Below, piece after piece: positions 1 to 64,000 of a stretch of DNA of 64,000 bases (position 1 is its first letter; every line of letters starts with the position of its first letter). The notes under the pieces were generated by a model, which did not search any database, was not told the DNA's origin, and saw only the letters and a list, made by a program, of their open reading frames with translations. Origin of the DNA: an uncultured Ruminiclostridium sp. (lineage in GTDB: Bacteria; Bacillota; Clostridia; Oscillospirales; Ruminococcaceae); contig CANRGJ010000002.1 in assembly GCA_947630175.1 (NCBI GenBank), forward strand, positions 124,001 through 188,000, read 5' to 3'. The position numbers and the translations under genes are program-made.

Positions 1-411
1 TTCAAGGCGTTCATCTCAAGAGGGAACGTGCTTGATATGGCGGTAGGTCTTATCATCGGCTCGGCTTTCACGGCGATAGTCAATTCTCTGGTAGGCGACC
101 TGCTGATGCCGCTGCTGGGCATTGTGACAGGCGGAATAAACTTTTCCGATATGAAATGGGTATTGCAGGAAGCGGTAATGGAGGGCGAAGAGATCTTAAC
201 TCCCGAAGTTGCTGTGAATTACGGCGCCTTTATCCAGTACATAATCAACTTCCTGCTTATTGCGGTTTCCGTGTTCCTGCTGGTAAAGGGCATAAATGCG
301 GTAAGAGCAAGAGCAGAGAGGAAAAAGAAGGAGGAAGAGGAGGCTGCTCCTCCCGATCCTCAGCTTGTTTTGCTTGAGGAGATAAGAGATCTGCTGAAGG
401 AAAAGAAATAA
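1..411 (+). CDS. mscL: Large-conductance mechanosensitive channel MscL, 5' end outside window
   Basis: The frame is open from base 1, and the first visible residues FKAFISRGNVLDMAVGLIIG are the conserved start of MscL's first membrane helix, so only a few N-terminal residues are missing. MscL is a homopentameric membrane pore that opens under membrane tension to release solutes during osmotic downshock. A second hydrophobic helix (about residues 75-95 of the visible part) and a charged C-terminal helix rich in Lys and Glu follow, the usual family layout and length. The identification is secure; the true start lies upstream of the window. Confidence 0.93.
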   Translation, partial: FKAFISRGNVLDMAVGLIIGSAFTAIVNSLVGDLLMPLLGIVTGGINFSDMKWVLQEAVMEGEEILTPEVAVNYGAFIQYIINFLLIAVSVFLLVKGINAVRARAERKKKEEEEAAPPDPQLVLLEEIRDLLKEKK

Positions 412-419
412 TAAAAATG

Positions 420-447
420 CAGGCGCTTTCCGAAGGGAGAGTGCCTG
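420..447 (+). terminator. Hairpin after mscL
   Basis: CAGGCGCTTTCC and the following GGGAGAGTGCCTG form an imperfect stem just after the mscL stop. The T-rich tail is weak, so termination may be partial. Confidence 0.4.
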
Positions 448-474
448 ATTTATCCCGTTTTACGGAGGTGAAAC

Positions 475-1347
475 ATGAACAGCGACTGGTCAAAATACAT
501 TCAGGGGATAAATACCCTTTACTGCTCACGCTCACTGCGTTTTTCGGATATGTTCAGAGAAAAATACCTCAACGCTTTCGGCATTGAAAACAAGGGGAGA
601 TTTCTTGAAACAGGCTGCGGTCCCGGAGCACTGGCGGAGGCTTTGCACCGCTGGTACCCTGCCGCCGAGATAACAGGTGTTGACAGGGACGAGGCGTTTA
701 TTGAATTTGCTAAAAGGAAAGCGCCCGAAATAAGGTTTCAAGTGGAAGATGCGACGGCGCTTTCCTTTCCCGACGACAGCTTTGACGTGACTATCTCCAA
801 CACGGTGGCGGAGCATATCGAGCCGTCAAAATTTTACGGTGAGCAGTACAGAGTACTGAAAAAAGGAGGCGTTTGCCTTGTGCTTTCCTCAAGGCGGGGG
901 ATAAAGATAAATGCGCCCTGCGTGGAGGAATTGTCGGACTTTGAGCTGGAAATATGGGAAAGGGCAAGTCTGCGCCGTGAGGAATACAACAAAAAAGCAG
1001 GCGTTTGTCTTTATCCCATGAATGAGAGGGAGATACCGCTTTGTATGGAGAAATACGGCTTTCACCACGTTTCTACCGAATATATCACCGTAAATCTCAC
1101 GCCTGACGAGCCTTTTTATTCAAGAGAAACGGCGCAGGCTATGATAAATTCGGACAGGGAGTGCGATCTGGAGGGGGCGGATACGTTGAGAGAAATTGCC
1201 GCCGATATTGTGAGCGAAAAGGAAACAGCCGAGCTGAAACGGCTGATAAATCAGAGGTATGATAAGCGTTTACAACTTTACGACAGCGGGATCAAGCAGT
1301 GGGATACGGATATTCTTATGATAATGATAGTTAAAGGTGTAAAATAA
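475..1347 (+). CDS. Class I SAM-dependent methyltransferase
   Basis: This 290-residue soluble protein has the Rossmann-type methyltransferase core. The SAM-binding loop is FLETGCGPGALAEAL (about residues 43-57), followed by the acidic GVDRDEAFIEFA strand end, the VEDATALSFPDDSFD segment and the ISNTVAEHIEP motif IV region. This order is typical of Methyltransf_11/25 small-molecule enzymes; the substrate cannot be read. The start is set by a strong GGAGGTG ribosome site seven bases before the ATG. It stands alone between mscL and a convergent acetyltransferase. Confidence 0.82.
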   Translation: MNSDWSKYIQGINTLYCSRSLRFSDMFREKYLNAFGIENKGRFLETGCGPGALAEALHRWYPAAEITGVDRDEAFIEFAKRKAPEIRFQVEDATALSFPDDSFDVTISNTVAEHIEPSKFYGEQYRVLKKGGVCLVLSSRRGIKINAPCVEELSDFELEIWERASLRREEYNKKAGVCLYPMNEREIPLCMEKYGFHHVSTEYITVNLTPDEPFYSRETAQAMINSDRECDLEGADTLREIAADIVSEKETAELKRLINQRYDKRLQLYDSGIKQWDTDILMIMIVKGVK

Positions 1348-1385
1348 AAAACAGGGGCGTATAAGGTCGCCCTGCATAAAACAGC

Positions 1386-1414
1386 AAAAGCAGACGGAAA
1401 CCGTCTGCTTTTTT
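1386..1414. terminator. Bidirectional intrinsic terminator
   Basis: AAAGCAGACGG and CCGTCTGCTTTTTT form a perfect stem with A and T runs on either side. It serves the methyltransferase (+) and the convergent acetyltransferase (-). An almost identical hairpin stem (AAAGCAGACG/CGTCTGCTTTTTT) recurs at 62091-62117. Confidence 0.85.
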
Positions 1415-1424
1415 GTATCAGTAT

Positions 1425-1925
1425 TTACAGCTCCCGCTGTGCTACGATAACGGTATAGTTATCCGTATCGTAAGTAACGCCCGTTTCCGCAAACCCGTTC
1501 TTGTGCCAGAAATGCTCTGCCTGGGGATTGCCTTTGACCCAGCCCAGTCTTACAGCCGAAAGCCCGTATTCTTTCAAATATGCGCACAGCTCGTGAATGA
1601 TTTCGCTTCCGACCCCTTTGTTCTGAACGGAAATATCTGTCATAAAGAAACCGATAAATGCCGTTTTTTCATTGGGAAATTTATTTATAAGATCCATTAC
1701 GGCGATAAGCTTATCCTTGTCATAATAACCTATGTAGTATTTATCGGAATGATCCTTATTCGGCGGCAACACTTTCATATCGTCGGCTATGCTCTGTTCG
1801 GTGACGAACGGAGGGCAATGTTTATAATACAGGGCATTATTCCTGCACAGGGCGTATATTTCCGCAATATCTTTTTCTGTCATACACCGCACAAAGTAAC
1901 GATTTGAAAAAAGTGAAACGTCCAT
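1425..1925 (-). CDS. GNAT-family N-acetyltransferase
   Basis: The 166-residue protein has the GNAT fold signature. It contains a central FIGFFMTDISVQNKGVGSEIIHEL stretch whose Q-N-K-G-V-G corresponds to the acetyl-CoA pyrophosphate-binding loop (R/Q-x-x-G-x-G/A), followed by the VRLGWVKGNPQAEHFWHKNGF motif B. It would transfer acetyl from acetyl-CoA to an amine; the acceptor is unknown. AAGGTGGG precedes the ATG. It is monocistronic and convergent with the methyltransferase. Confidence 0.8.
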   Translation of the reverse strand: MDVSLFSNRYFVRCMTEKDIAEIYALCRNNALYYKHCPPFVTEQSIADDMKVLPPNKDHSDKYYIGYYDKDKLIAVMDLINKFPNEKTAFIGFFMTDISVQNKGVGSEIIHELCAYLKEYGLSAVRLGWVKGNPQAEHFWHKNGFAETGVTYDTDNYTVIVAQREL

Positions 1926-1980
1926 TGTATGCCCACCTTTAAATTTATCGAATTGACTGCCGTATCTGTAAGTACCGTTT

Positions 1981-3819
1981 TTATTTTACCGACATCGTTC
2001 TCATAGAATTAAGCACAGCCAGCACGCAAACGCCTACGTCGGCGAATACCGCCTCCCACATATTTGCAACGCCTAATGCGCCTAAAACCATTACCGCCAG
2101 CTTTACCGCAAGGGCGAAGATTATGTTCTGCCAGACTATGCGCATCGTCTTTCTTGATATCTTCAAGGCGGCGGCTATCTTTGAGGGCTTGTCGTCCATA
2201 AGCACTATGTCGGCCGCCTCTATCGCCGCGTCTGAGCCCATGGCGCCCATAGCTATGCCTACGTCTGCTCTTGAAAGAACGGGAGCGTCGTTTATGCCGT
2301 CACCAACGAATACCAAAGTGCCGTTGCTTTTTTCGGCTAAAAGCGTTTCCACCCTCTCCACCTTTTCGGCGGGGAGCAGCTTTGTGTACACCTTATCCAG
2401 CTTCAGCTCGTTGGCGACAGCTTCGCCTGCCGCTTTTTCATCGCCTGTGAGCATTACGGTATTCTTTATTCCCGCAGATTTAAGGTCTTGTATCGCCTTG
2501 GCGCTGTCCTCCTTTATCCTGTCGGAAATAAGGAGGTGTCCCATATATTTCCCATTAACGGCAACGTGGACGGCAGTGCCTTTTGTTTCTTCGCAGTATT
2601 CAATGTTTGCTTCTTTCATCAGCTTGTCGTTGCCTGCGAAAACCTGCTTTCCGTCTATCAGGGCAAATACTCCTCTGCCTGCAAGCTCTTTGACATCGCT
2701 TATCCTTTCCTGTGGTATCGGCTTGCCGTAGGCGTCCTTTACCGAACGGGCTATGGGGTGGTCGGAGTAGCTTTCCGCCAGCGCCGCATATTCGATAAGC
2801 TCCTTTTCATCGCAGTTTACAGGATATATCGCCGTTACGTCAAACACGCCCTTGGTGAGAGTTCCTGTTTTGTCGAACACCACCGTTTCCGCTTTGGAAA
2901 GGGCTTCAAGGTAGTTCCCGCCCTTGACGAGAACGCCTTGCCGTGAGGCTCCGCCTATTCCACCGAAAAAGCTGAGAGGAACGGAGATGACAAGGGCGCA
3001 GGGGCAGGAGATAACGAGGAAGATAAGCGCGCGCTCTATCCATTCGCTCCAGGAAAGTCCCAGCAAAAGAGGGGGCAGGATAGCCAGCAGGACTGCTCCC
3101 AAAACGACGCAGGGGGTGTAATACTTGGCAAATTTTGTGATGAAATTTTCCGTTCTCGCTTTTTTGGCGGAGGAATTTTCCACAAGCTCAAGAATTTTTG
3201 AAACGGTGGACTGACCGAATTCTTTTGTTACCTTTATTTCAAGTAGTCCTTCCATATTGACGCAGCCGCTTATAACCTCGTCCCCCTCGCAGACCGTTCT
3301 GGGAAGAGATTCGCCTGTCAGGGCGGCGGTGTTCAGAGAGGAAGTCCCGCTTTCCACAATGCCGTCAAGGGGTATCTTTTCCCCGGGCTTTACTACGATT
3401 ATGTCATCGATATGCACCTCGTCAGGCTCCACCTGGACAAGCTCGCCGTCACGCCTTACGTTGGCGTAATCAGGGCAGATGTCCATAAGCTGAGTTATAG
3501 AACGGCGGGATCTTCCCACGGCGTAGCTCTGGAATAGCTCTCCCACCTGATAAAACAGCATTACGAAAACGCCCTCGGGATATTCTCCCAGAACGAAGGC
3601 TCCTATCGTGGCGATTGACATAAGAAAATTCTCGTCAAATATCTGACCGTGAGCGATATTCCTGATCGCTTTCCACAAAACGTCCCAGCCTATCAGCAGA
3701 TATGGTACGAGAAACGCCGCTAATTTCCACCAGTGCTCAAGGGGCAGGAGATACGCTGTGACCAGCAGAACGCCGCTTAAAATTATGCGGACAAGGGTCA
3801 TCTTTTGTCTTTTAGTCAT
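1981..3819 (-). CDS. Zn/Cd/Pb-type P1B-ATPase lacking an N-terminal HMA domain
   Basis: This is a heavy-metal efflux pump of 612 residues. Visible motifs are the TGES actuator loop (about 169-172), the transmembrane metal site SCPC (271-274), the phosphorylated DKTGT (Asp316), the P1B-specific HP pair (354-355), the GDGINDAP hinge (about 505) and a last membrane segment with the acidic DVGVCV. SCPC plus that final Asp is the P1B-2 signature for divalent zinc, cadmium or lead. The usual N-terminal metal-binding HMA domain is missing and is encoded as the separate protein just upstream, whose stop overlaps this ATG by four bases, implying translational coupling. An SmtB-type repressor heads the operon. 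Confidence 0.92.
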   Translation of the reverse strand: MTKRQKMTLVRIILSGVLLVTAYLLPLEHWWKLAAFLVPYLLIGWDVLWKAIRNIAHGQIFDENFLMSIATIGAFVLGEYPEGVFVMLFYQVGELFQSYAVGRSRRSITQLMDICPDYANVRRDGELVQVEPDEVHIDDIIVVKPGEKIPLDGIVESGTSSLNTAALTGESLPRTVCEGDEVISGCVNMEGLLEIKVTKEFGQSTVSKILELVENSSAKKARTENFITKFAKYYTPCVVLGAVLLAILPPLLLGLSWSEWIERALIFLVISCPCALVISVPLSFFGGIGGASRQGVLVKGGNYLEALSKAETVVFDKTGTLTKGVFDVTAIYPVNCDEKELIEYAALAESYSDHPIARSVKDAYGKPIPQERISDVKELAGRGVFALIDGKQVFAGNDKLMKEANIEYCEETKGTAVHVAVNGKYMGHLLISDRIKEDSAKAIQDLKSAGIKNTVMLTGDEKAAGEAVANELKLDKVYTKLLPAEKVERVETLLAEKSNGTLVFVGDGINDAPVLSRADVGIAMGAMGSDAAIEAADIVLMDDKPSKIAAALKISRKTMRIVWQNIIFALAVKLAVMVLGALGVANMWEAVFADVGVCVLAVLNSMRTMSVK

Positions 3820-4031
3820 ACCAGTATCTCGCAGTCAGGCTCAATTTTTTTGCATATCTTTGCGGCTTGCTTTACCATTTCATCAAAGCGGTCGTCGGGG
3901 GCGTTTATCGTGATTTTCTGGGTCATAAAATTAACTGTGGCGTCAACGCCCTCCAGCTTGTTTATGGCACATTCCATTTTTGCGGCGCAGTTTGCGCAGT
4001 CAAGGTCTTTCAGCTTGTAGGTCTTTTTCAT
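3816..4031 (-). CDS. Free-standing heavy-metal-associated (HMA) domain protein
   Basis: The 71-residue protein is a single ferredoxin-like HMA domain with the metal-binding CxxC in LDCANCAAKME (residues 14-17). It most likely acts as the metallochaperone or detached regulatory domain of the P-type ATPase encoded immediately downstream (four-base ATGA overlap), which has no HMA domain of its own. The Asp before CxxC (DCANC) is characteristic of zinc/cadmium rather than copper HMA domains. The AAAGGAG ribosome site is clear. Identification is firm; the partnership is inferred from gene order. Confidence 0.9.
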   Translation of the reverse strand: MKKTYKLKDLDCANCAAKMECAINKLEGVDATVNFMTQKITINAPDDRFDEMVKQAAKICKKIEPDCEILV

Positions 4032-4053
4032 AATTTTTCTCCTTTGTAATGTA

Positions 4054-4398
4054 TTATTCTTCGATATGTTCCATTCCCTGTCCGATTATCTTGTAAACGT
4101 GATCGTCGGAAAGGGAGTAAAATATCAGCTTGCCCTCCTTGCGGGCTTTTACCAGCTTGTTCACTTTTAAAACTCTGAGCTGGTGCGACGCCGCCGTCTG
4201 GGTTATTCCCAACAGGAGAGCGATGTCGTTCACGCAAAGCTCCGACTCGAACAGGGCGTAAAGTATCTTTATCCTTGTGGAGTCGCCGAACACTTTGAAA
4301 AGCTCCGCAAGATCGTACAGCATTTCGTCCGCAGGCATTTGTTCAAGCACGGTCTTTATGGTGCTGTCCTGCGCGCGGAGATATTCGTTTTCAGCCAT
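4054..4398 (-). CDS. ArsR/SmtB-family metal-responsive repressor (alpha5 zinc-site type)
   Basis: This is a winged-helix ArsR/SmtB regulator. The recognition region is VNDIALLLGITQTAASHQLRVL. The C-terminal helix carries D-x-H-x10-H-x2-E (in DDHVYKIIGQGMEHIEE), the alpha5 metal site of SmtB/CzrA-type zinc sensors with Glu in place of the last His. The alpha3 ELCVCD motif of CadC is degraded to ELCVND, so cadmium/lead sensing through alpha3 is unlikely. I chose the start MAENEY because AAAGGA lies nine bases upstream; the earlier in-frame ATG has no ribosome site. It should repress the HMA/ATPase genes and itself through the operator at 4421-4440. Confidence 0.9.
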   Translation of the reverse strand: MAENEYLRAQDSTIKTVLEQMPADEMLYDLAELFKVFGDSTRIKILYALFESELCVNDIALLLGITQTAASHQLRVLKVNKLVKARKEGKLIFYSLSDDHVYKIIGQGMEHIEE

Positions 4399-4420
4399 AT
4401 CTGTTCGTCCTTTCATAAAA

Positions 4421-4469
4421 ACATATGTTTATTTGTTCATATATTAACATATAATATTCCGTTTGTCAA
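4421..4469 (-). promoter_or_regulatory. Promoter and SmtB-type operator of the zinc efflux operon
   Basis: On the minus strand TTGACA (4464-4469) and TAATAT (4441-4446) are 17 bp apart. Directly downstream, 4421-4440 reads ATGAACAAATAAACATATGT, an imperfect palindrome resembling the ATATGAACA-N-TGTTCATAT operators of SmtB/CzrA repressors. Its place at the transcription start fits metal-relieved repression. Confidence 0.75.
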
Positions 4470-4564
4470 TAGGGTTATGGGAAATTTTTTTGAGATTATC
4501 GGAGAAAATTTGTAAAGGGGCTTTTACAACGGGTTTATGGGAAAATATTTTTTAAAAAGCAAAC

Positions 4565-4592
4565 AGCCCTCTGTCTTTAAATACAGAGGGCT
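4565..4592 (-). terminator. Intrinsic terminator of the SASP gene
   Basis: AGCCCTCTGT and ACAGAGGGCT form a 10-bp perfect stem, followed on the minus strand by a T-rich run. Confidence 0.8.
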
Positions 4593-4613
4593 GCTTCTTA
4601 CAGCGCAAAGATG

Positions 4614-4802
4614 TTACTTATTGCTGTTCTCGTAAGATTCGATCATCTTCTTGACCATCTGACCACCGACAGAACCAACCTGTCTTGCGGTAAGATCGCC
4701 GTTGTAGCCGTCCTTCAGAGGCACGCCTACTTCATTGGCAGCCTGCATCTTGATAGAGTTCAGAGCAGGATTGTTTCTGTTGCCGTTCTTATTGTTAGCC
4801 AT
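4614..4802 (-). CDS. Small acid-soluble spore protein, alpha/beta type
   Basis: The 62-residue protein has the alpha/beta SASP signature: an N-terminal ALNSIKMQAANEVGV block and the GYNGDLTARQVGSVGGQMVKKMI block. These proteins coat spore DNA and protect it from UV and heat, then supply amino acids after cleavage by the Gpr protease at germination. The usual Gpr site region (E-[IV]-[AG]) is represented by NEVGV. The family is well conserved and the match is clear. I could not identify a convincing sigma-G promoter. With spoIVB it indicates a sporulating organism. Confidence 0.93.
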   Translation of the reverse strand: MANNKNGNRNNPALNSIKMQAANEVGVPLKDGYNGDLTARQVGSVGGQMVKKMIESYENSNK

Positions 4803-4957
4803 CTTATTATTCCTCCGTTTAAAATAAATGGATCGTTATATCCTGAAGGGTATTGGCAAGAGCTTTTGCCCTTGCGTTAATATTATATCTCCCGCAAAAT
4901 CCAATATGTGAGGAAATTTTTTCATCGGACGGCAAAAATCGTAAAATCGTTTTTGCA

Positions 4958-4986
4958 TTGATTATCATTATATTTTGTGTTATAAT
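4958..4986 (+). promoter_or_regulatory. Sigma-A promoter of the GH59-like gene
   Basis: TTGATT and TATAAT are separated by 17 bp; a GAGGAGGTGG ribosome site and a TTG start follow at 5029. Confidence 0.75.
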
Positions 4987-5028
4987 TTATTAAATATTAT
5001 GATTTTAACGATTTGAGGAGGTGGAATT

Positions 5029-7368
5029 TTGAAAGTCCGTATTACAAAAACGCCTGATTCAAAAAATTACAGAGGAATGGGAGTAATAAGCGGGAACGGC
5101 TCTTCACGGCTGCTTTTAGATTATAAATACGAATGTCCTCAAAAATACGATGAGATAATGAATTTGATTTTTGCGCCTGATGAAAGAGGCTTGGGGGTCG
5201 TTCATCTGAAAATCGAAATGGGCTCGGATATAAATTCCTCCTCGGGAACAGAGCCGTGCGTAAAAAGATACGCCGACGAAAAGGCGGACGTGTCAAGAGG
5301 GGCGGGATTTGTCATTGCCGCGGACGCAAAGAAAATAAATCCTGAGCTTACTCTGGATATGCTTTACTGGAGCGAGCCTGCGTGGGTCACAGGGTCGCAC
5401 GACGTTTACGCCGCAAGATACGAATGGTATATGGAAAATCTTACGGCGGCGTATGAAAAATATGGGCTGAAGTTTGATTTTGTCAGCGTGAACCGCAACG
5501 AGCGTGAGGTTGAGGCGGAATGGATAAAGTATTTCGCAAAAAGGCTGAGAAGTGAAAAGGGGCGTCCCTACGATTTTTCTAAAATAAAAATAGTCGCCGC
5601 TGACGAGGAGAACGCCTGGCATATCGGTGAAAAAATGATGGCGGACGAGGAGCTGAGAAACGCTGTTGACGTTATCGGCTCGCATTACACAAGTCACGCC
5701 ACAAAGGATATAATCACGCTTTCAAGGGAATACGGAAAGGAGATATGGTTTTCCGAGGGAAGCCCGCCTATGACTTTTGCAAAGGGAGCAAACCGCTTTG
5801 ACGGCAGCGGTCTGACGGGGATAAACGGAGTGCTTGACGTAGCCTGCCGAATCGCCGCAATGTACCCCTGTGGGCAGATGACGATGTATGAATTTCAGCC
5901 TGCTGTCGCCGCTTATTATGACGGGGTCACCTACTGCCACAAGCAGCTTATTGACGCCTGTCAGCCCTGGTGCGGATATTATGAGATAGACAGCGGGTAT
6001 TATATGGCTTTGCACCTGTCGGGATTTTTCAGAAAAGGGTGGAAATTCTGCGATACCGCCTGCTTTTGCGACGGGGAAAAGGGCGGCGACGGTCACGCTC
6101 TTGTAAACGTAAGGCACGCCGCTATGACTGCTTATGACGATAAAACCGGAGATTACAGCGTGTTTATCGTAAATCCCACGGATAAAGAAATAAAGTATGA
6201 ATTTCAAGTTGAGGGAATGAAAAATTCCCCGCTGAATTTGTGGGAAACAAGGGGAAACAGCGAGGGAGCGTTTGATGAAAATTATTTCAGGAAGATATGC
6301 ACGGTTGCGCCTGTAAACGGAAAATTTTTAGTCAGCGCAAAGCCTTATTCCCTGCTGACGGTTTCTACCTTGGATACTCAAAGACCCGCGTTTGAAAAGC
6401 AGGCTTCAAAGATACTTCCACTGCCGTACGACGAGGACTTTTCATACAGCAAAAAATATCTCAGGGAAAGAGGAAACGCCCCGCGCTACACCGCCGACCA
6501 AGGGGGAGCGTTCGAGGTGAGAAATATCGGCGGGAAAAATCTGCTTATGCAGGTGATAGTGCCTGAGACAAAGGCGGAGGAGTGGGGATATACACCCCTT
6601 CCCACCACCAGCCTTGGGGACGACCGCTGGTATAACTATGAGGTCTTGGCAAAGGTGATTTTTGCAAAAAGCGCTGCTCCCGATGAAAATTTTGCGGGGA
6701 TAGGGCTGAGGTACAGCCTTGCGTCAGTTGGTACAAGCGGTTATTCCCTGCTGATTTTTCAAAGCGGAAAATGGCTGTTAAGGCGAAACGACGAAGTGAT
6801 CTGCCAGGGGAAATACGCTTTCAGGGGGCTTTCTCCAAGGCTGAGGATAAGGGCTGAAAATAACGAGGTCAGCGCTTACGTAAACGATAAAAAAATCATT
6901 TCATACGCCGAGGGCGGAGCAGGGATAAGCGCAGGGAGAGCCGCGCTTTACAGCTCCTATGATCAGAATTGCTTTGAATATATTCATATCGCTCCCGTTG
7001 GGAAAGCGCCTTATATTATGAGAGCCGACGACACGGACGAGTGCTTTTCCTACGGCGGGGAGTGGAAGAGAGAATTTATGAGCAGCTTTAAAAATTACAA
7101 GCGGACTGTTTCATCAACCGTTAATGGAGAATTTACGCTTGAATTTCAGGGTATCGGCTGCGGCGTTTTTGGTGAGAATAAGGAAAGCTGCAAGGTATGC
7201 GTCAGCGTAGACGGCGGTGAGGAAAAAGAAATGCTCCTGCCAAAAAGCGGGAGCAGAGAGATATTCTATTCCGTTTACGGGTTGAAAGAGGGAAAGCATT
7301 CGGTGAAAATGCGGGTGGTTGAGGGGGAGCTTTTTCTGGACGGAGCGCAGGTAAATACCACAAAATAA
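5029..7368 (+). CDS. GH59-like glycoside hydrolase (galactocerebrosidase family)
   Basis: The 779-residue protein aligns by eye with GALC-type GH59 enzymes: GMGVISGNGSSRLLLDY near the N-terminus, then LKIEMGSDINSSSGTEP, and DVIGSHY in the barrel. The predicted acid/base is Glu158 (VNRNE, where GALC has a WNE motif) and the nucleophile Glu243 (IWFSEGS). GH59 enzymes release galactose from beta-galactosides such as galactolipids. A C-terminal jelly-roll/lectin-like region (about 490-680) and a final beta-rich module follow. There is no signal peptide, so it should be cytosolic, unusual for a hydrolase of this kind. The start is TTG, fixed by an excellent ribosome site. The exact substrate is unknown. 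Confidence 0.75.
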   Translation: MKVRITKTPDSKNYRGMGVISGNGSSRLLLDYKYECPQKYDEIMNLIFAPDERGLGVVHLKIEMGSDINSSSGTEPCVKRYADEKADVSRGAGFVIAADAKKINPELTLDMLYWSEPAWVTGSHDVYAARYEWYMENLTAAYEKYGLKFDFVSVNRNEREVEAEWIKYFAKRLRSEKGRPYDFSKIKIVAADEENAWHIGEKMMADEELRNAVDVIGSHYTSHATKDIITLSREYGKEIWFSEGSPPMTFAKGANRFDGSGLTGINGVLDVACRIAAMYPCGQMTMYEFQPAVAAYYDGVTYCHKQLIDACQPWCGYYEIDSGYYMALHLSGFFRKGWKFCDTACFCDGEKGGDGHALVNVRHAAMTAYDDKTGDYSVFIVNPTDKEIKYEFQVEGMKNSPLNLWETRGNSEGAFDENYFRKICTVAPVNGKFLVSAKPYSLLTVSTLDTQRPAFEKQASKILPLPYDEDFSYSKKYLRERGNAPRYTADQGGAFEVRNIGGKNLLMQVIVPETKAEEWGYTPLPTTSLGDDRWYNYEVLAKVIFAKSAAPDENFAGIGLRYSLASVGTSGYSLLIFQSGKWLLRRNDEVICQGKYAFRGLSPRLRIRAENNEVSAYVNDKKIISYAEGGAGISAGRAALYSSYDQNCFEYIHIAPVGKAPYIMRADDTDECFSYGGEWKREFMSSFKNYKRTVSSTVNGEFTLEFQGIGCGVFGENKESCKVCVSVDGGEEKEMLLPKSGSREIFYSVYGLKEGKHSVKMRVVEGELFLDGAQVNTTK

Positions 7369-7380
7369 AAAAGCTGAATG

Positions 7381-7551
7381 GAGTTTGTCGACATAGTCGA
7401 CAAACTCTATGAGGGAACCCCTTACGGGTTCCCTCATAAGCTCCCTCCTGCATCGGCTCCGCTACGCTCACGGAACTGTAAATATGCTTAGCATATTTAC
7501 AGTTCACTGCGCCGATAAAAGAATAAAATTCGAGGCAAAGCCCCGAATTTT
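7381..7551. repeat. Cluster of four intergenic hairpins (repeat family 1, copy 1)
   Basis: Between 7368 and 7594 there is no gene. Perfect or near-perfect hairpins occupy 7381-7407 (GAGTTTGTCGAC arms), 7409-7437 (GAGGGAACCC arms), 7474-7504 (AACTGTAAATATGC arms) and 7525-7551 (AAAATTCG arms). A further pair ATCGGC/GCCGAT (7452-7457 with 7511-7516) encloses the third. A diverged copy of the first half lies at 26667-26735. Confidence 0.7.
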
Positions 7552-7593
7552 ATAATATTATTAAAGTTAAATACGGCTGAAAATCAGAACGCG

Positions 7594-8049
7594 TCAATCG
7601 ACGAAAGCGCCTGACATTCCAAGTCCTGCGCCTGTTGCCACAATGCTGAACATAAATATCATTATCAATATAACAACGCCTAACGCTATCGCCTCAAAGA
7701 TAAGCATAGCGCGGCAGTAATTCTTTTTGGCAAGGGGAACGTCGTTGCTGAAGCCCCAGACGAACAGCAGGATTATGCTGATTATGCCCAGACACTGGGT
7801 GAGGAGTATAGTTCCCACCCACTGTCCCAGAGTCATAGGCGGGTCGGCGGGAGCGACATATGTGGGCTGACGGTAGGGCTGGGAATACTGATTATATTGC
7901 TGATTTGAGTATTGGCTCTGCTGGCTGTACTGAGTGGGAGGGGTCTGCTGAGGCTGAGGGGCGGGCTGCTCTATGTACTGGGTGCCGCAGCGGGTGCAGA
8001 ACTTAAAGCTGTCGTCAAACACATTTCCGCAATTCTGACAGGTTTTCAT
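7594..8049 (-). CDS. Zinc-ribbon membrane protein
   Basis: This 151-residue protein begins with a zinc ribbon (Cys4, Cys7, Cys18, Cys21). A Gln/Tyr/Pro-rich low-complexity linker (about 28-72) and two hydrophobic helices (about 78-105 and 115-140) follow. The domain order resembles many Firmicutes zinc-ribbon/DUF4234-like membrane proteins of unknown role. The Cys-rich head would face the cytoplasm if no signal peptide is used. Its TAGGAGAG ribosome site is good and it is monocistronic. No function can be assigned. Confidence 0.75.
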   Translation of the reverse strand: MKTCQNCGNVFDDSFKFCTRCGTQYIEQPAPQPQQTPPTQYSQQSQYSNQQYNQYSQPYRQPTYVAPADPPMTLGQWVGTILLTQCLGIISIILLFVWGFSNDVPLAKKNYCRAMLIFEAIALGVVILIMIFMFSIVATGAGLGMSGAFVD

Positions 8050-8157
8050 AATTACTCTCCTAAAAAATATATTGTGAGATCTTCACCTTTTTTATAGTAT
8101 CACAAATTCCCTTTTCTGTCAAGGAGGATTTATTTACCTTTTGCTTTCGGAGGAAAA

Positions 8158-9528
8158 ATGAAAAAATTATTCTTTCTTTTCGGGCTGTGCTGTGCGGCGT
8201 TGATTTTCGGCGGAGCGTACGCTGGGGCGGAAGAAATAACGGCGGATTTCCCTGATCTTTCAGCGGAGCAGGCGGCTTTGCTCACCGACGGAGATTACAG
8301 TACGGTTTATCAAAGCGAAAAGCTGTCTTTGACAGTGAAAAGCGATGCTCCAATCAAGGCGGCTTATATCATATGGAACGAAGATCCTGCCGATTATACC
8401 GTTTCGGCGGGAGGGGAAAGCTTTTCCTTTGACGGAGAGATACTGCACAAGCTGATAATTTTTGAGAAAGCCGAGGAGGAATTCACGATAGACTGCCCTG
8501 AGGGCGGCAGTATCTGCGATATTTACGTTTTTGAAAGCACCGAGTTCCCTGATTTCGTTCAGCGGTGGGAGGAGCCGTGCAGGCAGGCGGATATGCTGAT
8601 ACTCGCAGCTCATGCGGACGATGAATTTCTGATGTTCGGCGGGACTATCCCCTACTATGCGGGAGAGCTGGGGCTGAAGGTGCAGGTGGCGTATATGACC
8701 ACGCATTTTGAAGAACAGCCCCGCCCGCACGAGCTTCTGGAGGGGCTGTGGGCGGCGGGAGTGAGGAATTATCCTGTTTTCGGTATAATTCCAGATATTC
8801 CATACAAGCCGATATGGACTCTGAGCGAGGCGAAAAGCATTTACGATTACGACAGCGTGCTGGAGTGGTTCACCGGGCAAATAAGGCGGTTCAAGCCCTC
8901 CGTCATAGTTACTCACGACAAGAACGGAGAATACGGCCACGGCGCACATAAAATGGCGGCGAGCATCGTTATGGACGCAGTGGAGATATCAAATGACCCT
9001 GAGCAGTTCCCTGCTTCGGCGGAAAAATTCGGTGTTTGGGACGTGCCGAAAACCTATCTTCATTTCTGGGAAGAAAACGCGATCACAATGGACTGGGAAA
9101 GGACTTTAGACAGCTTCGGCGGAATGACGGCGAAAGAGGCGGCGGAATACTGCTACGGCTTTCACAAGTCGCAGCACGTCTGGGGTTATTCGGTGAATTA
9201 TCTGGAGGACTGGGACTGTCGGCAATTCGGGCTGTACAGGACGCTGGTGGGCGCTGACGAAAAGGCGGATTTTATGGATCACGTAGAGCCGCTTCCTGAG
9301 GAAACCACCGTTCCCGAAACACGGCCGCCTGAAACGTCAGTCACTGAACAGCAGACTACAATTTCCGAAACAATGGTAACAACAGCAGAAGAAACCGCAC
9401 AGACAACTGCGGAGGAGGGCAATAAAACGGGACGCATACTTTTGTACGTGATCGTGGGGCTATTTGTTGTGATAATAATTATCGCATTTATCATAGTGGG
9501 GAGAAAGGACGTCAAAAGGCACAGATAG
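8158..9528 (+). CDS. Secreted, membrane-anchored PIG-L (LmbE-like) deacetylase
   Basis: The 456-residue protein has a signal peptide (about residues 1-24), an N-terminal beta-rich region, a PIG-L domain from about 145, a Thr/Glu-rich linker (about 378-420), and a C-terminal membrane helix with a KDVKRHR stop-transfer tail. The zinc site is visible as AHADDE (about 151-156) and HGAH (about 261-264). PIG-L enzymes remove N-acetyl groups from sugar-linked substrates. Here the enzyme would be displayed outside the cell, so a cell-wall or dietary glycan is a reasonable guess (inference). The GGAGG ribosome site is strong. Confidence 0.85.
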   Translation: MKKLFFLFGLCCAALIFGGAYAGAEEITADFPDLSAEQAALLTDGDYSTVYQSEKLSLTVKSDAPIKAAYIIWNEDPADYTVSAGGESFSFDGEILHKLIIFEKAEEEFTIDCPEGGSICDIYVFESTEFPDFVQRWEEPCRQADMLILAAHADDEFLMFGGTIPYYAGELGLKVQVAYMTTHFEEQPRPHELLEGLWAAGVRNYPVFGIIPDIPYKPIWTLSEAKSIYDYDSVLEWFTGQIRRFKPSVIVTHDKNGEYGHGAHKMAASIVMDAVEISNDPEQFPASAEKFGVWDVPKTYLHFWEENAITMDWERTLDSFGGMTAKEAAEYCYGFHKSQHVWGYSVNYLEDWDCRQFGLYRTLVGADEKADFMDHVEPLPEETTVPETRPPETSVTEQQTTISETMVTTAEETAQTTAEEGNKTGRILLYVIVGLFVVIIIIAFIIVGRKDVKRHR

Positions 9529-9550
9529 AGTTCATCGAATGTATAAAAAA

Positions 9551-9580
9551 TTGCCGATATTCCTTGCGGAGTATCGGCAA
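9551..9580. terminator. Bidirectional terminator between PIG-L gene and nrdD
   Basis: TTGCCGATAT and GTATCGGCAA form the stem, flanked by A-rich and T-rich runs, so it can serve both convergent genes. Confidence 0.8.
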
Positions 9581-9596
9581 AATTTATTTATTCGAT

Positions 9597-11855
9597 TTAC
9601 AGCTTTATTCTCTCAACTCTTTCGGTGGCGACGGCGTGTTCCTCTTCACGGCGTCCGCACTTGGGACAGATGTCCCCGATAATGCCTGTGTAGCCGCAGA
9701 TAGAGTCACGGTCGACGGGGTGGTTGATAGAGCCGTAGCCTATGCCGTTTTCTTTCATACAGCGTATTACCTGCTCGAAAGCGTCAAGGTTGTTCAGCGG
9801 GTCGCCGTCAAGCTCGATATAGCTGATGTGTCCCGCATTGGTGAGAGCGTGGTAGGGAGCCTCCAGCTTTATCTTGGAGAAAGCGTCGATGTGGTAGTAT
9901 ACGGGAATGTGGAAGGAGTTGGTGTAGTATTCCTTGTCGGTTATGCCCTTTATCTCACCGAAACGCTTTTTATCCTTTTTGATGAACGTTCCCGAAAGTC
10001 CCTCGGCGGGAGTTGCAAGCAGGGAGAAGTTCATTCCCGTCTTCTTGCTTTCCTCGTCCATACGCTGTCTCATTCTGGTGATTATGCGAAGACCAAGCTC
10101 CTGCGCCTCCTTGCTCTCGCCGTGATGAACGCCGATAAGCGCTATCAGGCACTCCGCAAGTCCGATAAAGCCCATGGAAAGAGTTCCGTGCTTGAGTATC
10201 TCGCCTACGGTGTCGTCTGCGCCCAGCTTTTCAGAATCTATCCACACGCCCTGTCCCATAAGGAATGGATAGTTGCGGACTTTCTTCTGAGCCTGAATTT
10301 TGTAGCGGTATTTAAGCTGTTCCACTACCAAATCCATTTTTTCTTCAAGCAACTCGAAGAAACGCACTACGTCATGCTCCGCAAGGATACCAAGGCGGGG
10401 CAGATTGATAGAGGTGAAGCTGAGATTTCCTCTGCCGCAGACTATCTCACGGCTTGGGTCATAAACGTTGCCGATAACACGGGTGCGGCAGCCCATATAT
10501 GCTATCTCGGTGCTGTAATCGCCGGGCTTGTAGTATTGCAGGTTATAGGGGGCGTCGATAAAGGAGAAGTTGGGGAACAGGCGCTTTGCGCTGACTCTGC
10601 ACGCCAGCTTGAAAAGCTGATAGTTGGGGTCGCCCTCGTTGTAGTTTACTCCCTCTTTTACTTTAAATATATGAATGGGGAAGATAGGAGTTTCGCCGTT
10701 GCCAAGTCCCGCTTCCTCCGCCAAGAGGATATTCTTGATGACCATTTGTCCCTCAAGGCTGGTATCAGTGCCATAGTTTATGGAGCTGAAAGGAGTCTGT
10801 GCGCCTGCACGGCTGTTCATAGTGTTAAGGTTGTGAACAAGGGCTTCCATCGCCTGATAGGTGGCTCTGTCAGTTTCCTTGAAGGTGAGCTTTTTGGTGT
10901 ACTGCTGAATGTTCTGCGCCAGCTTTTCGTCGCCCAGTATCTCGGTGAGGGCGGCTTTTTCCTTTGCTTCAAAAGCAGGGTCGCCTGCAAGGACTGGGAA
11001 AAGTCCCTCTTCGGCGAGAGCGTCCATATAGGCGTTTACCTTCTTTTCTATCTCGTCAGCCTCGGTACTGCCCGTTTTAAAGCCTATGCCTCTGATTATG
11101 TTCTTGCGGTAAAGCTGTTTGTAGCTTTTTTTAACGCCCTCCGCCATAGCGTAGTCGAAGTTGGGCAGGGACTGACCGCCGTGCTGGTCGTTCTGGTTGC
11201 TCTGTATTGCTATGCAGGCGAGAGCAGAGTAGCTGCCTATATTATTGGGCTCACGCAGATAGCCGTGTCCTGTGGAAAAACCGTTTTTGAACAGCTTTAT
11301 CAAATCTATCTGACAGCAGGTGGTGGTGAGGGTGAAAAAGTCAAGGTCGTGGATATGTATATCGCCGTCGATATGCGCCTTTGACTGCTCGGGAGGGAGA
11401 ACATACATCTCGTTGAACTGCTTTGCGCCCTCGGAGCCGTATTTCAGCATAGTTCCCATAGCGGTGTCGCCGTCGATGTTGGCGTTTTCACGCTTCATAT
11501 CGCTTTCCTTGGCGGGCTTGAAGGTTAGGTCCTCGTATATCTTCATCAGCGCCGTGTTCATCTCACGGATACGGGTCCTGTCTGCTCTGTAAAGGATATA
11601 CGCCTTTGCGGTGCGGGCGTGGCCGTTTTCTACAAGGACCTTTTCAACAGTGTCCTGGACCTGTTCTACTGTGGGGGGATTTGTGCTGTTGAAATTCTGC
11701 TTTTCCAGCATATCGCAGACCTTTTCCGCCAGCTCCGCCGCCGAGTCGTAGTCGTTTCCTCCTACTGCTCTCGCAGCCTTGTAAATAGCGTCGGCTATCT
11801 TGTCAACGCTGAATGGTACCGTTCTTCCGTCACGTTTTTGAATTTTTGTTATCAT
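9597..11855 (-). CDS. nrdD: Anaerobic (class III) ribonucleoside-triphosphate reductase, apparently without its glycyl-radical tail
   Basis: The 752-residue protein starts with an ATP-cone allosteric domain (residues 1-95, IQKRDGRTVPFSVDKI) and continues with the class III catalytic barrel. It contains HIDGDIHIHDLDFF, the ALACIAIQSNQND active-site region, and a C-terminal cysteine domain with Cys720, Cys730 and Cys733 (CGYTG, CPKCG). NrdD makes dNTPs anaerobically with a glycyl radical installed by NrdG. That radical glycine normally lies in an R-V-x-G-Y type motif shortly after this cysteine domain, but here the protein ends at VERIKL and a terminator follows at once. No nrdG is adjacent. 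The promoter carries NrdR boxes. Confidence 0.93.
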   Translation of the reverse strand: MITKIQKRDGRTVPFSVDKIADAIYKAARAVGGNDYDSAAELAEKVCDMLEKQNFNSTNPPTVEQVQDTVEKVLVENGHARTAKAYILYRADRTRIREMNTALMKIYEDLTFKPAKESDMKRENANIDGDTAMGTMLKYGSEGAKQFNEMYVLPPEQSKAHIDGDIHIHDLDFFTLTTTCCQIDLIKLFKNGFSTGHGYLREPNNIGSYSALACIAIQSNQNDQHGGQSLPNFDYAMAEGVKKSYKQLYRKNIIRGIGFKTGSTEADEIEKKVNAYMDALAEEGLFPVLAGDPAFEAKEKAALTEILGDEKLAQNIQQYTKKLTFKETDRATYQAMEALVHNLNTMNSRAGAQTPFSSINYGTDTSLEGQMVIKNILLAEEAGLGNGETPIFPIHIFKVKEGVNYNEGDPNYQLFKLACRVSAKRLFPNFSFIDAPYNLQYYKPGDYSTEIAYMGCRTRVIGNVYDPSREIVCGRGNLSFTSINLPRLGILAEHDVVRFFELLEEKMDLVVEQLKYRYKIQAQKKVRNYPFLMGQGVWIDSEKLGADDTVGEILKHGTLSMGFIGLAECLIALIGVHHGESKEAQELGLRIITRMRQRMDEESKKTGMNFSLLATPAEGLSGTFIKKDKKRFGEIKGITDKEYYTNSFHIPVYYHIDAFSKIKLEAPYHALTNAGHISYIELDGDPLNNLDAFEQVIRCMKENGIGYGSINHPVDRDSICGYTGIIGDICPKCGRREEEHAVATERVERIKL

Positions 11856-11889
11856 TCCGACTTCCTCTGCTTTCCTGTCTGATTATTTA

Positions 11890-11954
11890 ACACTACATAT
11901 TGTGCTTTAAAGTTTAGTAATATATATTATATTGCGTTTAAGGCGGTTTGTCAA
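11890..11954 (-). promoter_or_regulatory. nrdD promoter with two NrdR boxes
   Basis: TTGACA (11949-11954) and TATAAT (11926-11931) on the minus strand are 17 bp apart. Two sequences resembling the NrdR consensus ACACWATATATWGTGT lie at 11890-11905 (ACACTACATATTGTGC) and 11922-11937 (12 of 16 matches). Their starts are 32 bp apart, about three helical turns, as expected for cooperative NrdR binding. The second box covers the -10 element. Confidence 0.75.
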
Positions 11955-12039
11955 TACGTTTTGGAATTTATCCTTGTCTAAAATAAGGGCTGAATTTTGT
12001 ATATATTTTACAAATAAGGCACAATATGTTGCGGTAGGG

Positions 12040-12068
12040 TTGATTGGAAAAGGAAAAGATGATATAAT
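12040..12068 (+). promoter_or_regulatory. Promoter of the cytidine deaminase-like gene
   Basis: TTGATT, a 17-bp spacer and TATAAT, 34 bases before the start codon. Confidence 0.7.
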
Positions 12069-12101
12069 TGTAAAGCAGATAAAGGTGAAACGGAGATAAA
12101 A

Positions 12102-12512
12102 ATGGAAATATACGAGCTGAACGATATTGATAAAAAGCTGATAAAGCTGGGGCTGGAAGTGCTGGCAAAAAATTTTGATGACGGGGTGTATAATCACACG
12201 GTGGGGTGCGCTCTGCTGTGCAAAAACGGAAAAATCTACACGGGAGTGAACTGCGACGGGATACACGGCTCCTGCGCCGAATATATAACTATGGGAACGG
12301 CTATTTCTGCGGGCGAAAGAGAGTTTGAAACCATCGTCGCAGTACACGAAAAACAGCCTGACTACGTTATTTCTCCCTGCGGGAACTGTCGGCAGATGCT
12401 TTATGAATATTGCCCCGATATAAAGGTCATTGTCAATGACGGGAAAGGAAAACTGATAAAGGTCAGGGCAAGGGATCTGCTGCCGTTCGTGTGGGAGCCT
12501 GTGATATGCTGA
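12102..12512 (+). CDS. Cytidine deaminase-family protein, blasticidin-S-deaminase-like
   Basis: The 136-residue zinc hydrolase has the deaminase motifs C-A-E (HGSCAEYITMG) and P-C-x-x-C (SPCGNCRQ), which give the catalytic Glu and three Cys ligands. The C-terminal RDLLPFVWEP resembles the tail of blasticidin-S deaminase (RELLP-x-x-W) more than that of housekeeping Cdd. It may therefore deaminate cytidine or a cytosine-nucleoside antibiotic; the sequence alone does not decide. It is a single gene with its own promoter and terminator. Confidence 0.8.
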   Translation: MEIYELNDIDKKLIKLGLEVLAKNFDDGVYNHTVGCALLCKNGKIYTGVNCDGIHGSCAEYITMGTAISAGEREFETIVAVHEKQPDYVISPCGNCRQMLYEYCPDIKVIVNDGKGKLIKVRARDLLPFVWEPVIC

Positions 12513-12534
12513 TATTTTGACTGAAAATAAAAAG

Positions 12535-12573
12535 ACCGTCCTGCGCTAAGTCAGGACGGTTTTTTGTTTTTTT
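12535..12573 (+). terminator. Intrinsic terminator
   Basis: ACCGTCCTG and CAGGACGGT form the stem, followed by a long T run. It ends the deaminase gene and its reverse side may serve the convergent membrane protein gene. Confidence 0.88.
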
Positions 12574-12928
12574 ACTGAGGCAAGGCGGTGTAGTAATCCG
12601 CTAAAATTACTGCCGCTAAAATCACGTCAAAGGCGATACACCCCACCATATACGGCACTCGCGCCTTTCTTTTCTGGAGCAGGGTCGCCGCCAGAAAGCC
12701 TATCCAGGTGCAGGAGGCGATAAGGGCGGTCATTATTGCGATAACGGCGCCGATAAACCTGAATTCCACGTTCAGCATATATTCGCACACCATTCCCGCA
12801 AGACTGCTCACTACGGGCAGGACCATAAGGGGCAGTATAGCCATTGCCCACTTCCTGCGTTTTGCCCGCAAAAGCGCTAAGGCAGCAAAGATGAGCAGCA
12901 GAGTTATGATAACACATTCTCCCGTCAT
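12572..12928 (-). CDS. Hypothetical four-helix membrane protein
   Basis: The 118-residue protein consists of about four hydrophobic helices (about 5-20, 28-48, 58-82, 92-113) with a basic RAKRRKW loop after the first, which should face the cytoplasm. I do not recognise the family. GGAGGTAAG precedes the ATG. It lies 40 bases downstream of the DUF4358 lipoprotein gene on the same strand, so co-transcription is possible. Confidence 0.6.
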   Translation of the reverse strand: MTGECVIITLLLIFAALALLRAKRRKWAMAILPLMVLPVVSSLAGMVCEYMLNVEFRFIGAVIAIMTALIASCTWIGFLAATLLQKRKARVPYMVGCIAFDVILAAVILADYYTALPQ

Positions 12929-12968
12929 TTGCCTTACCTCCTGTCGATTACGATAACTGCGGCAAAAA

Positions 12969-13445
12969 TCAGCCGTTCAGCTTTCCGTCGATTATCTCCT
13001 GCGCCTTGTCATTGTCGGACAGGGCGATGTAAATTGCATAATTTCCCTTGGTGTAGACCTTTGCTCCCTCCAGCTTGTACATTTCTGCGGGGGTGTAGTC
13101 TGTGAACAGCTTTATCTGATCCTCAAGCCTGTCTTGCAGGGCCTCCTTTGCCTTGGCGGCGTCCTCGGAGGTCTTGCACTTGATAACCGCTACCGCGTCG
13201 GGATACGCGCCTGACGCACAAAGGCTGAAAGCGGCGCTTTCAACGGTATCTGCGTCGATGTGGCTGTCAAAGATGTCAAGACTGCTCTCGTCGTTTTCAA
13301 TGCCTGATGTGATGGGAACTTCGGCAATAACGGCTTTCACCGCATCGGAGGGGTCAATATCCGCCACCTGTTCTCCTCCTGACGCACAGCCTGCCAGCAA
13401 AGCGGCAGGGATAAGCGCCGCCGCAAGTATTTTCAGAATTTTCAT
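12969..13445 (-). CDS. DUF4358-type lipoprotein
   Basis: The start is MKILKILAAA, preceded by AAAGGAAAA; the frame extends further upstream without a ribosome site. A lipoprotein signal with lipobox LLAGC (Cys19) gives membrane anchoring. The mature protein alternates DPSDAVKAVIAEVP, SHIDADTVESAAF and KTSEDAAKAKEALQDRLEDQ, the pattern of DUF4358 lipoproteins. It follows an SGNH hydrolase gene by 37 bases; DUF4358 and SGNH/acyltransferase genes are often neighbours in Clostridia, suggesting a shared role in acyl modification of surface polymers (inference). Confidence 0.75.
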   Translation of the reverse strand: MKILKILAAALIPAALLAGCASGGEQVADIDPSDAVKAVIAEVPITSGIENDESSLDIFDSHIDADTVESAAFSLCASGAYPDAVAVIKCKTSEDAAKAKEALQDRLEDQIKLFTDYTPAEMYKLEGAKVYTKGNYAIYIALSDNDKAQEIIDGKLNG

Positions 13446-13482
13446 TTTATTTTTTCCTTTCTTTTTCCTTTTTATATTTATG

Positions 13483-14358
13483 TTACTGAGCGCACTGCTC
13501 AACATAATTCAACATTCTGATATATGCCGCGCTGAGGAAGTGAAGTCCGTCAGCCTCGGCGTAATTTGCGGAAAGATAGCCCGTTTCGTCCTGGAGCACG
13601 GAGCAAAGGTCGATATAGGTAAATCCGCCCTGCTGACACATTGATTTCAGCGCGCTGTTGTACGCCAAGACCTTGGTCATAGTCTCGTTCCCCTCCGCCT
13701 CGTGAACGGCGGTCACGGGAGGAATGGAGATAACGTATATCTTCGCCGTGGGGCAGGCGGTCTCAAGCTGAGCGATAAGCTCAACCAGCTTGTTGCACAT
13801 ATACTGTCCGTCAAGGAAAGCAAGACCGTTCGTTCCCAGCATAATGTAAATATTTCTGGGCTGGAGCAGCTGCGCCTTGCCCGCACAGGTAAGTCCGTCC
13901 TTCTCATAGGTCAGGGCGCTTTCGGGGTTGAGTCCCGTTTCCGCAAAGACGTTATCCTTGTCAAGGAAATTGTAAAGATAAAGTCCTGTGGAAATGCTGT
14001 CCCCTATAAACATATCGTCCTTGAAAAATTCCTTATTGTAATTAAGAGGATTTACGCTTTCTGACGGCGTGGTGGTAATATCGGAAACGGGGGCGTCCGT
14101 TCCGGTTGACGAAGAGTCTGATACGGGAGTATCGGTTTCGGAAGTATTCTGAGTGTTTGGTTCGGTGGGAGTCGTCGCCGAGGTCTCTCCGCTTTCGGTC
14201 ATCGTGGGGCTGAGAGAGCCGTCTCTGCCGTTGTCCACTTCCTCCTTCATATGCATATAAACGAGCACGATAAGGAGTATTATTATTCCCACTATAACTA
14301 TATTCAACGCAACTATCGCTACCGACAGCCCGTTCGCTTTCTTGTTTGTCCTTGCCAA
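13483..14358 (-). CDS. Membrane-anchored SGNH/GDSL hydrolase
   Basis: The 291-residue protein has one N-terminal transmembrane helix (about 10-36), a Ser/Thr-rich low-complexity linker (about 48-102), then an SGNH esterase domain. Visible blocks are FIGDSIS (nucleophile Ser), LGTNG (oxyanion Asn) and the catalytic ADGLHF. Such enzymes remove acetyl or other acyl groups from carbohydrates; the topology places it outside the cell. The start codon is TTG with GAGGAC upstream. It leads a short operon with the DUF4358 lipoprotein. Confidence 0.82.
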   Translation of the reverse strand: MARTNKKANGLSVAIVALNIVIVGIIILLIVLVYMHMKEEVDNGRDGSLSPTMTESGETSATTPTEPNTQNTSETDTPVSDSSSTGTDAPVSDITTTPSESVNPLNYNKEFFKDDMFIGDSISTGLYLYNFLDKDNVFAETGLNPESALTYEKDGLTCAGKAQLLQPRNIYIMLGTNGLAFLDGQYMCNKLVELIAQLETACPTAKIYVISIPPVTAVHEAEGNETMTKVLAYNSALKSMCQQGGFTYIDLCSVLQDETGYLSANYAEADGLHFLSAAYIRMLNYVEQCAQ

Positions 14359-14423
14359 TTATACGTCCTCTCAATCTCCTCCCTGCGGAGGGGGTGTAAA
14401 ATATCCTTGTGCACTTTTCGTCT

Positions 14424-14452
14424 ATTATACACTTATTTTCCGTTTTAGTCAA
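14424..14452 (-). promoter_or_regulatory. Promoter of the SGNH/DUF4358 operon
   Basis: Minus-strand TTGACT, 17-bp spacer, TATAAT, with the start codon about 65 bases downstream. Confidence 0.75.
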
Positions 14453-14531
14453 GAAGTGTGGAAAAATGTAACCAAATTGTAATAATTCAAGGCGCTTTGA
14501 AAAAAAGATGTGAAAAAATTTTGCTTTTCTC

Positions 14532-14560
14532 TTGACAAGCTAACATCAAAATAGTATAAT
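14532..14560 (+). promoter_or_regulatory. Consensus promoter of tRNA-Arg
   Basis: TTGACA and TATAAT, both perfect, are 17 bp apart and end 29 bases before the mature tRNA 5' end. Confidence 0.88.
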
Positions 14561-14589
14561 ATGTAAAGTGTTCTGCAAAAATGATATAT

Positions 14590-14666
14590 GCGCCAATAGC
14601 TCAGCTGGATAGAGTGACTGGCTACGAACCAGTAGGTCGGGGGTTCGAATCCCTCTTGGCGTGCCA
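14590..14666 (+). tRNA. tRNA-Arg (anticodon ACG)
   Basis: A complete cloverleaf can be drawn. The acceptor arms are GCGCCAA/TTGGCGT, the anticodon arm is ACTGG-CTACGAA-CCAGT with anticodon ACG, the T arm contains GGTTCGAATCC, and CCA is encoded. The A34 would be deaminated to inosine by TadA to read CGN codons. Confidence 0.97.
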
Positions 14667-14667
14667 A

Positions 14668-14714
14668 GTATTTAAGAGGCTGATAAACATTTTGTTTATC
14701 AGCCTCTTAAATAC
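14668..14714 (+). terminator. Long perfect hairpin after tRNA-Arg
   Basis: A 20-21-bp perfect inverted repeat (GTATTTAAGAGGCTGATAAA arms) starts right after CCA. There is no T run, so it may act in 3' end processing as much as in termination. Confidence 0.6.
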
Positions 14715-14779
14715 GTCCAACCCCGTTTGGATTGCCCTAAAGGCAATCCATTTTGCTTCGCAAAACCACGGGATTGGAC
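14715..14779 (-). repeat. Three-way-junction repeat (family 2, diverged copy)
   Basis: An outer stem (GTCCAACCCCGT with ACGGGATTGGAC) encloses two hairpins, TGGATTGCC-CTAA-GGCAATCCA and TTTTGC-TTC-GCAAAA. Read on the minus strand, the architecture and loops match the copies at 41540 and 50762, although the outer stem sequence is different. That is compensatory change supporting a conserved fold. Confidence 0.65.
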
Positions 14780-14867
14780 AGGTTGTGCGGTCAGGCGGGA
14801 GGTGCTTGTCGGTTGGCGAGGCGGACTCGGCTCTTTTCCTTGCACGTTTTTATGTAAGTATAATCAG

Positions 14868-14895
14868 AAAAAACTCCCTCGTTGAGGGAGTTTTA
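14868..14895 (-). terminator. Terminator of the TPR/DUF1266 gene
   Basis: AAAACTCCCTC and GAGGGAGTTTT form a perfect stem with A and T runs on both sides. Confidence 0.85.
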
Positions 14896-14900
14896 TTTTT

Positions 14901-16028
14901 TCACCAATGTAATTTAGGAAGTTCCACATAAAGCTCTAAAGCTGTTTTTGCTAAGTAGTCGATGGCGGAAATTAAGTTCATTCTTTCTGCTACGAACATA
15001 AAAAGCGATGCTCCGAAGGCGAGGGAGAGCATGTATTCCTCAAAGGAAGAAAAGCTTTCGCGGGCGAGATCGTGCAGATAAAGCATAGCTGCGGAATAAT
15101 CGGTGTTGGAAAGAATGTCGCAGGCGTACGCCAGACGGAGAAAGCCTACCTTTTCGCTAATGTCCCACGCAAGCAGGCCTGCCTTTGGCAGAAACTCGTT
15201 GAACACGCCGATAAATTCTCTGTAACAGCCGAAGAAATATTTATCCTCAAAAGGCATTCCGTCAATGTCGGATCTCGGCGTTCCTGCAATATAAGCGCGA
15301 ACCTCCTCGGCGATCGGATTTATGTTGCAGTAGGGTGAATTTTTGTAAAACTGCTTGAAGCTGTCGGAGTCGGTAATGCCAAAACGCCTTTTCAAGCCCT
15401 CAAAGCAAATCTCCTTCTCCCTGCCCTCGTATTTTCTGAAATAGGAAAAGCCCATCGCTTTTTCCTGACCCGGAATTACACGCATAGCAGGCAGGTAGCC
15501 AAGGTATAAGGTAAATTCCTGATCGTTCAGCTCTGTCTTATCAGGATTCTCTTCGCACTTTTTCCTTACGTCACTGTAAACCTTTTCAGAAAGGCTGCGC
15601 AGCTTTGCCAGATCATCTTTTATGTACTGACGGCAATCTTTTATTTCCTTCTCCAGGTCAAGACCAGAGGTATTGTCGGGGTCAGCGTTCAGCCCGCGGA
15701 AATACTCGATAATGGCAAGATGTTCCCTGTCCTCGCTGTAATGGATATAGCCACGCATATAGTGCATTTTGCAGACGTCGGCGGGAGTTGTGCAGAATGG
15801 CTCTATTTTTGCCAGCTCCTCCTGCGCCTTGTCTGTTTCTCCCAGATTGTTATAAGCGCTGATAAGTCTGAACCACAGCTTGTTGCTCCATTTCTCGCGG
15901 GGTATGTCCATAACCGTTTTGACGATATCGTCGTACTTGTCCTCGTCGTGCCATTTGTCCAGCTTGTTGTAGATCTTGCTGTCGGAAGCTACCTTTCCGT
16001 TTTCATCAAAAGTGATTTCATTAAACAT
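14901..16028 (-). CDS. TPR-like protein with C-terminal DUF1266-like domain
   Basis: The 375-residue soluble protein starts with two or three TPR-like helical pairs (about 45-125: LWFRLISAYNNLGETDKAQEEL, HYMRGYIHYSEDREHLAIIEY). It ends with a helical region containing AWDISEKVGFLRLAYACDIL, which resembles the AWD-x-x-R-x-x-x-x-x-R motif of DUF1266. These domains are common in Clostridia and may be protein-interaction modules; some sit in immunity-type neighbourhoods. No enzymatic motif is visible. It is monocistronic with a near-consensus promoter. Confidence 0.65.
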   Translation of the reverse strand: MFNEITFDENGKVASDSKIYNKLDKWHDEDKYDDIVKTVMDIPREKWSNKLWFRLISAYNNLGETDKAQEELAKIEPFCTTPADVCKMHYMRGYIHYSEDREHLAIIEYFRGLNADPDNTSGLDLEKEIKDCRQYIKDDLAKLRSLSEKVYSDVRKKCEENPDKTELNDQEFTLYLGYLPAMRVIPGQEKAMGFSYFRKYEGREKEICFEGLKRRFGITDSDSFKQFYKNSPYCNINPIAEEVRAYIAGTPRSDIDGMPFEDKYFFGCYREFIGVFNEFLPKAGLLAWDISEKVGFLRLAYACDILSNTDYSAAMLYLHDLARESFSSFEEYMLSLAFGASLFMFVAERMNLISAIDYLAKTALELYVELPKLHW

Positions 16029-16093
16029 ATTTTACCCTTTCCCGCAATATTTTTCGTTTTTCTTTATTTTGCTGCTTGGGAGCAACTATTGAA

Positions 16094-16122
16094 ATTATAT
16101 CATATTTTGCTTATTATATCAA
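16094..16122 (-). promoter_or_regulatory. Promoter of the TPR/DUF1266 gene
   Basis: Minus-strand TTGATA, 17-bp spacer, TATAAT. Confidence 0.75.
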
Positions 16123-16245
16123 GACTTTTAGCGTGTGAACAGAAGAATCGACTGTTGCTTACAGGTTTATCCCCGCTGTTTATGCAAGGTTATTCGGTAA
16201 GTCGGAAATTTTGCCCAAATTTCCACGAAAAATTTGCCAGACCTC

Positions 16246-16274
16246 TTGATTATTCGGAAAATTTTTAGTATAAT
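16246..16274 (+). promoter_or_regulatory. Promoter of gap
   Basis: TTGATT, 17-bp spacer, TATAAT, followed by an AGGAGG ribosome site before the ATG at 16332. Confidence 0.8.
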
Positions 16275-16331
16275 AGATACAGGATACAAATACTCAAGTA
16301 TCAAAATACAAAATTCAGGAGGAATATTCCA

Positions 16332-17369
16332 ATGGCTGTTAAAGTTGCAATCAACGGTTTCGGTCGTATCGGCAGACTTGCGTTCCGTCAGATGTTCGGC
16401 GCAGAAGGCTACGAGATAGTTGCTATCAACGACCTGACCAAGCCCTCTATGCTGGCTCACCTGCTCAAGTACGATACTGCTCAGGGCGGTTACTGCGGAA
16501 GGATCGGCGACAATCTTCACACTGTTGCCGCTGACGATGAGGCAGGCACTATCACCGTAGACGGCAAGACCCTCAAGATCTATGCTGAGAAGGACGCTAA
16601 GGACCTTCCCTGGGGCGACCTGGGCGTAGATGTTGTTCTGGAATGCACAGGCTTCTACTGCTCCAAGGACAAGAGCATGGCTCACATCAACGCAGGCGCT
16701 AAGAAAGTCGTTATCTCAGCTCCCGCAGGCAACGACCTGAAGACTATCGTTTACAGCGTAAACGAGAACACTCTTACCAAGGACGACCAGATCATTTCTG
16801 CCGCTTCCTGCACCACAAACTGCCTTGCTCCTATGGCTAAGGCTCTTAACGATTACGCTCCTATCCAGAGTGGTATCATGTCCACCATTCACGCTTACAC
16901 AGGCGACCAGATGATCCTCGACGGTCCTCACAGAAAGGGCGACCTGAGAAGAGCAAGAGCTGGCGCTGCCAACATCGTTCCTAACAGCACCGGCGCTGCT
17001 AAGGCTATCGGTCTTGTTATCCCCGAACTGAACGGCAAGCTCATCGGTTCTGCTCAGCGTGTTCCTGTTCCCACAGGCTCCACCACTATCCTGACCGCTG
17101 TTGTCAAGAAGGCTGACGTTACCAAGGAAGCTATCAACGCCGCTATGAAGGCTGCCGCTTCCGCTTCCTACGGCTACAACGAGGATCCTATCGTTTCCTC
17201 CGACGTAATCGGTATGACCTACGGCTCTCTGTTTGACGCTACTCAGACTATGGTTTCCCATATCGCTGACGACCTTTATGAGGTTCAGGTAGTTTCCTGG
17301 TACGACAACGAGAACTCCTACACTTCCCAGATGGTAAGGACCATCAAGTATTTTGCTGAACTCGACTGA
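16332..17369 (+). CDS. gap: Glyceraldehyde-3-phosphate dehydrogenase, type I
   Basis: The 345-residue protein carries the NAD-binding [14 protein letters not shown] start, the catalytic [12 protein letters not shown] (nucleophile Cys160), and [14 protein letters not shown], the conserved phosphate-binding region. It performs the central glycolytic oxidation of glyceraldehyde 3-phosphate to 1,3-bisphosphoglycerate. Codons are strongly restricted (mostly C-ending) compared with neighbours, as expected for a highly expressed gene. It has its own promoter and a strong terminator. Confidence 0.97.
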
Positions 17370-17394
17370 TAAACGGTTGATTAGGTAATAAAAG

Positions 17395-17427
17395 ATCCCC
17401 GCTTTTATACAAAGCGGGGATTTTTGT
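17395..17427 (+). terminator. Intrinsic terminator of gap
   Basis: ATCCCCGCTT and AAGCGGGGAT form the stem, followed by TTTTTGTTTG. Confidence 0.92.
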
Positions 17428-17492
17428 TTGTTAAATTACAGCATAAAATTCTAAAGCGTCGGAAAGCGGCGCTTTAGCTTCTTATACAAATA

Positions 17493-17939
17493 TTACTTGC
17501 GTTTCAGGGCTATCCTTGCCTTTTTGATGTCGGCGGCGTCCTTGGTGAGCAGCTCCTCAACACGGGTGAGCATAGAATCCACGTACTCGTTGGTGGTGTT
17601 GCAAAGCTCGGTGTATTTGGTCTGTGCGTTGGTCATTATCTGATTTGCCTTTTCATTCGCCTGACGGGTTATCTCCTGCTGAGATACCAGCTTGGCGGCT
17701 CTGTCCTCCGCCTTGCGGATTATGCGGTCAGCCTCCTGCTTGGCGTCGCTGATTATAACCTTGCGGTCGTTTACAAGATTTCTCGCCTGAGTTATCTCAT
17801 TGGGCAGGTTGAATCTTATGTCGTCGATAAGCTCACGCAAAGCCTCCACGTCCACCAATCCCTTCTTGTTGGATAAAGGGACCTGAATGGCTTTGTCCAA
17901 TATTTCGTCCATTGATTCCAGTGCGTCTTCGATGTTCAT
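17493..17939 (-). CDS. Coiled-coil protein next to coaD
   Basis: The start is MNIEDALESMDEILDKA, preceded by AAAGGAAAA; the longer frame upstream has no ribosome site. The 148-residue protein is almost wholly helical, with long Ala/Lys/Glu-rich heptad stretches (about 45-140: ARNLVNDRKVIISDAKQEAD, IIRKAEDRAAKLVSQQE). This resembles DivIVA/GpsB-like or ATP-synthase b-like stalks. Similar proteins commonly follow coaD in Clostridia and are often labelled ATPase without evidence. It is the last gene of the uvrC-rsmD-coaD operon. Confidence 0.7.
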   Translation of the reverse strand: MNIEDALESMDEILDKAIQVPLSNKKGLVDVEALRELIDDIRFNLPNEITQARNLVNDRKVIISDAKQEADRIIRKAEDRAAKLVSQQEITRQANEKANQIMTNAQTKYTELCNTTNEYVDSMLTRVEELLTKDAADIKKARIALKRK

Positions 17940-17955
17940 TGTTTTATTTTCCTTT

Positions 17956-18468
17956 CTATAAAATTTCCTTTTTGTTTTTATCCGATGCGATGCGCTGTAC
18001 GCCACGCTTTATATCCTCTTCTATCTCAGTGGGGACGTAAGAGCTGATGTCGCCGTTGAAAAGGGCTATCTGCTTTACCATACTGGACGACAGGAAGGTG
18101 CCCGCAAGGTCGGAGGGTAGGAATACCGTTTCCGCATTGCAGCAAAGGTCCTTGTTCACAAGGGACATCTGAAACTCGTACTCAAAGTCGGACATCGCCC
18201 GCAGTCCTTTTACTATTACGTTTGCGCCGCTTTTTTTGAAATAGTCGGTGAGCAGTCCGTCAAAGCTGTCCACCTGTATGTTTGTCAGGTGCGTGGTGAC
18301 ACGTCTGATAAACTCTATTCTCTCCTCGCGGGTGAAGCAGGTCTGTTTCAGCGGATTGACGGATACCAGCACTATAAGCTTGTCAAACAGCTTTGACGCT
18401 CTCTCGATTATATCAAGATGCCCGCAGGTAACAGGGTCAAAGCTGCCGGGGTAAATTGCAGTTCTCAT
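17956..18468 (-). CDS. coaD: Phosphopantetheine adenylyltransferase
   Basis: The 170-residue protein opens with [18 protein letters not shown], the nucleotidyltransferase T/H-x-G-H signature. It contains [16 protein letters not shown] and the [12 protein letters not shown] motif corresponding to the S-S-S/T loop. It catalyses transfer of AMP from ATP to 4'-phosphopantetheine, the penultimate step of coenzyme A synthesis. Its ATG overlaps the rsmD stop by four bases, the arrangement common in Firmicutes. Confidence 0.97.
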
Positions 18469-19019
18469 TCCTCTTCTGTGTCATTTTCCTTTCTGTATAC
18501 TGTCAAAGTCACCTTGCCGTGACGGTGTATCTTGCTTACCTTGAAATCCCCGAAGCTGTCGGGAAGCACCGTTTCACGCTCATGCTCGCAAAGGATTATC
18601 CCGTGCTCCGACATTTTTTCCGCCAGCTTGGGCATAGTCTTGTGTATCAGCTTGTGACCGTAGGGCGGGTCGAGGATAGCTATATCAAAGGTTTCACGGG
18701 TGCTGTTCAAAAAGACGTTGTTGGGCATATTCACCACTTCCGCCTTATCGGCAAGCCTTGTATGCTCAAGATTTTCCCTGATTATCCGAATGGATTCCTT
18801 GGAGTTGTCAACAAAAACCGCTTTTTTTGCGCCTCTGCTCAATGCTTCTATCCCAAGCTGTCCAGAGCCTGCAAAAAGGTCAAGGACTACTGCTCCCTCT
18901 ATGTCAAACTGAACTATGCTGAATATCGCCTCTTTTACTCTTTCAACGGTGGGACGGACGTCGTTCCCAGGCAGGGTGACAAGCCGCATTCCCTTTGCCG
19001 TTCCTGTTATAACTCTCAT
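18465..19019 (-). CDS. rsmD: 16S rRNA (guanine-966 N2)-methyltransferase
   Basis: The 184-residue protein has the RsmD start [13 protein letters not shown], the SAM loop [20 protein letters not shown] and the catalytic N6/N2-type DPPY motif ([12 protein letters not shown]). It modifies helix 31 of 16S rRNA during 30S assembly. It overlaps uvrC upstream and coaD downstream by four bases each, implying a translationally coupled operon. Confidence 0.96.
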
Positions 19020-20839
19020 AATATCTCCTGTATAAACAAATATAATTCCTTTGCCGTTTCTTCATTTACTCCCGCAGTTTTTGCAAGCTGCTCCTGCGTT
19101 GCCGCTTTAAGGGCTTTTTTCGTTTTATACTCTTTGAGCAGCTTTATAGCTTTCGCTTCGCCTATGCCCTTTACACGGGTCAGCTCTAAGGTCTGCTGCT
19201 TTTTGCCGTGGCTCTGCCGCTGGAAATTTATGGAAAAGCGGTGGACCTCGTCCTGTATCTGTGTTATCAGGGAAAAGACCTTTTTGTTGCCGTTCACCTG
19301 TATTTCCCCGCCCTCGGTGGCTATGGCGCGGGTGCGGTGCTTGTCGTCCTTTACAAGTCCGAAAAGGCTCACTTCTATACCCATTCGGTCAAGGACTTCC
19401 TTTGCTGCGGAAACGTGGCCTTTGCCGCCGTCAAGAAGTATCAGGTCGGGGAGGGGAGAAAAGCTCTCGTCCCCGTCAAGATAATGCTGAAAGCGGCGCT
19501 CTATCACTTCCTGCATACAGGCGTAGTCGTCTATTCCCTCAACGTATTTGATGTTGAATTTTTTATAGCCCTGCTTGTAAGGTCTGCCGTTGCGGTAGAC
19601 TATCATTCCCGCAACACGGGTGGTCTCGCCCATATTTGAGATATCGTAGCTTTCGATAATGCTTGGGGTCCTGGGAAGTCCCAGAATGTTTTTCAGATCC
19701 TCTAAAGCCGCTATCTCCTTTGCTGTTCTTCCCACACGAAGGGCGAGATATTCGCTGGCGTTTCCCGCCGCAAGGGTGACCTGAGTCAGCCCCTCGCCCC
19801 GCTTGGGATAAACTATCGTGACCCTGTGCTTGAAACGGTCGGTGAAGTAGCTTTCAAGAAGCTCTTTCCCCTCTATCTCACCTGCAAGGTACAGTTCTTT
19901 GGGCATTTCCGTCTTTTCGGAATAGTATTCCACCAGAAAATCCTCAACTGCCTGCTCCTTGTCGAGAGTTTCGCCGATGAAGATGTTTTCCTTGTCCACC
20001 AGCCTGCCGCCACGGTATTTCACCACGGCGACGCTGAGCAGCTCCCCGTTCAAGGCGGAGGCGATAACGTCGTAATCCGTCTTTTTGGAGGAATAGATGT
20101 GCTGCGACAGCTCCGCTTTCTGAATGGCGGCTATCCTGTCACGCACCTCAGCCGCTTTCTCAAATTCCAGCTTTTCGGCGTATTCCTCCATCTCGGAGGT
20201 AAGGCGCTCTATGCTTTGCTTGCTGCCGTGCTTAATATAGTTTATTGCTTCGTCAATGTGTTTACGGTATTCGTCGGGGGTCAGCTTTCCCATACAAACG
20301 CCCATACAGCGCCCGATGTGATAGTTCAGGCAGGGGCGTTCCTTCCCGAAATCACGGGGGAATTTCCTGTTGCAGGTGGGGAGCTTGAACAGCTTGTTCG
20401 CTTCCTCAACAGCCTGTTTCACCGTGTAGCCGCCAGTGTAGGGACCGATGTATTCGGCGGACTTGTCGTCGGTTTGCAGGGCGTAGGTTATGCGGGGATA
20501 ATCGCCGCCGCTTATCTTGATATAGTTGTAGCCCTTGTCGTCCTTTAAAAGAATGTTGTATTTGGGGCTGTGGAGCTTTATCAGGCTCGCCTCCAGCACA
20601 AGAGCGTCAAGCTCGGTGGCGGTGACGATAAAGTCGAAGTCGTTGATGTTCTGCACAAGGCGGTAGGTTTTGGCGTTGTGGCTCTCGATAGCTCTGAAAT
20701 AGCTTGAAACACGGTTTTTCAGAGCTTTTGCCTTGCCGATATATATTATTTTCCCGCCGCTGTCCTTCATCTGATACACGCCTGGGGACAGGGGGAGCTT
20801 GTTGGCTTTTTCACGAAGATACGGTATTCTCTCGTTCAT
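19016..20839 (-). CDS. uvrC: Excinuclease ABC subunit C
   Basis: The 607-residue protein has all UvrC modules. They are the N-terminal GIY-YIG nuclease (PGVYQMKDSGGKIIYIGKAK, about 19-38), a zinc/iron-type cysteine cluster (Cys174-NYHIGRCMGVC), the UvrB-binding helices (about 205-240), the RNase-H-like second nuclease (IESYDISNMGETTRVAGMIV) and C-terminal helix-hairpin-helix motifs (about 555-605). It makes both incisions in nucleotide excision repair. It leads the uvrC-rsmD-coaD-coiled-coil operon. Confidence 0.98.
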   Translation of the reverse strand: MNERIPYLREKANKLPLSPGVYQMKDSGGKIIYIGKAKALKNRVSSYFRAIESHNAKTYRLVQNINDFDFIVTATELDALVLEASLIKLHSPKYNILLKDDKGYNYIKISGGDYPRITYALQTDDKSAEYIGPYTGGYTVKQAVEEANKLFKLPTCNRKFPRDFGKERPCLNYHIGRCMGVCMGKLTPDEYRKHIDEAINYIKHGSKQSIERLTSEMEEYAEKLEFEKAAEVRDRIAAIQKAELSQHIYSSKKTDYDVIASALNGELLSVAVVKYRGGRLVDKENIFIGETLDKEQAVEDFLVEYYSEKTEMPKELYLAGEIEGKELLESYFTDRFKHRVTIVYPKRGEGLTQVTLAAGNASEYLALRVGRTAKEIAALEDLKNILGLPRTPSIIESYDISNMGETTRVAGMIVYRNGRPYKQGYKKFNIKYVEGIDDYACMQEVIERRFQHYLDGDESFSPLPDLILLDGGKGHVSAAKEVLDRMGIEVSLFGLVKDDKHRTRAIATEGGEIQVNGNKKVFSLITQIQDEVHRFSINFQRQSHGKKQQTLELTRVKGIGEAKAIKLLKEYKTKKALKAATQEQLAKTAGVNEETAKELYLFIQEIL

Positions 20840-20895
20840 ATTTTTTCTTTCAGAAACAGGTCTTTATATTTACACTTCATATTTATACATTTTAT

Positions 20896-20924
20896 ATTAT
20901 AACACATCAATATACAAAAAGCAA
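20896..20924 (-). promoter_or_regulatory. Promoter of the uvrC operon
   Basis: Minus-strand TTGCTT, 17-bp spacer, TATAAT. Confidence 0.65.
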
Positions 20925-20992
20925 CCGCAAAAATCGCTTTTTAAGCTGATATTTATGTGAATATTTTCGGTTAGTATTAACTTATTTTATTA

Positions 20993-21021
20993 TTGACAAA
21001 CGTTTATTACAGTGATATAAT
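20993..21021 (+). promoter_or_regulatory. Consensus promoter of the HMA protein gene
   Basis: TTGACA, 17-bp spacer (with TGA just before the -10), TATAAT. It lies inside the longer open frame starting at 20993, which rules out that start. Confidence 0.85.
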
Positions 21022-21073
21022 TTCCTATATAAATAAATTAGCGCTGTGCAACTTAATAAAAGGAGAGAATAAA

Positions 21074-21331
21074 ATGGAGAAAATAACCGTTGAAGTCAGG
21101 GGTATGATGTGCGGAATGTGCGAGGCGCACATAAACGACGAGGTGAGGAACGCTTTTAAGGTGAAAAAGGTAACTTCCTCAAGGAGCAAGAACCAGACGG
21201 TCATTCTCACCGAGGAGGATATTCCCGACGAAAAGATCAGGGAGGTCATTTCAAAAACAGGGTACGAGGTGGGGGAAATAAGCCGTGAAAGCGGCGAAAA
21301 GAAAGGTTTTTTCTCTTCGCTGAAAAAATAG
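21074..21331 (+). CDS. HMA-domain protein with extended CxxC motif
   Basis: The 85-residue protein has one HMA ferredoxin-like domain with GMMCGMCEAHI (CxxC at 14 and 17), then a short basic C-terminal tail (KKGFFSSLKK). The Met-rich flank MMCGMC resembles copper-type HMA sites more than the zinc-type domain at 3816-4031. It may be a copper chaperone, though no copper ATPase is nearby, so the partner is unknown. The start is fixed by AAAGGAGAG and by the promoter position. Confidence 0.82.
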   Translation: MEKITVEVRGMMCGMCEAHINDEVRNAFKVKKVTSSRSKNQTVILTEEDIPDEKIREVISKTGYEVGEISRESGEKKGFFSSLKK

Positions 21332-21341
21332 CTCGCCGCAC

Positions 21342-21370
21342 TTGAAAAATTCCCAAAAATGTGGTATTAT
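21342..21370 (+). promoter_or_regulatory. Promoter of the Rrf2 regulator
   Basis: TTGAAA, 17-bp spacer, TATTAT. Confidence 0.65.
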
Positions 21371-21394
21371 ATATAATTAAAAGAGGTGAGCTCA

Positions 21395-21829
21395 TTGAAG
21401 ATTTCAACAAAGGGACGGTACGCTCTGCGTATGCTCCTGGATCTTGCGGAGCATCGGAACAGCGGCTTTATCGCACTTAAGGACATCGCCGAGCGCCAGC
21501 ACATCTCAAAAAAATATCTGGAACAGATAATACCTTTGTTCAACAAAAGCGGAATACTCAAGACGAACCGTGGCTTTCAAGGCGGTTATCAGCTTGCCGG
21601 AACCCCTGATAAATACACCGTGGGGCAGATACTGAGGCTGACCGAGGGAAGTCTTGCGCCTGTGAGCTGTCTTGACCACGAGCCAAATGAATGTGAGCGA
21701 CAATACGATTGCCTGACCCTGCCTGTGTGGGAGGGGCTGTACAAGGTGATAACGGAGTATCTTGACAGCGTGACGCTTCAAGACATTCTTGATGCACATT
21801 CCGCAAAAGCAGACGATTACGTCATCTGA
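21395..21829 (+). CDS. Rrf2-family transcriptional regulator (IscR/CymR type)
   Basis: The TTG at 21395 gives the family-typical start KISTKGRYALRMLLDLAEH and has GAGGTGAG at proper spacing; an upstream GTG lacks one. The winged helix includes ISKKYLEQIIPLFNKSGILKTNRGFQGGYQLA. Three cysteines in SCLDHEPNECERQYDC (C-x7-C-x5-C) occupy the region where IscR-type members bind an Fe-S cluster, so it may sense iron-sulfur status or thiols. The convergent neighbour is cysK, whose promoter carries a palindrome, so CymR-like control of cysteine synthesis is a reasonable inference. Confidence 0.88.
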   Translation: MKISTKGRYALRMLLDLAEHRNSGFIALKDIAERQHISKKYLEQIIPLFNKSGILKTNRGFQGGYQLAGTPDKYTVGQILRLTEGSLAPVSCLDHEPNECERQYDCLTLPVWEGLYKVITEYLDSVTLQDILDAHSAKADDYVI

Positions 21830-21841
21830 AAAAAGAAAAAA

Positions 21842-21896
21842 CAAAGTCCTGTAAAGCGTGGCAAGGTTTTTTCCTGCCGCTTTTTACAGGGCTTTG
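21842..21896. terminator. Shared terminator between Rrf2 gene and cysK
   Basis: CAAAGTCCTGTAAA and TTTACAGGGCTTTG form the arms of a long hairpin, with A and T runs on both sides. Confidence 0.8.
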
Positions 21897-21913
21897 CTTT
21901 TTTATTTGTTATC

Positions 21914-22843
21914 TCAGTCGGAGAACATGGGTGTCGAGAGATAGCGCTCGCCTGTGTCGGGGAGCAGGGCGACTATGTTCTTGCCCTGATTTTCGGGACG
22001 GAGGGCAAGCTGAGTTGCCGCCCATACAGCCGCGCCTGAGGAAATTCCCACAAGCACGCCTTCAGTTCTTGCGATAAGCTTTCCTGTGGCAAAGGCGTCG
22101 TCGTTTTCAACAGGGATTATCTCGTCATACACGGAGGTGTCCAGAGTGTCGGGGACAAAGCCTGCGCCTATGCCTTGGATTTTATGTGGTCCTGACGTTC
22201 CCTTTGAAAGTACGGGGGAGCTTGCAGGCTCTACCGCAACAACTTTCACATCGGGATTTTTGCTTTTCAGGAAATTGCCCACGCCTGACAAGGTGCCGCC
22301 TGTTCCTACGCCTGCAACGAAAAAGTCCACCTTGCCGTCGGTGTCAGCCCAGATCTCAGGGCCTGTGGTCTTGAAATGAATTGCGGGGTTGGCGGGATTT
22401 ACGAACTGCCCCGGAATAAAGCTGCCCGGCGTTTCGGCGGCAAGCTCGTTTGCCTTGGCTATTGCGCCACTCATTCCCTTTGCGCCCTCGGTAAGTACAA
22501 GCTGCGCGCCGTATGCTTTAAGCAGGTTCCTGCGCTCAACGCTCATAGTTTCGGGCATGGTAAGTATTATTTTGTACCCTCTTGCCGCAGCCACCGCCGC
22601 AAGTCCTATGCCTGTGTTTCCGCTGGTGGGCTCGATTATAACGGCGCCCGGCTTTAGCAGTCCCTTTTCCTCGGCGTCGTCTATCATAGCTTTGGCTATC
22701 CTGTCCTTTACGCTTCCCGCGGGATTAAAATACTCCAGCTTGGCTATAATAGGAGCGCTCAGTTCCTTTTCAGCGGAATAGTTGTTCAGCTTGAGAAGCG
22801 GTGTTTTTCCGATAAGGTCTGTGATTTTTTCTGCAATAGGCAT
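21914..22843 (-). CDS. cysK: Cysteine synthase A (O-acetylserine sulfhydrylase)
   Basis: The 309-residue PLP enzyme shows [16 protein letters not shown] (Schiff-base Lys in SVKDR), the substrate loop [12 protein letters not shown], and the phosphate-binding [10 protein letters not shown]. It condenses O-acetylserine with sulfide to give cysteine. AAAGGAG precedes the ATG. Its promoter is a perfect consensus with a 7-bp inverted repeat over the start site, so it is probably repressed when cysteine or sulfide is plentiful. No cysE lies next to it. Confidence 0.97.
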
Positions 22844-22867
22844 TGTTGTTCTCCTTTCAGGTCAAAA

Positions 22868-22926
22868 CCTATAAAACCTACGTTTATTATAGGCATTATT
22901 ATATCACTTTATCTGCCATTTGTCAA
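22868..22926 (-). promoter_or_regulatory. cysK promoter and palindromic operator
   Basis: Minus-strand TTGACA (22921-22926) and TATAAT (22898-22903) are 17 bp apart. CCTATAA (22868-22874) and TTATAGG (22887-22893) form an inverted repeat with a 12-bp centre directly after the -10, an ideal repressor position. The Rrf2 regulator next door is the first candidate. Confidence 0.72.
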
Positions 22927-22988
22927 CAGCTTTTTTAAAATTTATTCAAAAAATTTTCCTTCATATGGGGCAAGTCCCGATATTTTAT

Positions 22989-23017
22989 TTGACAATGGGA
23001 AATTTTGGTGTTATAAT
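22989..23017 (+). promoter_or_regulatory. Consensus promoter of the VWA protein gene
   Basis: TTGACA, 17-bp spacer, TATAAT. The start codon is 143 bases downstream, giving a long leader in which I see no clear hairpin pair. Confidence 0.85.
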
Positions 23018-23159
23018 GTATTTAAGATATGCAAGCATAAATCCAAATTATTGCAAAAAATAAAGACAAAATCACGCCTGTGTTTGCCCGCACCGTTTTC
23101 TTTTCTTCACTCTTTTCGCAGTAAAGCAGGCACTATCACGTTTTTTCGGAGGAAGGAAT

Positions 23160-23738
23160 ATGAAAGACAACCTGCACGAACTGATTTTTGTTCTTGACCA
23201 GAGCGCGTCCATAAAGGAACATTACGACAGCGCAGTTGAAAATCTCAGAAAGCTGATAACCTCACAGAAAAAGCTGTCAGAGTCGGCGAACGTTACCATA
23301 ACCGCTTTCGGCAACGATTATATCCCTGTTTTTGACGGAAAGCCTATCAGCAAGGTCAAATTTGTGAAAAAGCTGTTCCCCGACAGCGGCGTTTGCCCGA
23401 TGATAGATTCCGTTATGAGGACTATCGACAGCGTTGGAGAAAGGCTGAGTCAAACTCCAGAGGAGGAGCGCCCCTCAAAGGTTATAGTCACAATAGTTAC
23501 CTTTGGCCGTGACAACGCAAGCAAAAAGCACACCTACGACGAGCTTGCAAAGAAGATACAGGAGCAAAGCGGCATTTATAAATGGAGCTTTTTCCTTGTC
23601 ACCGACTTTTCAATAAATATGGAAAAGCTGGGGATAAAGGAGGACAATACCATAATCATACACAGGGACGACGCTGATACCTTTAAGACCGCTTATGCGG
23701 AGCTGGACAAAAAGATAGCACAGATAAGAAATTCGTAA
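23160..23738 (+). CDS. Von Willebrand factor A (VWA) domain protein
   Basis: The 192-residue protein is essentially one VWA domain with a MIDAS metal site. The D-x-S-x-S motif is FVLDQSASIKEHY (residues 13-17), a Thr sits in TITAFGNDY, and the third MIDAS strand is about IVTIVTFGRDNASK. It resembles TerY-like cytosolic VWA proteins, which scaffold other factors. No signal peptide or membrane helix is present. It is alone on its transcript, so no partner can be named. Start set by GGAGGAAG. Confidence 0.83.
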   Translation: MKDNLHELIFVLDQSASIKEHYDSAVENLRKLITSQKKLSESANVTITAFGNDYIPVFDGKPISKVKFVKKLFPDSGVCPMIDSVMRTIDSVGERLSQTPEEERPSKVIVTIVTFGRDNASKKHTYDELAKKIQEQSGIYKWSFFLVTDFSINMEKLGIKEDNTIIIHRDDADTFKTAYAELDKKIAQIRNS

Positions 23739-23750
23739 AAGCAAAAATAA

Positions 23751-23772
23751 AGAGCAGCTTTAAGCTGCTCTT
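23751..23772 (+). terminator. Intrinsic terminator of the VWA gene
   Basis: AGAGCAGCTT and AAGCTGCTCT form the stem, followed by a T run. Confidence 0.9.
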
Positions 23773-23825
23773 TTTGTTTTTTAGGATTTTTTGTTTTTAC
23801 AAACAATATTAAAACGTCAAGCGAC

Positions 23826-24005
23826 TTAGCAGCAGCCCTGCTTGGGAGCGAAGGACTGGCAGTCAGTGCAGTGGAGCTTGGTTGTGTCGTTGTCACGAGC
23901 GCCTACCTTGATCTTTTCAAGGCTGCAGTAATCGGCGCAGCAGCAGTGGTGCTTGCAGTTTTCTATTGAACATTCTATGGCTTTGTTGGCAAATTCGGTT
24001 CCCAT
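23826..24005 (-). CDS. Small cysteine-rich DUF1540 protein
   Basis: A 59-residue frame reads MGTEFANKAIECSIENC and ends FAPKQGCC. Ten of its 59 residues are Cys (12, 17, 21-23, 27, 46, 49, 58, 59). The C-x4-C then CSLEKIKVG then C-x2-C-QSF pattern is that of DUF1540, short metal-binding-like proteins common in Clostridia with no known function. GGAGGAAAG stands a few bases before the ATG. It is separated by a terminator from the HAD gene upstream on the same strand and is convergent with the VWA gene. Confidence 0.85.
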   Translation of the reverse strand: MGTEFANKAIECSIENCKHHCCCADYCSLEKIKVGARDNDTTKLHCTDCQSFAPKQGCC

Positions 24006-24028
24006 AAGTCTTTCCTCCGTAAAAGAAA

Positions 24029-24083
24029 ATTAAGGCAACGCCCCGCAAAGAAATATGGTTTTTGCGAGGTACTGCCTTAATAT
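24029..24083 (-). terminator. Terminator of the HAD hydrolase gene
   Basis: ATTAAGGCA and TGCCTTAAT close a hairpin with an inner pair CCGCAAA/TTTGCG(A)G. A T-rich stretch follows on the minus strand. Confidence 0.65.
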
Positions 24084-24120
24084 TTTTTATTCAATTTTCT
24101 GTTTTATGCAATGAAAAAAC

Positions 24121-24768
24121 TTACAGGATAAAATCAGCGACACAGCACATATTTTCAGCTATGTATGACGCACCGTGGGAGGAAAGCTCCTCTTCACTGC
24201 CGTAGCCGCTGAGAACGCCAATGGAGGCTATGCCGTTCTCTTTTGCTCCGTCTATGTCGTGGAACCTGTCGCCCACCATAATGACGGAGCTTTTGTCGGT
24301 TATTTTCAGATTTTCAAGAACGTACTTTATAATTTCAGATTTGGAATTTCTGCCGTCGTGGTCAAGCTCGGCGCCGCCGATAAAGTCAAAATATTTCGCT
24401 ATGTCAAAATATTCCAGGATAGGAATAGCAAAACATTCGGGCTTGGAGGTGGCGAGAGCTATCGTTTTCCCCGCCGCTTTCAGCTTTTGGAGCAGCTCCC
24501 TTATGCCGTTTACCAGCGTACATTCCTTCCAGCCTGTTTTTGAGTAGCGTTCTCTATACTTTGCCACTGCTTTTTCCGCCTGAGCGTCGTCAAAGCCGCA
24601 GAACGCCTTGAACTGATCGAAAAGAGGAGGTCCGATAAAGTAAGAAAGACTGCTTTTGTCCTCCACGGTGATACCAAAGCTGTCAAGAGCGTATATGACG
24701 CAGTTGGAGATCCCCTCAAAGGGGTCGGTTATGGTTCCGTCAAGGTCAAAAAGTATGTATTTATACAT
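24121..24768 (-). CDS. HAD-superfamily phosphatase (phosphoglycolate-phosphatase-like)
   Basis: The 215-residue protein carries HAD motif I FDLDGTITD (nucleophile Asp9), an alpha-helical cap (about 15-85), motif II LATSK, the Lys-region KSEIIKYVL, and motif III/IV VMVGDRFHDIDGAKENG. The layout is that of Gph/PgmB/YjjG-type small phosphatases; the substrate is unknown. Its ATG overlaps the stop of the upstream membrane protein gene by one base, so the two are coupled. Confidence 0.88.
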   Translation of the reverse strand: MYKYILFDLDGTITDPFEGISNCVIYALDSFGITVEDKSSLSYFIGPPLFDQFKAFCGFDDAQAEKAVAKYRERYSKTGWKECTLVNGIRELLQKLKAAGKTIALATSKPECFAIPILEYFDIAKYFDFIGGAELDHDGRNSKSEIIKYVLENLKITDKSSVIMVGDRFHDIDGAKENGIASIGVLSGYGSEEELSSHGASYIAENMCCVADFIL

Positions 24769-25274
24769 TACTTTTTGCCCTTTCTTTTTTTCTTTTCGGG
24801 TATCTCCATGGAATATTCCCCGCCGAGAACGGAAGGAGCCGCCTCGTACTTCTTTTCCCTTGAGGAATTAAGGTGTTCCTTTATCTTATCGCGGTTGGCG
24901 ATAATGGCTATTGCCAGCGTTAAGAAAAAGACGAAAATTATGGGCATATAAAGCTGGGCGGGGCTTTGCTCTGCTATTCCCCTTTCGCTGTATATCCCTC
25001 TGAAAATTCCATAAATTACTATGGAAATTATCATTCCCACGGTGTGAAAGCAAAGGGCGATCTTGTAATGCTTCAGCATTACGATAACGGTGCCTGTGAT
25101 GTAAAAGACCACCGAATTTATCAGCCACAGCTTTAGCACAAAGTGGTTTGCTATCGTTTCGTCCACAAGTCCTCCGCCCATAAGGGCGATGGGAGTGAGT
25201 ATCCCGAAAATTATTCCCCAGATAGAGGTTATTATCAATTCAACTGCTTTTAATATATTTATTACGATTTTCAT
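24768..25274 (-). CDS. Hypothetical four-helix membrane protein
   Basis: MKIVINILKAVELI is the start, with CGGAGGAAAGG upstream; an earlier in-frame ATG has none. The 168-residue protein has four hydrophobic segments (about 5-28, 40-60, 68-92, 108-128) and a charged C-terminal tail ending in KKKRKGKK. I do not recognise the family. It is co-transcribed with the HAD phosphatase that follows. Confidence 0.65.
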   Translation of the reverse strand: MKIVINILKAVELIITSIWGIIFGILTPIALMGGGLVDETIANHFVLKLWLINSVVFYITGTVIVMLKHYKIALCFHTVGMIISIVIYGIFRGIYSERGIAEQSPAQLYMPIIFVFFLTLAIAIIANRDKIKEHLNSSREKKYEAAPSVLGGEYSMEIPEKKKRKGKK

Positions 25275-25444
25275 TTTTTTGCCTTTCCTCCGGCTTGCTG
25301 AAAATAATGATAGCATATTTTTTCAGAAAAGGCAATATAAAATTTAAAAAACTTCCTATCATAATGACTTTGCTTTTTGCAGATATTATCATTGCGGCGG
25401 GATTTTGGGATACCGCCGCAATACGTGAAAAAGGGAATTTTACA

Positions 25445-26668
25445 ATGAAAAAAATTTTATGTTTATATATTCCGATATTTTGTTTAACGATATTATTATT
25501 CCTGCAAATTTCATTCTATTACACCGCCGTGCCTGACAATTTCTTCCGTGAGGAAGAGGGAAAATTTGCGCTGAAGGCGTATCCTATGATAACCGTCAAG
25601 GAAACGGGAGAAAGCGTTCCCACCTCACGTACGGGCGGTGAACGGACAATGACGGCGACGCTTTACGGAATAATCCCGATAAAAAACGTTACGGTAACAA
25701 ATACGGCGGCGCCACAGCTCATACCCTCGGGCGAGGCGTTTGGGCTGAAAATGCTGACAGAGGGGATATACGTTACGGATTACGGCTATGTGGACGGCAT
25801 AATGGGAATACGCTCTCCTGCGAAGGAGGCGGGACTTGAGATAGGGGACGTGATAATTTCCGCCAACGGAAAAAAGCTGTCCTCCGCAAACGAGCTTTCC
25901 GACGCAGTGCAGGCGGACGGCAAAAGGACGGTGCTCACCGTAAAAAGGGACGGCAGGGATATGACTATTGAGATAACGCCTGAATGTTCAAAGGCGGATG
26001 GGCTGTTCAAGCTGGGTATCTGGACAAGGGACAGCTGCGCAGGGATAGGAACGCTTACCTATTACGACGAGGAGAACTGCACATTCGGCGGGCTGGGCCA
26101 TTCGGTGTGCGACGTGGATACGGGAACGGTGCTTTCGCTTTCAAAGGGGGAGACTGTGCCTGTAAGGATAAACAGAGTGGTGAAAGGCGTTGACGGAAGT
26201 CCGGGAGAATTGTGCGGCAGCTTTATGTCCGCTTCCCCCAGCGGGAGCATTGCGCTGAACACCGACTGCGGCGTGTTTGGGTATTACAGCGGCTCTCCCA
26301 CAGGAGAAAGCCTGCCCGTTGCGTTCAAGCAGGATATTGAGGTGGGGGCGGCGCAGATAATAACTACGATAGACGGAATGACACCGCAGTATTTTGATAT
26401 CGAGATAGAAAAGGTGAATTACAACAGCGATACCGCCGTAAAAAATATGGTGATAAGGATAACGGACGAGGAGCTTCTTTCCAAGGCGGGAGGAATAGTT
26501 CAGGGTATGAGTGGAAGTCCCATAATCCAGAACGGAAAAATTGCGGGAGCAGTGACTCACGTTTTTGTGAACGACGTTTCAAGGGGCTACGCAATTTTTG
26601 CGGAAAATATGTACGGAGTTTCATCAAAGCTGGAAAAGGGCGGAGTGAATATGCTTGACGCGGCTTGA
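25445..26668 (+). CDS. spoIVB: SpoIVB peptidase (stage IV sporulation protein B)
   Basis: I place the start at MKKILCLYIPIF; the open frame runs further upstream but without a ribosome site. The protein of about 407 residues has an N-terminal membrane anchor (about 1-24), a PDZ domain (about 125-195, GIRSPAKEAGLEIGDVIISANG) and an S55 protease domain. That domain has the catalytic His in GLGHSVCD and the Ser in GMSGSPIIQNGKIAGAVTHV. SpoIVB, made in the forespore, is secreted to the intermembrane space and cleaves SpoIVFA, releasing SpoIVFB to process pro-sigma-K. The gene's stop codon overlaps a repeat at 26667. Confidence 0.94.
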   Translation: MKKILCLYIPIFCLTILLFLQISFYYTAVPDNFFREEEGKFALKAYPMITVKETGESVPTSRTGGERTMTATLYGIIPIKNVTVTNTAAPQLIPSGEAFGLKMLTEGIYVTDYGYVDGIMGIRSPAKEAGLEIGDVIISANGKKLSSANELSDAVQADGKRTVLTVKRDGRDMTIEITPECSKADGLFKLGIWTRDSCAGIGTLTYYDEENCTFGGLGHSVCDVDTGTVLSLSKGETVPVRINRVVKGVDGSPGELCGSFMSASPSGSIALNTDCGVFGYYSGSPTGESLPVAFKQDIEVGAAQIITTIDGMTPQYFDIEIEKVNYNSDTAVKNMVIRITDEELLSKAGGIVQGMSGSPIIQNGKIAGAVTHVFVNDVSRGYAIFAENMYGVSSKLEKGGVNMLDAA

Positions 26669-26735
26669 GTTTGTCGGCAGGCTTTGTAATGGAAACCCTG
26701 ACGGGTTCCGTCATCACTTACTCCTGCGGCAAGGC
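26667..26735. repeat. Diverged second copy of repeat family 1
   Basis: GAGTTTGTCGG, then GAAACCC-TG-ACGGGTTCC, TCAT and CTCCTGC occur in the same order and spacing as at 7381-7450. The copy starts inside the spoIVB stop codon. Confidence 0.6.
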
Positions 26736-26763
26736 GGCATAGCTCCGATTTTTTATCATTATG

Positions 26764-26803
26764 AAAAAGCGGCGGAAATGCACTTCGCCGCTTTTGCGTT
26801 TTT
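26764..26803. terminator. Intrinsic terminator after spoIVB
   Basis: AAAAGCGGCG and CGCCGCTTTT form the stem, followed by GCGTTTTTTG. Confidence 0.85.
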
Positions 26804-26807
26804 TGTA

Positions 26808-26836
26808 TTGACAAAGCTGAAATAAAAAAATATAAT
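26808..26836 (+). promoter_or_regulatory. Consensus promoter of thiN and the HAD gene
   Basis: TTGACA, 17-bp spacer, TATAAT, 36 bases before the start codon. No thiamine riboswitch fits in so short a leader. Confidence 0.87.
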
Positions 26837-26872
26837 TGAATAAAAGAAACTGCTTTGGAGGAACGCCTGTAA

Positions 26873-27520
26873 ATGAAAAAATTCGTGGTTTTCGGCGGCG
26901 GCACAAATTACGGACATATTCCCGAAATAAATAAAGGGGATCTTGTGGCCGCGGCGGACAAGGGGTATTACAACTGCATAAAAGCGGGGATAAAGCCTGA
27001 TATTGCGGTGGGCGACTGGGATTCCGCAAACGCGCCTGACGATTGCGAGAGGATAGATCTGGCGGTGGAAAAGGACGATACCGACACCCTCGCCGCACTG
27101 AGAGAGGGGATAAAGCGGGGCTTTTCTGAATTTCACATATACTGCGGGACTGGCGGGGACAGGTTCGACCACACGCTTGCCAATCTGCAAAGCCTTGCGT
27201 TTTTGTCAAAGCAGGGGAAAACAGGTTATCTTTACGACGACGCCTGCGTTATCACCGCAGTAACTGACGGCAGGCTTTTCTTCCCTCCCGCAGATGGCGG
27301 GGACGTCAGCGTTTTTGCCGCTGACGGAACGGCGCGGGGCGTTACAATAAAGGGACTGAAATATTCCCTTTCCGAGGGGGAGCTGAAATGCGATTTCCCG
27401 CTTGGTGTGAGCAATTCCTTTGTGGGAAAAGCGGCGAAAATTTCAGTTAAAAAAGGTACGCTGCTGGTGGTGTTCCCGATAAGCAATTTCCCCGCAAAAG
27501 GAGAAGAAAATGGAGTTTGA
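26873..27520 (+). CDS. thiN: Thiamine diphosphokinase
   Basis: The 215-residue protein shows VVFGGGTNYG, the metal-binding VGDWDSAN, KDDTDTLAALREG and GTGGDRFDHTLANLQSL, the ThiN catalytic blocks. A C-terminal beta-sandwich binds thiamine. It converts thiamine plus ATP to thiamine diphosphate and AMP. TTGGAGGAA precedes the ATG. It overlaps the following HAD gene by 11 bases, whose ribosome site (AAAGGAG) lies inside thiN. Confidence 0.93.
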   Translation: MKKFVVFGGGTNYGHIPEINKGDLVAAADKGYYNCIKAGIKPDIAVGDWDSANAPDDCERIDLAVEKDDTDTLAALREGIKRGFSEFHIYCGTGGDRFDHTLANLQSLAFLSKQGKTGYLYDDACVITAVTDGRLFFPPADGGDVSVFAADGTARGVTIKGLKYSLSEGELKCDFPLGVSNSFVGKAAKISVKKGTLLVVFPISNFPAKGEENGV

Positions 27521-28151
27521 GGGATATATTTTCGATCTGGACGGAACGCTGCTTGAGTCGGGGGACGTGTGGAGAGAGATAGACGAGGAATTTCTCGGAA
27601 GCAGGGGGCTGACGCTGACCGAGGGGTACATAAAGGCGGTGGCGTCGTTAAGGCTGTCTGACGCCGCAGATTTTACCGTAAAAGAATACGCTCTGAAGGA
27701 AAAGGCGGAGGATATAGCAAGGCTGTGGGTATCAATGGCGGAGAAAAAATATGCCGAGGAGGTAACGCTGAAGCCCTTTGCAAAGGAGTTTCTGTACAAG
27801 CTGAAAAGCGAGGGGAAAAAGCTGGGCATTGCCACCACCGCACACAAAAATCTTTACGTTCCTGCGATGAAAAGAAACGGGATATACGGTCTGTTCGATA
27901 CGATAATCGACGCAGATACCGTCAATGCGGGAAAGGACAGTCCGCTGATATTTCTCAAATCGGCGCAGGCGCTGGGGAAAAAGCCGAGCGAATGCGCGGT
28001 GTTCGAGGATACGCTACAAGGGCTCAGGTCGGCTGCTTCCTGCGGTTTTTTCACCGTGGCGATAATGGACAAATTCAACAGCGGCAGCTTTGCGGAGATA
28101 GAAAAAACGGCGGATATGACCGCCGTGGATTTTGAAATATTTTTAAAATAA
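27510..28151 (+). CDS. HAD-superfamily hydrolase (PgmB/Gph subgroup)
   Basis: The 213-residue protein has motif I FDLDGTLLESG, a helical cap (about 17-80), motif II IATTAHKNL, the Lys at GKDSP and motif IV AVFEDTLQGLRSAASCG. The E-D-T-L-Q-G-L-R-S-A form is characteristic of beta-phosphoglucomutase/GS1-like sugar phosphatases. It is translated in overlap with thiN, so it may dephosphorylate a thiamine-related phosphate, but that is only a context guess. Confidence 0.87.
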   Translation: MEFEGYIFDLDGTLLESGDVWREIDEEFLGSRGLTLTEGYIKAVASLRLSDAADFTVKEYALKEKAEDIARLWVSMAEKKYAEEVTLKPFAKEFLYKLKSEGKKLGIATTAHKNLYVPAMKRNGIYGLFDTIIDADTVNAGKDSPLIFLKSAQALGKKPSECAVFEDTLQGLRSAASCGFFTVAIMDKFNSGSFAEIEKTADMTAVDFEIFLK

Positions 28152-29774
28152 CGGAGTGGGGCAAAGCCTGTAAAGATAGGCGCTGCCCTTTTTTCCTATC
28201 CTTTCGGTAAGTCCCATATAGCTTGTTATCTCAAGCATAATGCCGGGGTCTGTGGCTTTCATCAGCTTTCCCAGCTCCGCGGCGGTAAATTCCACGCTCA
28301 GCCCGTCGGGGAGGAAAAAGCTGTAATCCCGGGACTTTTGCAGGTATATTTCACGGCGCAGGGCGGTGGGATTTTTGGAGTATTTCCCTCTGCCGCTTCG
28401 CCGCATTGTTTTTCTGCTGACGTAATTCACGCGCTCCACGTCAAGCTCCGCTATGCAAATTGTAAGATTGGGATCGGTGAGAAAGCTCTTTATGCGGTAA
28501 AGCTCGAGGAAAAATTTCGTGTAGCTGCTGAAATAGCGATAATTTCCCTCTGTGAGTATCTCGCCTGTTTTTTCGTCTGCGTTCAGCGACTTTACACGGC
28601 GCTCAAAGGGGTATACCACCGTGACGTGGCAGGCTTGAAGCATTTTTTCCAGCTTTTTGTTAAGACGGGAAAAGTTGGCGGTCTGTATCTCGTAAATTCC
28701 GTTTTCCGTCACCACGTCGGCGTAAAAATCCCCTATCTTCGCTTCCTGGTCGCAGTCCTCGCCGTAATAGTATTTCAGGGCGGAATGTATGCATTTTTCG
28801 TTGAGAGTGCCGATGTTCGTGTACTCACGGCTTTTCGCCTTTTTCACAGCAGCGGCAAAGCGCTCGGCGTCAGGCTCCTTTATCACGTTTTCCTCGGCTT
28901 GGTAGGAAAAAATTTCCGCCTGCTCGTTTTCAACAAAAGTGGGAACGCTGATACATTCATTGCTCCCGATAATTCCGTCCGCAACGGCTTTAAGCTCGTC
29001 AAGGGCGTTGCTGACGGCGTAACAGCGGTCGGCCGCCCTGAACATTGAAATGTCGTTGACATTGTCGCCAAAGCAGACAAGCTCGTCTGCTCCCAGCATT
29101 TCCTTAAGCTGCAAGGCGGCGTTGGCTTTGGACGCCTTAGCGGAAAATACCTCGTACCAAAATTCGTCCTTGTGGTATGTATCCATCTGCCCGTTGACAG
29201 CAAAGCCCTTTTCGGCGGAAAAAACGCCATTCAGCGTTTTAATGGGGATAATGGAATTGAGAAAGGTGAAATAGTATATCCTGCCCTCAAAAAGCTGTTC
29301 GTAGCTGTCGCAGGGGCGCAGGGTGGCGTCGCCTTTTCTGTCCTTTAAATAGGTCTTGGTGCGGGCAGTATCGTAGGAAAGATAGCTGACGCGATGCTCG
29401 CCGTCTACCAAGGCGTAAACCAGGGGAGTTTCGCCGTACTGCATTATCATTTGCTTTGCTTCTTCAAGGCTTTCGGGCTCAAAGTCGTTCATGGCGATCA
29501 TCTCGCCAGTGTCGCCTTTCACTATGGCAACGCCGTTCTGGGTGATAACGGGGATAGATATCCCCGCCTTTTGCATTATGGGCCCTGCGCTGACAAAGCG
29601 TCTTGCTGTGGCGTAGGTGAACAGCACGCCCTGCTCTGAAAGCCGCCTGATAAGCTCCGCCGCCCTGTCCTTCAAGCCCGCTTTCATAGTCAGCAAGGTG
29701 CCGTCAAGGTCGGTGACGTAAAGAGTTTTGCGGGAGGGAGAGCCTGTGCGGTTTTTTAACTGTCCGTCCTTCAT
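28143..29774 (-). CDS. HAD (Cof-type) phosphatase fused to an unknown nuclease-like C-terminal domain
   Basis: Residues about 18-300 are a Cof/IIB-type HAD phosphatase: YVTDLDGTLLTM (motif I), YATARR (motif II), and VCFGDNVNDISMF (motif IV). Residues about 325-543 form a second domain beginning REYTNIGTLNEKCIHSALKYYY. It contains KIGDFYADVVTENGIYEIQTANF, whose D-x(n)-E-x-Q after a conserved Gly recalls a PD-(D/E)xK-like nuclease core. That domain also occurs alone in Clostridia as an uncharacterised protein (recollection, not checked). The two-domain fusion is unusual. It overlaps comEA by four bases. Confidence 0.75.
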   Translation of the reverse strand: MKDGQLKNRTGSPSRKTLYVTDLDGTLLTMKAGLKDRAAELIRRLSEQGVLFTYATARRFVSAGPIMQKAGISIPVITQNGVAIVKGDTGEMIAMNDFEPESLEEAKQMIMQYGETPLVYALVDGEHRVSYLSYDTARTKTYLKDRKGDATLRPCDSYEQLFEGRIYYFTFLNSIIPIKTLNGVFSAEKGFAVNGQMDTYHKDEFWYEVFSAKASKANAALQLKEMLGADELVCFGDNVNDISMFRAADRCYAVSNALDELKAVADGIIGSNECISVPTFVENEQAEIFSYQAEENVIKEPDAERFAAAVKKAKSREYTNIGTLNEKCIHSALKYYYGEDCDQEAKIGDFYADVVTENGIYEIQTANFSRLNKKLEKMLQACHVTVVYPFERRVKSLNADEKTGEILTEGNYRYFSSYTKFFLELYRIKSFLTDPNLTICIAELDVERVNYVSRKTMRRSGRGKYSKNPTALRREIYLQKSRDYSFFLPDGLSVEFTAAELGKLMKATDPGIMLEITSYMGLTERIGKKGSAYLYRLCPTPLF

Positions 29775-30133
29775 ACGCAGATAAGCTCCTTTATCTCGTC
29801 GAATTTTCCCTCGCCTATGCCGCTGACTTCCATTATCTCCTCTATGTCGTCAAAGCCGCCGTTTTCCTCACGGTAGGCGATTATCTTTTCCGCCGTGGCT
29901 TCGCCGATACCAGGGAGGGCACAAAGCTCTTCGGCGGTGGCGGTGTTTATGTTCACCAAAGCGGCGGGAGAGGTGGTTTGCTGAGAGGCAGAGGGCGTTT
30001 CCGCTTTCTGAATCGGCGTCGTTATTTCAGCTATCGCCATAACTCCATGATCAGCTCTGCTTACCGCCACGATGCAGACGCATACGGCGGTAAACAAGGC
30101 GCAAAGCAGCCAGAAAAATATGCTTTGTTTCAC
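29771..30133 (-). CDS. comEA: ComEA-like helix-hairpin-helix protein
   Basis: The 120-residue protein has an N-terminal membrane anchor (about 5-25), a short linker, and a (HhH)2 DNA-binding domain, VNINTATAEELCALPGIGEATAEKIIAYREENG followed by a second hairpin (about 60-118). ComEA binds incoming double-stranded DNA at the membrane during competence. The protein lacks the larger N-terminal oligomerisation domain of Bacillus ComEA, and no comEC is adjacent. The start is GTG with AGGGG upstream. It is coupled to the HAD fusion gene. Confidence 0.85.
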   Translation of the reverse strand: MKQSIFFWLLCALFTAVCVCIVAVSRADHGVMAIAEITTPIQKAETPSASQQTTSPAALVNINTATAEELCALPGIGEATAEKIIAYREENGGFDDIEEIMEVSGIGEGKFDEIKELICV

Positions 30134-30266
30134 GTTTATCAGCCCCTTAATATGTACAAATAAATATAAACGGCAGAATGTCCGGGGATATCATCAGCTC
30201 TATGAGGGAGATGATATTTCTGTTTTATTTTAGCATATAAGGGTGGAAAAGTCAAATATACAGGAA

Positions 30267-30375
30267 AATACGCCTCCGGAGTATGGAGGCGTATTTGTAT
30301 AGCATAAAAAGCTTTTATTTGCCTGCGCCACTGAGTTACGTCCAACGTCAGGCAATGGAGCGAAAGCTTTTTCAT
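30267..30375. other. Hairpin-rich intergenic stretch
   Basis: The gap 30134-30378 has no gene. It holds a perfect hairpin at 30267-30295 (AATACGCCTCC arms). A larger fold at 30306-30372 has AAAAAGCTTTT against AAAGCTTTTT and TTTGCCTG against CAGGCAA. The second could terminate the minus-strand gene at 30379-30699. Confidence 0.5.
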
Positions 30376-30378
30376 CGT

Positions 30379-30699
30379 TTATTTTTTCTTTTTCGCATAG
30401 TAGTCGCTGCTGTAATCCATTACTTCCTTATGGTCGCCGAACATTTCTTTCAAAAATCCGTACTTTTTGAAAAACATATCCTTTTCTTCGTCAGTTTCGT
30501 ACCTTGTCTCCCTGCGTTTTCCTGGGATATATTCGTTTTCCTTTCCGTTAAAAAATTTGCTTGATTTTCCTTCGCGATATTGCACGGGCGTTCCGTCTTT
30601 TATGACAAATCCCCAGGATACGCCGTTTTCTTCATTGTCTATGTGCGCTCCGTCATAAACGCCGTTCGCTAAGTTTTTGAGTAATTCCTTCAATCCCAT
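30379..30699 (-). CDS. Hypothetical protein
   Basis: The 106-residue, highly charged soluble protein has no signal peptide or membrane helix. Recognisable features are a short hydrophobic core (NGVSWGFVIKDGTPVQYREG) and a Lys-rich C-terminus. I do not recognise the family. AAAGGAGCAAC gives a good ribosome site. It is 43 bases downstream of the lipoprotein gene on the same strand. Confidence 0.55.
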   Translation of the reverse strand: MGLKELLKNLANGVYDGAHIDNEENGVSWGFVIKDGTPVQYREGKSSKFFNGKENEYIPGKRRETRYETDEEKDMFFKKYGFLKEMFGDHKEVMDYSSDYYAKKKK

Positions 30700-30741
30700 A
30701 TTTGTTGCTCCTTTCAGAATATTTAAATCAACTATCCGCTT

Positions 30742-31569
30742 TTAATTTATGACAGGTCCTTCATCTGCCGAATACTTTCCCGTTCCGTATTTCACCATCA
30801 TTATCATTCCGTCCTTCAGTTCGGCAAAAATACTGTCCGACGAGCCGTATGCATATTCCGTATATTCGGCGTTCTGTTCAATGGCGTCGTCTTCCTCCCC
30901 GCCCGTGAAGCGCCCTGATTTGTGATAGGACAGGTATTTGTCGCTGTCTGCAAACAACACGAGTTGAAGATATTCGGACGTACACGTTACGTTTATTTTA
31001 TCCGCGCCGATATCCTCGCCTACAACGTATACTCCCGTGTAAAGCGTATCCGATGAGGCAGGATCGTAGGTATTGAATTCGCAGAAGCCGCCGTCAAGAA
31101 GGATCACGTTTCCTTCACGCAGTCCTATAAATGCGCTTTCGTCGGGCTCGATGTAAAAATCCGCCCAGGCGTTAAGCTCCACAGCCTCGTTGTATTGCCC
31201 TACCGTCACCTTCTTTGCGTCGTTGAAATTTTTATAGTTCTCCTCGTCCGCAAAGATAACTACCTGCATGGAGGAATATTCGGCGGCGGTGCAGTGTATC
31301 GCATACCCGCCTGCGGGTATGTCCTCTCCTACACGGTATATTTTGTCGGAGTAATTGACTTCGTTGTTGTCCTCGTCCTCAGTTTTTTCCGTGGGTTCGG
31401 AAGCTTCTGGGTCTGTGCTTTTTTCGGTCTCTTTGTCTTCGTCCTGTTTGCTCGAGGAAGAGGATTGAGTATTATTATCATTGATAACCGGCTTGTCTGA
31501 TGAACCGCATGCGGTAAGGAAAAATATTATTACCACAGCAAACAATGCGGAAAGAATTTTTGTTTTCAT
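30742..31569 (-). CDS. Lipoprotein with two tandem beta repeats
   Basis: A lipoprotein signal with lipobox FLTAC (Cys21) is followed by a Ser/Glu/Asp/Thr-rich linker (about 25-75). Two copies of a roughly 85-residue domain follow: YRVGEDIPAGGYAIHC to GLREGNVILLDGG, and YVVGEDIGADKINVTC to ELKDGMIMMVKYG. The repeat is a beta-rich unit found in many Clostridia cell-surface proteins; its ligand is unknown. CGGAGGAC precedes the ATG. Confidence 0.75.
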   Translation of the reverse strand: MKTKILSALFAVVIIFFLTACGSSDKPVINDNNTQSSSSSKQDEDKETEKSTDPEASEPTEKTEDEDNNEVNYSDKIYRVGEDIPAGGYAIHCTAAEYSSMQVVIFADEENYKNFNDAKKVTVGQYNEAVELNAWADFYIEPDESAFIGLREGNVILLDGGFCEFNTYDPASSDTLYTGVYVVGEDIGADKINVTCTSEYLQLVLFADSDKYLSYHKSGRFTGGEEDDAIEQNAEYTEYAYGSSDSIFAELKDGMIMMVKYGTGKYSADEGPVIN

Positions 31570-31700
31570 ATTGTGTCCTCCGATCAGTCATTTGATTTTT
31601 ACTGAAATATTTTTCTGACTGACTAGATTATAACACGATGATTTTAAAATTCGGTTTTATCAATGCAAAAAACCGAATCCAAAATGGTTCGGCTTTTTTA

Positions 31701-34700
31701 TCAAACGGTTTCTTCTATTATTCTGCGGACGTCGGCGGAGATATTCACTTTGTTTTCAGGGTCTGCTATCTCATCGTTTTCGCTGTCGATACGCTTCATT
31801 ATTTCTTTGCACTGCCCGAAGGCTTTCCCTTCGATACCTACCTGCCAGATGTGGTCGCAAAGCTGTTGTTTTATTTCGTCGTAAATGTCCGCGTTCATAT
31901 GAGTATGGCAAAGCTGCGTCCCGCTGTCAAGCAACGCTATCGCCTTTTCATAGCTTTGCAATTCAAAAAGCATATTTGCGCACGGTATTATGACGTCTTG
32001 AAGCCTGCGAAAATCGCTGAGAATGATTTTCTGCGACAGCTCTGACGCTTTTTCAACGGCGCTGTACATCATCTCCACGTCGCCGCATATCAGCGCAAAA
32101 TACCAGCCGTATGCAAGACAGCAGTTTAGCCTTTCCTCTGCGTACTGCGGAGTTTGTTCATCGATAATTCTGTATGCAGTATCCAGCAGGCGTTTAAGCT
32201 CCTCGTCGCCGCCCTGCCCACTTCGCATAAGTATGACTGCCTTTCCCAAAAGAGAATTTGCGTACAAATATTTATTGTCTGCAAAGGTCTCGTTTTCGGA
32301 AAAGGCTATCGTTTTATCAACGGCGTCGAGCAATCTGCAAAGCAGGCGGTTTTCCTCCTCGGTTTCGGCGTCGTAATTCCCGTCAAGCATAACGTCATAA
32401 TACCCTGCCAGCAAATGGTAATAAAGGGCAAAAACGTCGTTTCTGCCAACACTTTCAGTCGTTTTCTCCGCTATGTTCAAAAGCTCCTGCGCCTGTTCAA
32501 AGTCTGATCTGTTTGCGTGCAGCTGAACGGCGGCGTCAAGAACGCACATCGTTTCTGCAGGGTCAAGGCGTTCCCTGTTATCAAGCAGCAGAGCGATACC
32601 GCGGCGGGTAAAATCCCCCTCGGGCGTATTTAAAGCAGTAATATACAAAAGGCGGACGTAAATATCCTCCTTTTGGAGAATCGGCTCACGTTCACAGCGA
32701 AGCAGTATTTCCTCCGTCTGAGAAAACAAAAGGGATGTTTTTTCAATATTAAGGGGAGAAGAATTTTCATCAAGGCGGGACTTTATTTCTTCATAAAAAT
32801 TCCTAAGAAAAACCCGTGCGGCGCCGATATATTCCGCTTTCCACTCCCAGCGGCACACGGCTTCCCGCACTATGCTGTGAAGTGAAACAACGCCGTCGTA
32901 AACGTTAAGCCAGCCGTCTTTTATCAGTTCATTTGCGCCGTCCTTTGAGGGTATGTTCAGAATACTGTGGATAAGGTTTATGTCAATTCCACCATCTCCC
33001 ACCAAAGACATAATTTTAAGCAGGAGCTTCTTTTCATCTGAAAGAGCGTCCGCCTGAAAAAGGGCGTCGATTATATTTCCCACCGTATCGTAGCCTGAAA
33101 GCTCGTCCTTTTCGTAATCCACCTTTTCAGGTGCGGCAGCCGTAAAGCCGTATTTTTCGGTGAGCTCGCAGGCGGCGGATATGGTCAGATGACTGCCTGC
33201 GATCTGTTTTCCTGCCAGCTCCATAACAAGGGTATGGCCGTCGGTCTGCCTTGCTATGCGCTGAAAAGCCTCCTGCTCGTCCTCCGAAACGCGGCGTTCC
33301 AGACCCGCTTCAAATATTTGCAGGAGGGCGTGTTCGCCGACTGAGGATAGCTTTAATTCAATACATTCCTTGATAGGAGGAGCCTGACGGCTAATAAGTA
33401 TCACTTTCCACCCCGTTTCAAGGACAGCACGCAGATACTCGTCCGAGCCTCCGTAAAAATCGTCGATTGCCAGAACCGCCGAAGTACTTCTTACCAGCTC
33501 TCTTATCTTTCGCAGCTTGCGGTAGAAATATGATTCGTCCGATGTGTCCGTGTCGCTTTTTCTCAGCGTATTTATCTCAACGGTGATATCGTCCGATAAA
33601 GTGGACAAAATGCTGCCCTTGAAGCGTAGGTACAAAACCGTATCAAATTTTGTACGGCGGCTTGACAAGTATTCTCTGATAAAGGCGCTTTTGCCTATGC
33701 CGCCCATGCCTGTGACAAATATGCAGTCGGTATCTTCGTCAGAAAGCAGCTCGTCCATTTTTGCAAGCTCGTTTTCACGCCCGAAAAGGTATTTTGGTCG
33801 GATAAGCTTTGTGGAAAATATTCTGGGAACGGTGACGTCCGCGTACCTTTCTATCTCCGAAAGCTTTTTGCAGACCGCTTCCATATCGCCGTACCTGTCG
33901 TCACGGAAGATAGCAAGGGAATTGTGAAAAAATTCGCTCAGTGCGCCGAAAAGCCTGTCGTCACATTCCCGGCAGTTATAATTTATACTGCTAAAATCAT
34001 ACTCAAAGTCCCTTTCACATTCGGTAGCGGCGGGAGTTTTTCCGAATAAAAGAAAAAACAGCAACGCGCCCACGCCGAAAACGTCAGTATACGCTCCCAA
34101 CGTACGCAACTTTGCGGTCTGCAATTCAACGGGCGCAAAGCCACTAGTATAGGAAAGTCTGACGGTTTCAGCGGAATTTTTAAGCTCCTCGATCGGCAAA
34201 AGAGAATCAAAATCAAAAAGGCGTATCCGCTTGGGATAGCCGTCCTCTATCAGAATATTATCGGGCTTGACGTCAAGGTACAAATACCCTCCGGCGTGTA
34301 TCCCGCCCAGTATGCACGCCGCCTGCCTTACCAGCGAAACGCATTCCTTTATGCTTTCGGGCTGATATTCGGCAAGCGTTTTTCTTGACGAGTAGGCGAA
34401 AACAACGTACAGCGTCCCGTTTTGACGGAAAATTTCCAGCTGATTTGTCATCAAAGCGTAATTCCCACCTGAGTAAAACAGCTTGTTTGTGCGGGAAAAA
34501 TCTGAGGAAAAACGTTCGCACATTTGGCTGAACTTCTCGGCTTCAGCTTTGCTCAGAACAAGTCTGCCGCTTTCCTCCCGCTGAATTTTTATTTTATAGG
34601 GATAAAGCTCCTTTATTCTGTATAAGGTCCTGTCGCCGTTTTCGTTTTCGCGGCAGGCCTCGTACACTATGCAGGAGTTCCCTCTGCCAAGCTCGCCTGT

Positions 34701-34781
34701 GATAACAAAATGCATTTCCTCGCCCTTGCCGTTGCGAAAATGCAAGGGAGTACCCGGCGTCAACGCCGTTCTGCCGTCCAT
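31701..34781 (-). CDS. Ser/Thr protein kinase fused to a STAND NTPase and TPR-like repeats
   Basis: The start MDGRTALTPG follows GGTCGGTGAT; the frame extends upstream into the partner gene. Of 1026 residues, about 20-310 form a Hanks kinase: glycine loop LGRGNSCIVY (31-40), Lys57, catalytic Asp170-Lys172-Asn175 in LDVKPDN, and DFD (190-192) where DFG is usual. Residues about 330-620 form a STAND/NB-ARC-like NTPase with Walker A GMGGIGKS (358-365), Walker B VLAIDDF (436-442) and sensor ILISRQ. The rest (about 650-1000) is TPR-like helical repeats. No membrane helix is present. The layout fits a signal sensor or NLR-like switch; it forms an operon with the gene at 34852. Confidence 0.85.
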   Translation of the reverse strand: MDGRTALTPGTPLHFRNGKGEEMHFVITGELGRGNSCIVYEACRENENGDRTLYRIKELYPYKIKIQREESGRLVLSKAEAEKFSQMCERFSSDFSRTNKLFYSGGNYALMTNQLEIFRQNGTLYVVFAYSSRKTLAEYQPESIKECVSLVRQAACILGGIHAGGYLYLDVKPDNILIEDGYPKRIRLFDFDSLLPIEELKNSAETVRLSYTSGFAPVELQTAKLRTLGAYTDVFGVGALLFFLLFGKTPAATECERDFEYDFSSINYNCRECDDRLFGALSEFFHNSLAIFRDDRYGDMEAVCKKLSEIERYADVTVPRIFSTKLIRPKYLFGRENELAKMDELLSDEDTDCIFVTGMGGIGKSAFIREYLSSRRTKFDTVLYLRFKGSILSTLSDDITVEINTLRKSDTDTSDESYFYRKLRKIRELVRSTSAVLAIDDFYGGSDEYLRAVLETGWKVILISRQAPPIKECIELKLSSVGEHALLQIFEAGLERRVSEDEQEAFQRIARQTDGHTLVMELAGKQIAGSHLTISAACELTEKYGFTAAAPEKVDYEKDELSGYDTVGNIIDALFQADALSDEKKLLLKIMSLVGDGGIDINLIHSILNIPSKDGANELIKDGWLNVYDGVVSLHSIVREAVCRWEWKAEYIGAARVFLRNFYEEIKSRLDENSSPLNIEKTSLLFSQTEEILLRCEREPILQKEDIYVRLLYITALNTPEGDFTRRGIALLLDNRERLDPAETMCVLDAAVQLHANRSDFEQAQELLNIAEKTTESVGRNDVFALYYHLLAGYYDVMLDGNYDAETEEENRLLCRLLDAVDKTIAFSENETFADNKYLYANSLLGKAVILMRSGQGGDEELKRLLDTAYRIIDEQTPQYAEERLNCCLAYGWYFALICGDVEMMYSAVEKASELSQKIILSDFRRLQDVIIPCANMLFELQSYEKAIALLDSGTQLCHTHMNADIYDEIKQQLCDHIWQVGIEGKAFGQCKEIMKRIDSENDEIADPENKVNISADVRRIIEETV

Positions 34782-34851
34782 ATTATCACCGACCTTTACG
34801 TTATATTGTAGCGTATGATCTTTTGTATTCGGTTTTGCCGCTTCATAATGC

Positions 34852-36078
34852 TCAGGCTTCGTCCTCGTCCTTGAACGTGAGCACCTCAAACATATAATAT
34901 CTGAACGCCTGAAGCGGAGCGTTGTCGTTCACGGACCACATAAACAGCCAGTCGTACGGATTTCCAGCATACAGCTCCTGATAGCCTGAATCGAGAAGAT
35001 ATTTGTTGATAGCTGCAAGACAGCCCTCGCTGTCAGAGTGTTTTGCGGAATAGTCTGTATTTCCGCTATCTGTGATCTTTCCCGCCCAGTATTTATAGAA
35101 AACAAGAAAGATGAGCATTTTCCTTACCGTTTCGTATTCTCCCTTAAATTCGCCCCTGAGCAGCTTATCTATACCGCTACGGCTTGGAAAGCAAAAATCG
35201 GCGTTAAGCGGCACCAGCGCATTTTCGCTGAGGAAAGAAGAAATGGAACGGTCGTATTCCACTGCAAATTGATTTTTCTGGCGGTAGGAAAGCCCTATGA
35301 TCTGCGCAAAAACGGTCCACGTTGACGGGTCAGGCTCAACTACTGCGGGATTTTCTCCCTCAACGGTATCAAGCTCGCTTTTCTTCGGCTTGCTCCCGCC
35401 GATAAGCGCAGCTTCCCTTTCCGCCAATCCGCCTGATTTTGATATATCGTTCCAGATCGTGCGGATAAAGCTGATGGCGGTAGCGTTGTTGTAGCGAAAG
35501 GCGTCCGTATTCTCCGTGATAAAGGCGGTAAGCTCCTCCTTGCTGCTGATACTGTCAAGATATTCAATGATAGTCCCTGTGTAAAAAACGTCCTTGTTTG
35601 GTATGGTTTTAGCCATTGAGGGAGTTGGGACAGCCTGAATTATCTCCTGCGCCTGAGAATATGTAAGACCGTTTTTTATGCAAAAATAATAAACGGCTTC
35701 GCTTACCGTATGGCAGTCAAAGCTGCGCTCAAGCTGAACGCAGCGGAAAAATTCGTCGGTCTGAGCCACGTCCAGCCCGAAAGCGAAACAGATCTGAAAG
35801 GCGGTTTTCCTTGAAATTTTCTTGTTAGGCTCAAACCATTCCTTAAAATCATGGGGCAATTTTATATTTGCGGCTTTGAAGCTCTCACGGAGAAAACGGG
35901 CTTTTTGTTGTACATTTTCAGGCTCTCCGTCATATCCGCGGTCTTGCAGAAAGGCTGTCAGCGCTTTGTCAAAATCACGGAAAAGAGTGGCGATATCAAG
36001 GAGCTTTTCCCTGTAATCATCATCTTCAAAGGATATTTCTTCGGCTCTCAGTCGGAGCAGTTCGGTGTATTCGCTCAT
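34852..36078 (-). CDS. Partner protein of the kinase-STAND gene, helical, possible HTH
   Basis: This 408-residue soluble protein is mostly helical. A segment at about 78-115 (EPNKKISRKTAFQICFAFGL, then DVAQTDEFFRCVQ) looks like a degenerate XRE-type helix-turn-helix, and a similar segment recurs near 300-330 (FPSRSGIDKLLRGEFKG). I do not recognise a named family. It ends 70 bases before the kinase-STAND start on the same strand, so the two form an operon, and it is likely the DNA-binding or adaptor half of that system (inference). The ribosome site AGGTGA is close to the ATG. Confidence 0.6.
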   Translation of the reverse strand: MSEYTELLRLRAEEISFEDDDYREKLLDIATLFRDFDKALTAFLQDRGYDGEPENVQQKARFLRESFKAANIKLPHDFKEWFEPNKKISRKTAFQICFAFGLDVAQTDEFFRCVQLERSFDCHTVSEAVYYFCIKNGLTYSQAQEIIQAVPTPSMAKTIPNKDVFYTGTIIEYLDSISSKEELTAFITENTDAFRYNNATAISFIRTIWNDISKSGGLAEREAALIGGSKPKKSELDTVEGENPAVVEPDPSTWTVFAQIIGLSYRQKNQFAVEYDRSISSFLSENALVPLNADFCFPSRSGIDKLLRGEFKGEYETVRKMLIFLVFYKYWAGKITDSGNTDYSAKHSDSEGCLAAINKYLLDSGYQELYAGNPYDWLFMWSVNDNAPLQAFRYYMFEVLTFKDEDEA

Positions 36079-36248
36079 AGGGCTTCACCTACCATGTCTG
36101 TTATTTTAATTTCGTTGAAATACGTCTATTTTTATCATTATAGCATACTTTGTCAAAAATTGCACTAATTTATCGTAAAAACGTCAGGGGTATTTAAACG
36201 CTGATGGTTATTACAATACAAAAAACGTTTCCGATCGCATATATAAAA

Positions 36249-36274
36249 ACACGCTCCTGTGTTAAAGGAGCGTG
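36249..36274 (-). terminator. Hairpin between the kinase operon and the FtsX-type permease genes
   Basis: CACGCTCCT and AGGAGCGTG form the stem, with an A run on the plus-strand 5' side that reads as T on the minus strand. It would end the ABC operon. The rest of 36079-36326 shows nothing else. Confidence 0.65.
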
Positions 36275-36326
36275 GAGGGTTCGGCGCACTGATCATACAA
36301 TGCAGGCAAACCGTTTAAAATATTTC

Positions 36327-37391
36327 TCAGTTTTCCAAGCAGGACAGCTTATTTAGCCAGCGGCTGAGCAGAAAGTGCGTAAGACCAATCAGCAAGACCG
36401 CAAGAAGGCAGGAAATAATTATGCTAAAAGAACTGAATGAGCCGCCTCCCGACAGCAGGTCAAACAGCAATAAGCCGATTATCGAGACTGCAAGGCTTAT
36501 AACAAGCTGAAACAGCTTTATGACGGCTCCGCACTTTAAAAAAGTTTTCTTTTTTCCGCCGACGGTCATAAGGGCGCGATAATATTTTCGCTTGCTGCCG
36601 AAAACGAGGTAACAGTTTATTATAACTCCGAAAAGCGAGATAATGAAGGTTATTATTCCTATCACCGAAAGGGTTATTGAATTTGAAAAATCAGCGGCTA
36701 GGGACTTTAACGGGTCGAAATCCATCACGGTGAATTTATCGGAGTTTATTTCCGATCTGAATTTTTCTTTGTCTGTGCCGTGGGACAGCTTTGTAAACAT
36801 AATGGGACCAGTCACAGGCGTCAACGCTGTGAATTGCCCGTTATCCAAGGCTATGGCAAATTTTTCATGTCTTGACGTGAAAAAAAGAAAATACTGAACG
36901 TCGTCGTTGTCGATAATTCCTACTATCTCATATTTGCTTCCGTCCGAAAGGGTGCCTGTCTGACCAACCTCAAACCCTGTGGCTTCGCTCACTAACAAAG
37001 GAACGCTGTCCGAACCGACGCTGTTTTTTACCGCATCAATATTGCTTTTGCTTAAAAAAGGCAGTTTTTCGTCAAATAATTCCTCCGATACCCCGTAAAG
37101 AGCGCAGAGGTGTTCATTGTAATCAGTGACTTTGATCCCGTATTCCACTCGAGGGTCGTCCTTTATGCTGCTGAAGTCGCCGAGGGTGCTTTCGTCATAT
37201 ATTTTTACGGCGTTTCCCGCCTTTGGGTCTATCAGGTAAACGAGCGTCTCGACGTAATCGCCTATTGCACCTGTCATAATATTTGCGCAAATCATCATAA
37301 CGGTAAGCATAAGAACGATGACTACTTCACCGCCTGTATTGCTTTTTAATTCACTTTTTACCAGCGCGGCGGTCTTATTGAAATTATCCAT
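36327..37391 (-). CDS. FtsX/MacB-type ABC transporter permease
   Basis: The 354-residue protein has one N-terminal membrane helix (about 22-45), a large extracytoplasmic domain (about 46-235), and three C-terminal helices (about 238-270, 285-310, 320-345), the FtsX/MacB topology. Type VII ABC systems of this form do not transport across the membrane by alternating access but use mechanotransmission to drive lipoprotein or peptide handling. It is the last gene of the sigma/anti-sigma/ABC operon and overlaps the preceding permease by eight bases. Confidence 0.8.
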   Translation of the reverse strand: MDNFNKTAALVKSELKSNTGGEVVIVLMLTVMMICANIMTGAIGDYVETLVYLIDPKAGNAVKIYDESTLGDFSSIKDDPRVEYGIKVTDYNEHLCALYGVSEELFDEKLPFLSKSNIDAVKNSVGSDSVPLLVSEATGFEVGQTGTLSDGSKYEIVGIIDNDDVQYFLFFTSRHEKFAIALDNGQFTALTPVTGPIMFTKLSHGTDKEKFRSEINSDKFTVMDFDPLKSLAADFSNSITLSVIGIITFIISLFGVIINCYLVFGSKRKYYRALMTVGGKKKTFLKCGAVIKLFQLVISLAVSIIGLLLFDLLSGGGSFSSFSIIISCLLAVLLIGLTHFLLSRWLNKLSCLEN

Positions 37392-38580
37392 TGTATACCT
37401 CCTCGGAGGGTTGAGCCTTTGCCATTTTCAGCATTGGCGGAGCTATGGCAAACGCCGCCACCAGCAGGAATATTACTGCGGAAAAGATGAAATACATATT
37501 TTTAAGCTCATATTCCAAAAGGCTCCTTGAAAAAATGTCCTCGGTAAGTATCAGCACGGCGGACGCGGCTACGAAGGAAACGGCCAAGCAGGCGAGGAGC
37601 GACAGCGAGAGCAGTCCCAGAACGGGCGGCATACGCATACCGCACAGCTTCAGCACGGAAAGCATAGGCATCGTGTCCCTGCAAAGTCTTAATGCGGGAT
37701 AGTATATGCCGAAAACGGAAAACAAGGCGATAAGCGTTCCCAGAACTCCCATAAATAACGTGTAAGCCATCGTCGGGTCGGCAGGGAGCATATTCTGTTT
37801 GTAATGGTCTATTTCTTTTCCCGTGGATTCATATACAGCCTGATTCAAGGCGTTATAGGTCTCATCGGTCATCTTCCTGTCAAAATCCACGCTGCCGATT
37901 ATGTAAAGAACGCCGCCTTCCGTAAAAGACGGGCTTTCTAAAAAAATCGAGGGGATACGCACGTAATCGTCAAGGGTTATACCCACAACGGTAAATTCCG
38001 TACCGAATAAATTTACCTTTTCCCCCACGTCAATGCCAAATCCCTCAGGCAGAACGAGAACGCTGTCGCCGTTTTCAAGCTCCTGCCCCGTTATTTCTCT
38101 GCCCTGAGCAATATTCTGTTTGGAAGAATAAGGTTCGTCATAATAGATAAAGGTTTTACCGTTCCATACCGTAAACCGCAGTCTTTCATCTCGGTTTTCT
38201 TTAAAAAGCGGCATAAATTTTATATAATTTATGCTTTTTGTTCCTATTTTTACCTCTGAATCTGCCTTTTCATATATGATACGTATATCTATGGCGTCTA
38301 TCTGATTGCTGTTCAGGGAAAAAAGAGAATCGATAATATGTTCGCTTACCGCTATACAGTTTTCGTCCTCTTCACCGATTCCGTAATAAAAATTATATGT
38401 GGTGTTTGCCCTGTCTTCTTCTTCGTTGCTGAAAAGGACATCACTTCCCATAACGGACGCCGCAAACAGCATAAGAAAAGAGGAGAAAAAGAACATCAGC
38501 ATAGCGGAAAGGGTGTATTTCCGCTGTTCTCTGCCAAAATGGCTCCGCAGAACGGAGCCTAACAAATACAGATATTTCAT
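37384..38580 (-). CDS. FtsX/MacB-type ABC transporter permease
   Basis: The 398-residue protein has an N-terminal helix (about 25-48), a large outside domain (about 50-280) and three C-terminal helices, the last ending APPMLKMAKAQPSEEVYNG. Together with the next permease it forms a heterodimeric FtsX-like pair served by the ATPase at 38577-39266, with which it overlaps by four bases. Its substrate is unknown. Confidence 0.82.
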   Translation of the reverse strand: MKYLYLLGSVLRSHFGREQRKYTLSAMLMFFFSSFLMLFAASVMGSDVLFSNEEEDRANTTYNFYYGIGEEDENCIAVSEHIIDSLFSLNSNQIDAIDIRIIYEKADSEVKIGTKSINYIKFMPLFKENRDERLRFTVWNGKTFIYYDEPYSSKQNIAQGREITGQELENGDSVLVLPEGFGIDVGEKVNLFGTEFTVVGITLDDYVRIPSIFLESPSFTEGGVLYIIGSVDFDRKMTDETYNALNQAVYESTGKEIDHYKQNMLPADPTMAYTLFMGVLGTLIALFSVFGIYYPALRLCRDTMPMLSVLKLCGMRMPPVLGLLSLSLLACLAVSFVAASAVLILTEDIFSRSLLEYELKNMYFIFSAVIFLLVAAFAIAPPMLKMAKAQPSEEVYNG

Positions 38581-39266
38581 TGCGCTTTGTCCTCCGCCTC
38601 GCCGCCGTCTGTAAGCTGTCCGTCCGAAATATAGTATATCTTATTGCATTTTTCGGCTACCCTTCTGTCATGGGTGACTATCACCACCGTACGTCCCTCC
38701 CCATTAAGCTGTTTGAAAAGCTCCATTATATCCTCGGCGGTTTTGCTGTCTAAGGCGGCGGTAGGCTCGTCGGCAAGGATCACTTCGGGATTTCCCACAA
38801 TGGCTCTCGCTATGGCGGCTCTCTGCCGCTGACCTCCCGATATCCTGCCAGCACGTCTGTCTGCCAGCTCGGAAATTCCAACTCTTTTCAAAGCGTACAA
38901 AGCATATTTTTTTATCTTGGCGAAAGGAACGTCCTTGCTTACCAAAAGCGGATATGAAACATTTTCCAGCACGGTCTTGTCAGGGAGGAGCCCTATGCTT
39001 TGCAGTACAAAACCCACAAGGCGGTTCCGTATGTCGAAAACGTCAAATCTGTCCAATATTTCGCCGTCAATGGTATATCTGCCCGTGGTGGCACGGTCAA
39101 GGCAGCCTATAATATTAAGCAATGTGGATTTTCCAGAGCCTGATACTCCCATAAGGGCTATGTAATCCCCCTGGTTTATTGTAAGGCTTACGTCCTTTAG
39201 AGCCTGAACGGAAAAATCGGTTTTAGGGTTGTATATCTTGGTTATATTTTCAAGCCTGATGTTCAC
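38577..39266 (-). CDS. ABC transporter ATP-binding protein (LolD/MacB/FtsE type)
   Basis: The 229-residue ATPase has Walker A GVSGSGKST, Q-loop VLQS, signature ISGGQRQRAAIARA, Walker B VILADEPTAALD and the H-loop VVIVTHD. It pairs with the two FtsX-like permeases downstream. The start is GTG with AAAGGAG upstream. The operon is headed by a sigma factor and its presumed anti-sigma factor, suggesting envelope-stress control. Confidence 0.93.
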   Translation of the reverse strand: MNIRLENITKIYNPKTDFSVQALKDVSLTINQGDYIALMGVSGSGKSTLLNIIGCLDRATTGRYTIDGEILDRFDVFDIRNRLVGFVLQSIGLLPDKTVLENVSYPLLVSKDVPFAKIKKYALYALKRVGISELADRRAGRISGGQRQRAAIARAIVGNPEVILADEPTAALDSKTAEDIMELFKQLNGEGRTVVIVTHDRRVAEKCNKIYYISDGQLTDGGEAEDKAQ

Positions 39267-39288
39267 TGTGGTGTTTTGCTCCTTTCGT

Positions 39289-39882
39289 TTATATTTCCGA
39301 TTTATTTTTCTTTATCCGTCGGCATTTTTTAACAATAAACAAAAGCAGACTGCAAAGTAAATATCCGACAATATAACAAATAATGCCGAAATATATCTGC
39401 GGCAATCTCACATAATCCACCAAGCCGCCCCAAAGCCTGTTTTCATAAAGGGGAAACCATATGAATAACGACGTGTTTGCAAGGCAGGCGACCAATGCCA
39501 ACTTTATCTTTCTGTGCCATTCAAAGCCTAACGTATAGGCAAATGAAACGCCTGCCATTGCCAGAACGGGCAGCCATTCTTCATACAAATACCACTCTAA
39601 CAGCCCCGGGTCGTTAAAAATATAAATTAAATCATAATTGCTCAGAAGATCCCACTCCGAAATTCCTTTCTCCATCATCATACTAAAGCTTATCATAGGA
39701 GTGTGATTGGCAACGGGTATGTGGATAAAGAGCTGATTGAAATACCAGAAATATAAAATATTGCCAATTAAAATAAACGGTATCTGTCTGCCTTTAATGA
39801 CCTTCAATTTTAAAAATATTAAAAGAACGATAAGAGCGAGAATGGAAAGGATAATCGTAAGGTCCGTCGAGTCCCAATACAC
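39289..39882 (-). CDS. Hypothetical membrane protein
   Basis: The 197-residue protein has about five or six hydrophobic helices and ends with a basic KKCRRIKKNKSEI tail. I do not recognise the family. GTG start with AAAGGAG upstream. It lies 22 bases before the ABC ATPase gene and so belongs to the same operon. Confidence 0.65.
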   Translation of the reverse strand: MYWDSTDLTIILSILALIVLLIFLKLKVIKGRQIPFILIGNILYFWYFNQLFIHIPVANHTPMISFSMMMEKGISEWDLLSNYDLIYIFNDPGLLEWYLYEEWLPVLAMAGVSFAYTLGFEWHRKIKLALVACLANTSLFIWFPLYENRLWGGLVDYVRLPQIYFGIICYIVGYLLCSLLLFIVKKCRRIKKNKSEI

Positions 39883-40002
39883 TGTTCATCACTCCTTTAT
39901 CGGCGGTATATTTTGTAATTCTGTGTTTTTGGGAAAATTTTCTCCCTTTGTAAATGAAACAACGGTCTATGACAAAACGTGACACTTTTCCGATATTTTT
40001 TC

Positions 40003-40683
40003 TTATTCTGCTTTTTGTACGGAATTACATATTGACATTAGTTCATCTTGGCTAAATTCCTTGCTTGCAACGAACTCGATAAAATAATCGCCGTTATCAA
40101 AAAGAATGTAATGCGAACCGTTGTGTTCCTGAAAATACATTCCCTCACAGTCGTTTACGTCAATTGCATAAGGCGCCTGCAAAAAGCTTTCGGTGTTTAA
40201 TCTTGTTCCCTGAACAGAACCCTTTGTCATCTGACAAAAACGAAATTCTTTTTCAGCATTGTAACGATCAGTGTAGAGAATCTCAACTATATGATCTTCG
40301 TCCAGCATTATCTCGGAGCTATACCCGCTAAGGTCCGTCCCTATCTCATATCTTTCCTCCAGAGTCAAGGGCGCATCTGAAATATCTGTCGTTTTGATGA
40401 GCGAATACGTATCATACGATTCAACTTTAAAGCTGCTCCAGCTTATCGCAGCATAGGCAGCCGTCGACAGCGATGCAAGGATCACAACTAAAAAAGCAAG
40501 CTGAACGAGTTTTCTCAGTGGCACACTATGCCCATAAAACACCGTTCTGCCGTCCATACTTTTTATAAGACGATTTGCTTTTCTTTCAAAGCTTTTGGAA
40601 AATTCACAGCTTTCCGTATCCTTTTCGTACTCTTCAAGCTGACGGTTTATTGCGTTTTCCAACGCCGTTTTAAATTCATTCAT
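40003..40683 (-). CDS. Anti-sigma factor-like membrane protein (DUF4367 type)
   Basis: The 226-residue protein has a charged cytoplasmic N-terminus (1-58), one membrane helix (about 59-84, LVQLAFLVVILASLSTAAYAAI) and an extracytoplasmic domain ending YILFDNGDYFIEFVASKEF, the DUF4367-like lobe found in Clostridia anti-sigma proteins. It overlaps the sigma gene by eight bases, the usual arrangement for a sigma/anti-sigma pair. It should hold the sigma factor inactive until an envelope signal arrives. Confidence 0.78.
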   Translation of the reverse strand: MNEFKTALENAINRQLEEYEKDTESCEFSKSFERKANRLIKSMDGRTVFYGHSVPLRKLVQLAFLVVILASLSTAAYAAISWSSFKVESYDTYSLIKTTDISDAPLTLEERYEIGTDLSGYSSEIMLDEDHIVEILYTDRYNAEKEFRFCQMTKGSVQGTRLNTESFLQAPYAIDVNDCEGMYFQEHNGSHYILFDNGDYFIEFVASKEFSQDELMSICNSVQKAE

Positions 40684-41227
40684 ATCCGTTCTCCTTCAGA
40701 ATAGCCGCCAGCTTCGCTCTCCCGCGCCTTAGACGCTTTTTTGCGTTGTCATAGCTTATGCCCAGCAGCTTTGCCGCCTCTTTTATACTGTTACCCATAT
40801 ATGAGGTCAGGTATATGATGTCGAAATAATTTGGCGGCAGCTGCTGTAAAGCCTTTTCAAGCTGCTCAACGCTGTATTTGTTATCTAACTCTTCGTCAGG
40901 CAGATAGCTTTTATCCGAAATGTCAAGCTCCTCAATATCTACGTCGGCTTCATAACGGCGGTTGATCCTTTTCAGCATATTGTAAGATGTGTTCCTGACA
41001 ATAATAACAACGAAAGCCTTTGTTTGGGGACAATTTATTTCGGATATTTTTGAAAAATTTTTTGCGATACTGATAAAGGCGTCCTGTAATGCGTCCTCGG
41101 CGTCCTGCTGATTTTTCAGTATATCAAAGGCTACCTTGTACATCAGGTTCCTGTATGCGTAATACAGTTCTTCAAATCGCTTTTTGTCCTCGTTTGCGCC
41201 GATATATCCCAACGCTGCCGCAAGCAT
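40676..41227 (-). CDS. ECF-type RNA polymerase sigma factor
   Basis: The start MLAAALGYIG follows AAAAGGAGGCG; longer in-frame starts have no ribosome site. The 183-residue protein has region 2 (ELYYAYRNLMYKVAFDILKNQQDAEDALQDAFISIAKN) and region 4 (LEKALQQLPPNYFDIIYLTSYMGNSIKEAAKLLGISYDNAKKRLRRGRAKL), without regions 1 and 3, the ECF layout. It should switch on its own operon, whose later genes are an anti-sigma factor and an FtsX-type ABC system. A partial copy of this gene lies just upstream at 41324-41462. Confidence 0.92.
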   Translation of the reverse strand: MLAAALGYIGANEDKKRFEELYYAYRNLMYKVAFDILKNQQDAEDALQDAFISIAKNFSKISEINCPQTKAFVVIIVRNTSYNMLKRINRRYEADVDIEELDISDKSYLPDEELDNKYSVEQLEKALQQLPPNYFDIIYLTSYMGNSIKEAAKLLGISYDNAKKRLRRGRAKLAAILKENGYE

Positions 41228-41323
41228 ATGAGCGCCTCCTTTTTTGTTGATGGCGGAAAGAATGTTTTCCTCAGAGCTTATCGATAAATGAATTATAGCA
41301 TAATTGCGGGGGGAGTTGTCAAT

Positions 41324-41462
41324 ATGTTGTAAGATGTGTTCCTGGTAATAATAACAACGAAAGGCTTGGTTTGGGGACACTTTATTTCGGATATTTTTGG
41401 AAAATTTTTTGCGGTACTGATAAAGGCGTACTGCTGTTTTTGCAGTATATCAAGGGCGTTTT
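41324..41462 (-). pseudogene. Duplicated internal fragment of the sigma-factor gene
   Basis: About 105 bases (41324-41430) match 40978-41088 inside the sigma gene at roughly 90% by eye, including TTGTAAGATGTGTTCCTG and GGATATTTTT. After a deletion of about 20 bases the match continues with CTGCTGTTTTTGCAGTATATCAA. It has no start and is not translated. It lies on the same strand, so it is a partial tandem duplication. The rest of 41228-41917 carries a repeat copy, a terminator and otherwise nothing recognisable. Confidence 0.8.
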
Positions 41463-41492
41463 TCCTAACGACGGGCTTGTGATGCTGTCAAA

Positions 41493-41657
41493 AAGTTTTT
41501 TGGGTGGTTAACTAAAACTACTCTACCCTCTTTGAAGGTGCGCTGCGATTTTTCGGTTTTGCGAAGCAAAATGAATTTCCTTTAGGGAAATTCAAGAAAA
41601 ATTGCACATGGAAAAGAGCTGAGGACGAGCCAAAGGCGACGGACGAAGCCTTTTCCC
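41493..41657 (+). repeat. Three-way-junction repeat (family 2, full copy A)
   Basis: The core at 41540-41610 has an outer stem (GCGATTTTTC with GAAAAATTGC) enclosing TTTTGC-GAA-GCAAAA and GAATTTCC-TTTA-GGGAAATTC. A left arm (GGGTGGTTAAC to CTACCC) precedes it. A right arm (GGAAAAG to CTTTTCC, 41611-41656) follows. The same order appears at 50762 and, truncated, at 50909. Confidence 0.75.
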
Positions 41658-41703
41658 GTTTGCAAAAAACGCCCTCGCTATCGAGGGCGTTTTTTGCAAA
41701 CGA
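41658..41703. terminator. Strong symmetrical terminator
   Basis: TGCAAAAAACGCCCTCG and CGAGGGCGTTTTTTGCA are perfect complements with a three-base loop, able to act on both strands. Confidence 0.85.
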
Positions 41704-41917
41704 CGTGTCTAACCTTTACAAAAAAGATTTTTTGGGGACCTGTATTGCTTTATGATATTATGTCTCTTTTTTCAAGCCTTGTAAATACCATATAACTCAA
41801 CTGCGAGAACTACCAAATACCTGATATGACATACTCAAAATTGAATAAAGGATCACAATAAAACACATATCACCGTCTGAACTTTAGGTCGTAAGATCGC
41901 AGCAGGTGTTCATATGT

Positions 41918-44302
41918 TCAAGCCCTCTTTCGTTTTATCCCGTTTGTTGATACAAAGAATTTTACAACTATCATCACCGCAATTCCAACGAGCGCACCTC
42001 CCCGAATAAGCGCCTCTGACACTGCTCCGCTATGAGCGTTCAGCAACGGCATAGCTTCAACGGGCAGGATAACCGAAAGCGGGCGGAATATCTCAATACC
42101 CATGTAAGTATATAGCAATGACGGCAGAAGCATAACGCCTGCTGCGGCGATATAAGCTGCCTCAGGTCGGCGGAGCAAGTCGGAAATGAAAAGTACAATT
42201 ATCGCTCCGCAGAATAAGCACAGCCAACGATAAATATACAAAAGCACCAGCCAGACGGTAACGGGGCAGTTCAGCGGAAATTCCGCCAACATGGAAAGAT
42301 TTCGCGATGAAGCATTCCAAGCTGTAATTTCAAAATTTGTTATCAGCGTGTAAAGCTCCATTCCGTATACAACGCCCCACACGAGGGTCGTCATCAGTGC
42401 CGCAAGCGTCAGTTTGCGGAATATAAGCGCACCCCGTCCTTGAGGTGTAGATCTCAGAAGATATGTCATTCCCGACTGACGCTCGTAGGTCAGACTTCCC
42501 GCAAGAAGGAGCGTTAAAGCTAATACCGCTAAAAGCGCAGCCTGTTGCTGATTATTCTGCGCACGGCTTCCGTAAACGCTTTCAAACGGCGTTTCATCAA
42601 TAAGCCACGGGGTAAAGCCGTGTTCGGCGCTGAAATTTTTCAGTTCCTCGATACGTTCAAGCACCTTTGAAAGTCCTTCTGCGTTTATCTGAGCCGAGGA
42701 TGCCTCACGATTGTATTTATCAAGTTCGGGATATTCAATTTCTCCGTTTTCATAGGCAGTCTTCGCGTTCTCATAAGATGTGAGAATATCGTCTAATCTG
42801 TTTTGTTCTTCATTTATAAGGGCAACTGTGCTGTCTGTTATCTCTCCCGCAAATTGGGCGGTGTATTTTGACGCCGCTTGCTCTGCAAGAGAAGTTATTG
42901 GGATCTTAATCGTGTAGGGTAGTTTCACTGCCGCAAAGCTAAGCAGAATTATTATAACAATACCCTTTTGTATCCAAAGCGTTTTGTGAAGTTCCATACC
43001 CATAAGGTTTAAACGGCGCAGAAGCTTGTCGGTAACGCTGTTTATCCTGTAAGCTATCTTTCCCAACAAATCACGCCCTGATGCGGGTTTCTTGTGACAA
43101 TGGATATAAATACATACCGCTGCCAATATAAGGCACAGCGGAATAAGCGAAAACTGTGAAATGCTCCGTATTCCTAACGGATAGGTGAATATATCAATAT
43201 TAAGGTAGTTAGTGTAGAGGTCAGACAAACTGATGTAAGTATACAGGTTGAAATATTTCAGGATATTAAATGCGCTCTGCACGGGCAGAAATGTGTATAA
43301 TCCGTACTCTGCCGCCAATATGCCCGCAGTCACGATTATGGTATATTTCACGTTATTTATAACGGTCAGCATAAGCCACAGGATAAGCGAGATCAAGAAC
43401 GCCGCCGCTATTCTTAAAATAAAATAGTTCACAAGAAAACCGCCGACTGAAGAAATCATAGGAAGCTTGCCTAATATTTTCACGGACTGCACCGCCCGAC
43501 CTAAGCTGTCGATACTGCCGTAAAAATAAAAGCCGATTATAAGGTCAGTTCCGTACAGCAATACCACTCCGCAGACCGACGATAAAAACAGGATAAGCGT
43601 TCTTCTTAACGCTAATTTAAGCCGTCCGTTCGGCGCGGCGTGCACTACGCTCCACAGCCCCGCTTTGCGTTCTTCCAAAAATGAAAATGCTATGAGAATA
43701 AGCAAAAGTGTAAGAAAATAGTCGGTAAGCGAAAAGCTCATAAATGAGTTTATCGCGCCGTCTGCGCCAAGAGTTAAATTCACGTTCTCTAACTTCTTAA
43801 ATTCGTCCGCCGTTTTTATAATATTGCGTCCAGAAAAGCTCTTGCTGTCGTTGAAAATGGAAAAGGTCAGCAGATTTTCCTTGTTCCTTTGTATGTTTTC
43901 AAGCCAGTCGCCGTAGCCCGTGAGGTATTCCGTTTGTGCCAGCAGGTTCTTCACCGCCACGTAATCAAGGCGGTCGTCCTCGGCGGCTGTTTCATAACCT
44001 ATCTTTGAGGAGAGCGAGGACTTTTCTTTCTCCAACAGCTCTGCGGCTTGCTCAGGGGGCATATCCTTTACCCTGTCGAGCCACGACATATAACGCTGAT
44101 ATGCGGCTTTTGCGTCTACCGACTCCTGCGCAGATATAAACGAGCCGTCAACAAAAACAAGGCTTCCTCCCGAAATTTCAACGTCAAGTCCGAAATTATT
44201 TTCATACTGCTCACGGGCGAACAGAAAGCCGTTAAGCAGTAATATCAATACAAACCCTATGAGCAGGCGGCGTTTTGATAAAATGCGTCTTAGTTCTTTC
44301 AT
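41918..44302 (-). CDS. Large ABC-2-type transporter permease
   Basis: The 794-residue protein consists of two similar halves. Each has one leading membrane helix, a large extracytoplasmic loop (about 30-190 and 475-590) and a block of five or six helices; FLEERKAGLWSVVHAAPNGRLKLALRR and LTYERQSGMTYLLRSTPQGRGALIFRK mark the equivalent point after the second helix of each half. Internal duplication explains the length. It pairs with the ATPase nine bases upstream and ends the operon started by two lipoprotein genes. Export of a peptide antibiotic or immunity is plausible given two-component control. Confidence 0.82.
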   Translation of the reverse strand: MKELRRILSKRRLLIGFVLILLLNGFLFAREQYENNFGLDVEISGGSLVFVDGSFISAQESVDAKAAYQRYMSWLDRVKDMPPEQAAELLEKEKSSLSSKIGYETAAEDDRLDYVAVKNLLAQTEYLTGYGDWLENIQRNKENLLTFSIFNDSKSFSGRNIIKTADEFKKLENVNLTLGADGAINSFMSFSLTDYFLTLLLILIAFSFLEERKAGLWSVVHAAPNGRLKLALRRTLILFLSSVCGVVLLYGTDLIIGFYFYGSIDSLGRAVQSVKILGKLPMISSVGGFLVNYFILRIAAAFLISLILWLMLTVINNVKYTIIVTAGILAAEYGLYTFLPVQSAFNILKYFNLYTYISLSDLYTNYLNIDIFTYPLGIRSISQFSLIPLCLILAAVCIYIHCHKKPASGRDLLGKIAYRINSVTDKLLRRLNLMGMELHKTLWIQKGIVIIILLSFAAVKLPYTIKIPITSLAEQAASKYTAQFAGEITDSTVALINEEQNRLDDILTSYENAKTAYENGEIEYPELDKYNREASSAQINAEGLSKVLERIEELKNFSAEHGFTPWLIDETPFESVYGSRAQNNQQQAALLAVLALTLLLAGSLTYERQSGMTYLLRSTPQGRGALIFRKLTLAALMTTLVWGVVYGMELYTLITNFEITAWNASSRNLSMLAEFPLNCPVTVWLVLLYIYRWLCLFCGAIIVLFISDLLRRPEAAYIAAAGVMLLPSLLYTYMGIEIFRPLSVILPVEAMPLLNAHSGAVSEALIRGGALVGIAVMIVVKFFVSTNGIKRKRA

Positions 44303-44311
44303 ACCTCCGCC

Positions 44312-45175
44312 TCACTCTCCGAGATAATAGAGGTACACGTCCTCAAGCGACAGATAATCGGAAACGAACCGCCCTTCGTCCGGAAGCTCGTCGCCTACAA
44401 TACGCACCCAGGTTTCGCCCTGTCGCCGAAATACGTTTCCTACTTTATATTGCTCCTGCATATGCTCTAAATCATTCGGATCGCAGGGGAGTTCCTTTAC
44501 CTTGTCCGCTACGCTTTCAAGAAGCCCCAATGGAGTATCTACGCCCACCAAACAACCGTGCTTCATCATCAATATCTTATCGGAAATGGATTCGATATCA
44601 CTTACGATATGAGTAGCAAGCAGGATAATTCTGCCTCTTGACATTGAGGAAATAAAGTTACGGATACGTATTCTTTCTTTCGGGTCAAGTCCTGCCGTGG
44701 GTTCGTCAAGAATTACTACTTTAGGATCGCCCAAAAGCGCCTGCGCTAAAAGAACGCGCTGTTTCATACCGCCCGAATAGCCGCCTAATTTTTTGTGTCG
44801 TACATCAGAAAGATTGGTTATCTCCAACAGCTTTTCAATCTCGGCTTTTGCCTGCCTTTTGGGAATAGCTTTCAGGTCAGCCATATACGAAAGAAACGTC
44901 TGCGCCGTCATATGCTCATAATAGCCCTGCTGTTGAGGCATATAACCTAAATTCAGGCGGAAATCCTTTCCGAGTTTCAGAATGTCTGTTCCGTCAAATA
45001 AAATCTGTCCTTCTGTTCTTGTAATATTATCTGTAAGCAGGTTCATCATAGTGGACTTTCCCGCGCCGTTTGCGCCTAAAATCCCGTAAATCCCCTCGGT
45101 GAAAGTGATGTTTATATTATCCAGTGCGATGAAATTGCCGTATTTTTTGGTAAGGTTTATCAGTTCAAGTTTCAT
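44312..45175 (-). CDS. ABC transporter ATP-binding protein
   Basis: The 287-residue protein has Walker A GANGAGKST, Q-loop YMPQQQGYY, signature LGGYSGGMKQRVLLAQA, Walker B VVILDEPTAGLD and H-loop LLATHIV, then a C-terminal extension of about 80 residues typical of CcmA/NatA/BcrA-type drug-export ATPases. It is co-transcribed with the large permease downstream and the lipoprotein upstream. Confidence 0.93.
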   Translation of the reverse strand: MKLELINLTKKYGNFIALDNINITFTEGIYGILGANGAGKSTMMNLLTDNITRTEGQILFDGTDILKLGKDFRLNLGYMPQQQGYYEHMTAQTFLSYMADLKAIPKRQAKAEIEKLLEITNLSDVRHKKLGGYSGGMKQRVLLAQALLGDPKVVILDEPTAGLDPKERIRIRNFISSMSRGRIILLATHIVSDIESISDKILMMKHGCLVGVDTPLGLLESVADKVKELPCDPNDLEHMQEQYKVGNVFRRQGETWVRIVGDELPDEGRFVSDYLSLEDVYLYYLGE

Positions 45176-45184
45176 TCTGCATTT

Positions 45185-46510
45185 TCACTCCCTGTGCCAG
45201 CTGTTTACCCGCGTTATCTCGCCCGAATTTATATTTACACAGCACAGCGTAAAATCGTAGGTCTTAACTCCGCCCACCGGCAGAAATCCTTCCTGCATAA
45301 CGCCTGTTTCTCCCGTGTAGTGCGTTTCCTGCGCGACAAACCATATTTCATTATCATCAATAAACACAGGGGCGATATCTTCGAGGTCGGGCAATTCTTC
45401 ATAGAGCGAACCGAGCGATAATCCGCATTTAAAGCTGCCGTCAATACCATAGACGAAAAACGTATCGCCGCCGATAAGATTGTTGAAATCATAACCGTAG
45501 CTGCCCGCAATTTCATACCCCGGTATGCTCTTATCCTCCGGTTCGGAATTTAAGAGGCACATATATTCATCGTTGAACATTGCCTTTCCGTATGGGGTCT
45601 TTTCATAGGTGTCGGCAAGTTTTTCATATTCCTCGGTTTCCAATTTACAGCGCCAATAATCGCCGCCCGAAAGGTAGAAATATATATAGCCGTCTTTTAT
45701 GTACCATTTTGAAACTTCAACTCCCGCAGAAGTCCACTCTCCCACGGTATCCGCGTTAGGAGTTCTCCACACTTCTTTTACGCTTTCGTCCGCCGTGCTG
45801 TATGCGTAAAGTATGTCTTTATATGTCCCGTCCGACTGCTGTACATTTGTCATAACATAAATATTATCTCCGTCAGCCCAAAGCGTAAAGCTGTGACCGA
45901 CAGGTATTGAGTCGAAGATTTGTCTGTCGTCCTTTTCGACCTCATTTCCCCATAGCGCCTCGGCGTTTTCATTGATATTCCCGCCAAGCGGCATTCTGTA
46001 TAATATACCGCAGTACACAAAATAAACGTAGCCTTTGTGAAGGATCGGGGTCGAATAGGTGGAATTTCCGCTTGGCTCAAATTCCAGATCCTGCACGACC
46101 TTTCTGTCGTTTCCGTCAAGGGCTACGGAATAAAGCCTCTCGCCCCTGTTTACAAATTCGCCGTTTTCCTCGACATAGCTTGCGTTTGAATAGAACAGCC
46201 TGTCCGCAGTTGAAAAGATAGTATATCCGCTTAAATACGCGTTGCAGGTTTCGTCATTATGAGCACATTCGGGTTTTGTGCAGAGCAATGCCGTTTTTTT
46301 CGTGTTTTTATCTATGAAATAGGCATAGCTCCCGAAAAGAATGTAATATCCGTCCTCTGTTTCGCATACATCTGTTATCCAACGCGATTCCGACTGGTGC
46401 ATTTCCTTTTGAAAAGGATCGTCTGTTTTGATAATGCTGCTGCAGCCGCTTGCTGAAAATACGGTAATTACAGATATAGCTGCGGCGATTATGCATTTGA
46501 ATTTTTTCAT
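45185..46510 (-). CDS. Lipoprotein with DUF5050-like beta-propeller domain
   Basis: The 441-residue protein starts with a lipoprotein signal (lipobox FSASGC, Cys23). It continues as repeated Tyr/Trp/Gly-rich blades such as DGYYILFGSYAYFID, RLYSVALDGNDR, DGYIYFYLSGGDYWRCKL and NEIWFVAQETH, the pattern of DUF5050-like propellers. It is outside the membrane and precedes the ABC genes by nine bases, suggesting a sensory or substrate-binding accessory role. The interrupted gene just upstream is its paralogue. Confidence 0.75.
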   Translation of the reverse strand: MKKFKCIIAAAISVITVFSASGCSSIIKTDDPFQKEMHQSESRWITDVCETEDGYYILFGSYAYFIDKNTKKTALLCTKPECAHNDETCNAYLSGYTIFSTADRLFYSNASYVEENGEFVNRGERLYSVALDGNDRKVVQDLEFEPSGNSTYSTPILHKGYVYFVYCGILYRMPLGGNINENAEALWGNEVEKDDRQIFDSIPVGHSFTLWADGDNIYVMTNVQQSDGTYKDILYAYSTADESVKEVWRTPNADTVGEWTSAGVEVSKWYIKDGYIYFYLSGGDYWRCKLETEEYEKLADTYEKTPYGKAMFNDEYMCLLNSEPEDKSIPGYEIAGSYGYDFNNLIGGDTFFVYGIDGSFKCGLSLGSLYEELPDLEDIAPVFIDDNEIWFVAQETHYTGETGVMQEGFLPVGGVKTYDFTLCCVNINSGEITRVNSWHRE

Positions 46511-46569
46511 ATCGTTTTCTCCTTATGCAACGTTGTATACTATTTCCGACTTGCTTATCAACGATATTC

Positions 46570-47883
46570 TCATTGTAAAATTGAGGAAAAACTGTATATT
46601 ATTTCGACCTTACCCGTGTTAATGTCCCCGCGGCAAAGGTTTGTGGATTTTCTGTTGCCCTGTTGAACGCTCATATTGCCGCCGCCCGAAGTAGAAGCAG
46701 TCATACCCGTGGTGAGGAAATACACGCTGTTATCATCACAGAAAAGCATATCTATCTGCGCCAATTCGTCAGGGTCGTCGTAAAGCCCTGTCAATGACAA
46801 CTCCCTTACAAAAGTCCCGTCGGTTTTGTAGACGTAGACAGTATCTCCCATAGAACGGAACATTCCTCCGGGATACGGCTCGGTATAGCCGTAGAAAAAC
46901 ACGGGGATATCGTTTAGCAGACACATATATTCGTCATTGAATACCGCACTTCCGTAAAGCGTTTTTTCGTGAGTTTCCGCCAATTTCTCGTTTTCGCCTG
47001 TGCTTAAATTACTTCTTCACATATCGCCGCCCGAAAGATAGAAATAAATATAACCGTCGTTTATATACCACTGAGAAACGGAAACGCCTGTTGTTTCCCA
47101 TTCGCCTACTTCATCGGCGCTCGGAGTTTTCCATACCATTTTTACGCTCATATCCGTAAGGTCGCATTGAAAGAGCATTTGCTTATATACTTCGTCCTCG
47201 TCCTGCATCTTGGTCATAAAATACAAAAAATCTCCGTCCGCCCAAAGCGTGTAGTGTATCCAATTAGGATTGTAGACAAGCCCGCCGTCTACCAACTGTG
47301 TTTCTCCGGGATTTTCGGGACTCCACACGATCTCCGCGGCGTCCTTGTCGGCGTCCGGCTTCACGCGATAAATAATATCATCGCTGACATAATAAATATA
47401 CCCTCTGTGATAAATACCGTCGTCATAAGAGGACTGTGATGCGGAAAACTCGTTGAATTTCAGCTTCTGCTCCGTTTTCAGCCCCGTAGCGTCTCCGTTT
47501 ACCGATTTCACTTCTTTTATAGCCTCACCGTCATCTGTATAGGTATCATCGACAAAATACAGCCTGTCGCCGCCCTTTAAGAGATATACGCAGGGTATTG
47601 CGGCGTTGCAGGCGTTGTCGTCCTTATGGTCGCAGTCGGGCTTTCCGCATACGATAGTCACCTTTCCCGTTTTCTTGTCAATATAACACAGACGATATAA
47701 AGTGAAGTAATACCCTTCCTCCGTTTCCACATAGCTGCCCCTGTCTGTCTGATGAAGATTTTTTTGGAAATCATCGTTTATCATTCCGGTCATGTGCCGG
47801 AGATCACTGCTGTTATTATCGCAGGCGGTGAGGGATAACGCCGTAAATACTGCTAAAAATGAATAAATAATTTTGTTTTTCAT
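46570..47883 (-). pseudogene. DUF5050-like lipoprotein paralogue interrupted by one in-frame TGA
   Basis: Starting at MKNKIIYSFLAVF (GGGAGGATC upstream, lipobox LSLTAC), the frame stops with TGA at 47017-47019 but continues in the same frame to 46570. Around the stop it reads YFYLSGGDM, stop, RSNLSTGENEKLAETHEKTLYG. The intact paralogue has YFYLSGGDYWRCKLETEEYEKLADTYEKTPYG, so the TGA replaces a conserved TGG Trp. The rest is undamaged, pointing to a recent nonsense change, a sequencing error or suppression. The gene lies directly behind the two-component binding site. Confidence 0.82.
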
Positions 47884-47904
47884 ATAAAAGATCCTCCCGA
47901 TAAT

Positions 47905-47940
47905 GAAAAAATCGCGCAGACGAGTTTTAGTCTGCACGAT
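47905..47940 (-). terminator. Terminator after the histidine kinase gene
   Basis: On the minus strand ATCGTGCAGAC and GTCTGCGCGAT form the stem, followed by TTTTTTC. It should stop transcription coming from the regulator/kinase genes. Confidence 0.75.
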
Positions 47941-47941
47941 T

Positions 47942-47974
47942 ATTGTAAATTACAATTCTAACGATTTCCTAACG
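47942..47974 (-). promoter_or_regulatory. Response-regulator direct repeats and -10 of the lipoprotein/ABC operon
   Basis: On the minus strand CGTTAG occurs at 47969-47974 and again at 47958-47963, an 11-bp period typical of OmpR-family binding sites. Ten bases further lies TACAAT (47942-47947) as a -10. The same arrangement stands before the response regulator gene. Confidence 0.7.
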
Positions 47975-47992
47975 AATTAGATAAAATTTTTA

Positions 47993-49201
47993 TCACATTT
48001 CAAAATTTGCCGTAACGGCTGCTCCGCCTGTGGCTGCATTTTCCAATTTCAGGCTGCCTTTGTGCTTTTCGCAGAGCGTGTGACAAATATAAAGACCAAG
48101 ACCGAAATGATAGTTATTTTCACCCTGCTGCCCACTGTAATACGGCTTTGCGGCGTTTACAAGCTCTTTTTCCGAAAATCCACGTCCGTCGTCCATAACA
48201 CGGATATTCAGCGATAGTCCGTCGCTGTAAAGGCGAACGGAAATTTTTGATTTAGCAAATCTAAGCGCATTGCTGAGCATATTTTCAAAAACCTGCGTCA
48301 CCGCAAAAGGGTCAATGTTCAGCGTGTCGGTTTCTATATCGAAATCTGTTTCACAGGAAAGATTTTGTTTCTCACATAGAAGCGCGGTCGTTTCTTTAAG
48401 TCCGTTGACAAAATCCTCGGTCGGAATAGCCTCCCGCCGTATTTTCAAATCTGACAGCTTTTGCGCAGTGTTCATGCTGTCTACAAATTGACTCAGCCGT
48501 TCCACATGATTAGACATGGTGTGAACAGTTTCTATGACCTTTTCTTTTGGGAGCTGCTCGGTAGGAAGATACTCGGAGAGAGTGTCCGTATAGCCTTTCA
48601 GAACAGCGACAGGAGTACGCAGGTCATGGGTATATGCGTCGTTTAGTTGTTTTCTCTCCGCGATAAGCTTTTGCATACGCAAATTGTATTCATCAAGCGA
48701 AGAACGCATTTTTTCAAAAGCCCCGCAAAGTTTAGCCATTTCATCACGACCGGAATAATCCAGTGAAAAGTCAAATTCGTTTTTAGCTATTTTCTTGGAA
48801 GCATTGATAAGCAGAGAAAGCGGCTTTTTCAGCTTGGAAAAATAAAACAACAGCGCCGCCGCCAGAAGACTGACGAAGTAAATAAAACCCGAAGCATACT
48901 GTAAAATGAACTGATAGGTATTGTATAATTGGAGATCGTTATCAGAATAACGGTTGGGGCTCATCACCTCCTGAATATTATCTTCAGTTACGATATAGAC
49001 GCGGTGGTTGTCATCCTCCGGGTACTCAATATCAAACTCCGAGCTTACAACATATTTGAGCTGGAGCTGGATATTGGCGCGATTTACAGTACCGATCACT
49101 TTATTGGATACCGTTGAAGCTATCACCAGCGCCGCTGCCGCAAACAGAAAAATCGCGAGCCAAAGCGGGATACTACGATACCATGCCTTTATTTTACCCA
49201 T
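47993..49201 (-). CDS. Sensor histidine kinase
   Basis: I start it at MGKIKAWYRSIPLW, behind GGGGGTGGG and inside the 3' end of the response regulator gene. The roughly 402-residue protein has two membrane helices (about 12-34 and 102-128) around an outside loop, a HAMP domain, the phospho-acceptor region YTHDLRTPVAVLKGY (H-box), and an ATPase domain with N-box MLSNALRFA, G1 DDGRGF and G2 HFGLGLYI. It should phosphorylate the adjacent regulator in response to an envelope signal, perhaps a peptide antibiotic. Confidence 0.93.
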   Translation of the reverse strand: MGKIKAWYRSIPLWLAIFLFAAAALVIASTVSNKVIGTVNRANIQLQLKYVVSSEFDIEYPEDDNHRVYIVTEDNIQEVMSPNRYSDNDLQLYNTYQFILQYASGFIYFVSLLAAALLFYFSKLKKPLSLLINASKKIAKNEFDFSLDYSGRDEMAKLCGAFEKMRSSLDEYNLRMQKLIAERKQLNDAYTHDLRTPVAVLKGYTDTLSEYLPTEQLPKEKVIETVHTMSNHVERLSQFVDSMNTAQKLSDLKIRREAIPTEDFVNGLKETTALLCEKQNLSCETDFDIETDTLNIDPFAVTQVFENMLSNALRFAKSKISVRLYSDGLSLNIRVMDDGRGFSEKELVNAAKPYYSGQQGENNYHFGLGLYICHTLCEKHKGSLKLENAATGGAAVTANFEM

Positions 49202-49866
49202 TTGTAGCCCACCCCCCAAACTGTCTGAATATAGGGCTTGCAGCCTGCGGCAGCTAACTTAGCACGCAATCTGCTTATATGCTCCATTGCCGTATTCGGA
49301 TCAGCATTGCTGTCCATTTTCCATATATGGTCGAAGATTCGCTCTTTGCTGAACAGTTGTCCGGGGTGGGTGGACAAAAGCTCAATTATTTCATACTCTT
49401 TCGGCGTCAAGGGTATGGCTTCGCCGCTGTTGGTGACCTGATGCGTAGTATAATCTATCATAAATTGATCGTCAAGTAAAAGGCGATGCGGAGCCTGTCC
49501 GCGGCGATCCTCGCGCCGAAGATGAGCTGCTACCCGCGCCCCTAATTCACTGACGGAAAACGGCTTGACAATGTAATCATCACCTCCTGCCGAGAAGCCG
49601 TCAAGTTTGTCCTGATCCTCAATACGGGCAGTCAGGAAAAGAATGGGACAGGTAACGTGTTCCCGTATTCGGCGGCATACCTCTAAGCCGTCTACATCGG
49701 GCATATTTATATCCAACAGGATAAGGTCGGGCTGCCTGGCGGCTTTCTCAATACCCGCAATTCCGTTTTCAGCCAGCATAACATTGTAATCTTTCAGTTC
49801 AAAATACTGTTTGAGCATTGCGCTCATATCCTTTTCATCGTCTATTATCAAGATTGTTTTTCTCAT
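49189..49866 (-). CDS. OmpR-family response regulator
   Basis: The 225-residue protein has a receiver domain (acidic pocket IIDDEKD, phospho-acceptor Asp in LILLDINMPD, Thr in FLTAR, Lys in IVKPFS) and a C-terminal winged helix (about 130-225, LTPKEYEIIELLSTHPGQLFSKERIFDHIW). It overlaps the kinase gene by 13 bases. CGTTA(G/A) direct repeats before this gene and before the lipoprotein/ABC operon suggest that it regulates both. Confidence 0.95.
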   Translation of the reverse strand: MRKTILIIDDEKDMSAMLKQYFELKDYNVMLAENGIAGIEKAARQPDLILLDINMPDVDGLEVCRRIREHVTCPILFLTARIEDQDKLDGFSAGGDDYIVKPFSVSELGARVAAHLRREDRRGQAPHRLLLDDQFMIDYTTHQVTNSGEAIPLTPKEYEIIELLSTHPGQLFSKERIFDHIWKMDSNADPNTAMEHISRLRAKLAAAGCKPYIQTVWGVGYKWVK

Positions 49867-49885
49867 TTATGATCCCCCTCAAATA

Positions 49886-49918
49886 AGTATATAATTTAAT
49901 TTTAACGAAATCCTAACG
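49886..49918 (-). promoter_or_regulatory. Response-regulator direct repeats before its own gene
   Basis: CGTTAG (49913-49918) and CGTTAA (49902-49907) on the minus strand have an 11-bp period, and TATACT (49886-49891) follows after ten bases, exactly the spacing seen at 47942-47974. The rest of 49867-50184 shows nothing I can assign. Confidence 0.68.
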
Positions 49919-50184
49919 ATTTTTATTTTTCTTCATTTTTAAGCAGTTATTTTCAGGGCTGTCGGATTTGTCGGCAGTAGAACGTCAAGAGCTGCGAGCA
50001 CCTCTCTGAAACGGAACTTCACGGAATTATTATAGAACTTTATATTGAATAAAGCAATAACAAGTACAAAAATATCAGGCAGGTGGTTGAAATAAAGGTT
50101 AGAAGTATGAGGTAAGAATTTGAACGAGGACGTATTTCCCACATTGAAGCGATCTTTGTCTGTGATGATTACATACGACTTATA

Positions 50185-50578
50185 TTATTTAATTTGTTTG
50201 CTGGATTTACATTCTTTTACCTTTTCGGACACCTCCCTGCTAACGATCGCCTCATGATCATTCTCAATAAAGTACATCGCCAATTCTCCCTCGTTTTTCT
50301 TACGCTTTCCCGTGAGAAAGTCCTCGGTAAAGCTCTTTTGCATAAGAACATCGTCGATATACTTTTCATTGTTTACAAGCCTTGAGCATTTTCATAAATT
50401 CAGGACATTTCTTTAGCTGAGTTCCCAAAGCACGCTCGGCATATATTTTCACTAATTGCCAGTTTATATGTTCTGTAATAAGCTTCTCATAATAAGAAAT
50501 ATGCGTTTCAAGACTCGATTTTTGTTCTTCATGGTTTGTACTCACTCGATAGTAGGCTGCCACTCGAAGCTTATTAAT
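50185..50578 (-). pseudogene. Remnant of a large serine recombinase
   Basis: The first part encodes INKLRVAAYYRVSTNHEEQKSS followed by an EIYAERALGTQLKK-like segment, the N-terminal resolvase domain with the catalytic Ser in RVST. After about 70 residues the frame breaks at TGA. A second frame reads NNEKYIDDVLMQKSFTEDFL then YFIENDHEAIVSREV, the conserved recombinase domain that normally lies some 200 residues later. The middle and the end are missing, so this is a relic of a Tn916/phage-type integrase and not active. Confidence 0.82.
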
Positions 50579-50761
50579 CGTTTGTCTCACAAAAGCAAAA
50601 CCGCAGGAATTTTTCAGCCTGCGGTTAGTTAATATGTAAAACAAAAAGCCACATTCTTTGTGTATCCCGCGCTAAAATGCAGCTTTCAACTTGTGATATT
50701 GTAACGAAAAGATTTTCGGGTGATGAAAATAAAAATGCTCCACCATCATTTTTTGGGGGGC

Positions 50762-50879
50762 GCGCTGCGATTTTTCGGTTTTGCGTAAGCAAAATGAATT
50801 TCCTTAAGGGAAATTCAAGAAAAATTGCACATGGAAAAGAGCTGAGGACGAGCCGCAAGGCGACGGACGAAGGCTTTTA
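50762..50879 (+). repeat. Three-way-junction repeat (family 2, copy B)
   Basis: It is nearly identical to copy A from GCGCTGCGATTTTTCGG to the GGACGAAGGCTTTT end. Differences fall in loops or are paired (TTTTGC-GTAA-GCAAAA; AATTTCC-TTAA-GGGAAATT). The surrounding 50579-51050 has no gene. Confidence 0.75.
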
Positions 50880-50908
50880 CTAATGGCGTGTGATATAGTG
50901 AACAAATA

Positions 50909-50986
50909 GATTTTTGGGTGGTTAACAAAACTGCTCCACCCTCCTTGGGGGCGCGCTGCGATTTTTCGGTTTTGCACAAGCATAGT
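50909..50986 (+). repeat. Three-way-junction repeat (family 2, truncated copy C)
   Basis: The left arm (TTTTTGGGTGGTTAAC to CTCCACCC) and the start of the core (GCGCTGCGATTTTTCGG) match copy A, but the copy breaks off after TTTTGCACAAGCA. Confidence 0.7.
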
Positions 50987-51050
50987 AACAGATTAAAAGA
51001 ATTATACTCTCATATCAGCGATAATTTAGGTCATCTTTTATTATTGGCGG

Positions 51051-51410
51051 TTATGGGAAATCTTTTGGAATGCCATATTTTAAATTGGCCTTAGCCGCAG
51101 CTGCCACAATAACTAAATGTTCTGGAAGACCTGCTTCAATCGTCATTTCAGAAATTTCCTGAAATTTTTGACTACATAAATCAGGATAAGAATTAAACAA
51201 GAGACCTGCAATATCCTTTTGAATAGAAATGCTTTCGCTTTCCAAATATGGTAATAAGTCCCTTTGCCGGTTTTCATCAATAAGCTTTCGTGCAAGCTTT
51301 CTCATTTTATCAAAATACTGGTTATACTTACTCATTGATTGATCATTCAACAAAACTTCTTCTCTCTTCTGACAACACTTTAGTATTTCGGCAACATAAT
51401 CTATACCACT
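51051..51410 (-). CDS. Probable immunity protein (helical-repeat, DUF2019-like)
   Basis: I start it at MSGIDYVAEILK, with GGAGGG nine bases upstream. The 119-residue soluble protein is all helical, with HEAT-like pairs (LLPYLESESISIQKDIAGLLF, EISEMTIEAGLPEHLVIVAAAAKANLKYG) resembling DUF2019-type immunity proteins. It directly follows a toxin-domain fragment, the normal order of a toxin/immunity cassette. The family assignment is tentative; the immunity role is inferred from position. Confidence 0.6.
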   Translation of the reverse strand, partial: SGIDYVAEILKCCQKREEVLLNDQSMSKYNQYFDKMRKLARKLIDENRQRDLLPYLESESISIQKDIAGLLFNSYPDLCSQKFQEISEMTIEAGLPEHLVIVAAAAKANLKYGIPKDFP

Positions 51411-51427
51411 CATCAATAAACCCTCCA

Positions 51428-51730
51428 TTAGTTAATTGGATAACCACATTCTTTCATGAAGAATTCCCATTGTTCAAGGCCAAATTGAAGCTGTTCATCA
51501 AAACTTTTCCCGTTTAACCAGTCTCGAACTGTTTTTCCTCCTGTAAACTCGGTTTTTGAGCTGTAAAACGCACTTATTTTTTTGTGAACATCATCTGGTG
51601 TAGCTCTGATATTTGTAACGGTATTAATATCTCCCACATCAAACCCACTCCTTGTTGCCTTTGCTTGGCATTGCTCAACAAGATGATGCCACTGTTTGTT
51701 AGGACCTGGGTCACCCAAATACTTTTTCAA
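51428..51730 (-). pseudogene. Orphan C-terminal toxin domain (HNH-like, WHH motif)
   Basis: About 100 residues begin KKYLGDPGPNKQWHHLVEQCQ, with His15, His16 and Glu19 forming a WHH-x-VEQ motif seen at the tips of polymorphic secreted nuclease toxins. FTGGKTVRDWLNGKSF and the C-terminal LEQWEFFMKECGY complete the domain. The only start is a TTG four bases after the end of tRNA-Leu, with no ribosome site and no delivery domain, so this looks like a detached toxin tip kept beside its immunity gene. Toxicity is unproven. Confidence 0.65.
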
Positions 51731-51733
51731 GGC

Positions 51734-51820
51734 TGGTGCCGCTGACCGGACTTGAACCGGTACGGTATCGCTACCGAGGGATTTTAAGTCCCTTGTGTCT
51801 GCCTATTCCACCACAGCGGC
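51734..51820 (-). tRNA. tRNA-Leu (anticodon TAA)
   Basis: The 87-base minus-strand gene folds with acceptor arms GCCGCTG/CAGCGGC, anticodon arm AGGGA-CTTAAAA-TCCCT (anticodon TAA), a long variable arm, T arm GGTTCAAGTCC and encoded CCA. Confidence 0.97.
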
Positions 51821-51837
51821 AATTATTGACTTTGATT

Positions 51838-51866
51838 ATTATATCTCAATTTTACCGTTTTGTCAA
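51838..51866 (-). promoter_or_regulatory. Consensus promoter of tRNA-Leu
   Basis: Minus-strand TTGACA, 17-bp spacer, TATAAT, 17 bases before the mature 5' end. Confidence 0.88.
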
Positions 51867-51870
51867 GCAA

Positions 51871-51900
51871 AAACAGACTCACAATGCTGTGAGTCTGTTT
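51871..51900 (-). terminator. Terminator of the collagen-like gene
   Basis: AAACAGACTCACA and TGTGAGTCTGTTT form the stem, with A and T runs on both sides. Confidence 0.88.
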
Positions 51901-51911
51901 TTTTGTTGAGC

Positions 51912-53498
51912 TTATGCTATCCTCGTTATCACCAAATGAGCAGAAACAGGCTGAGTTCCTCCTGCGGAGGGCGTGATTATCAGCGACGAGGGATTGTCAG
52001 CGGGATTTCTGAGAGTTATAACGGAGTTTACAGCAGTGGTGGTTATCAGGGAGATACCCGTTATTCCCGACGCTCCCGAGGCGCGCCCTGCAACGGTGTA
52101 GTCGAGCTCATCGCCGTTAAGGGTCAGAACGAGCTGTCCCGCCTGATTTACGGGAACGCTGAATTCCACCTTATACGTTCCTATTTCGGGAAGATCAAAG
52201 GAGTCGTCGGTCACCCTCGTTATAGTGCCGTCGTTCGAGGACGTTCTGGGGAAGCTGACGTCTGTTCCCGGAGCTACCGAGTCGGCATTGTCAGAGGGCA
52301 TAAGAGCGTAGAAATCAGCGTAACCCAGTACGCCGCCGGTTTCGCCCTGAGGACCTTGGGGACCTGTTTCACCCTGAGGACCTGCGGGACCCGTTGCACC
52401 TGTCGGGCCTGCGGGACCTTGGGGACCTGTTTCACCTTGTGGGCCTGCGGGTCCTGTTGCGCCTGTTGGACCTGCGGGACCTTGAGGTCCTGTCTCACCT
52501 TGTGGGCCTGCGGGACCCGTTGCACCTGTCGGACCTGCGGGACCTTGAGGTCCTGCTTCACCTTGTGGGCCTGCGGGACCCGTTGCACCTGTCGGACCTG
52601 CGGGACCTTGAGGTCCTGCTTCACCTTGAGGGCCTGTTTCACCCTGAGGACCTGCAGGGCCTGTTGCACCTGTCAGGCCTGCGGGACCTTGAGGTCCTGT
52701 TTCACCTTGTGGACCTTGAGGACCCGTTTCACCCTGAGGACCTTGTGGACCTGTTGCGCCTGCTACGCCTGCGGGTCCTTGAGGTCCCTGAGGACCTGTT
52801 TCACCTTGGGGACCTGCGGGGCCTATTTCGCCCTGAGGTCCTTGTGGACCTGTTTCGCCCTGTGGGCCTGCGGGGCCTTGTGGTCCTACGGGACCTGTTT
52901 CACCTTGCGGGCCTTGAGGGCCGACGGGGCCTGTATCGCCTTGTGGACCCTGTGGACCTGCGGGGCCTGTCGGTCCTGTGGCGCCTGTGGGACCCTGAGG
53001 ACCTACGGGTCCTGTTTCGCCTTGCGGGCCTTGAGGGCCTACGGGGCCTGTTTCACCCTGAGGGCCTTGGGGACCTTGCGGGCCTGTTTCACCTACGGGT
53101 CCTTGTGGACCTATGGGTCCTGTCGCTCCCGTCGGGCCTTCAACGCCCATTGGACCCTGAGGACCTACCGGACCTGTTGCGCCCACTGGTCCTCTCGGGC
53201 CCGTTGCACCGGCAGGACCCGTAAGTCCAATAGGTCCCTGCTCGCCGGCAGGTCCTGTTTCGCCCTGAGGTCCCTCGGGTCCTCTTTCGCCCTCGGGTCC
53301 CGGAAATCCCATAGGTCCTCTCGGGCCTGCGGGTCCCATTGGTCCCATCGGTCCCATAGGACCCATTGGTCCCGGAGGACCCGGGATATACTCGGGACAG
53401 CAGGAGCTGCCGCTATTGCTGCCGCAGCCGCAGTCGTTGTTACGGTTGTTTCTGCCGCAGCCGTTATTGTTATTGGAATTGTTATAGAACGAATTCAT
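51912..53498 (-). CDS. Collagen-like (Gly-X-Y) spore-surface-type protein, BclA-like
   Basis: The 528-residue protein has an Asn/Cys-rich N-terminus (1-36, with GCG, CGCG and CC clusters). An uninterrupted Gly-X-Y tract follows (about 40-385), dominated by GPQ, GPA, GET, GPT and GAT triplets. A C-terminal beta domain of about 140 residues ends in SAHLVITRI, like the trimerising BclA C-terminal domain. In Bacillus and Clostridioides such proteins form exosporium filaments. No classical signal peptide is present, again as for spore-coat proteins assembled from inside the mother cell. CAGGAGG precedes the ATG. The Thr-rich triplets are potential O-glycosylation sites. Confidence 0.88.
52370..52660 (-). 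repeat. 63-bp tandem repeats inside the collagen-like gene
   Basis: A 21-residue unit ([20 protein letters not shown] plus one) repeats four to five times with nearly identical DNA. The tract is a likely site of repeat-number variation between strains. Confidence 0.75.
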
Positions 53499-53775
53499 TT
53501 TCTTCCTCCTGAAACTGTCGTTTCCGCCTGAAGCGGAACAGTTGACGCCGTGCGTCTATATATAATATGCGGCGGTATGAAAAACGACACTGTTATTTCC
53601 GCCTCAGAAAACAGATCTTGTTTGTCGCTTCTTTTATCCTGCATTTTGTTGACAAAGGACCGGAAAAGTATTACAATATAATATATAGACAAGCAGCTGT
53701 CATAGCTGTGATTTACGCAGGAGGAACACTGATAAATTTCACAACAGACCCTGCCCGTTTTCCGCAAAATTCCCC

Positions 53776-53804
53776 TTGAATATACGGCGAAGCAGGGTTA
53801 TAAT
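53776..53804 (+). promoter_or_regulatory. Proximal promoter of fucO
   Basis: TTGAAT, 17-bp spacer, TATAAT, 29 bases before the start codon. A second possible promoter (TTGACA at 53649-53654, TACAAT at 53672-53677) lies upstream. The rest of 53499-53832 shows no gene. Confidence 0.72.
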
Positions 53805-53832
53805 TTAAAAAAAGCAGAACGGAGGAACCATA

Positions 53833-54987
53833 ATGGCAAACAGATTTATTCTAAACGAAACTTCCTACTTCGGAGCAGGCGCAAGAGAGACCCTTGCGGA
53901 CGAGGTAAAGGCAAGAGGCTTTAAAAAGCTACTTTTCGTAACAGACAAGACGCTGCTCGACTGCGGCGTGGCAGGTAAGGTCACCGAAGTGCTGGACAAG
54001 GCGGGCATACCCTACGAGATCTATTCCGACATAAAAGCAAATCCCACCGTTAAAAACGTTCAGGACGGCGTTGCAGTTTTCAAAAACAGCGGCGCTGACG
54101 CTATCGTGGCAGTTGGCGGCGGCTCGGTAATGGATACCGCAAAGGGAATCGGAATTATCGTTGCCAATTCCGAATATGCGGACGTTGTATCGCTTGAAGG
54201 CGTTGCTCCCACCAAAAACAAGAGCGTTCCCGTTATCGCGCTTCCCACAACGTCGGGAACAGCCGCCGAGGTAACTATAAACTACGTTATCACCGACGAA
54301 GTGAACAAGAAAAAAATGGTCTGCGTCGATCCTCACGATATCCCCGTTGTCGCCATAGTTGACAGCGACCTTATGATGGGAATGCCGAAGGGACTTTGCG
54401 CTTCTACGGGAATGGACGCGCTGACCCACGCTATCGAGGGATATATCACCGCAGGAGCTTGGGAAATGTCGGATATGGTGGAGCTGCGCGCTATCGAGCT
54501 TATCCATCAGAGCCTTTACGATAGCGTAAACGGCGACCCCAAAGCCCGTGAGACAATGGCGCTGGCACAGTATGTGGCAGGTATGGGCTTCTCAAACGTA
54601 GGTCTGGGAATAGTTCACTCAATGGCTCACCCTCTGGGCGCTTTCTATGACACTCCTCACGGCGTGGCAAACGCACTGCTGCTGCCGTACGTGCTGGAAT
54701 ACAACGCCGAGAGCGCCGCAAAGCCGAAGTTCAGAGCTATCGCCAAGGCGATGGGCGTAAAGCATACCAAGAAAATGAGCGACGACGAATGCGTTGCCGC
54801 AGCCATAGAAGCCGTACGCAAGCTCTCCCTTTCTATCGACATTCCTCAGAAGCTGTCTGAAATAGGCGTGAAGAAAGAGGATCTGGAGGCGCTGTCCGTG
54901 GCGGCGTTCAACGACGTATGCACAGGAGGAAATCCCCGTCCCACTTCTCCCGAAGAAATTCTGGAAATTTACAAAAAGGCATATTGA
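53833..54987 (+). CDS. fucO: Lactaldehyde reductase / iron-containing alcohol dehydrogenase
   Basis: The 384-residue protein follows E. coli FucO almost throughout by eye: MANRFILNET, FVTDKTLLDCGV, NAD-binding VGGGSVMDTAKGIGI, TTSGTAAEVTINYVITDE, VDPHDIP, and the iron-site His residues in DALTHAIEGYI, HSMAHPLGAFYDTPHG. The enzyme reduces L-lactaldehyde to 1,2-propanediol during anaerobic fucose or rhamnose breakdown. No other fucose genes are nearby, so a broader alcohol/aldehyde role is possible. It is monocistronic with a strong GGAGG site. Confidence 0.93.
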   Translation: MANRFILNETSYFGAGARETLADEVKARGFKKLLFVTDKTLLDCGVAGKVTEVLDKAGIPYEIYSDIKANPTVKNVQDGVAVFKNSGADAIVAVGGGSVMDTAKGIGIIVANSEYADVVSLEGVAPTKNKSVPVIALPTTSGTAAEVTINYVITDEVNKKKMVCVDPHDIPVVAIVDSDLMMGMPKGLCASTGMDALTHAIEGYITAGAWEMSDMVELRAIELIHQSLYDSVNGDPKARETMALAQYVAGMGFSNVGLGIVHSMAHPLGAFYDTPHGVANALLLPYVLEYNAESAAKPKFRAIAKAMGVKHTKKMSDDECVAAAIEAVRKLSLSIDIPQKLSEIGVKKEDLEALSVAAFNDVCTGGNPRPTSPEEILEIYKKAY

Positions 54988-55003
54988 GTCTATGCTCCTT
55001 AAA

Positions 55004-55037
55004 AAGGGCTGCACATACGGCGTGCAGCCCTTATTTT
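55004..55037 (+). terminator. Intrinsic terminator of fucO
   Basis: AAGGGCTGCAC and GTGCAGCCCTT form the stem, followed by ATTTTTTT. Confidence 0.92.
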
Positions 55038-55068
55038 TTTGCGGTTATGGCAAAATACTCGTTCCCTC

Positions 55069-55097
55069 TTGATATTTTTGGAAAAATGGTGTAAAAT
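55069..55097 (+). promoter_or_regulatory. Promoter of the glycosyltransferase gene
   Basis: TTGATA, 17-bp spacer, TAAAAT, 50 bases before the start codon. Confidence 0.7.
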
Positions 55098-55147
55098 GTA
55101 TAGAAGAATAAACCGCCGTCATTTTTGCGGCGGGAAGGGAGAGAGCA

Positions 55148-56578
55148 ATGAGAGTTGCGCTTTTTACCGAGGTATATCTGCCCGCCGTCAACGGCGTGGT
55201 GACACATATAAAAACCTTGAAGGAAGGTCTGGAGCTGCTGGGGCATAAGGTGCTGATAGTCGCCGCCGACTCCAACGTGAAAAAGACCCAGACCAGCGAG
55301 GACATAGTTTACTGTCCCGCAATAAAGCTGGAAAAGCTGTACGGCTACGACGTGGCGTCGCCTATCAGCGCAGACAGGCTGAAGGTCATAAAGGACTTTC
55401 ACCCCGACGTTATCCATATACACAACGAGTTCGGCATAGGGCTTTCGGGAGCGATAATGGCAAAGCTGCTGAAAGTACCGTTGGTGTACACCATGCACAC
55501 TATGTATGATGACTACGTTTATTATGTGGCGAACAATGAGCATTTCAGGGAGATAGTCACTTCGGCTTCGCATAAATACGCCAAAATTCTTGCCACCGCC
55601 GCCACCGCAATAACGGGTCCGTCCAAAAAGGTGGAGGATTATTTCCGCCGCTGCGGGGTGGACAAGCCTGTTACCATAATCCCAAATTCAGTTGAGGTGG
55701 ACGTTTTCGACAGGGAGAGCGTGGACAAGGCTAAGACGGCGGAAATAAGGAAAAGCTTTGGCTTTGACGAAAACGACCTGGTGTTCTGCTTTTGCGGAAG
55801 AATGGGGCAGGAAAAGAATATTGAAACGCTGCTGGATTTCTGGGCGAAAAACGTAAAGCCCGACGACGGGATAAAGCTGCTGCTTATCGGCGGCGGTCCT
55901 CAGCTTGAGGAATTTACCGAATACGCGCAAAAGTTAGGGGTAAGCGATACGGTAAAATTCAGCGGCAGAGTGGAGCATATAGATATACCGCCTTATTACG
56001 CCGCCTGCGACTGCTATATCACGGCGTCGCTGACGGAATGTCACTCCATTTCAATGATGGAGGGAATGGCGACGGGTATGCCCGTGCTTACCATATGGGA
56101 CGAGCTGAACGCCGACCAGATAGAAGAGGGAGTCAACGGCTTTTTCTTCCACGACGCCGACGAGATGTACAATGTGATGAAAAAGCTGAGGGAATTGCCC
56201 AAGGAAGAACTGCAAAAGCTGCAAAAGCAGGCGAGGGACACTATCGTTGCGTCAGGGGCGCAGACTATTGCGGAGCATTTGCTGAAGGTCTACGAGCAGG
56301 CGATACACGATTATGACGAAAAGCAGATGTACAAGGAGCTGAACCACAGCGAGAAGAAAGCCTATCAGGAGGAAAATCCCGAGCTTTACGCCCTGCTGAT
56401 AAAGCCGAAGCCAAGGCGCAGGGTCAAGGTCAAGGCGAAGCGTGTGACCTCCGAGGAAAAGGCGCAGAAAAAGAAAGCTATAAAATCTCTGCGGGCAAGG
56501 AAGATCGCCGCAAGAGCGATATCAAAAAATCACAAAAACGCAAAAAGGGACGGCAAGCCGTCCAATAAAAATAAATAA
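55148..56578 (+). CDS. Family-4 (GT-B) glycosyltransferase, diacylglycerol-glucosyltransferase-like
   Basis: The 476-residue protein has the GT4 pattern: RVALFTEVYLPAVNGVVTHIKTL at the N-terminus, IHIHNEFGIG, CFCGRMGQEKN (nucleotide-sugar domain start), and the donor-binding ASLTECHSISMMEGMATGMPVL with the E-x7-E motif. A strongly basic tail (about 420-476, KPKPRRRVKVKAKR) could bind anionic membrane lipids. The nearest known group makes glucosyl-diacylglycerols for membranes and lipoteichoic acid anchors, but the acceptor is inferred. Confidence 0.85.
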   Translation: MRVALFTEVYLPAVNGVVTHIKTLKEGLELLGHKVLIVAADSNVKKTQTSEDIVYCPAIKLEKLYGYDVASPISADRLKVIKDFHPDVIHIHNEFGIGLSGAIMAKLLKVPLVYTMHTMYDDYVYYVANNEHFREIVTSASHKYAKILATAATAITGPSKKVEDYFRRCGVDKPVTIIPNSVEVDVFDRESVDKAKTAEIRKSFGFDENDLVFCFCGRMGQEKNIETLLDFWAKNVKPDDGIKLLLIGGGPQLEEFTEYAQKLGVSDTVKFSGRVEHIDIPPYYAACDCYITASLTECHSISMMEGMATGMPVLTIWDELNADQIEEGVNGFFFHDADEMYNVMKKLRELPKEELQKLQKQARDTIVASGAQTIAEHLLKVYEQAIHDYDEKQMYKELNHSEKKAYQEENPELYALLIKPKPRRRVKVKAKRVTSEEKAQKKKAIKSLRARKIAARAISKNHKNAKRDGKPSNKNK

Positions 56579-56598
56579 TTTCAAGGAAGAAAAAAGAA

Positions 56599-57603
56599 AT
56601 GTCGGACACGATCCTGAACTACCTTACTGGGCTGTTCCAGAACAATGCCGTCGCTTCGGTGATAATTTCGGTGGTGTTTCTGGTCATCGGTTTCTGGGGG
56701 CTTATAAAGGGCGCGGATATTTTTGTTGACAGCGCCTCACAGATAGCGGCAAAGCTGAAGGTGCCGCTGATTGTAATAGGACTTACAATAGTTGCTTTCG
56801 GGACGAGCGCTCCTGAGGCGGCGATAAGCATAACATCCGCCGTGCAGAACAATGCGGGCATTGCGGTGGGAAACGTGCTTGGAAGCAACATAATGAACAT
56901 TCTGTTTATTCTGGGCGTTTCCGCTATGATATGCAAGCTGCCTGTGAAGAAAACCACCTTCCGCTGGGAAATTCCCTTTGTGGCGATAATCACGGCGGTA
57001 ATGCTGGGACTGGGACTTTGGAACAACGATCTGAACAGACTGGACGGAGTCGTGTTCATTCTGCTGTTTGCGCTGTTTATGGGATATCTTATAAAGCTGT
57101 CGAAAAGCGGAGATACCTCGGCGGCGGACGACGTTCCCGAGATCGACGAAAATGCGTCTATCCCGAAAATGATACTGCTGGTCATTCTGGGACTTGCAAT
57201 GGTGGTGCTGGGAAGTGATTTTACCGTCAGCGGCGCTACAAGGATAGCAGAAGTCATTGGGCTTGACGACAGAGTTATCGGGCTTACCGTGGTGGCGTTC
57301 GGCACCTCCCTGCCTGAGCTTGTCACCTGTATCCAGGCGGCAAGAAAGGGCAAGGTGGATATTGCAATAGGAAATATAATCGGAAGCAATATTTTCAACA
57401 TTCTGTTCGTTGTGGGGATCTCCGCTTTGGTTTCCCCCAATCCTATCGCTTTCCCAAATTCGTTTATCGTGGACGCAGTCGCTGCGATAGCTTCTGCCGT
57501 TCTGCTGTGGCTGCTGGTGCTGAAGAACAAGCAGATAAGCAGGCTTGGCGGCGGGATAATGCTGGCGTGCTATGCGGGATATTTCGTTTATCTTTTCCTG
57601 TAA
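56599..57603 (+). CDS. Calcium/sodium (CaCA family) antiporter, YrbG-like
   Basis: The 334-residue protein has ten hydrophobic helices in two inverted halves. Each half carries the alpha repeat: VIGLTIVAFGTSAPEAAISITSA with GNVLGSNIMNILFILG, and VIGLTVVAFGTSLPELVTCIQAA with GNIIGSNIFNILFVVG. Those G-T-S-x-P-E and G-S-N-x-x-N motifs line the ion-exchange path. It exports Ca2+ (or a related cation) in exchange for Na+ or protons. It follows the glycosyltransferase by 20 bases and may be co-transcribed. Confidence 0.93.
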   Translation: MSDTILNYLTGLFQNNAVASVIISVVFLVIGFWGLIKGADIFVDSASQIAAKLKVPLIVIGLTIVAFGTSAPEAAISITSAVQNNAGIAVGNVLGSNIMNILFILGVSAMICKLPVKKTTFRWEIPFVAIITAVMLGLGLWNNDLNRLDGVVFILLFALFMGYLIKLSKSGDTSAADDVPEIDENASIPKMILLVILGLAMVVLGSDFTVSGATRIAEVIGLDDRVIGLTVVAFGTSLPELVTCIQAARKGKVDIAIGNIIGSNIFNILFVVGISALVSPNPIAFPNSFIVDAVAAIASAVLLWLLVLKNKQISRLGGGIMLACYAGYFVYLFL

Positions 57604-57610
57604 AAACCGC

Positions 57611-57639
57611 TTGACAGAAAACGGTGAGGATATTATAAT
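57611..57639 (+). promoter_or_regulatory. Consensus promoter of the hydrogenase-maturation cluster
   Basis: TTGACA, 17-bp spacer, TATAAT. Transcription would start near 57646, leaving a leader of about 126 bases before the first gene. Confidence 0.87.
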
Positions 57640-57663
57640 GTAAGTGCTGAGGTGTGAGAGCTT

Positions 57664-57768
57664 CTTTCGCCGAAGCAGGAATTTTACTGACGCTGAAAAA
57701 AATTTTGAGGCGAAAGGGCTTGTAAAATACGAAGTTATGCCCTTTTGCGCCTTGCGAAAGGGCTTTTT
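57664..57768 (+). promoter_or_regulatory. Candidate cis-regulatory leader RNA with antiterminator and terminator
   Basis: Three mutually exclusive stems can be drawn. P1 pairs CTTTCGCC (57664-57671) with GGCGAAAG (57709-57716) around a 37-base interior. An antiterminator pairs GGCGAAAGGGC (57709-57719) with GCCCTTTTGCGCC (57739-57751). The terminator GCCCTTTTGC/GCGAAAGGGC (57739-57763) is followed by TTTTT. P1 formation frees the terminator strand. The terminator's 3' arm also contains the AAAGGG ribosome site of the next gene. I recognise no named riboswitch class. Confidence 0.72.
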
Positions 57769-57771
57769 CTT

Positions 57772-58041
57772 ATGGATTCGAGAGTTGCCGTTATAGGGAT
57801 AATCGTGGAGGACGAAAACTCCGTAGATAAGCTGAACAGCCTGCTCCACGGCTACGGGAAGTATATCGTGGGGAGAATGGGTATTCCCTACCGCAGTCGG
57901 GGAATAAATATCATAAGTATAGTTATAGACGCGCCGCAGGACGTTATCAGCGCCCTGTCGGGGAAGATAGGCGCACTGAAGGGCGTCAGCGCAAAGGCCG
58001 CCTATTCCGCCGTGAAAACAGGAGAAAACGATGCAGGATAA
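57772..58041 (+). CDS. TM1266-type putative [FeFe]-hydrogenase system regulator
   Basis: The start is MDSRVAVIGIIVEDENSV (nine codons into a longer frame), because the AAAGGG site lies directly before it. The 89-residue ferredoxin-like (ACT/NikR-C-like) protein carries LHGYGKYIVGRMGIPYRSRGINIISIVIDA, the signature of the TM1266 family found next to hydrogenase maturases. Its function is not established; a regulatory role is presumed from the fold. It overlaps hydE by 11 bases and is thus co-expressed. Confidence 0.85.
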   Translation: MDSRVAVIGIIVEDENSVDKLNSLLHGYGKYIVGRMGIPYRSRGINIISIVIDAPQDVISALSGKIGALKGVSAKAAYSAVKTGENDAG

Positions 58042-59071
58042 GCTGATACAAAAGCTGTACGATAATGTCGATCTGTCCGCAGAGGAGCTGAAAACGCTGA
58101 TAGAAAACCGCAGTGACGAGGACTTTAAGCTGCTCAGCGGCTTTGCAAGGAAAAGGTGCGAGGAAAGCTACGGGGACAGGGTGTTCACCAGAGGGCTCAT
58201 CGAATTTTCCTCCTGCTGTAAAAACGACTGCCTTTACTGCGGGCTGAGAAGGAGCAACAAAAATGCGGAGCGATACAGGCTCAGCGAGGAAGAGATACTT
58301 TCCTGCTGTGACAGCGGGTACGAACTGGGCTTTCGCACCTTCGTCCTGCAAGGCGGGGAGGACGTGCATTTTACCGACGATATTTTCTGCAATATCATAA
58401 AAAAGATAAAGGAAAAATATCCCGACTGCGCTATTACACTTTCACTTGGAGAGAGAAGCAGGGACAGCTTTCAGCGGCTGTTTGACGCGGGGGCGGACAG
58501 GTATCTGCTACGGCATGAGACCGCTGACAAGGAGCATTATTCCAAGCTCCACCCGCCTGAGATGTCGTTCGATAACCGTATGCGCTGTCTGAAAGATCTG
58601 AAAGAGATAGGTTATCAGGTGGGGTGCGGGTTTATGGTTGGTTCCCCCTATCAGACGGTGGACTGTCTTGTAAAGGACCTGCGGTTCATCAAGGAGTTTC
58701 AGCCGCATATGGTGGGGATAGGTCCGTTTATACGGCATAAGGACACGCCTTTTCGTGATAAACCTGATGGAACGCTGGAGCTGACGCTGTTTTTGCTGTC
58801 GGTGATAAGGCTGTTGTTGCCTAAGGTTTTATTGCCCGCTACAACGGCGCTGGGAACGATAAGTCCCAACGGACGGGAGCAGGGGCTTATGGCGGGGGCG
58901 AACGTGGTTATGCCCAATCTTTCCCCTGTCAGCGTGAGGAAAAAATATCTGCTGTACGACAACAAGATATGCACGGGCGAGGAAGCCGCAGAGTGCAGAG
59001 GCTGTCTGCAAAGGAGAGTTGAAAGCGTGGGCAGACGGCTGGTGTGCGAGAGGGGAGATTATGGGAGCTAA
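58031..59071 (+). CDS. hydE: [FeFe]-hydrogenase maturase HydE (radical SAM)
   Basis: The 346-residue protein has the radical-SAM motif C-x3-C-x2-C (Cys63, Cys67, Cys70 in CCKNDCLYC) in the HydE-specific context IEFSSCCKNDCLYCGLRR, then FRTFVLQGGED. HydE works after HydG in building the diiron subcluster of the H-cluster. The first stop is at 59071. CAGGAG within the preceding gene is its ribosome site. HydG lies 1.3 kb downstream; hydF is not seen in the window. Confidence 0.95.
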   Translation: MQDKLIQKLYDNVDLSAEELKTLIENRSDEDFKLLSGFARKRCEESYGDRVFTRGLIEFSSCCKNDCLYCGLRRSNKNAERYRLSEEEILSCCDSGYELGFRTFVLQGGEDVHFTDDIFCNIIKKIKEKYPDCAITLSLGERSRDSFQRLFDAGADRYLLRHETADKEHYSKLHPPEMSFDNRMRCLKDLKEIGYQVGCGFMVGSPYQTVDCLVKDLRFIKEFQPHMVGIGPFIRHKDTPFRDKPDGTLELTLFLLSVIRLLLPKVLLPATTALGTISPNGREQGLMAGANVVMPNLSPVSVRKKYLLYDNKICTGEEAAECRGCLQRRVESVGRRLVCERGDYGS

Positions 59072-59123
59072 TCGGAACTATCAGGTCTTTTGCGGCGGCG
59101 CAGATAAAGCGAGGTATAACTAA

Positions 59124-59654
59124 ATGAAAGTAATAGCTATTGCCTCTGTTACGGCAGGCGGAAAAACAACGGTTGTTAATGAAATTAAAAAGAAACTGCC
59201 CAAAACGGCTGTGCTTCATTTTGACGATTATTCTTTTGACGGAGAAGTCCAAGACTTTTATGAATGGACTTTAGACGGCGCGGATTATAATATATGGAAT
59301 TTAGCTCCGCTGAAAAAAGACATTATTTCAACAAGAAACAGCAAAGCATATGAATATTTATTATTGGATTACCCGTTTGCTTATCGCAATGACAAAATAA
59401 AAGATTATATAGACTATGCTGTATTTATTGACACGCCTTTGGACATAGCAATGGCCAGAAGAGTGCTGAGAGATTTTAAAGACGCCACCGCGGAAGAAAT
59501 TCGCAATGATATGAAAATGTATTTAAAATACGCGCGAGTTGTTTATATACAAATGCTCAAAGATATACTTCCTTCGTCGGACTGTGTAGTTGACGGAACA
59601 AAAGAATTAGATGTCATTGTTGATGAAATCTTAAAAGTAATTTCAGAAATCTAA
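59124..59654 (+). CDS. P-loop kinase, uridine-kinase-like
   Basis: The 176-residue protein begins KVIAIASVTAGGKTTVVNEI, a P-loop with Ser in place of the first Gly. It continues with LHFDDYSFDGEVQDFYEWT and the LLLDYPFAYRND Walker-B-like region, then a lid with Arg residues (ARRVLRDFKDATAEE), as in small nucleoside/uridine kinase-like proteins of Firmicutes. The substrate is unknown. The DNA is clearly richer in A and T than hydE and hydG, and the gene interrupts that cluster, suggesting a later insertion. Confidence 0.75.
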   Translation: MKVIAIASVTAGGKTTVVNEIKKKLPKTAVLHFDDYSFDGEVQDFYEWTLDGADYNIWNLAPLKKDIISTRNSKAYEYLLLDYPFAYRNDKIKDYIDYAVFIDTPLDIAMARRVLRDFKDATAEEIRNDMKMYLKYARVVYIQMLKDILPSSDCVVDGTKELDVIVDEILKVISEI

Positions 59655-59741
59655 ATTCAGGTTTATTAAAGACACTCTTTAAAAAATTATTAAATTTATT
59701 TATAGTATATGGTAAAGCGAAGTATAAAGGAGTAATTTCAA

Positions 59742-60335
59742 ATGGAAAAACAGAAGGTAACAATTCAACCGCTTCGCCCGGAATTATGCGAAGATTGGCT
59801 CGGTTTTTTTGAAAAAATTGCGTTTGGCGATCATGGGGAGTGGGCATCTTGCTATTGCCTTGAGGGGCATTTGGATTCAGAAACTAACGATAAATTGGCA
59901 GATCCAAGAAAGCGCAGAGAAAAAGCTGTTGAATTAATTAAAACGGGTGAAATGCAAGGGTATCTTGCTTACTCAGATAATATGGTTATCGGTTGGTGCA
60001 ACACCAATGACCGAAAAAATTACAAATACATTACTGAAATGTTTCAGAAAATCGGTTATCAGACAGATGATAAGGCAGACGCAAAGGTAAAGTCGGTTTA
60101 TTGCTTTTTAATCGCTCCTGAATATCGAGGTAAAGGAGTCGCTCAAAGTCTGCTTAAACGTGTATGTGAAGACGCGGCACAGGACGGATATTCCTGCATA
60201 GAGGCATATCCGTTTTCAGATAAAAAATTTGAGTATCAGTATCATGGAACTTCCAGTATGTATGAGAGAAACGGCTTTTTTGAAATTGCGGATTTGAATT
60301 ATATAAAAGTTATGCGAAAAAATTTATTTTGCTGA
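59742..60335 (+). CDS. GNAT-family N-acetyltransferase
   Basis: The 197-residue protein has VYCFLIAPEYRGKGVAQSLLKRV, with the R-G-K-G-V-A acetyl-CoA loop, and a C-terminal MYERNGFFEIADL block. The N-terminal DHGEWASCYCLEGHLD is Cys-rich. It resembles acetyltransferases of unknown substrate that are often acquired with resistance genes. It is AT-rich like the kinase gene before it, and both lie between hydE and hydG. AAAGGAG precedes the ATG. Confidence 0.83.
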   Translation: MEKQKVTIQPLRPELCEDWLGFFEKIAFGDHGEWASCYCLEGHLDSETNDKLADPRKRREKAVELIKTGEMQGYLAYSDNMVIGWCNTNDRKNYKYITEMFQKIGYQTDDKADAKVKSVYCFLIAPEYRGKGVAQSLLKRVCEDAAQDGYSCIEAYPFSDKKFEYQYHGTSSMYERNGFFEIADLNYIKVMRKNLFC

Positions 60336-60417
60336 TATATTCCAATTTATCACAGAAAACATTTTGCAAAAAAATTAAATATACTTTACAAAAATATAAG
60401 GAAAAGGAGAAAAAACA

Positions 60418-61839
60418 ATGTACGACCCCAAATCAATGAAGGCTGAGGAATTTATCAGCGACGAGGAGATAAGGGATACCCTTGATTACGCCGAAAAAAA
60501 CAAGCACAATATTCCTCTTATCGACAGCATTATCGAAAAGGCAAAGCTGAGAAAGGGACTTTCACACAGAGAAGCCTCAGTCCTGCTTGCCTGCGAGAAT
60601 GAGGAGAAGATACAAGAGGTTTACGACCTTGCGGAGCAGATTAAGAAGGATTTCTACGGAAACAGGATAGTTATGTTCGCTCCGCTGTACCTGTCAAACT
60701 ACTGCGTGAACGGCTGTCTTTACTGCCCCTATCATCTCAAGAACAAGCACATTCCCCGCAAAAAGCTGACGCAGGAGGAGATAAAAAACGAAGTCATCGC
60801 TTTGCAGGATATGGGTCACAAGCGCCTTGCGATAGAGGCGGGGGAGGACCCTATAAACAATCCTATCGAGTACATTCTGGAATGCATAAACACCATTTAC
60901 AGCATAAAGCATAAAAACGGCGCTATCAGGCGTGTAAACGTGAATATCGCCGCTACCACCGTAGAGAATTACAGAAAGCTCCACGAAGCGGGGATAGGAA
61001 CGTACATTCTGTTCCAGGAAACATATCACAAGGAAAGCTACGAGCGCCTGCACCCCACGGGTCCCAAGCACAACTACGCTTACCACACCGAGGCGATGGA
61101 CAGAGCTATGGAGGGCGGCATTGACGACGTGGGACTTGGCGTTTTGTTCGGGCTGGAGCTGTACAAGTATGAATTTGCGGGACTGCTTATGCACGCGGAG
61201 CATCTTGAGGCGGTACACGGCGTAGGTCCTCACACCATAAGCGTTCCCAGAGTAAAGCACGCCGACGACATTGACCCTGACGAATTCGACAACGGTATCA
61301 GCGACGATACTTTCGCAAAGATATGCGCTTGTATCAGAGTGGCTGTTCCCTATACTGGAATGATAATCTCCACCCGCGAGAGCAAGGCGGTAAGGGAAAA
61401 GGTGATACGCCTGGGCGTTTCCCAGATAAGCGGCGGCTCAAAGACAAGCGTTGGCGGATATTACGAGCCTGAGCCTGAGGAGGAGAGCAGCGAACAGTTC
61501 GACGTTTCCGACAAGAGAACGCTGGACGAGGTGGTAAGGTGGCTTATGGAGATAGGCTACATTCCCAGCTTCTGCACCGCCTGCTACCGTGAGGGCAGAA
61601 CTGGCGACCGCTTTATGAGCCTTTGCAAAAGCGGGCAGATACAAAACTGCTGTCACCCCAATGCGCTGATGACGCTGAAGGAATATCTGGTGGACTACGC
61701 AAGCCCCGAAACAAGAGCGATAGGCGAAAAGCTGATAGAAAAAGAGCTGGATAATATACCTAAGGAAAAGGTAAGGCAGATCGCTAAGGATTACCTTGAG
61801 TCAATTGAAAAGGACGGAAAGAGAGATTTCAGGTTCTGA
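60418..61839 (+). CDS. hydG: [FeFe]-hydrogenase maturase HydG (tyrosine lyase, radical SAM)
   Basis: The 473-residue protein carries the radical-SAM site Cys96-x3-Cys100-x2-Cys103 (YCVNGCLYC). It also has the C-terminal auxiliary cluster ligands Cys386, Cys389 and Cys412 (FCTACYREGRTGDRF, NCCHPNAL), which distinguish HydG from the related ThiH. HydG cleaves tyrosine to p-cresol, CO and cyanide and builds the Fe(CO)2(CN) synthon for the H-cluster. AAAAGGAG precedes the ATG. Confidence 0.96.
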   Translation: MYDPKSMKAEEFISDEEIRDTLDYAEKNKHNIPLIDSIIEKAKLRKGLSHREASVLLACENEEKIQEVYDLAEQIKKDFYGNRIVMFAPLYLSNYCVNGCLYCPYHLKNKHIPRKKLTQEEIKNEVIALQDMGHKRLAIEAGEDPINNPIEYILECINTIYSIKHKNGAIRRVNVNIAATTVENYRKLHEAGIGTYILFQETYHKESYERLHPTGPKHNYAYHTEAMDRAMEGGIDDVGLGVLFGLELYKYEFAGLLMHAEHLEAVHGVGPHTISVPRVKHADDIDPDEFDNGISDDTFAKICACIRVAVPYTGMIISTRESKAVREKVIRLGVSQISGGSKTSVGGYYEPEPEEESSEQFDVSDKRTLDEVVRWLMEIGYIPSFCTACYREGRTGDRFMSLCKSGQIQNCCHPNALMTLKEYLVDYASPETRAIGEKLIEKELDNIPKEKVRQIAKDYLESIEKDGKRDFRF

Positions 61840-61843
61840 TAAG

Positions 61844-62067
61844 ACGGAGGGCGGCGGGAACCCTCACTGTACCATTGGGGGAGACCCTTTTGAAAAAGGG
61901 TCATCCCCCAAACCCCCTCCCTAAAACTTCTGACTATTTTTTTCAAATGGGGCGTTGCCCCTTTTGAAAAAAATCATTAAAAGTCTTTGGAAAGGGGTCT
62001 GGGGAATAACCTTTCTTCAGAAAGGTTTTCCCCAGCGGTAAAGAAAGGGTCCCCCGCTGCCCTCCGT
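61844..62067. repeat. 224-bp branched palindrome
   Basis: An outer stem (GGAGGGCGGCGGG-ACCCT with AGGGT-CCCCGCTGCCCTCC) encloses three hairpins: TGGGGGA-GACCC to GGGTC-ATCCCCCA (61875-61910), TTTTTTTCAAA-GGGGC to GCCCC-TTTTGAAAAAAA (61937-61973), and GGGGAATAACCTTTC to GAAAGGTTTTCCCC (62001-62033). The stretch 61840-62253 holds no gene. Confidence 0.72.
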
Positions 62068-62090
62068 TTTCTCACAAGCAAAAAACAGCA

Positions 62091-62117
62091 AAAGCAGACG
62101 ATAAACGTCTGCTTTTT
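62091..62117. terminator. Terminator hairpin
   Basis: AAAGCAGACG and CGTCTGCTTTTTT form a perfect stem, the same stem as at 1386-1414. It probably ends the hydG transcript. Confidence 0.82.
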
Positions 62118-62253
62118 TGTGTATAGAAGTGTGCATGTGAAAATTCATCTGACAGATAAATCAGAGTTTAAAAAGTTCTCACTTATTTGATAACCAGCAG
62201 ACAATAGACAAAATATCTACAATATGCTTCATATCAATTTCAGGGTATTGCTT

Positions 62254-62526
62254 TTAGCACTCACTCACATATTCTGATATTTCCTTTTGAGCCTCTTCTC
62301 CTTTAGGTAAACATGGTGTTTTATATTTATCAGCTAATAAAACTGCATATTTCACGCAATACTCATAAAGCGAACCTAAATAATCTTCTATTTCTTTAAT
62401 TTCTTTTTTTGATAAATCAGGAAATTTTTTTGTAATTGAACTGCGTATCTTTTCTTTATATTTACCTGCAAACAAATCATACGAATCGAACAATTCGTTA
62501 ATATGTTCTAAAATTGTGCTGTTCAT
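62254..62526 (-). CDS. Hypothetical protein
   Basis: The 90-residue protein is AT-rich in its DNA and predicted all-helical (INELFDSYDLFAGKYKEKIRSSI, KEIKEIEDYLGSLYEYCVKYAVLL), with no membrane helix or signal. I do not recognise the family. The ribosome site is weak. Base composition unlike the flanking genes hints at acquisition. Confidence 0.5.
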   Translation of the reverse strand: MNSTILEHINELFDSYDLFAGKYKEKIRSSITKKFPDLSKKEIKEIEDYLGSLYEYCVKYAVLLADKYKTPCLPKGEEAQKEISEYVSEC

Positions 62527-62596
62527 ATATTTTCGATCCTCTTGCTAAATCCCGCTTTACCGCATTTACTGTCATATCGGCAATCACCGTTGAACA

Positions 62597-63133
62597 TTAT
62601 TTAAGTATCAGCACATCAAATCGGCACTGCCTGCCGAACTGCATTTCGGTGCAGTCGGTGAGCAGGGTCTTAAAGCCCAGCCTTTCGTACAGCCGCCTTG
62701 CGCCTGTGTTGCTTTGCTCGGCGGCAATGGTGAACTCCCTTATCCCCTTTTGCCGCAGGTGGGAGATGATGAAATTCAGCAGAGCCGTGCCTATGCCCTG
62801 CCGCTGAAATGCGGGCAGGACACGAAGTCCGAACAGGTAATTCCTCACGTTCGGTATGACGGCGGCGGGAACGGAGGCGTTCTCGGTCATAACGCTCACT
62901 TCTCCCACAAATACGCCGTTTTCCTCCGCTACGGCGCATATCTCGGAGCCGCTGCGCAGGTTCATCTCCCGTATCCGCTGAAAATCATATTTCAGGTCGA
63001 GCATAACAGGATAGTTGCCCGACCGTTTTCTCTTTTGTGCTTTCTCGGCGGGCTGAACGCTGTCCAGCGCCTTCATATCATATATGGCGTTAAGCTCGTC
63101 CAGTCGCTCTATGGGCAAAAGCCTTATTTCCAT
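62597..63133 (-). CDS. GNAT-family N-acetyltransferase
   Basis: The 178-residue protein has FGLRVLPAFQRQGIGTALLNFII, whose Q-R-Q-G-I-G is the acetyl-CoA loop, and FTIAAEQSNTGARRLYERLGFKTL as motif B, the RimI-like pattern. The acceptor is unknown. Its ATG directly follows the stop of the cyclophilin gene, so the two are translationally coupled. Confidence 0.87.
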   Translation of the reverse strand: MEIRLLPIERLDELNAIYDMKALDSVQPAEKAQKRKRSGNYPVMLDLKYDFQRIREMNLRSGSEICAVAEENGVFVGEVSVMTENASVPAAVIPNVRNYLFGLRVLPAFQRQGIGTALLNFIISHLRQKGIREFTIAAEQSNTGARRLYERLGFKTLLTDCTEMQFGRQCRFDVLILK

Positions 63134-63604
63134 TTACGCTTTGTATATCCTCTTTATTTTTACAGGTCTAAGGGGTTTGTCACGAAAATCTTTTGGAGTT
63201 TCCGCTATCTCGTCAACAACGTCCATTCCCTCGACTACCTTGCCGAAGGCGGCGTAATATCCGTCAAGGTGAGGTGTGTCGGCGTGCATTATGAAAAACT
63301 GACTTCCAGCAGAATCGTAGTCCATAGCCCTCGCCATGGAGATAATGCCTCTTTCGTGCTTTATATCGTTGGGAACGCCGTTTGCGGAGAACTCGCCCTT
63401 TATCTTATATCCCGGTCCGCCCGTGCCGTCGCCTTTAGGGCAGCCGCCCTGTATCATAAAGCCGCTGATAACACGGTGAAAGGTGAGTCCGTCGTAAAAG
63501 CCCTCGCCCACCAGCTTTTCAAAATTCTCAACGGTTATGGGCGCCTTGTCGGGATAAAGCTCTAACTTTATCTCTTTTCCGTTTTCCATTTCAATGATTA
63601 TCAT
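63134..63604 (-). CDS. Cyclophilin-type peptidyl-prolyl cis-trans isomerase
   Basis: The 156-residue protein shows [25 protein letters not shown], the catalytic-Arg block of cyclophilins, and [46 protein letters not shown]. It speeds proline isomerisation in folding proteins. It lacks a signal peptide, so it is cytosolic. AAGGAG precedes the ATG; the gene after it is an acetyltransferase. Confidence 0.96.
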
Positions 63605-63632
63605 TTTTATGCTCCTTTTTATTTTTCGCTTT

Positions 63633-64000
63633 TCAGCGTTTTTTCCTTGCAGCTATGATTATTCCGATCACTATAAGAATTACTCCCGCGGCGCCGATAA
63701 CAATGTAAATAATGATGTCGTTCCCGCCTGACGGCTGAGGCTCTGAAGTGGTTTCAGACTGCGAAGTCGGCTCGGCGCTCTGCTGGGTTTGCGAAGCTGA
63801 GCTTTCGGCAGGCTCTTTTTCGGTCTCTTCAGGCTCAGTGGTGGTCTCCTCCGTTTTTGTGAGCGCCTCGTATGCTCCTGTGTAATTTCTTTCCTCCGCC
63901 TTGTCTACCCTGTGGTTGAGGGCGAAGGCTTCGCCCGTTATGTCAAAGTATTTGTCGCAGGCAAGCCGCATGGTGTATTTGCCGTTTATATAGTCGCTGT
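63633..64000 (-). CDS. Surface protein with C-terminal membrane anchor, start outside window
   Basis: The frame is open through base 64000. The visible C-terminal part (about 122 residues) has a folded segment, a long Thr/Glu/Ser-rich low-complexity stalk (about 45-90), a membrane helix ([23 protein letters not shown]) and a short AARKKR stop-transfer tail. This is the same architecture as the end of the PIG-L deacetylase at 8158-9528. The extracellular function lies upstream of the window. Confidence 0.75.

Follow-up and report, generated by a model that had tools for sequence, protein, structure and literature searches.

Conserved leader hairpins mark the [FeFe]-hydrogenase maturation regulon of Clostridia and are a candidate target of the putative regulator TM1266

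The control of [FeFe]-hydrogenase maturation is, to our knowledge, little understood, and a leader with the look of an attenuator in front of maturation genes raises the question of which part of it acts as the sensor and what reads that sensor. The locus studied here lies on the forward strand of the window, a 64,000-nt stretch of DNA from an uncultured Ruminiclostridium sp., and begins with a consensus promoter, TTGACA-17-TATAAT (57611 to 57639; 12 of 12 matches in a consensus scan), from which transcription is expected to start near 57646. The leader runs from about that position to the ATG, at 57772, of a gene for an 89-aa putative regulator (57772 to 58041) that belongs to the TM1266 family (TIGR03959, 116.7 bits against a curated cut-off of 60.8). 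This gene is followed by hydE (58031 to 59071; TIGR03956, 585.4 bits against 254.6) and, farther downstream on the same strand, by hydG (60418 to 61839; TIGR03955, 951.6 bits against 312.15), with genes for a kinase-like protein and for a GNAT acetyltransferase between the two (59124 to 60335). The 124-nt leader folds better than its shuffles (z of -2.37, with 3 of 200 shuffles equally good). A search of 71 genus genomes returned near end-to-end DNA matches to it in its own genome and in two sister species (94 to 95% identity); it occurs once in its own genome, where no second copy was found. A 30-nt match on the other strand of one further genome (G018, L034) looks like chance.

The initial annotation had described this leader as a complete attenuator switch, and its parts are largely as described: the promoter and every sequence string it named are present, and GCCCUUUUGC (57739 to 57748) can pair either back with GCGAAAGGGC at 57710 to 57719, the 5' arm of an antiterminator, or forward with GCGAAAGGGC at 57754 to 57763, forming a terminator hairpin of 10 to 11 bp (57739 to 57763; terminator scan and fold) followed by five T's (57764 to 57768). 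The strings and the fold agree on this alternative, and mutually exclusive antiterminator and terminator structures lie downstream of the proposed regulator site in the window, with comparable features in part of the wider leader set. The 3' arm of the terminator also holds AAAGGG (57757 to 57762), the likely ribosome site of the TM1266 gene, 9 nt before its ATG, as had been claimed.

The sensor had been sought in a long-range stem, P1, between CTTTCGCC (57664 to 57671) and GGCGAAAG (57709 to 57716). These segments form a perfect 8-bp complement, and in the window RNA the folding energy with P1 is practically the same as with the two local hairpins H1 and H2 described below (-39.8 versus -39.9 kcal/mol); the computed probability of P1 is 0.56 to 0.67 for transcripts ending at 57730 to 57738 and 0.63 for the full leader, versus 0.34 to 0.36 for H1/H2. 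Across 19 aligned leaders, however, P1 was paired in 71.1% of cells compared with 71.8% in shuffles, its covariation score was 0.045 against 0.081 in shuffles, and it is broken in the two nearest relatives (CTTTCACC, L021 and L022). Being level with the hairpins and likelier in the full leader, P1 may form in the window species, but it is not the part that selection retains. We reject P1 as a conserved stem, since it pairs no better than shuffles, and regard it as a highly improbable sensor. The covariation check that the annotation had proposed for its stems thus gave nothing for P1 and compensatory changes in H1 and H2.

H1 (57646 to 57676), identified from the 19-leader alignment, is an upstream copy of an RNA element and reads GCU-GA-GGUG ... 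CGCC-GA-AGC; H2 (57687 to 57717), the core copy, reads CUGA-CGCU-GA ... GA-GGCG-AAAGG and is identified by the alignment, by a pattern test and by a covariance model of the core, R1 (E of 4.9e-8, 40.7 bits, the window sequence being among the R1 seeds). H1 was paired in 98.5% of cells of the 19 leaders, with 6 of 7 pairs changed on both sides and none of 500 shuffles reaching its covariation score, and H2 in 99.3%, with 5 of 8 pairs changed on both sides. The alignment had held 21 leaders (A3) and was reduced to 19 (A4) before counting by dropping L025 and L115, in which H1 was misaligned; a GGTG/CACC helix can be made out by eye in both. The core consists of CUGA, a helix strand of 3 to 4 bp, RA, a short helix, a loop, the short helix again, GA, the helix complement and AAAG. 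Both strands read CUGA-helix-RAAG, so that the element is nearly two-fold symmetric. The outer internal loop of H1 is of the same GA/RA type, and its inner loop differs. The most conserved letters sit in the internal loops, and the terminal loop of H2 varies in length and letters, in which the element departs from ANTAR elements, whose two hairpins carry conserved six-base loops.

The hairpin is common upstream of TM1266 in our sample of 45 genus loci and 80 named contigs (the best 80 of 161 found). A letters-only pattern drawn from outside the helices, with no pairing demanded, matched 55 times in 116 distinct upstream regions, whereas the opposite strand gave 2 matches and dinucleotide-shuffled sets averaged 1.65; the central helix was fully paired in 33 of the 55, versus 0 on the opposite strand and 0.05 in shuffled sets. 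The central pairs pass through several Watson-Crick combinations, a count that is biased, as are those for the central pairs of H2, because full central pairing was demanded of the 28 seeds (A2); the H1 pairing count and the letters-only test are free of this bias. Covariation and recurrence of H1 and H2 thus give the leaders of related genes a conserved sensor structure of the kind expected of a riboswitch, and the comparison supports, as the probable sensor, two local hairpins with GA/RA-type internal loops rather than P1. The leader itself is a copy of a cis-regulatory RNA element with a wide distribution.

R1 was run on the 71 genus genomes and on 391 genomes of the class Clostridia. In the class sample it gave 74 matches at E of 0.01 or lower in 70 genomes, of which 71 were inspected (those in G201, G155 and G136 were left out). 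Regulon genes follow 47 of these 71, and 31 of the 33 matches at E of 1e-4 or lower. The first gene after the 47 linked matches is TM1266 in 23 cases, hydG in 14, hydE in 4, aspartate ammonia-lyase (aspA) in 2, with hydF next at one of these loci (L210), and hydF, a FecCD-type permease, a NifH-like gene and an SsuC-like permease in 1 each. The 24 unlinked matches are mostly weak, with many of them inside reading frames; the strongest have E of 9.2e-6 (G187) and 1.8e-5 (G224:C14). Some genomes have two element sites (G254, G117, G139), and in five (G209, G295, G280, G374, G145) the element stands between TM1266, directly upstream, and hydE, hydF or hydG, directly downstream. The link to hydrogenase maturation that the initial annotation had drawn from one locus is thus borne out and was understated: on this comparison the window leader is one copy of a motif preceding many hydrogenase-maturation genes, and its two conserved hairpin copies mark a predicted regulon for maturation of the H-cluster, the [FeFe]-hydrogenase cofactor.

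This regulon seems to extend to transport. A homologue of one SsuA-like binding protein was found in 20 genus genomes, and at 12 of the 20 loci a promoter and two tandem elements, followed by a GCGCC...GGCGC hairpin, lie upstream of the binding protein gene. The script misplaced H2 in two of these 12 leaders (L255 and L263), both of which have H2 by eye, and a further one (L253) retains 3 of the 4 central pairs in each hairpin. In G038 (L264) the binding protein directly follows TM1266 and the element stands in front of TM1266; at the remaining 7 loci, with more distant binding proteins, no element was seen. We consider the SsuA-like protein a candidate importer component for hydrogenase-cofactor metabolism. 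The protein at L167:2154-3266 and at 11 homologous loci contains a KGPTAMGM stretch. Operons that combine a FecCD-type importer, HydE and NifH/NifD-like proteins stand behind the element in two other families. One, in G447 (L273), has a FecCD-type permease, HydE and NifH/NifD-like genes, and its importer ATPase (L273:1488-2594, G447:C5) ends in a C-terminal TM1266 domain (75.8 bits, cut-off 60.8). In the other, G139, one element (L272, C59) leads NifH/NifD/NifE-like genes, a heme/iron-type binding protein, a permease, an ATPase and HydE, and a second (L213, C7) leads an SsuC-like importer; the NifD- and NifE-like proteins of these operons are presumed to be such from their sequences. The two importer types and the nitrogenase-like operon probably belong to the metabolism of the H-cluster or of related iron cofactors.

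The distribution of the element appears to track TM1266 rather than HydE. TM1266 was found in 45 of the 71 genus genomes, all 45 loci being fetched, and the element occurs in 40 of these 45 compared with 3 of the 26 genomes without TM1266, counts that are not corrected for phylogeny; 5 of the 40 were scored solely through their TM1266 leader, a route closed to genomes without TM1266, and excluding them leaves 35 of 45. Among class genomes with HydE, the element was present in 40 of 206 with TM1266 and in 1 of 50 without it, again uncorrected for phylogeny and with the HydE leaders of TM1266-less genomes searched with R1 alone. This count used 44 motif genomes, two of them then unclear (G119 and G447); their removal gives 38 of 206 versus 1 of 50 (p=0.002), and, read by eye, the element is followed by TM1266 in G119 and by an importer-HydE operon in G447. 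No linked R1 match was present in 166 of the 206. Divergent variants explain part of this, true absence being another reason; since R1 misses variants, absence of the element from many genomes with TM1266 is not proof. Four genomes count against a role for TM1266, which was not found in any of them: G052, with the element directly before hydE (68% complete), G057 and G059, with the element at the transporter (80% and 83% complete), and G084, with the element before hydG (97% complete) in a HydG-HydF operon cut by the contig end. In one genus clade (L002-L009, L011-L013, L019, L020) TM1266 has no leader of its own and lies closely behind another reading frame, which we take to encode an acyltransferase-associated-like protein.

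How the hairpins could act on expression is suggested by the order of folding. In growing window transcripts the computed ensemble probabilities of H1 and H2 are 0.99 and 0.98 at 57717, that of the antiterminator is 0.99 when the transcript ends at 57751, and that of the terminator is 0.97 at 57769 and in the full leader. The antiterminator 5' arm (57710 to 57719) overlaps the 3' strand of H2, which would be captured by the downstream GCCC.. arm as polymerase advances, giving the antiterminator and read-through; if H2 were held folded, the antiterminator would be blocked, the terminator would form and the operon would be OFF. Complementarity between the 3' strand of the element and the downstream region reaches p<0.05 in 32 of 85 leaders, whereas the 5' strand, taken as control, reaches it in 9 of 85; a terminator-like stem is present in 66 of the 85, a set from which L003 and L070 were excluded as misplaced matches and in which the G117 locus is counted twice, so that two rows are one locus. 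No terminator was found in three hydG leaders (L187, L201, L227); their start codon lies 8 to 14 nt after the element, so that the AAAGA of the element is the likely ribosome site. By eye, the start of TM1266 comes directly after the AAGGAG of a variant element in nine leaders, mostly from Coriobacteriales (L041, L046, L047, L049, L050, L052, L061, L062, L063). In leaders without a terminator the same strand, as the likely ribosome site, would be masked and expression OFF when the hairpin is folded. Because the H2 3' strand is the antiterminator arm and in some lineages the ribosome site, folding should mean OFF, and we infer that the sign would be the same in terminator and ribosome-site leaders.

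What might hold the hairpins folded? The TM1266 family, to which the window protein belongs, is known just as a putative regulator, with a solved structure (2nzc) that has the fold of the NikR C-terminal sensor domain. With 89 aa in that fold, TM1266 is without the DNA-binding part of NikR and leaves no room for a ribbon-helix-helix domain. We hypothesize that TM1266 protein would bind the pseudo-two-fold hairpins, repressing the operon that encodes it and the remaining regulon genes, perhaps in response to a metal, an iron-sulfur signal or a cofactor precursor. The annotation had named TM1266 among its candidates, and the distribution of the element speaks for that choice. PyrR works in a comparable way in the pyr attenuators: encoded in the operon it controls, it keeps an anti-antiterminator hairpin closed and thereby lets the terminator form. 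The likeness would lie in the operation, that of a hairpin held folded by a regulator from the controlled operon; the differences lie in the NikR-type fold of the proposed reader, in a pseudo-symmetric and often tandem hairpin and in H-cluster maturation as the target. For PyrR sequence features the comparison covered Rfam. The RAT hairpins of LicT and SacY likewise measure some 30 nt, carry two internal loops and fit a protein dimer; they compete with a terminator and promote read-through, whereas the present hairpin competes with an antiterminator.

That TM1266 binds the hairpins and represses the H-cluster maturation regulon in the manner of a PyrR attenuator is in our judgment the best explanation, with chances slightly better than even. 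Its main rival is a small-molecule or metal-ion riboswitch, often tandem, with a ligand from H-cluster assembly or an importer substrate and with TM1266 as just another member of the regulon. Such a switch would be at home in the tandem leaders of the SsuABC-like importer (12 of 20 loci), before the FecCD-type importer and before hydE in G052; that the internal loops hold the most conserved letters also speaks for it. The force of the transporter leaders is lessened by the presence of TM1266 in 10 of the 12 genomes with a tandem importer leader, none of which showed such a leader within about 330 nt of TM1266 itself. The element also follows TM1266 and not HydE, and an aptamer would normally be larger than a 31-nt hairpin whose two internal loops are small and symmetric; on balance we consider a riboswitch unlikely.

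A different RNA-binding protein, with TM1266 merely sharing the pathway, would fit the hairpin symmetry, which is what a protein dimer would be expected to need and points to no particular protein. We think this quite improbable, since TM1266 is the gene most tightly linked to the element (first after it in the 23 of 47 class matches), directly precedes it in five genomes and is fused to a regulon ATPase in G447. Returning to TM1266, the widest formulation is that this protein, with its NikR sensor fold, binds RNA, reads pseudo-symmetric, often tandem hairpins and so shuts off a whole iron-cofactor regulon (hydEFG, aspA, the SsuABC-like importer and the FecBCD-HydE-nitrogenase-like operon), terminating transcription in most Clostridia leaders and masking the ribosome site in others; this we put forward tentatively, at a little under even chances. 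The annotation as a whole is partly supported.

Known RNA families are ruled out by the lack of an Rfam match. Rfam 15 (4227 models) returned two tRNAs alone at gathering score in the whole window, with no glycine riboswitch or T-box, and at E of 5 or lower in ten relatives it gave three matches, all far below gathering score and none to the glycine riboswitch; one, to STnc540, overlaps the leader of L018 (24.6 bits against a gathering score of 38). The doubt already cast on a glycine aptamer was thus justified. According to PMC5651825, a leader RNA, the Moco/tungsten-cofactor riboswitch, precedes the genes of a hydrogenase complex in Eubacterium limosum; this family had no Rfam match in the window or the ten relatives, and its structure differs.

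No description of the element was found in open-access PMC full text, a scope outside which lie supplements and a 2017 RNA survey that reportedly lists 224 candidate RNAs. The main texts of PMC8632094, PMC11109978 and PMC6429828 contain 0 occurrences of hydrogenase, hydE, hydG, TM1266 and maturase. As far as these searches of the open-access literature reach, an RNA target for TM1266 would be new. The element gives an orphan putative regulator of solved structure a testable target and defines a regulon, and its 31-nt hairpin is a small reagent for finding the signal.

Variants without a Watson-Crick central helix occur in coriobacterial and some clostridial leaders. In two related species (L160, L161) a weak element-like match, which may be chance, overlaps the ribosome site of a gene that we take to be dnaN-like, and between the two the helix changes in a compensatory manner (CGT/ACG, CAT/ATG). 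Outside Clostridia, two tandem element-like hairpins were seen by eye upstream of TM1266 in Loigolactobacillus bifermentans (L104:1-440).
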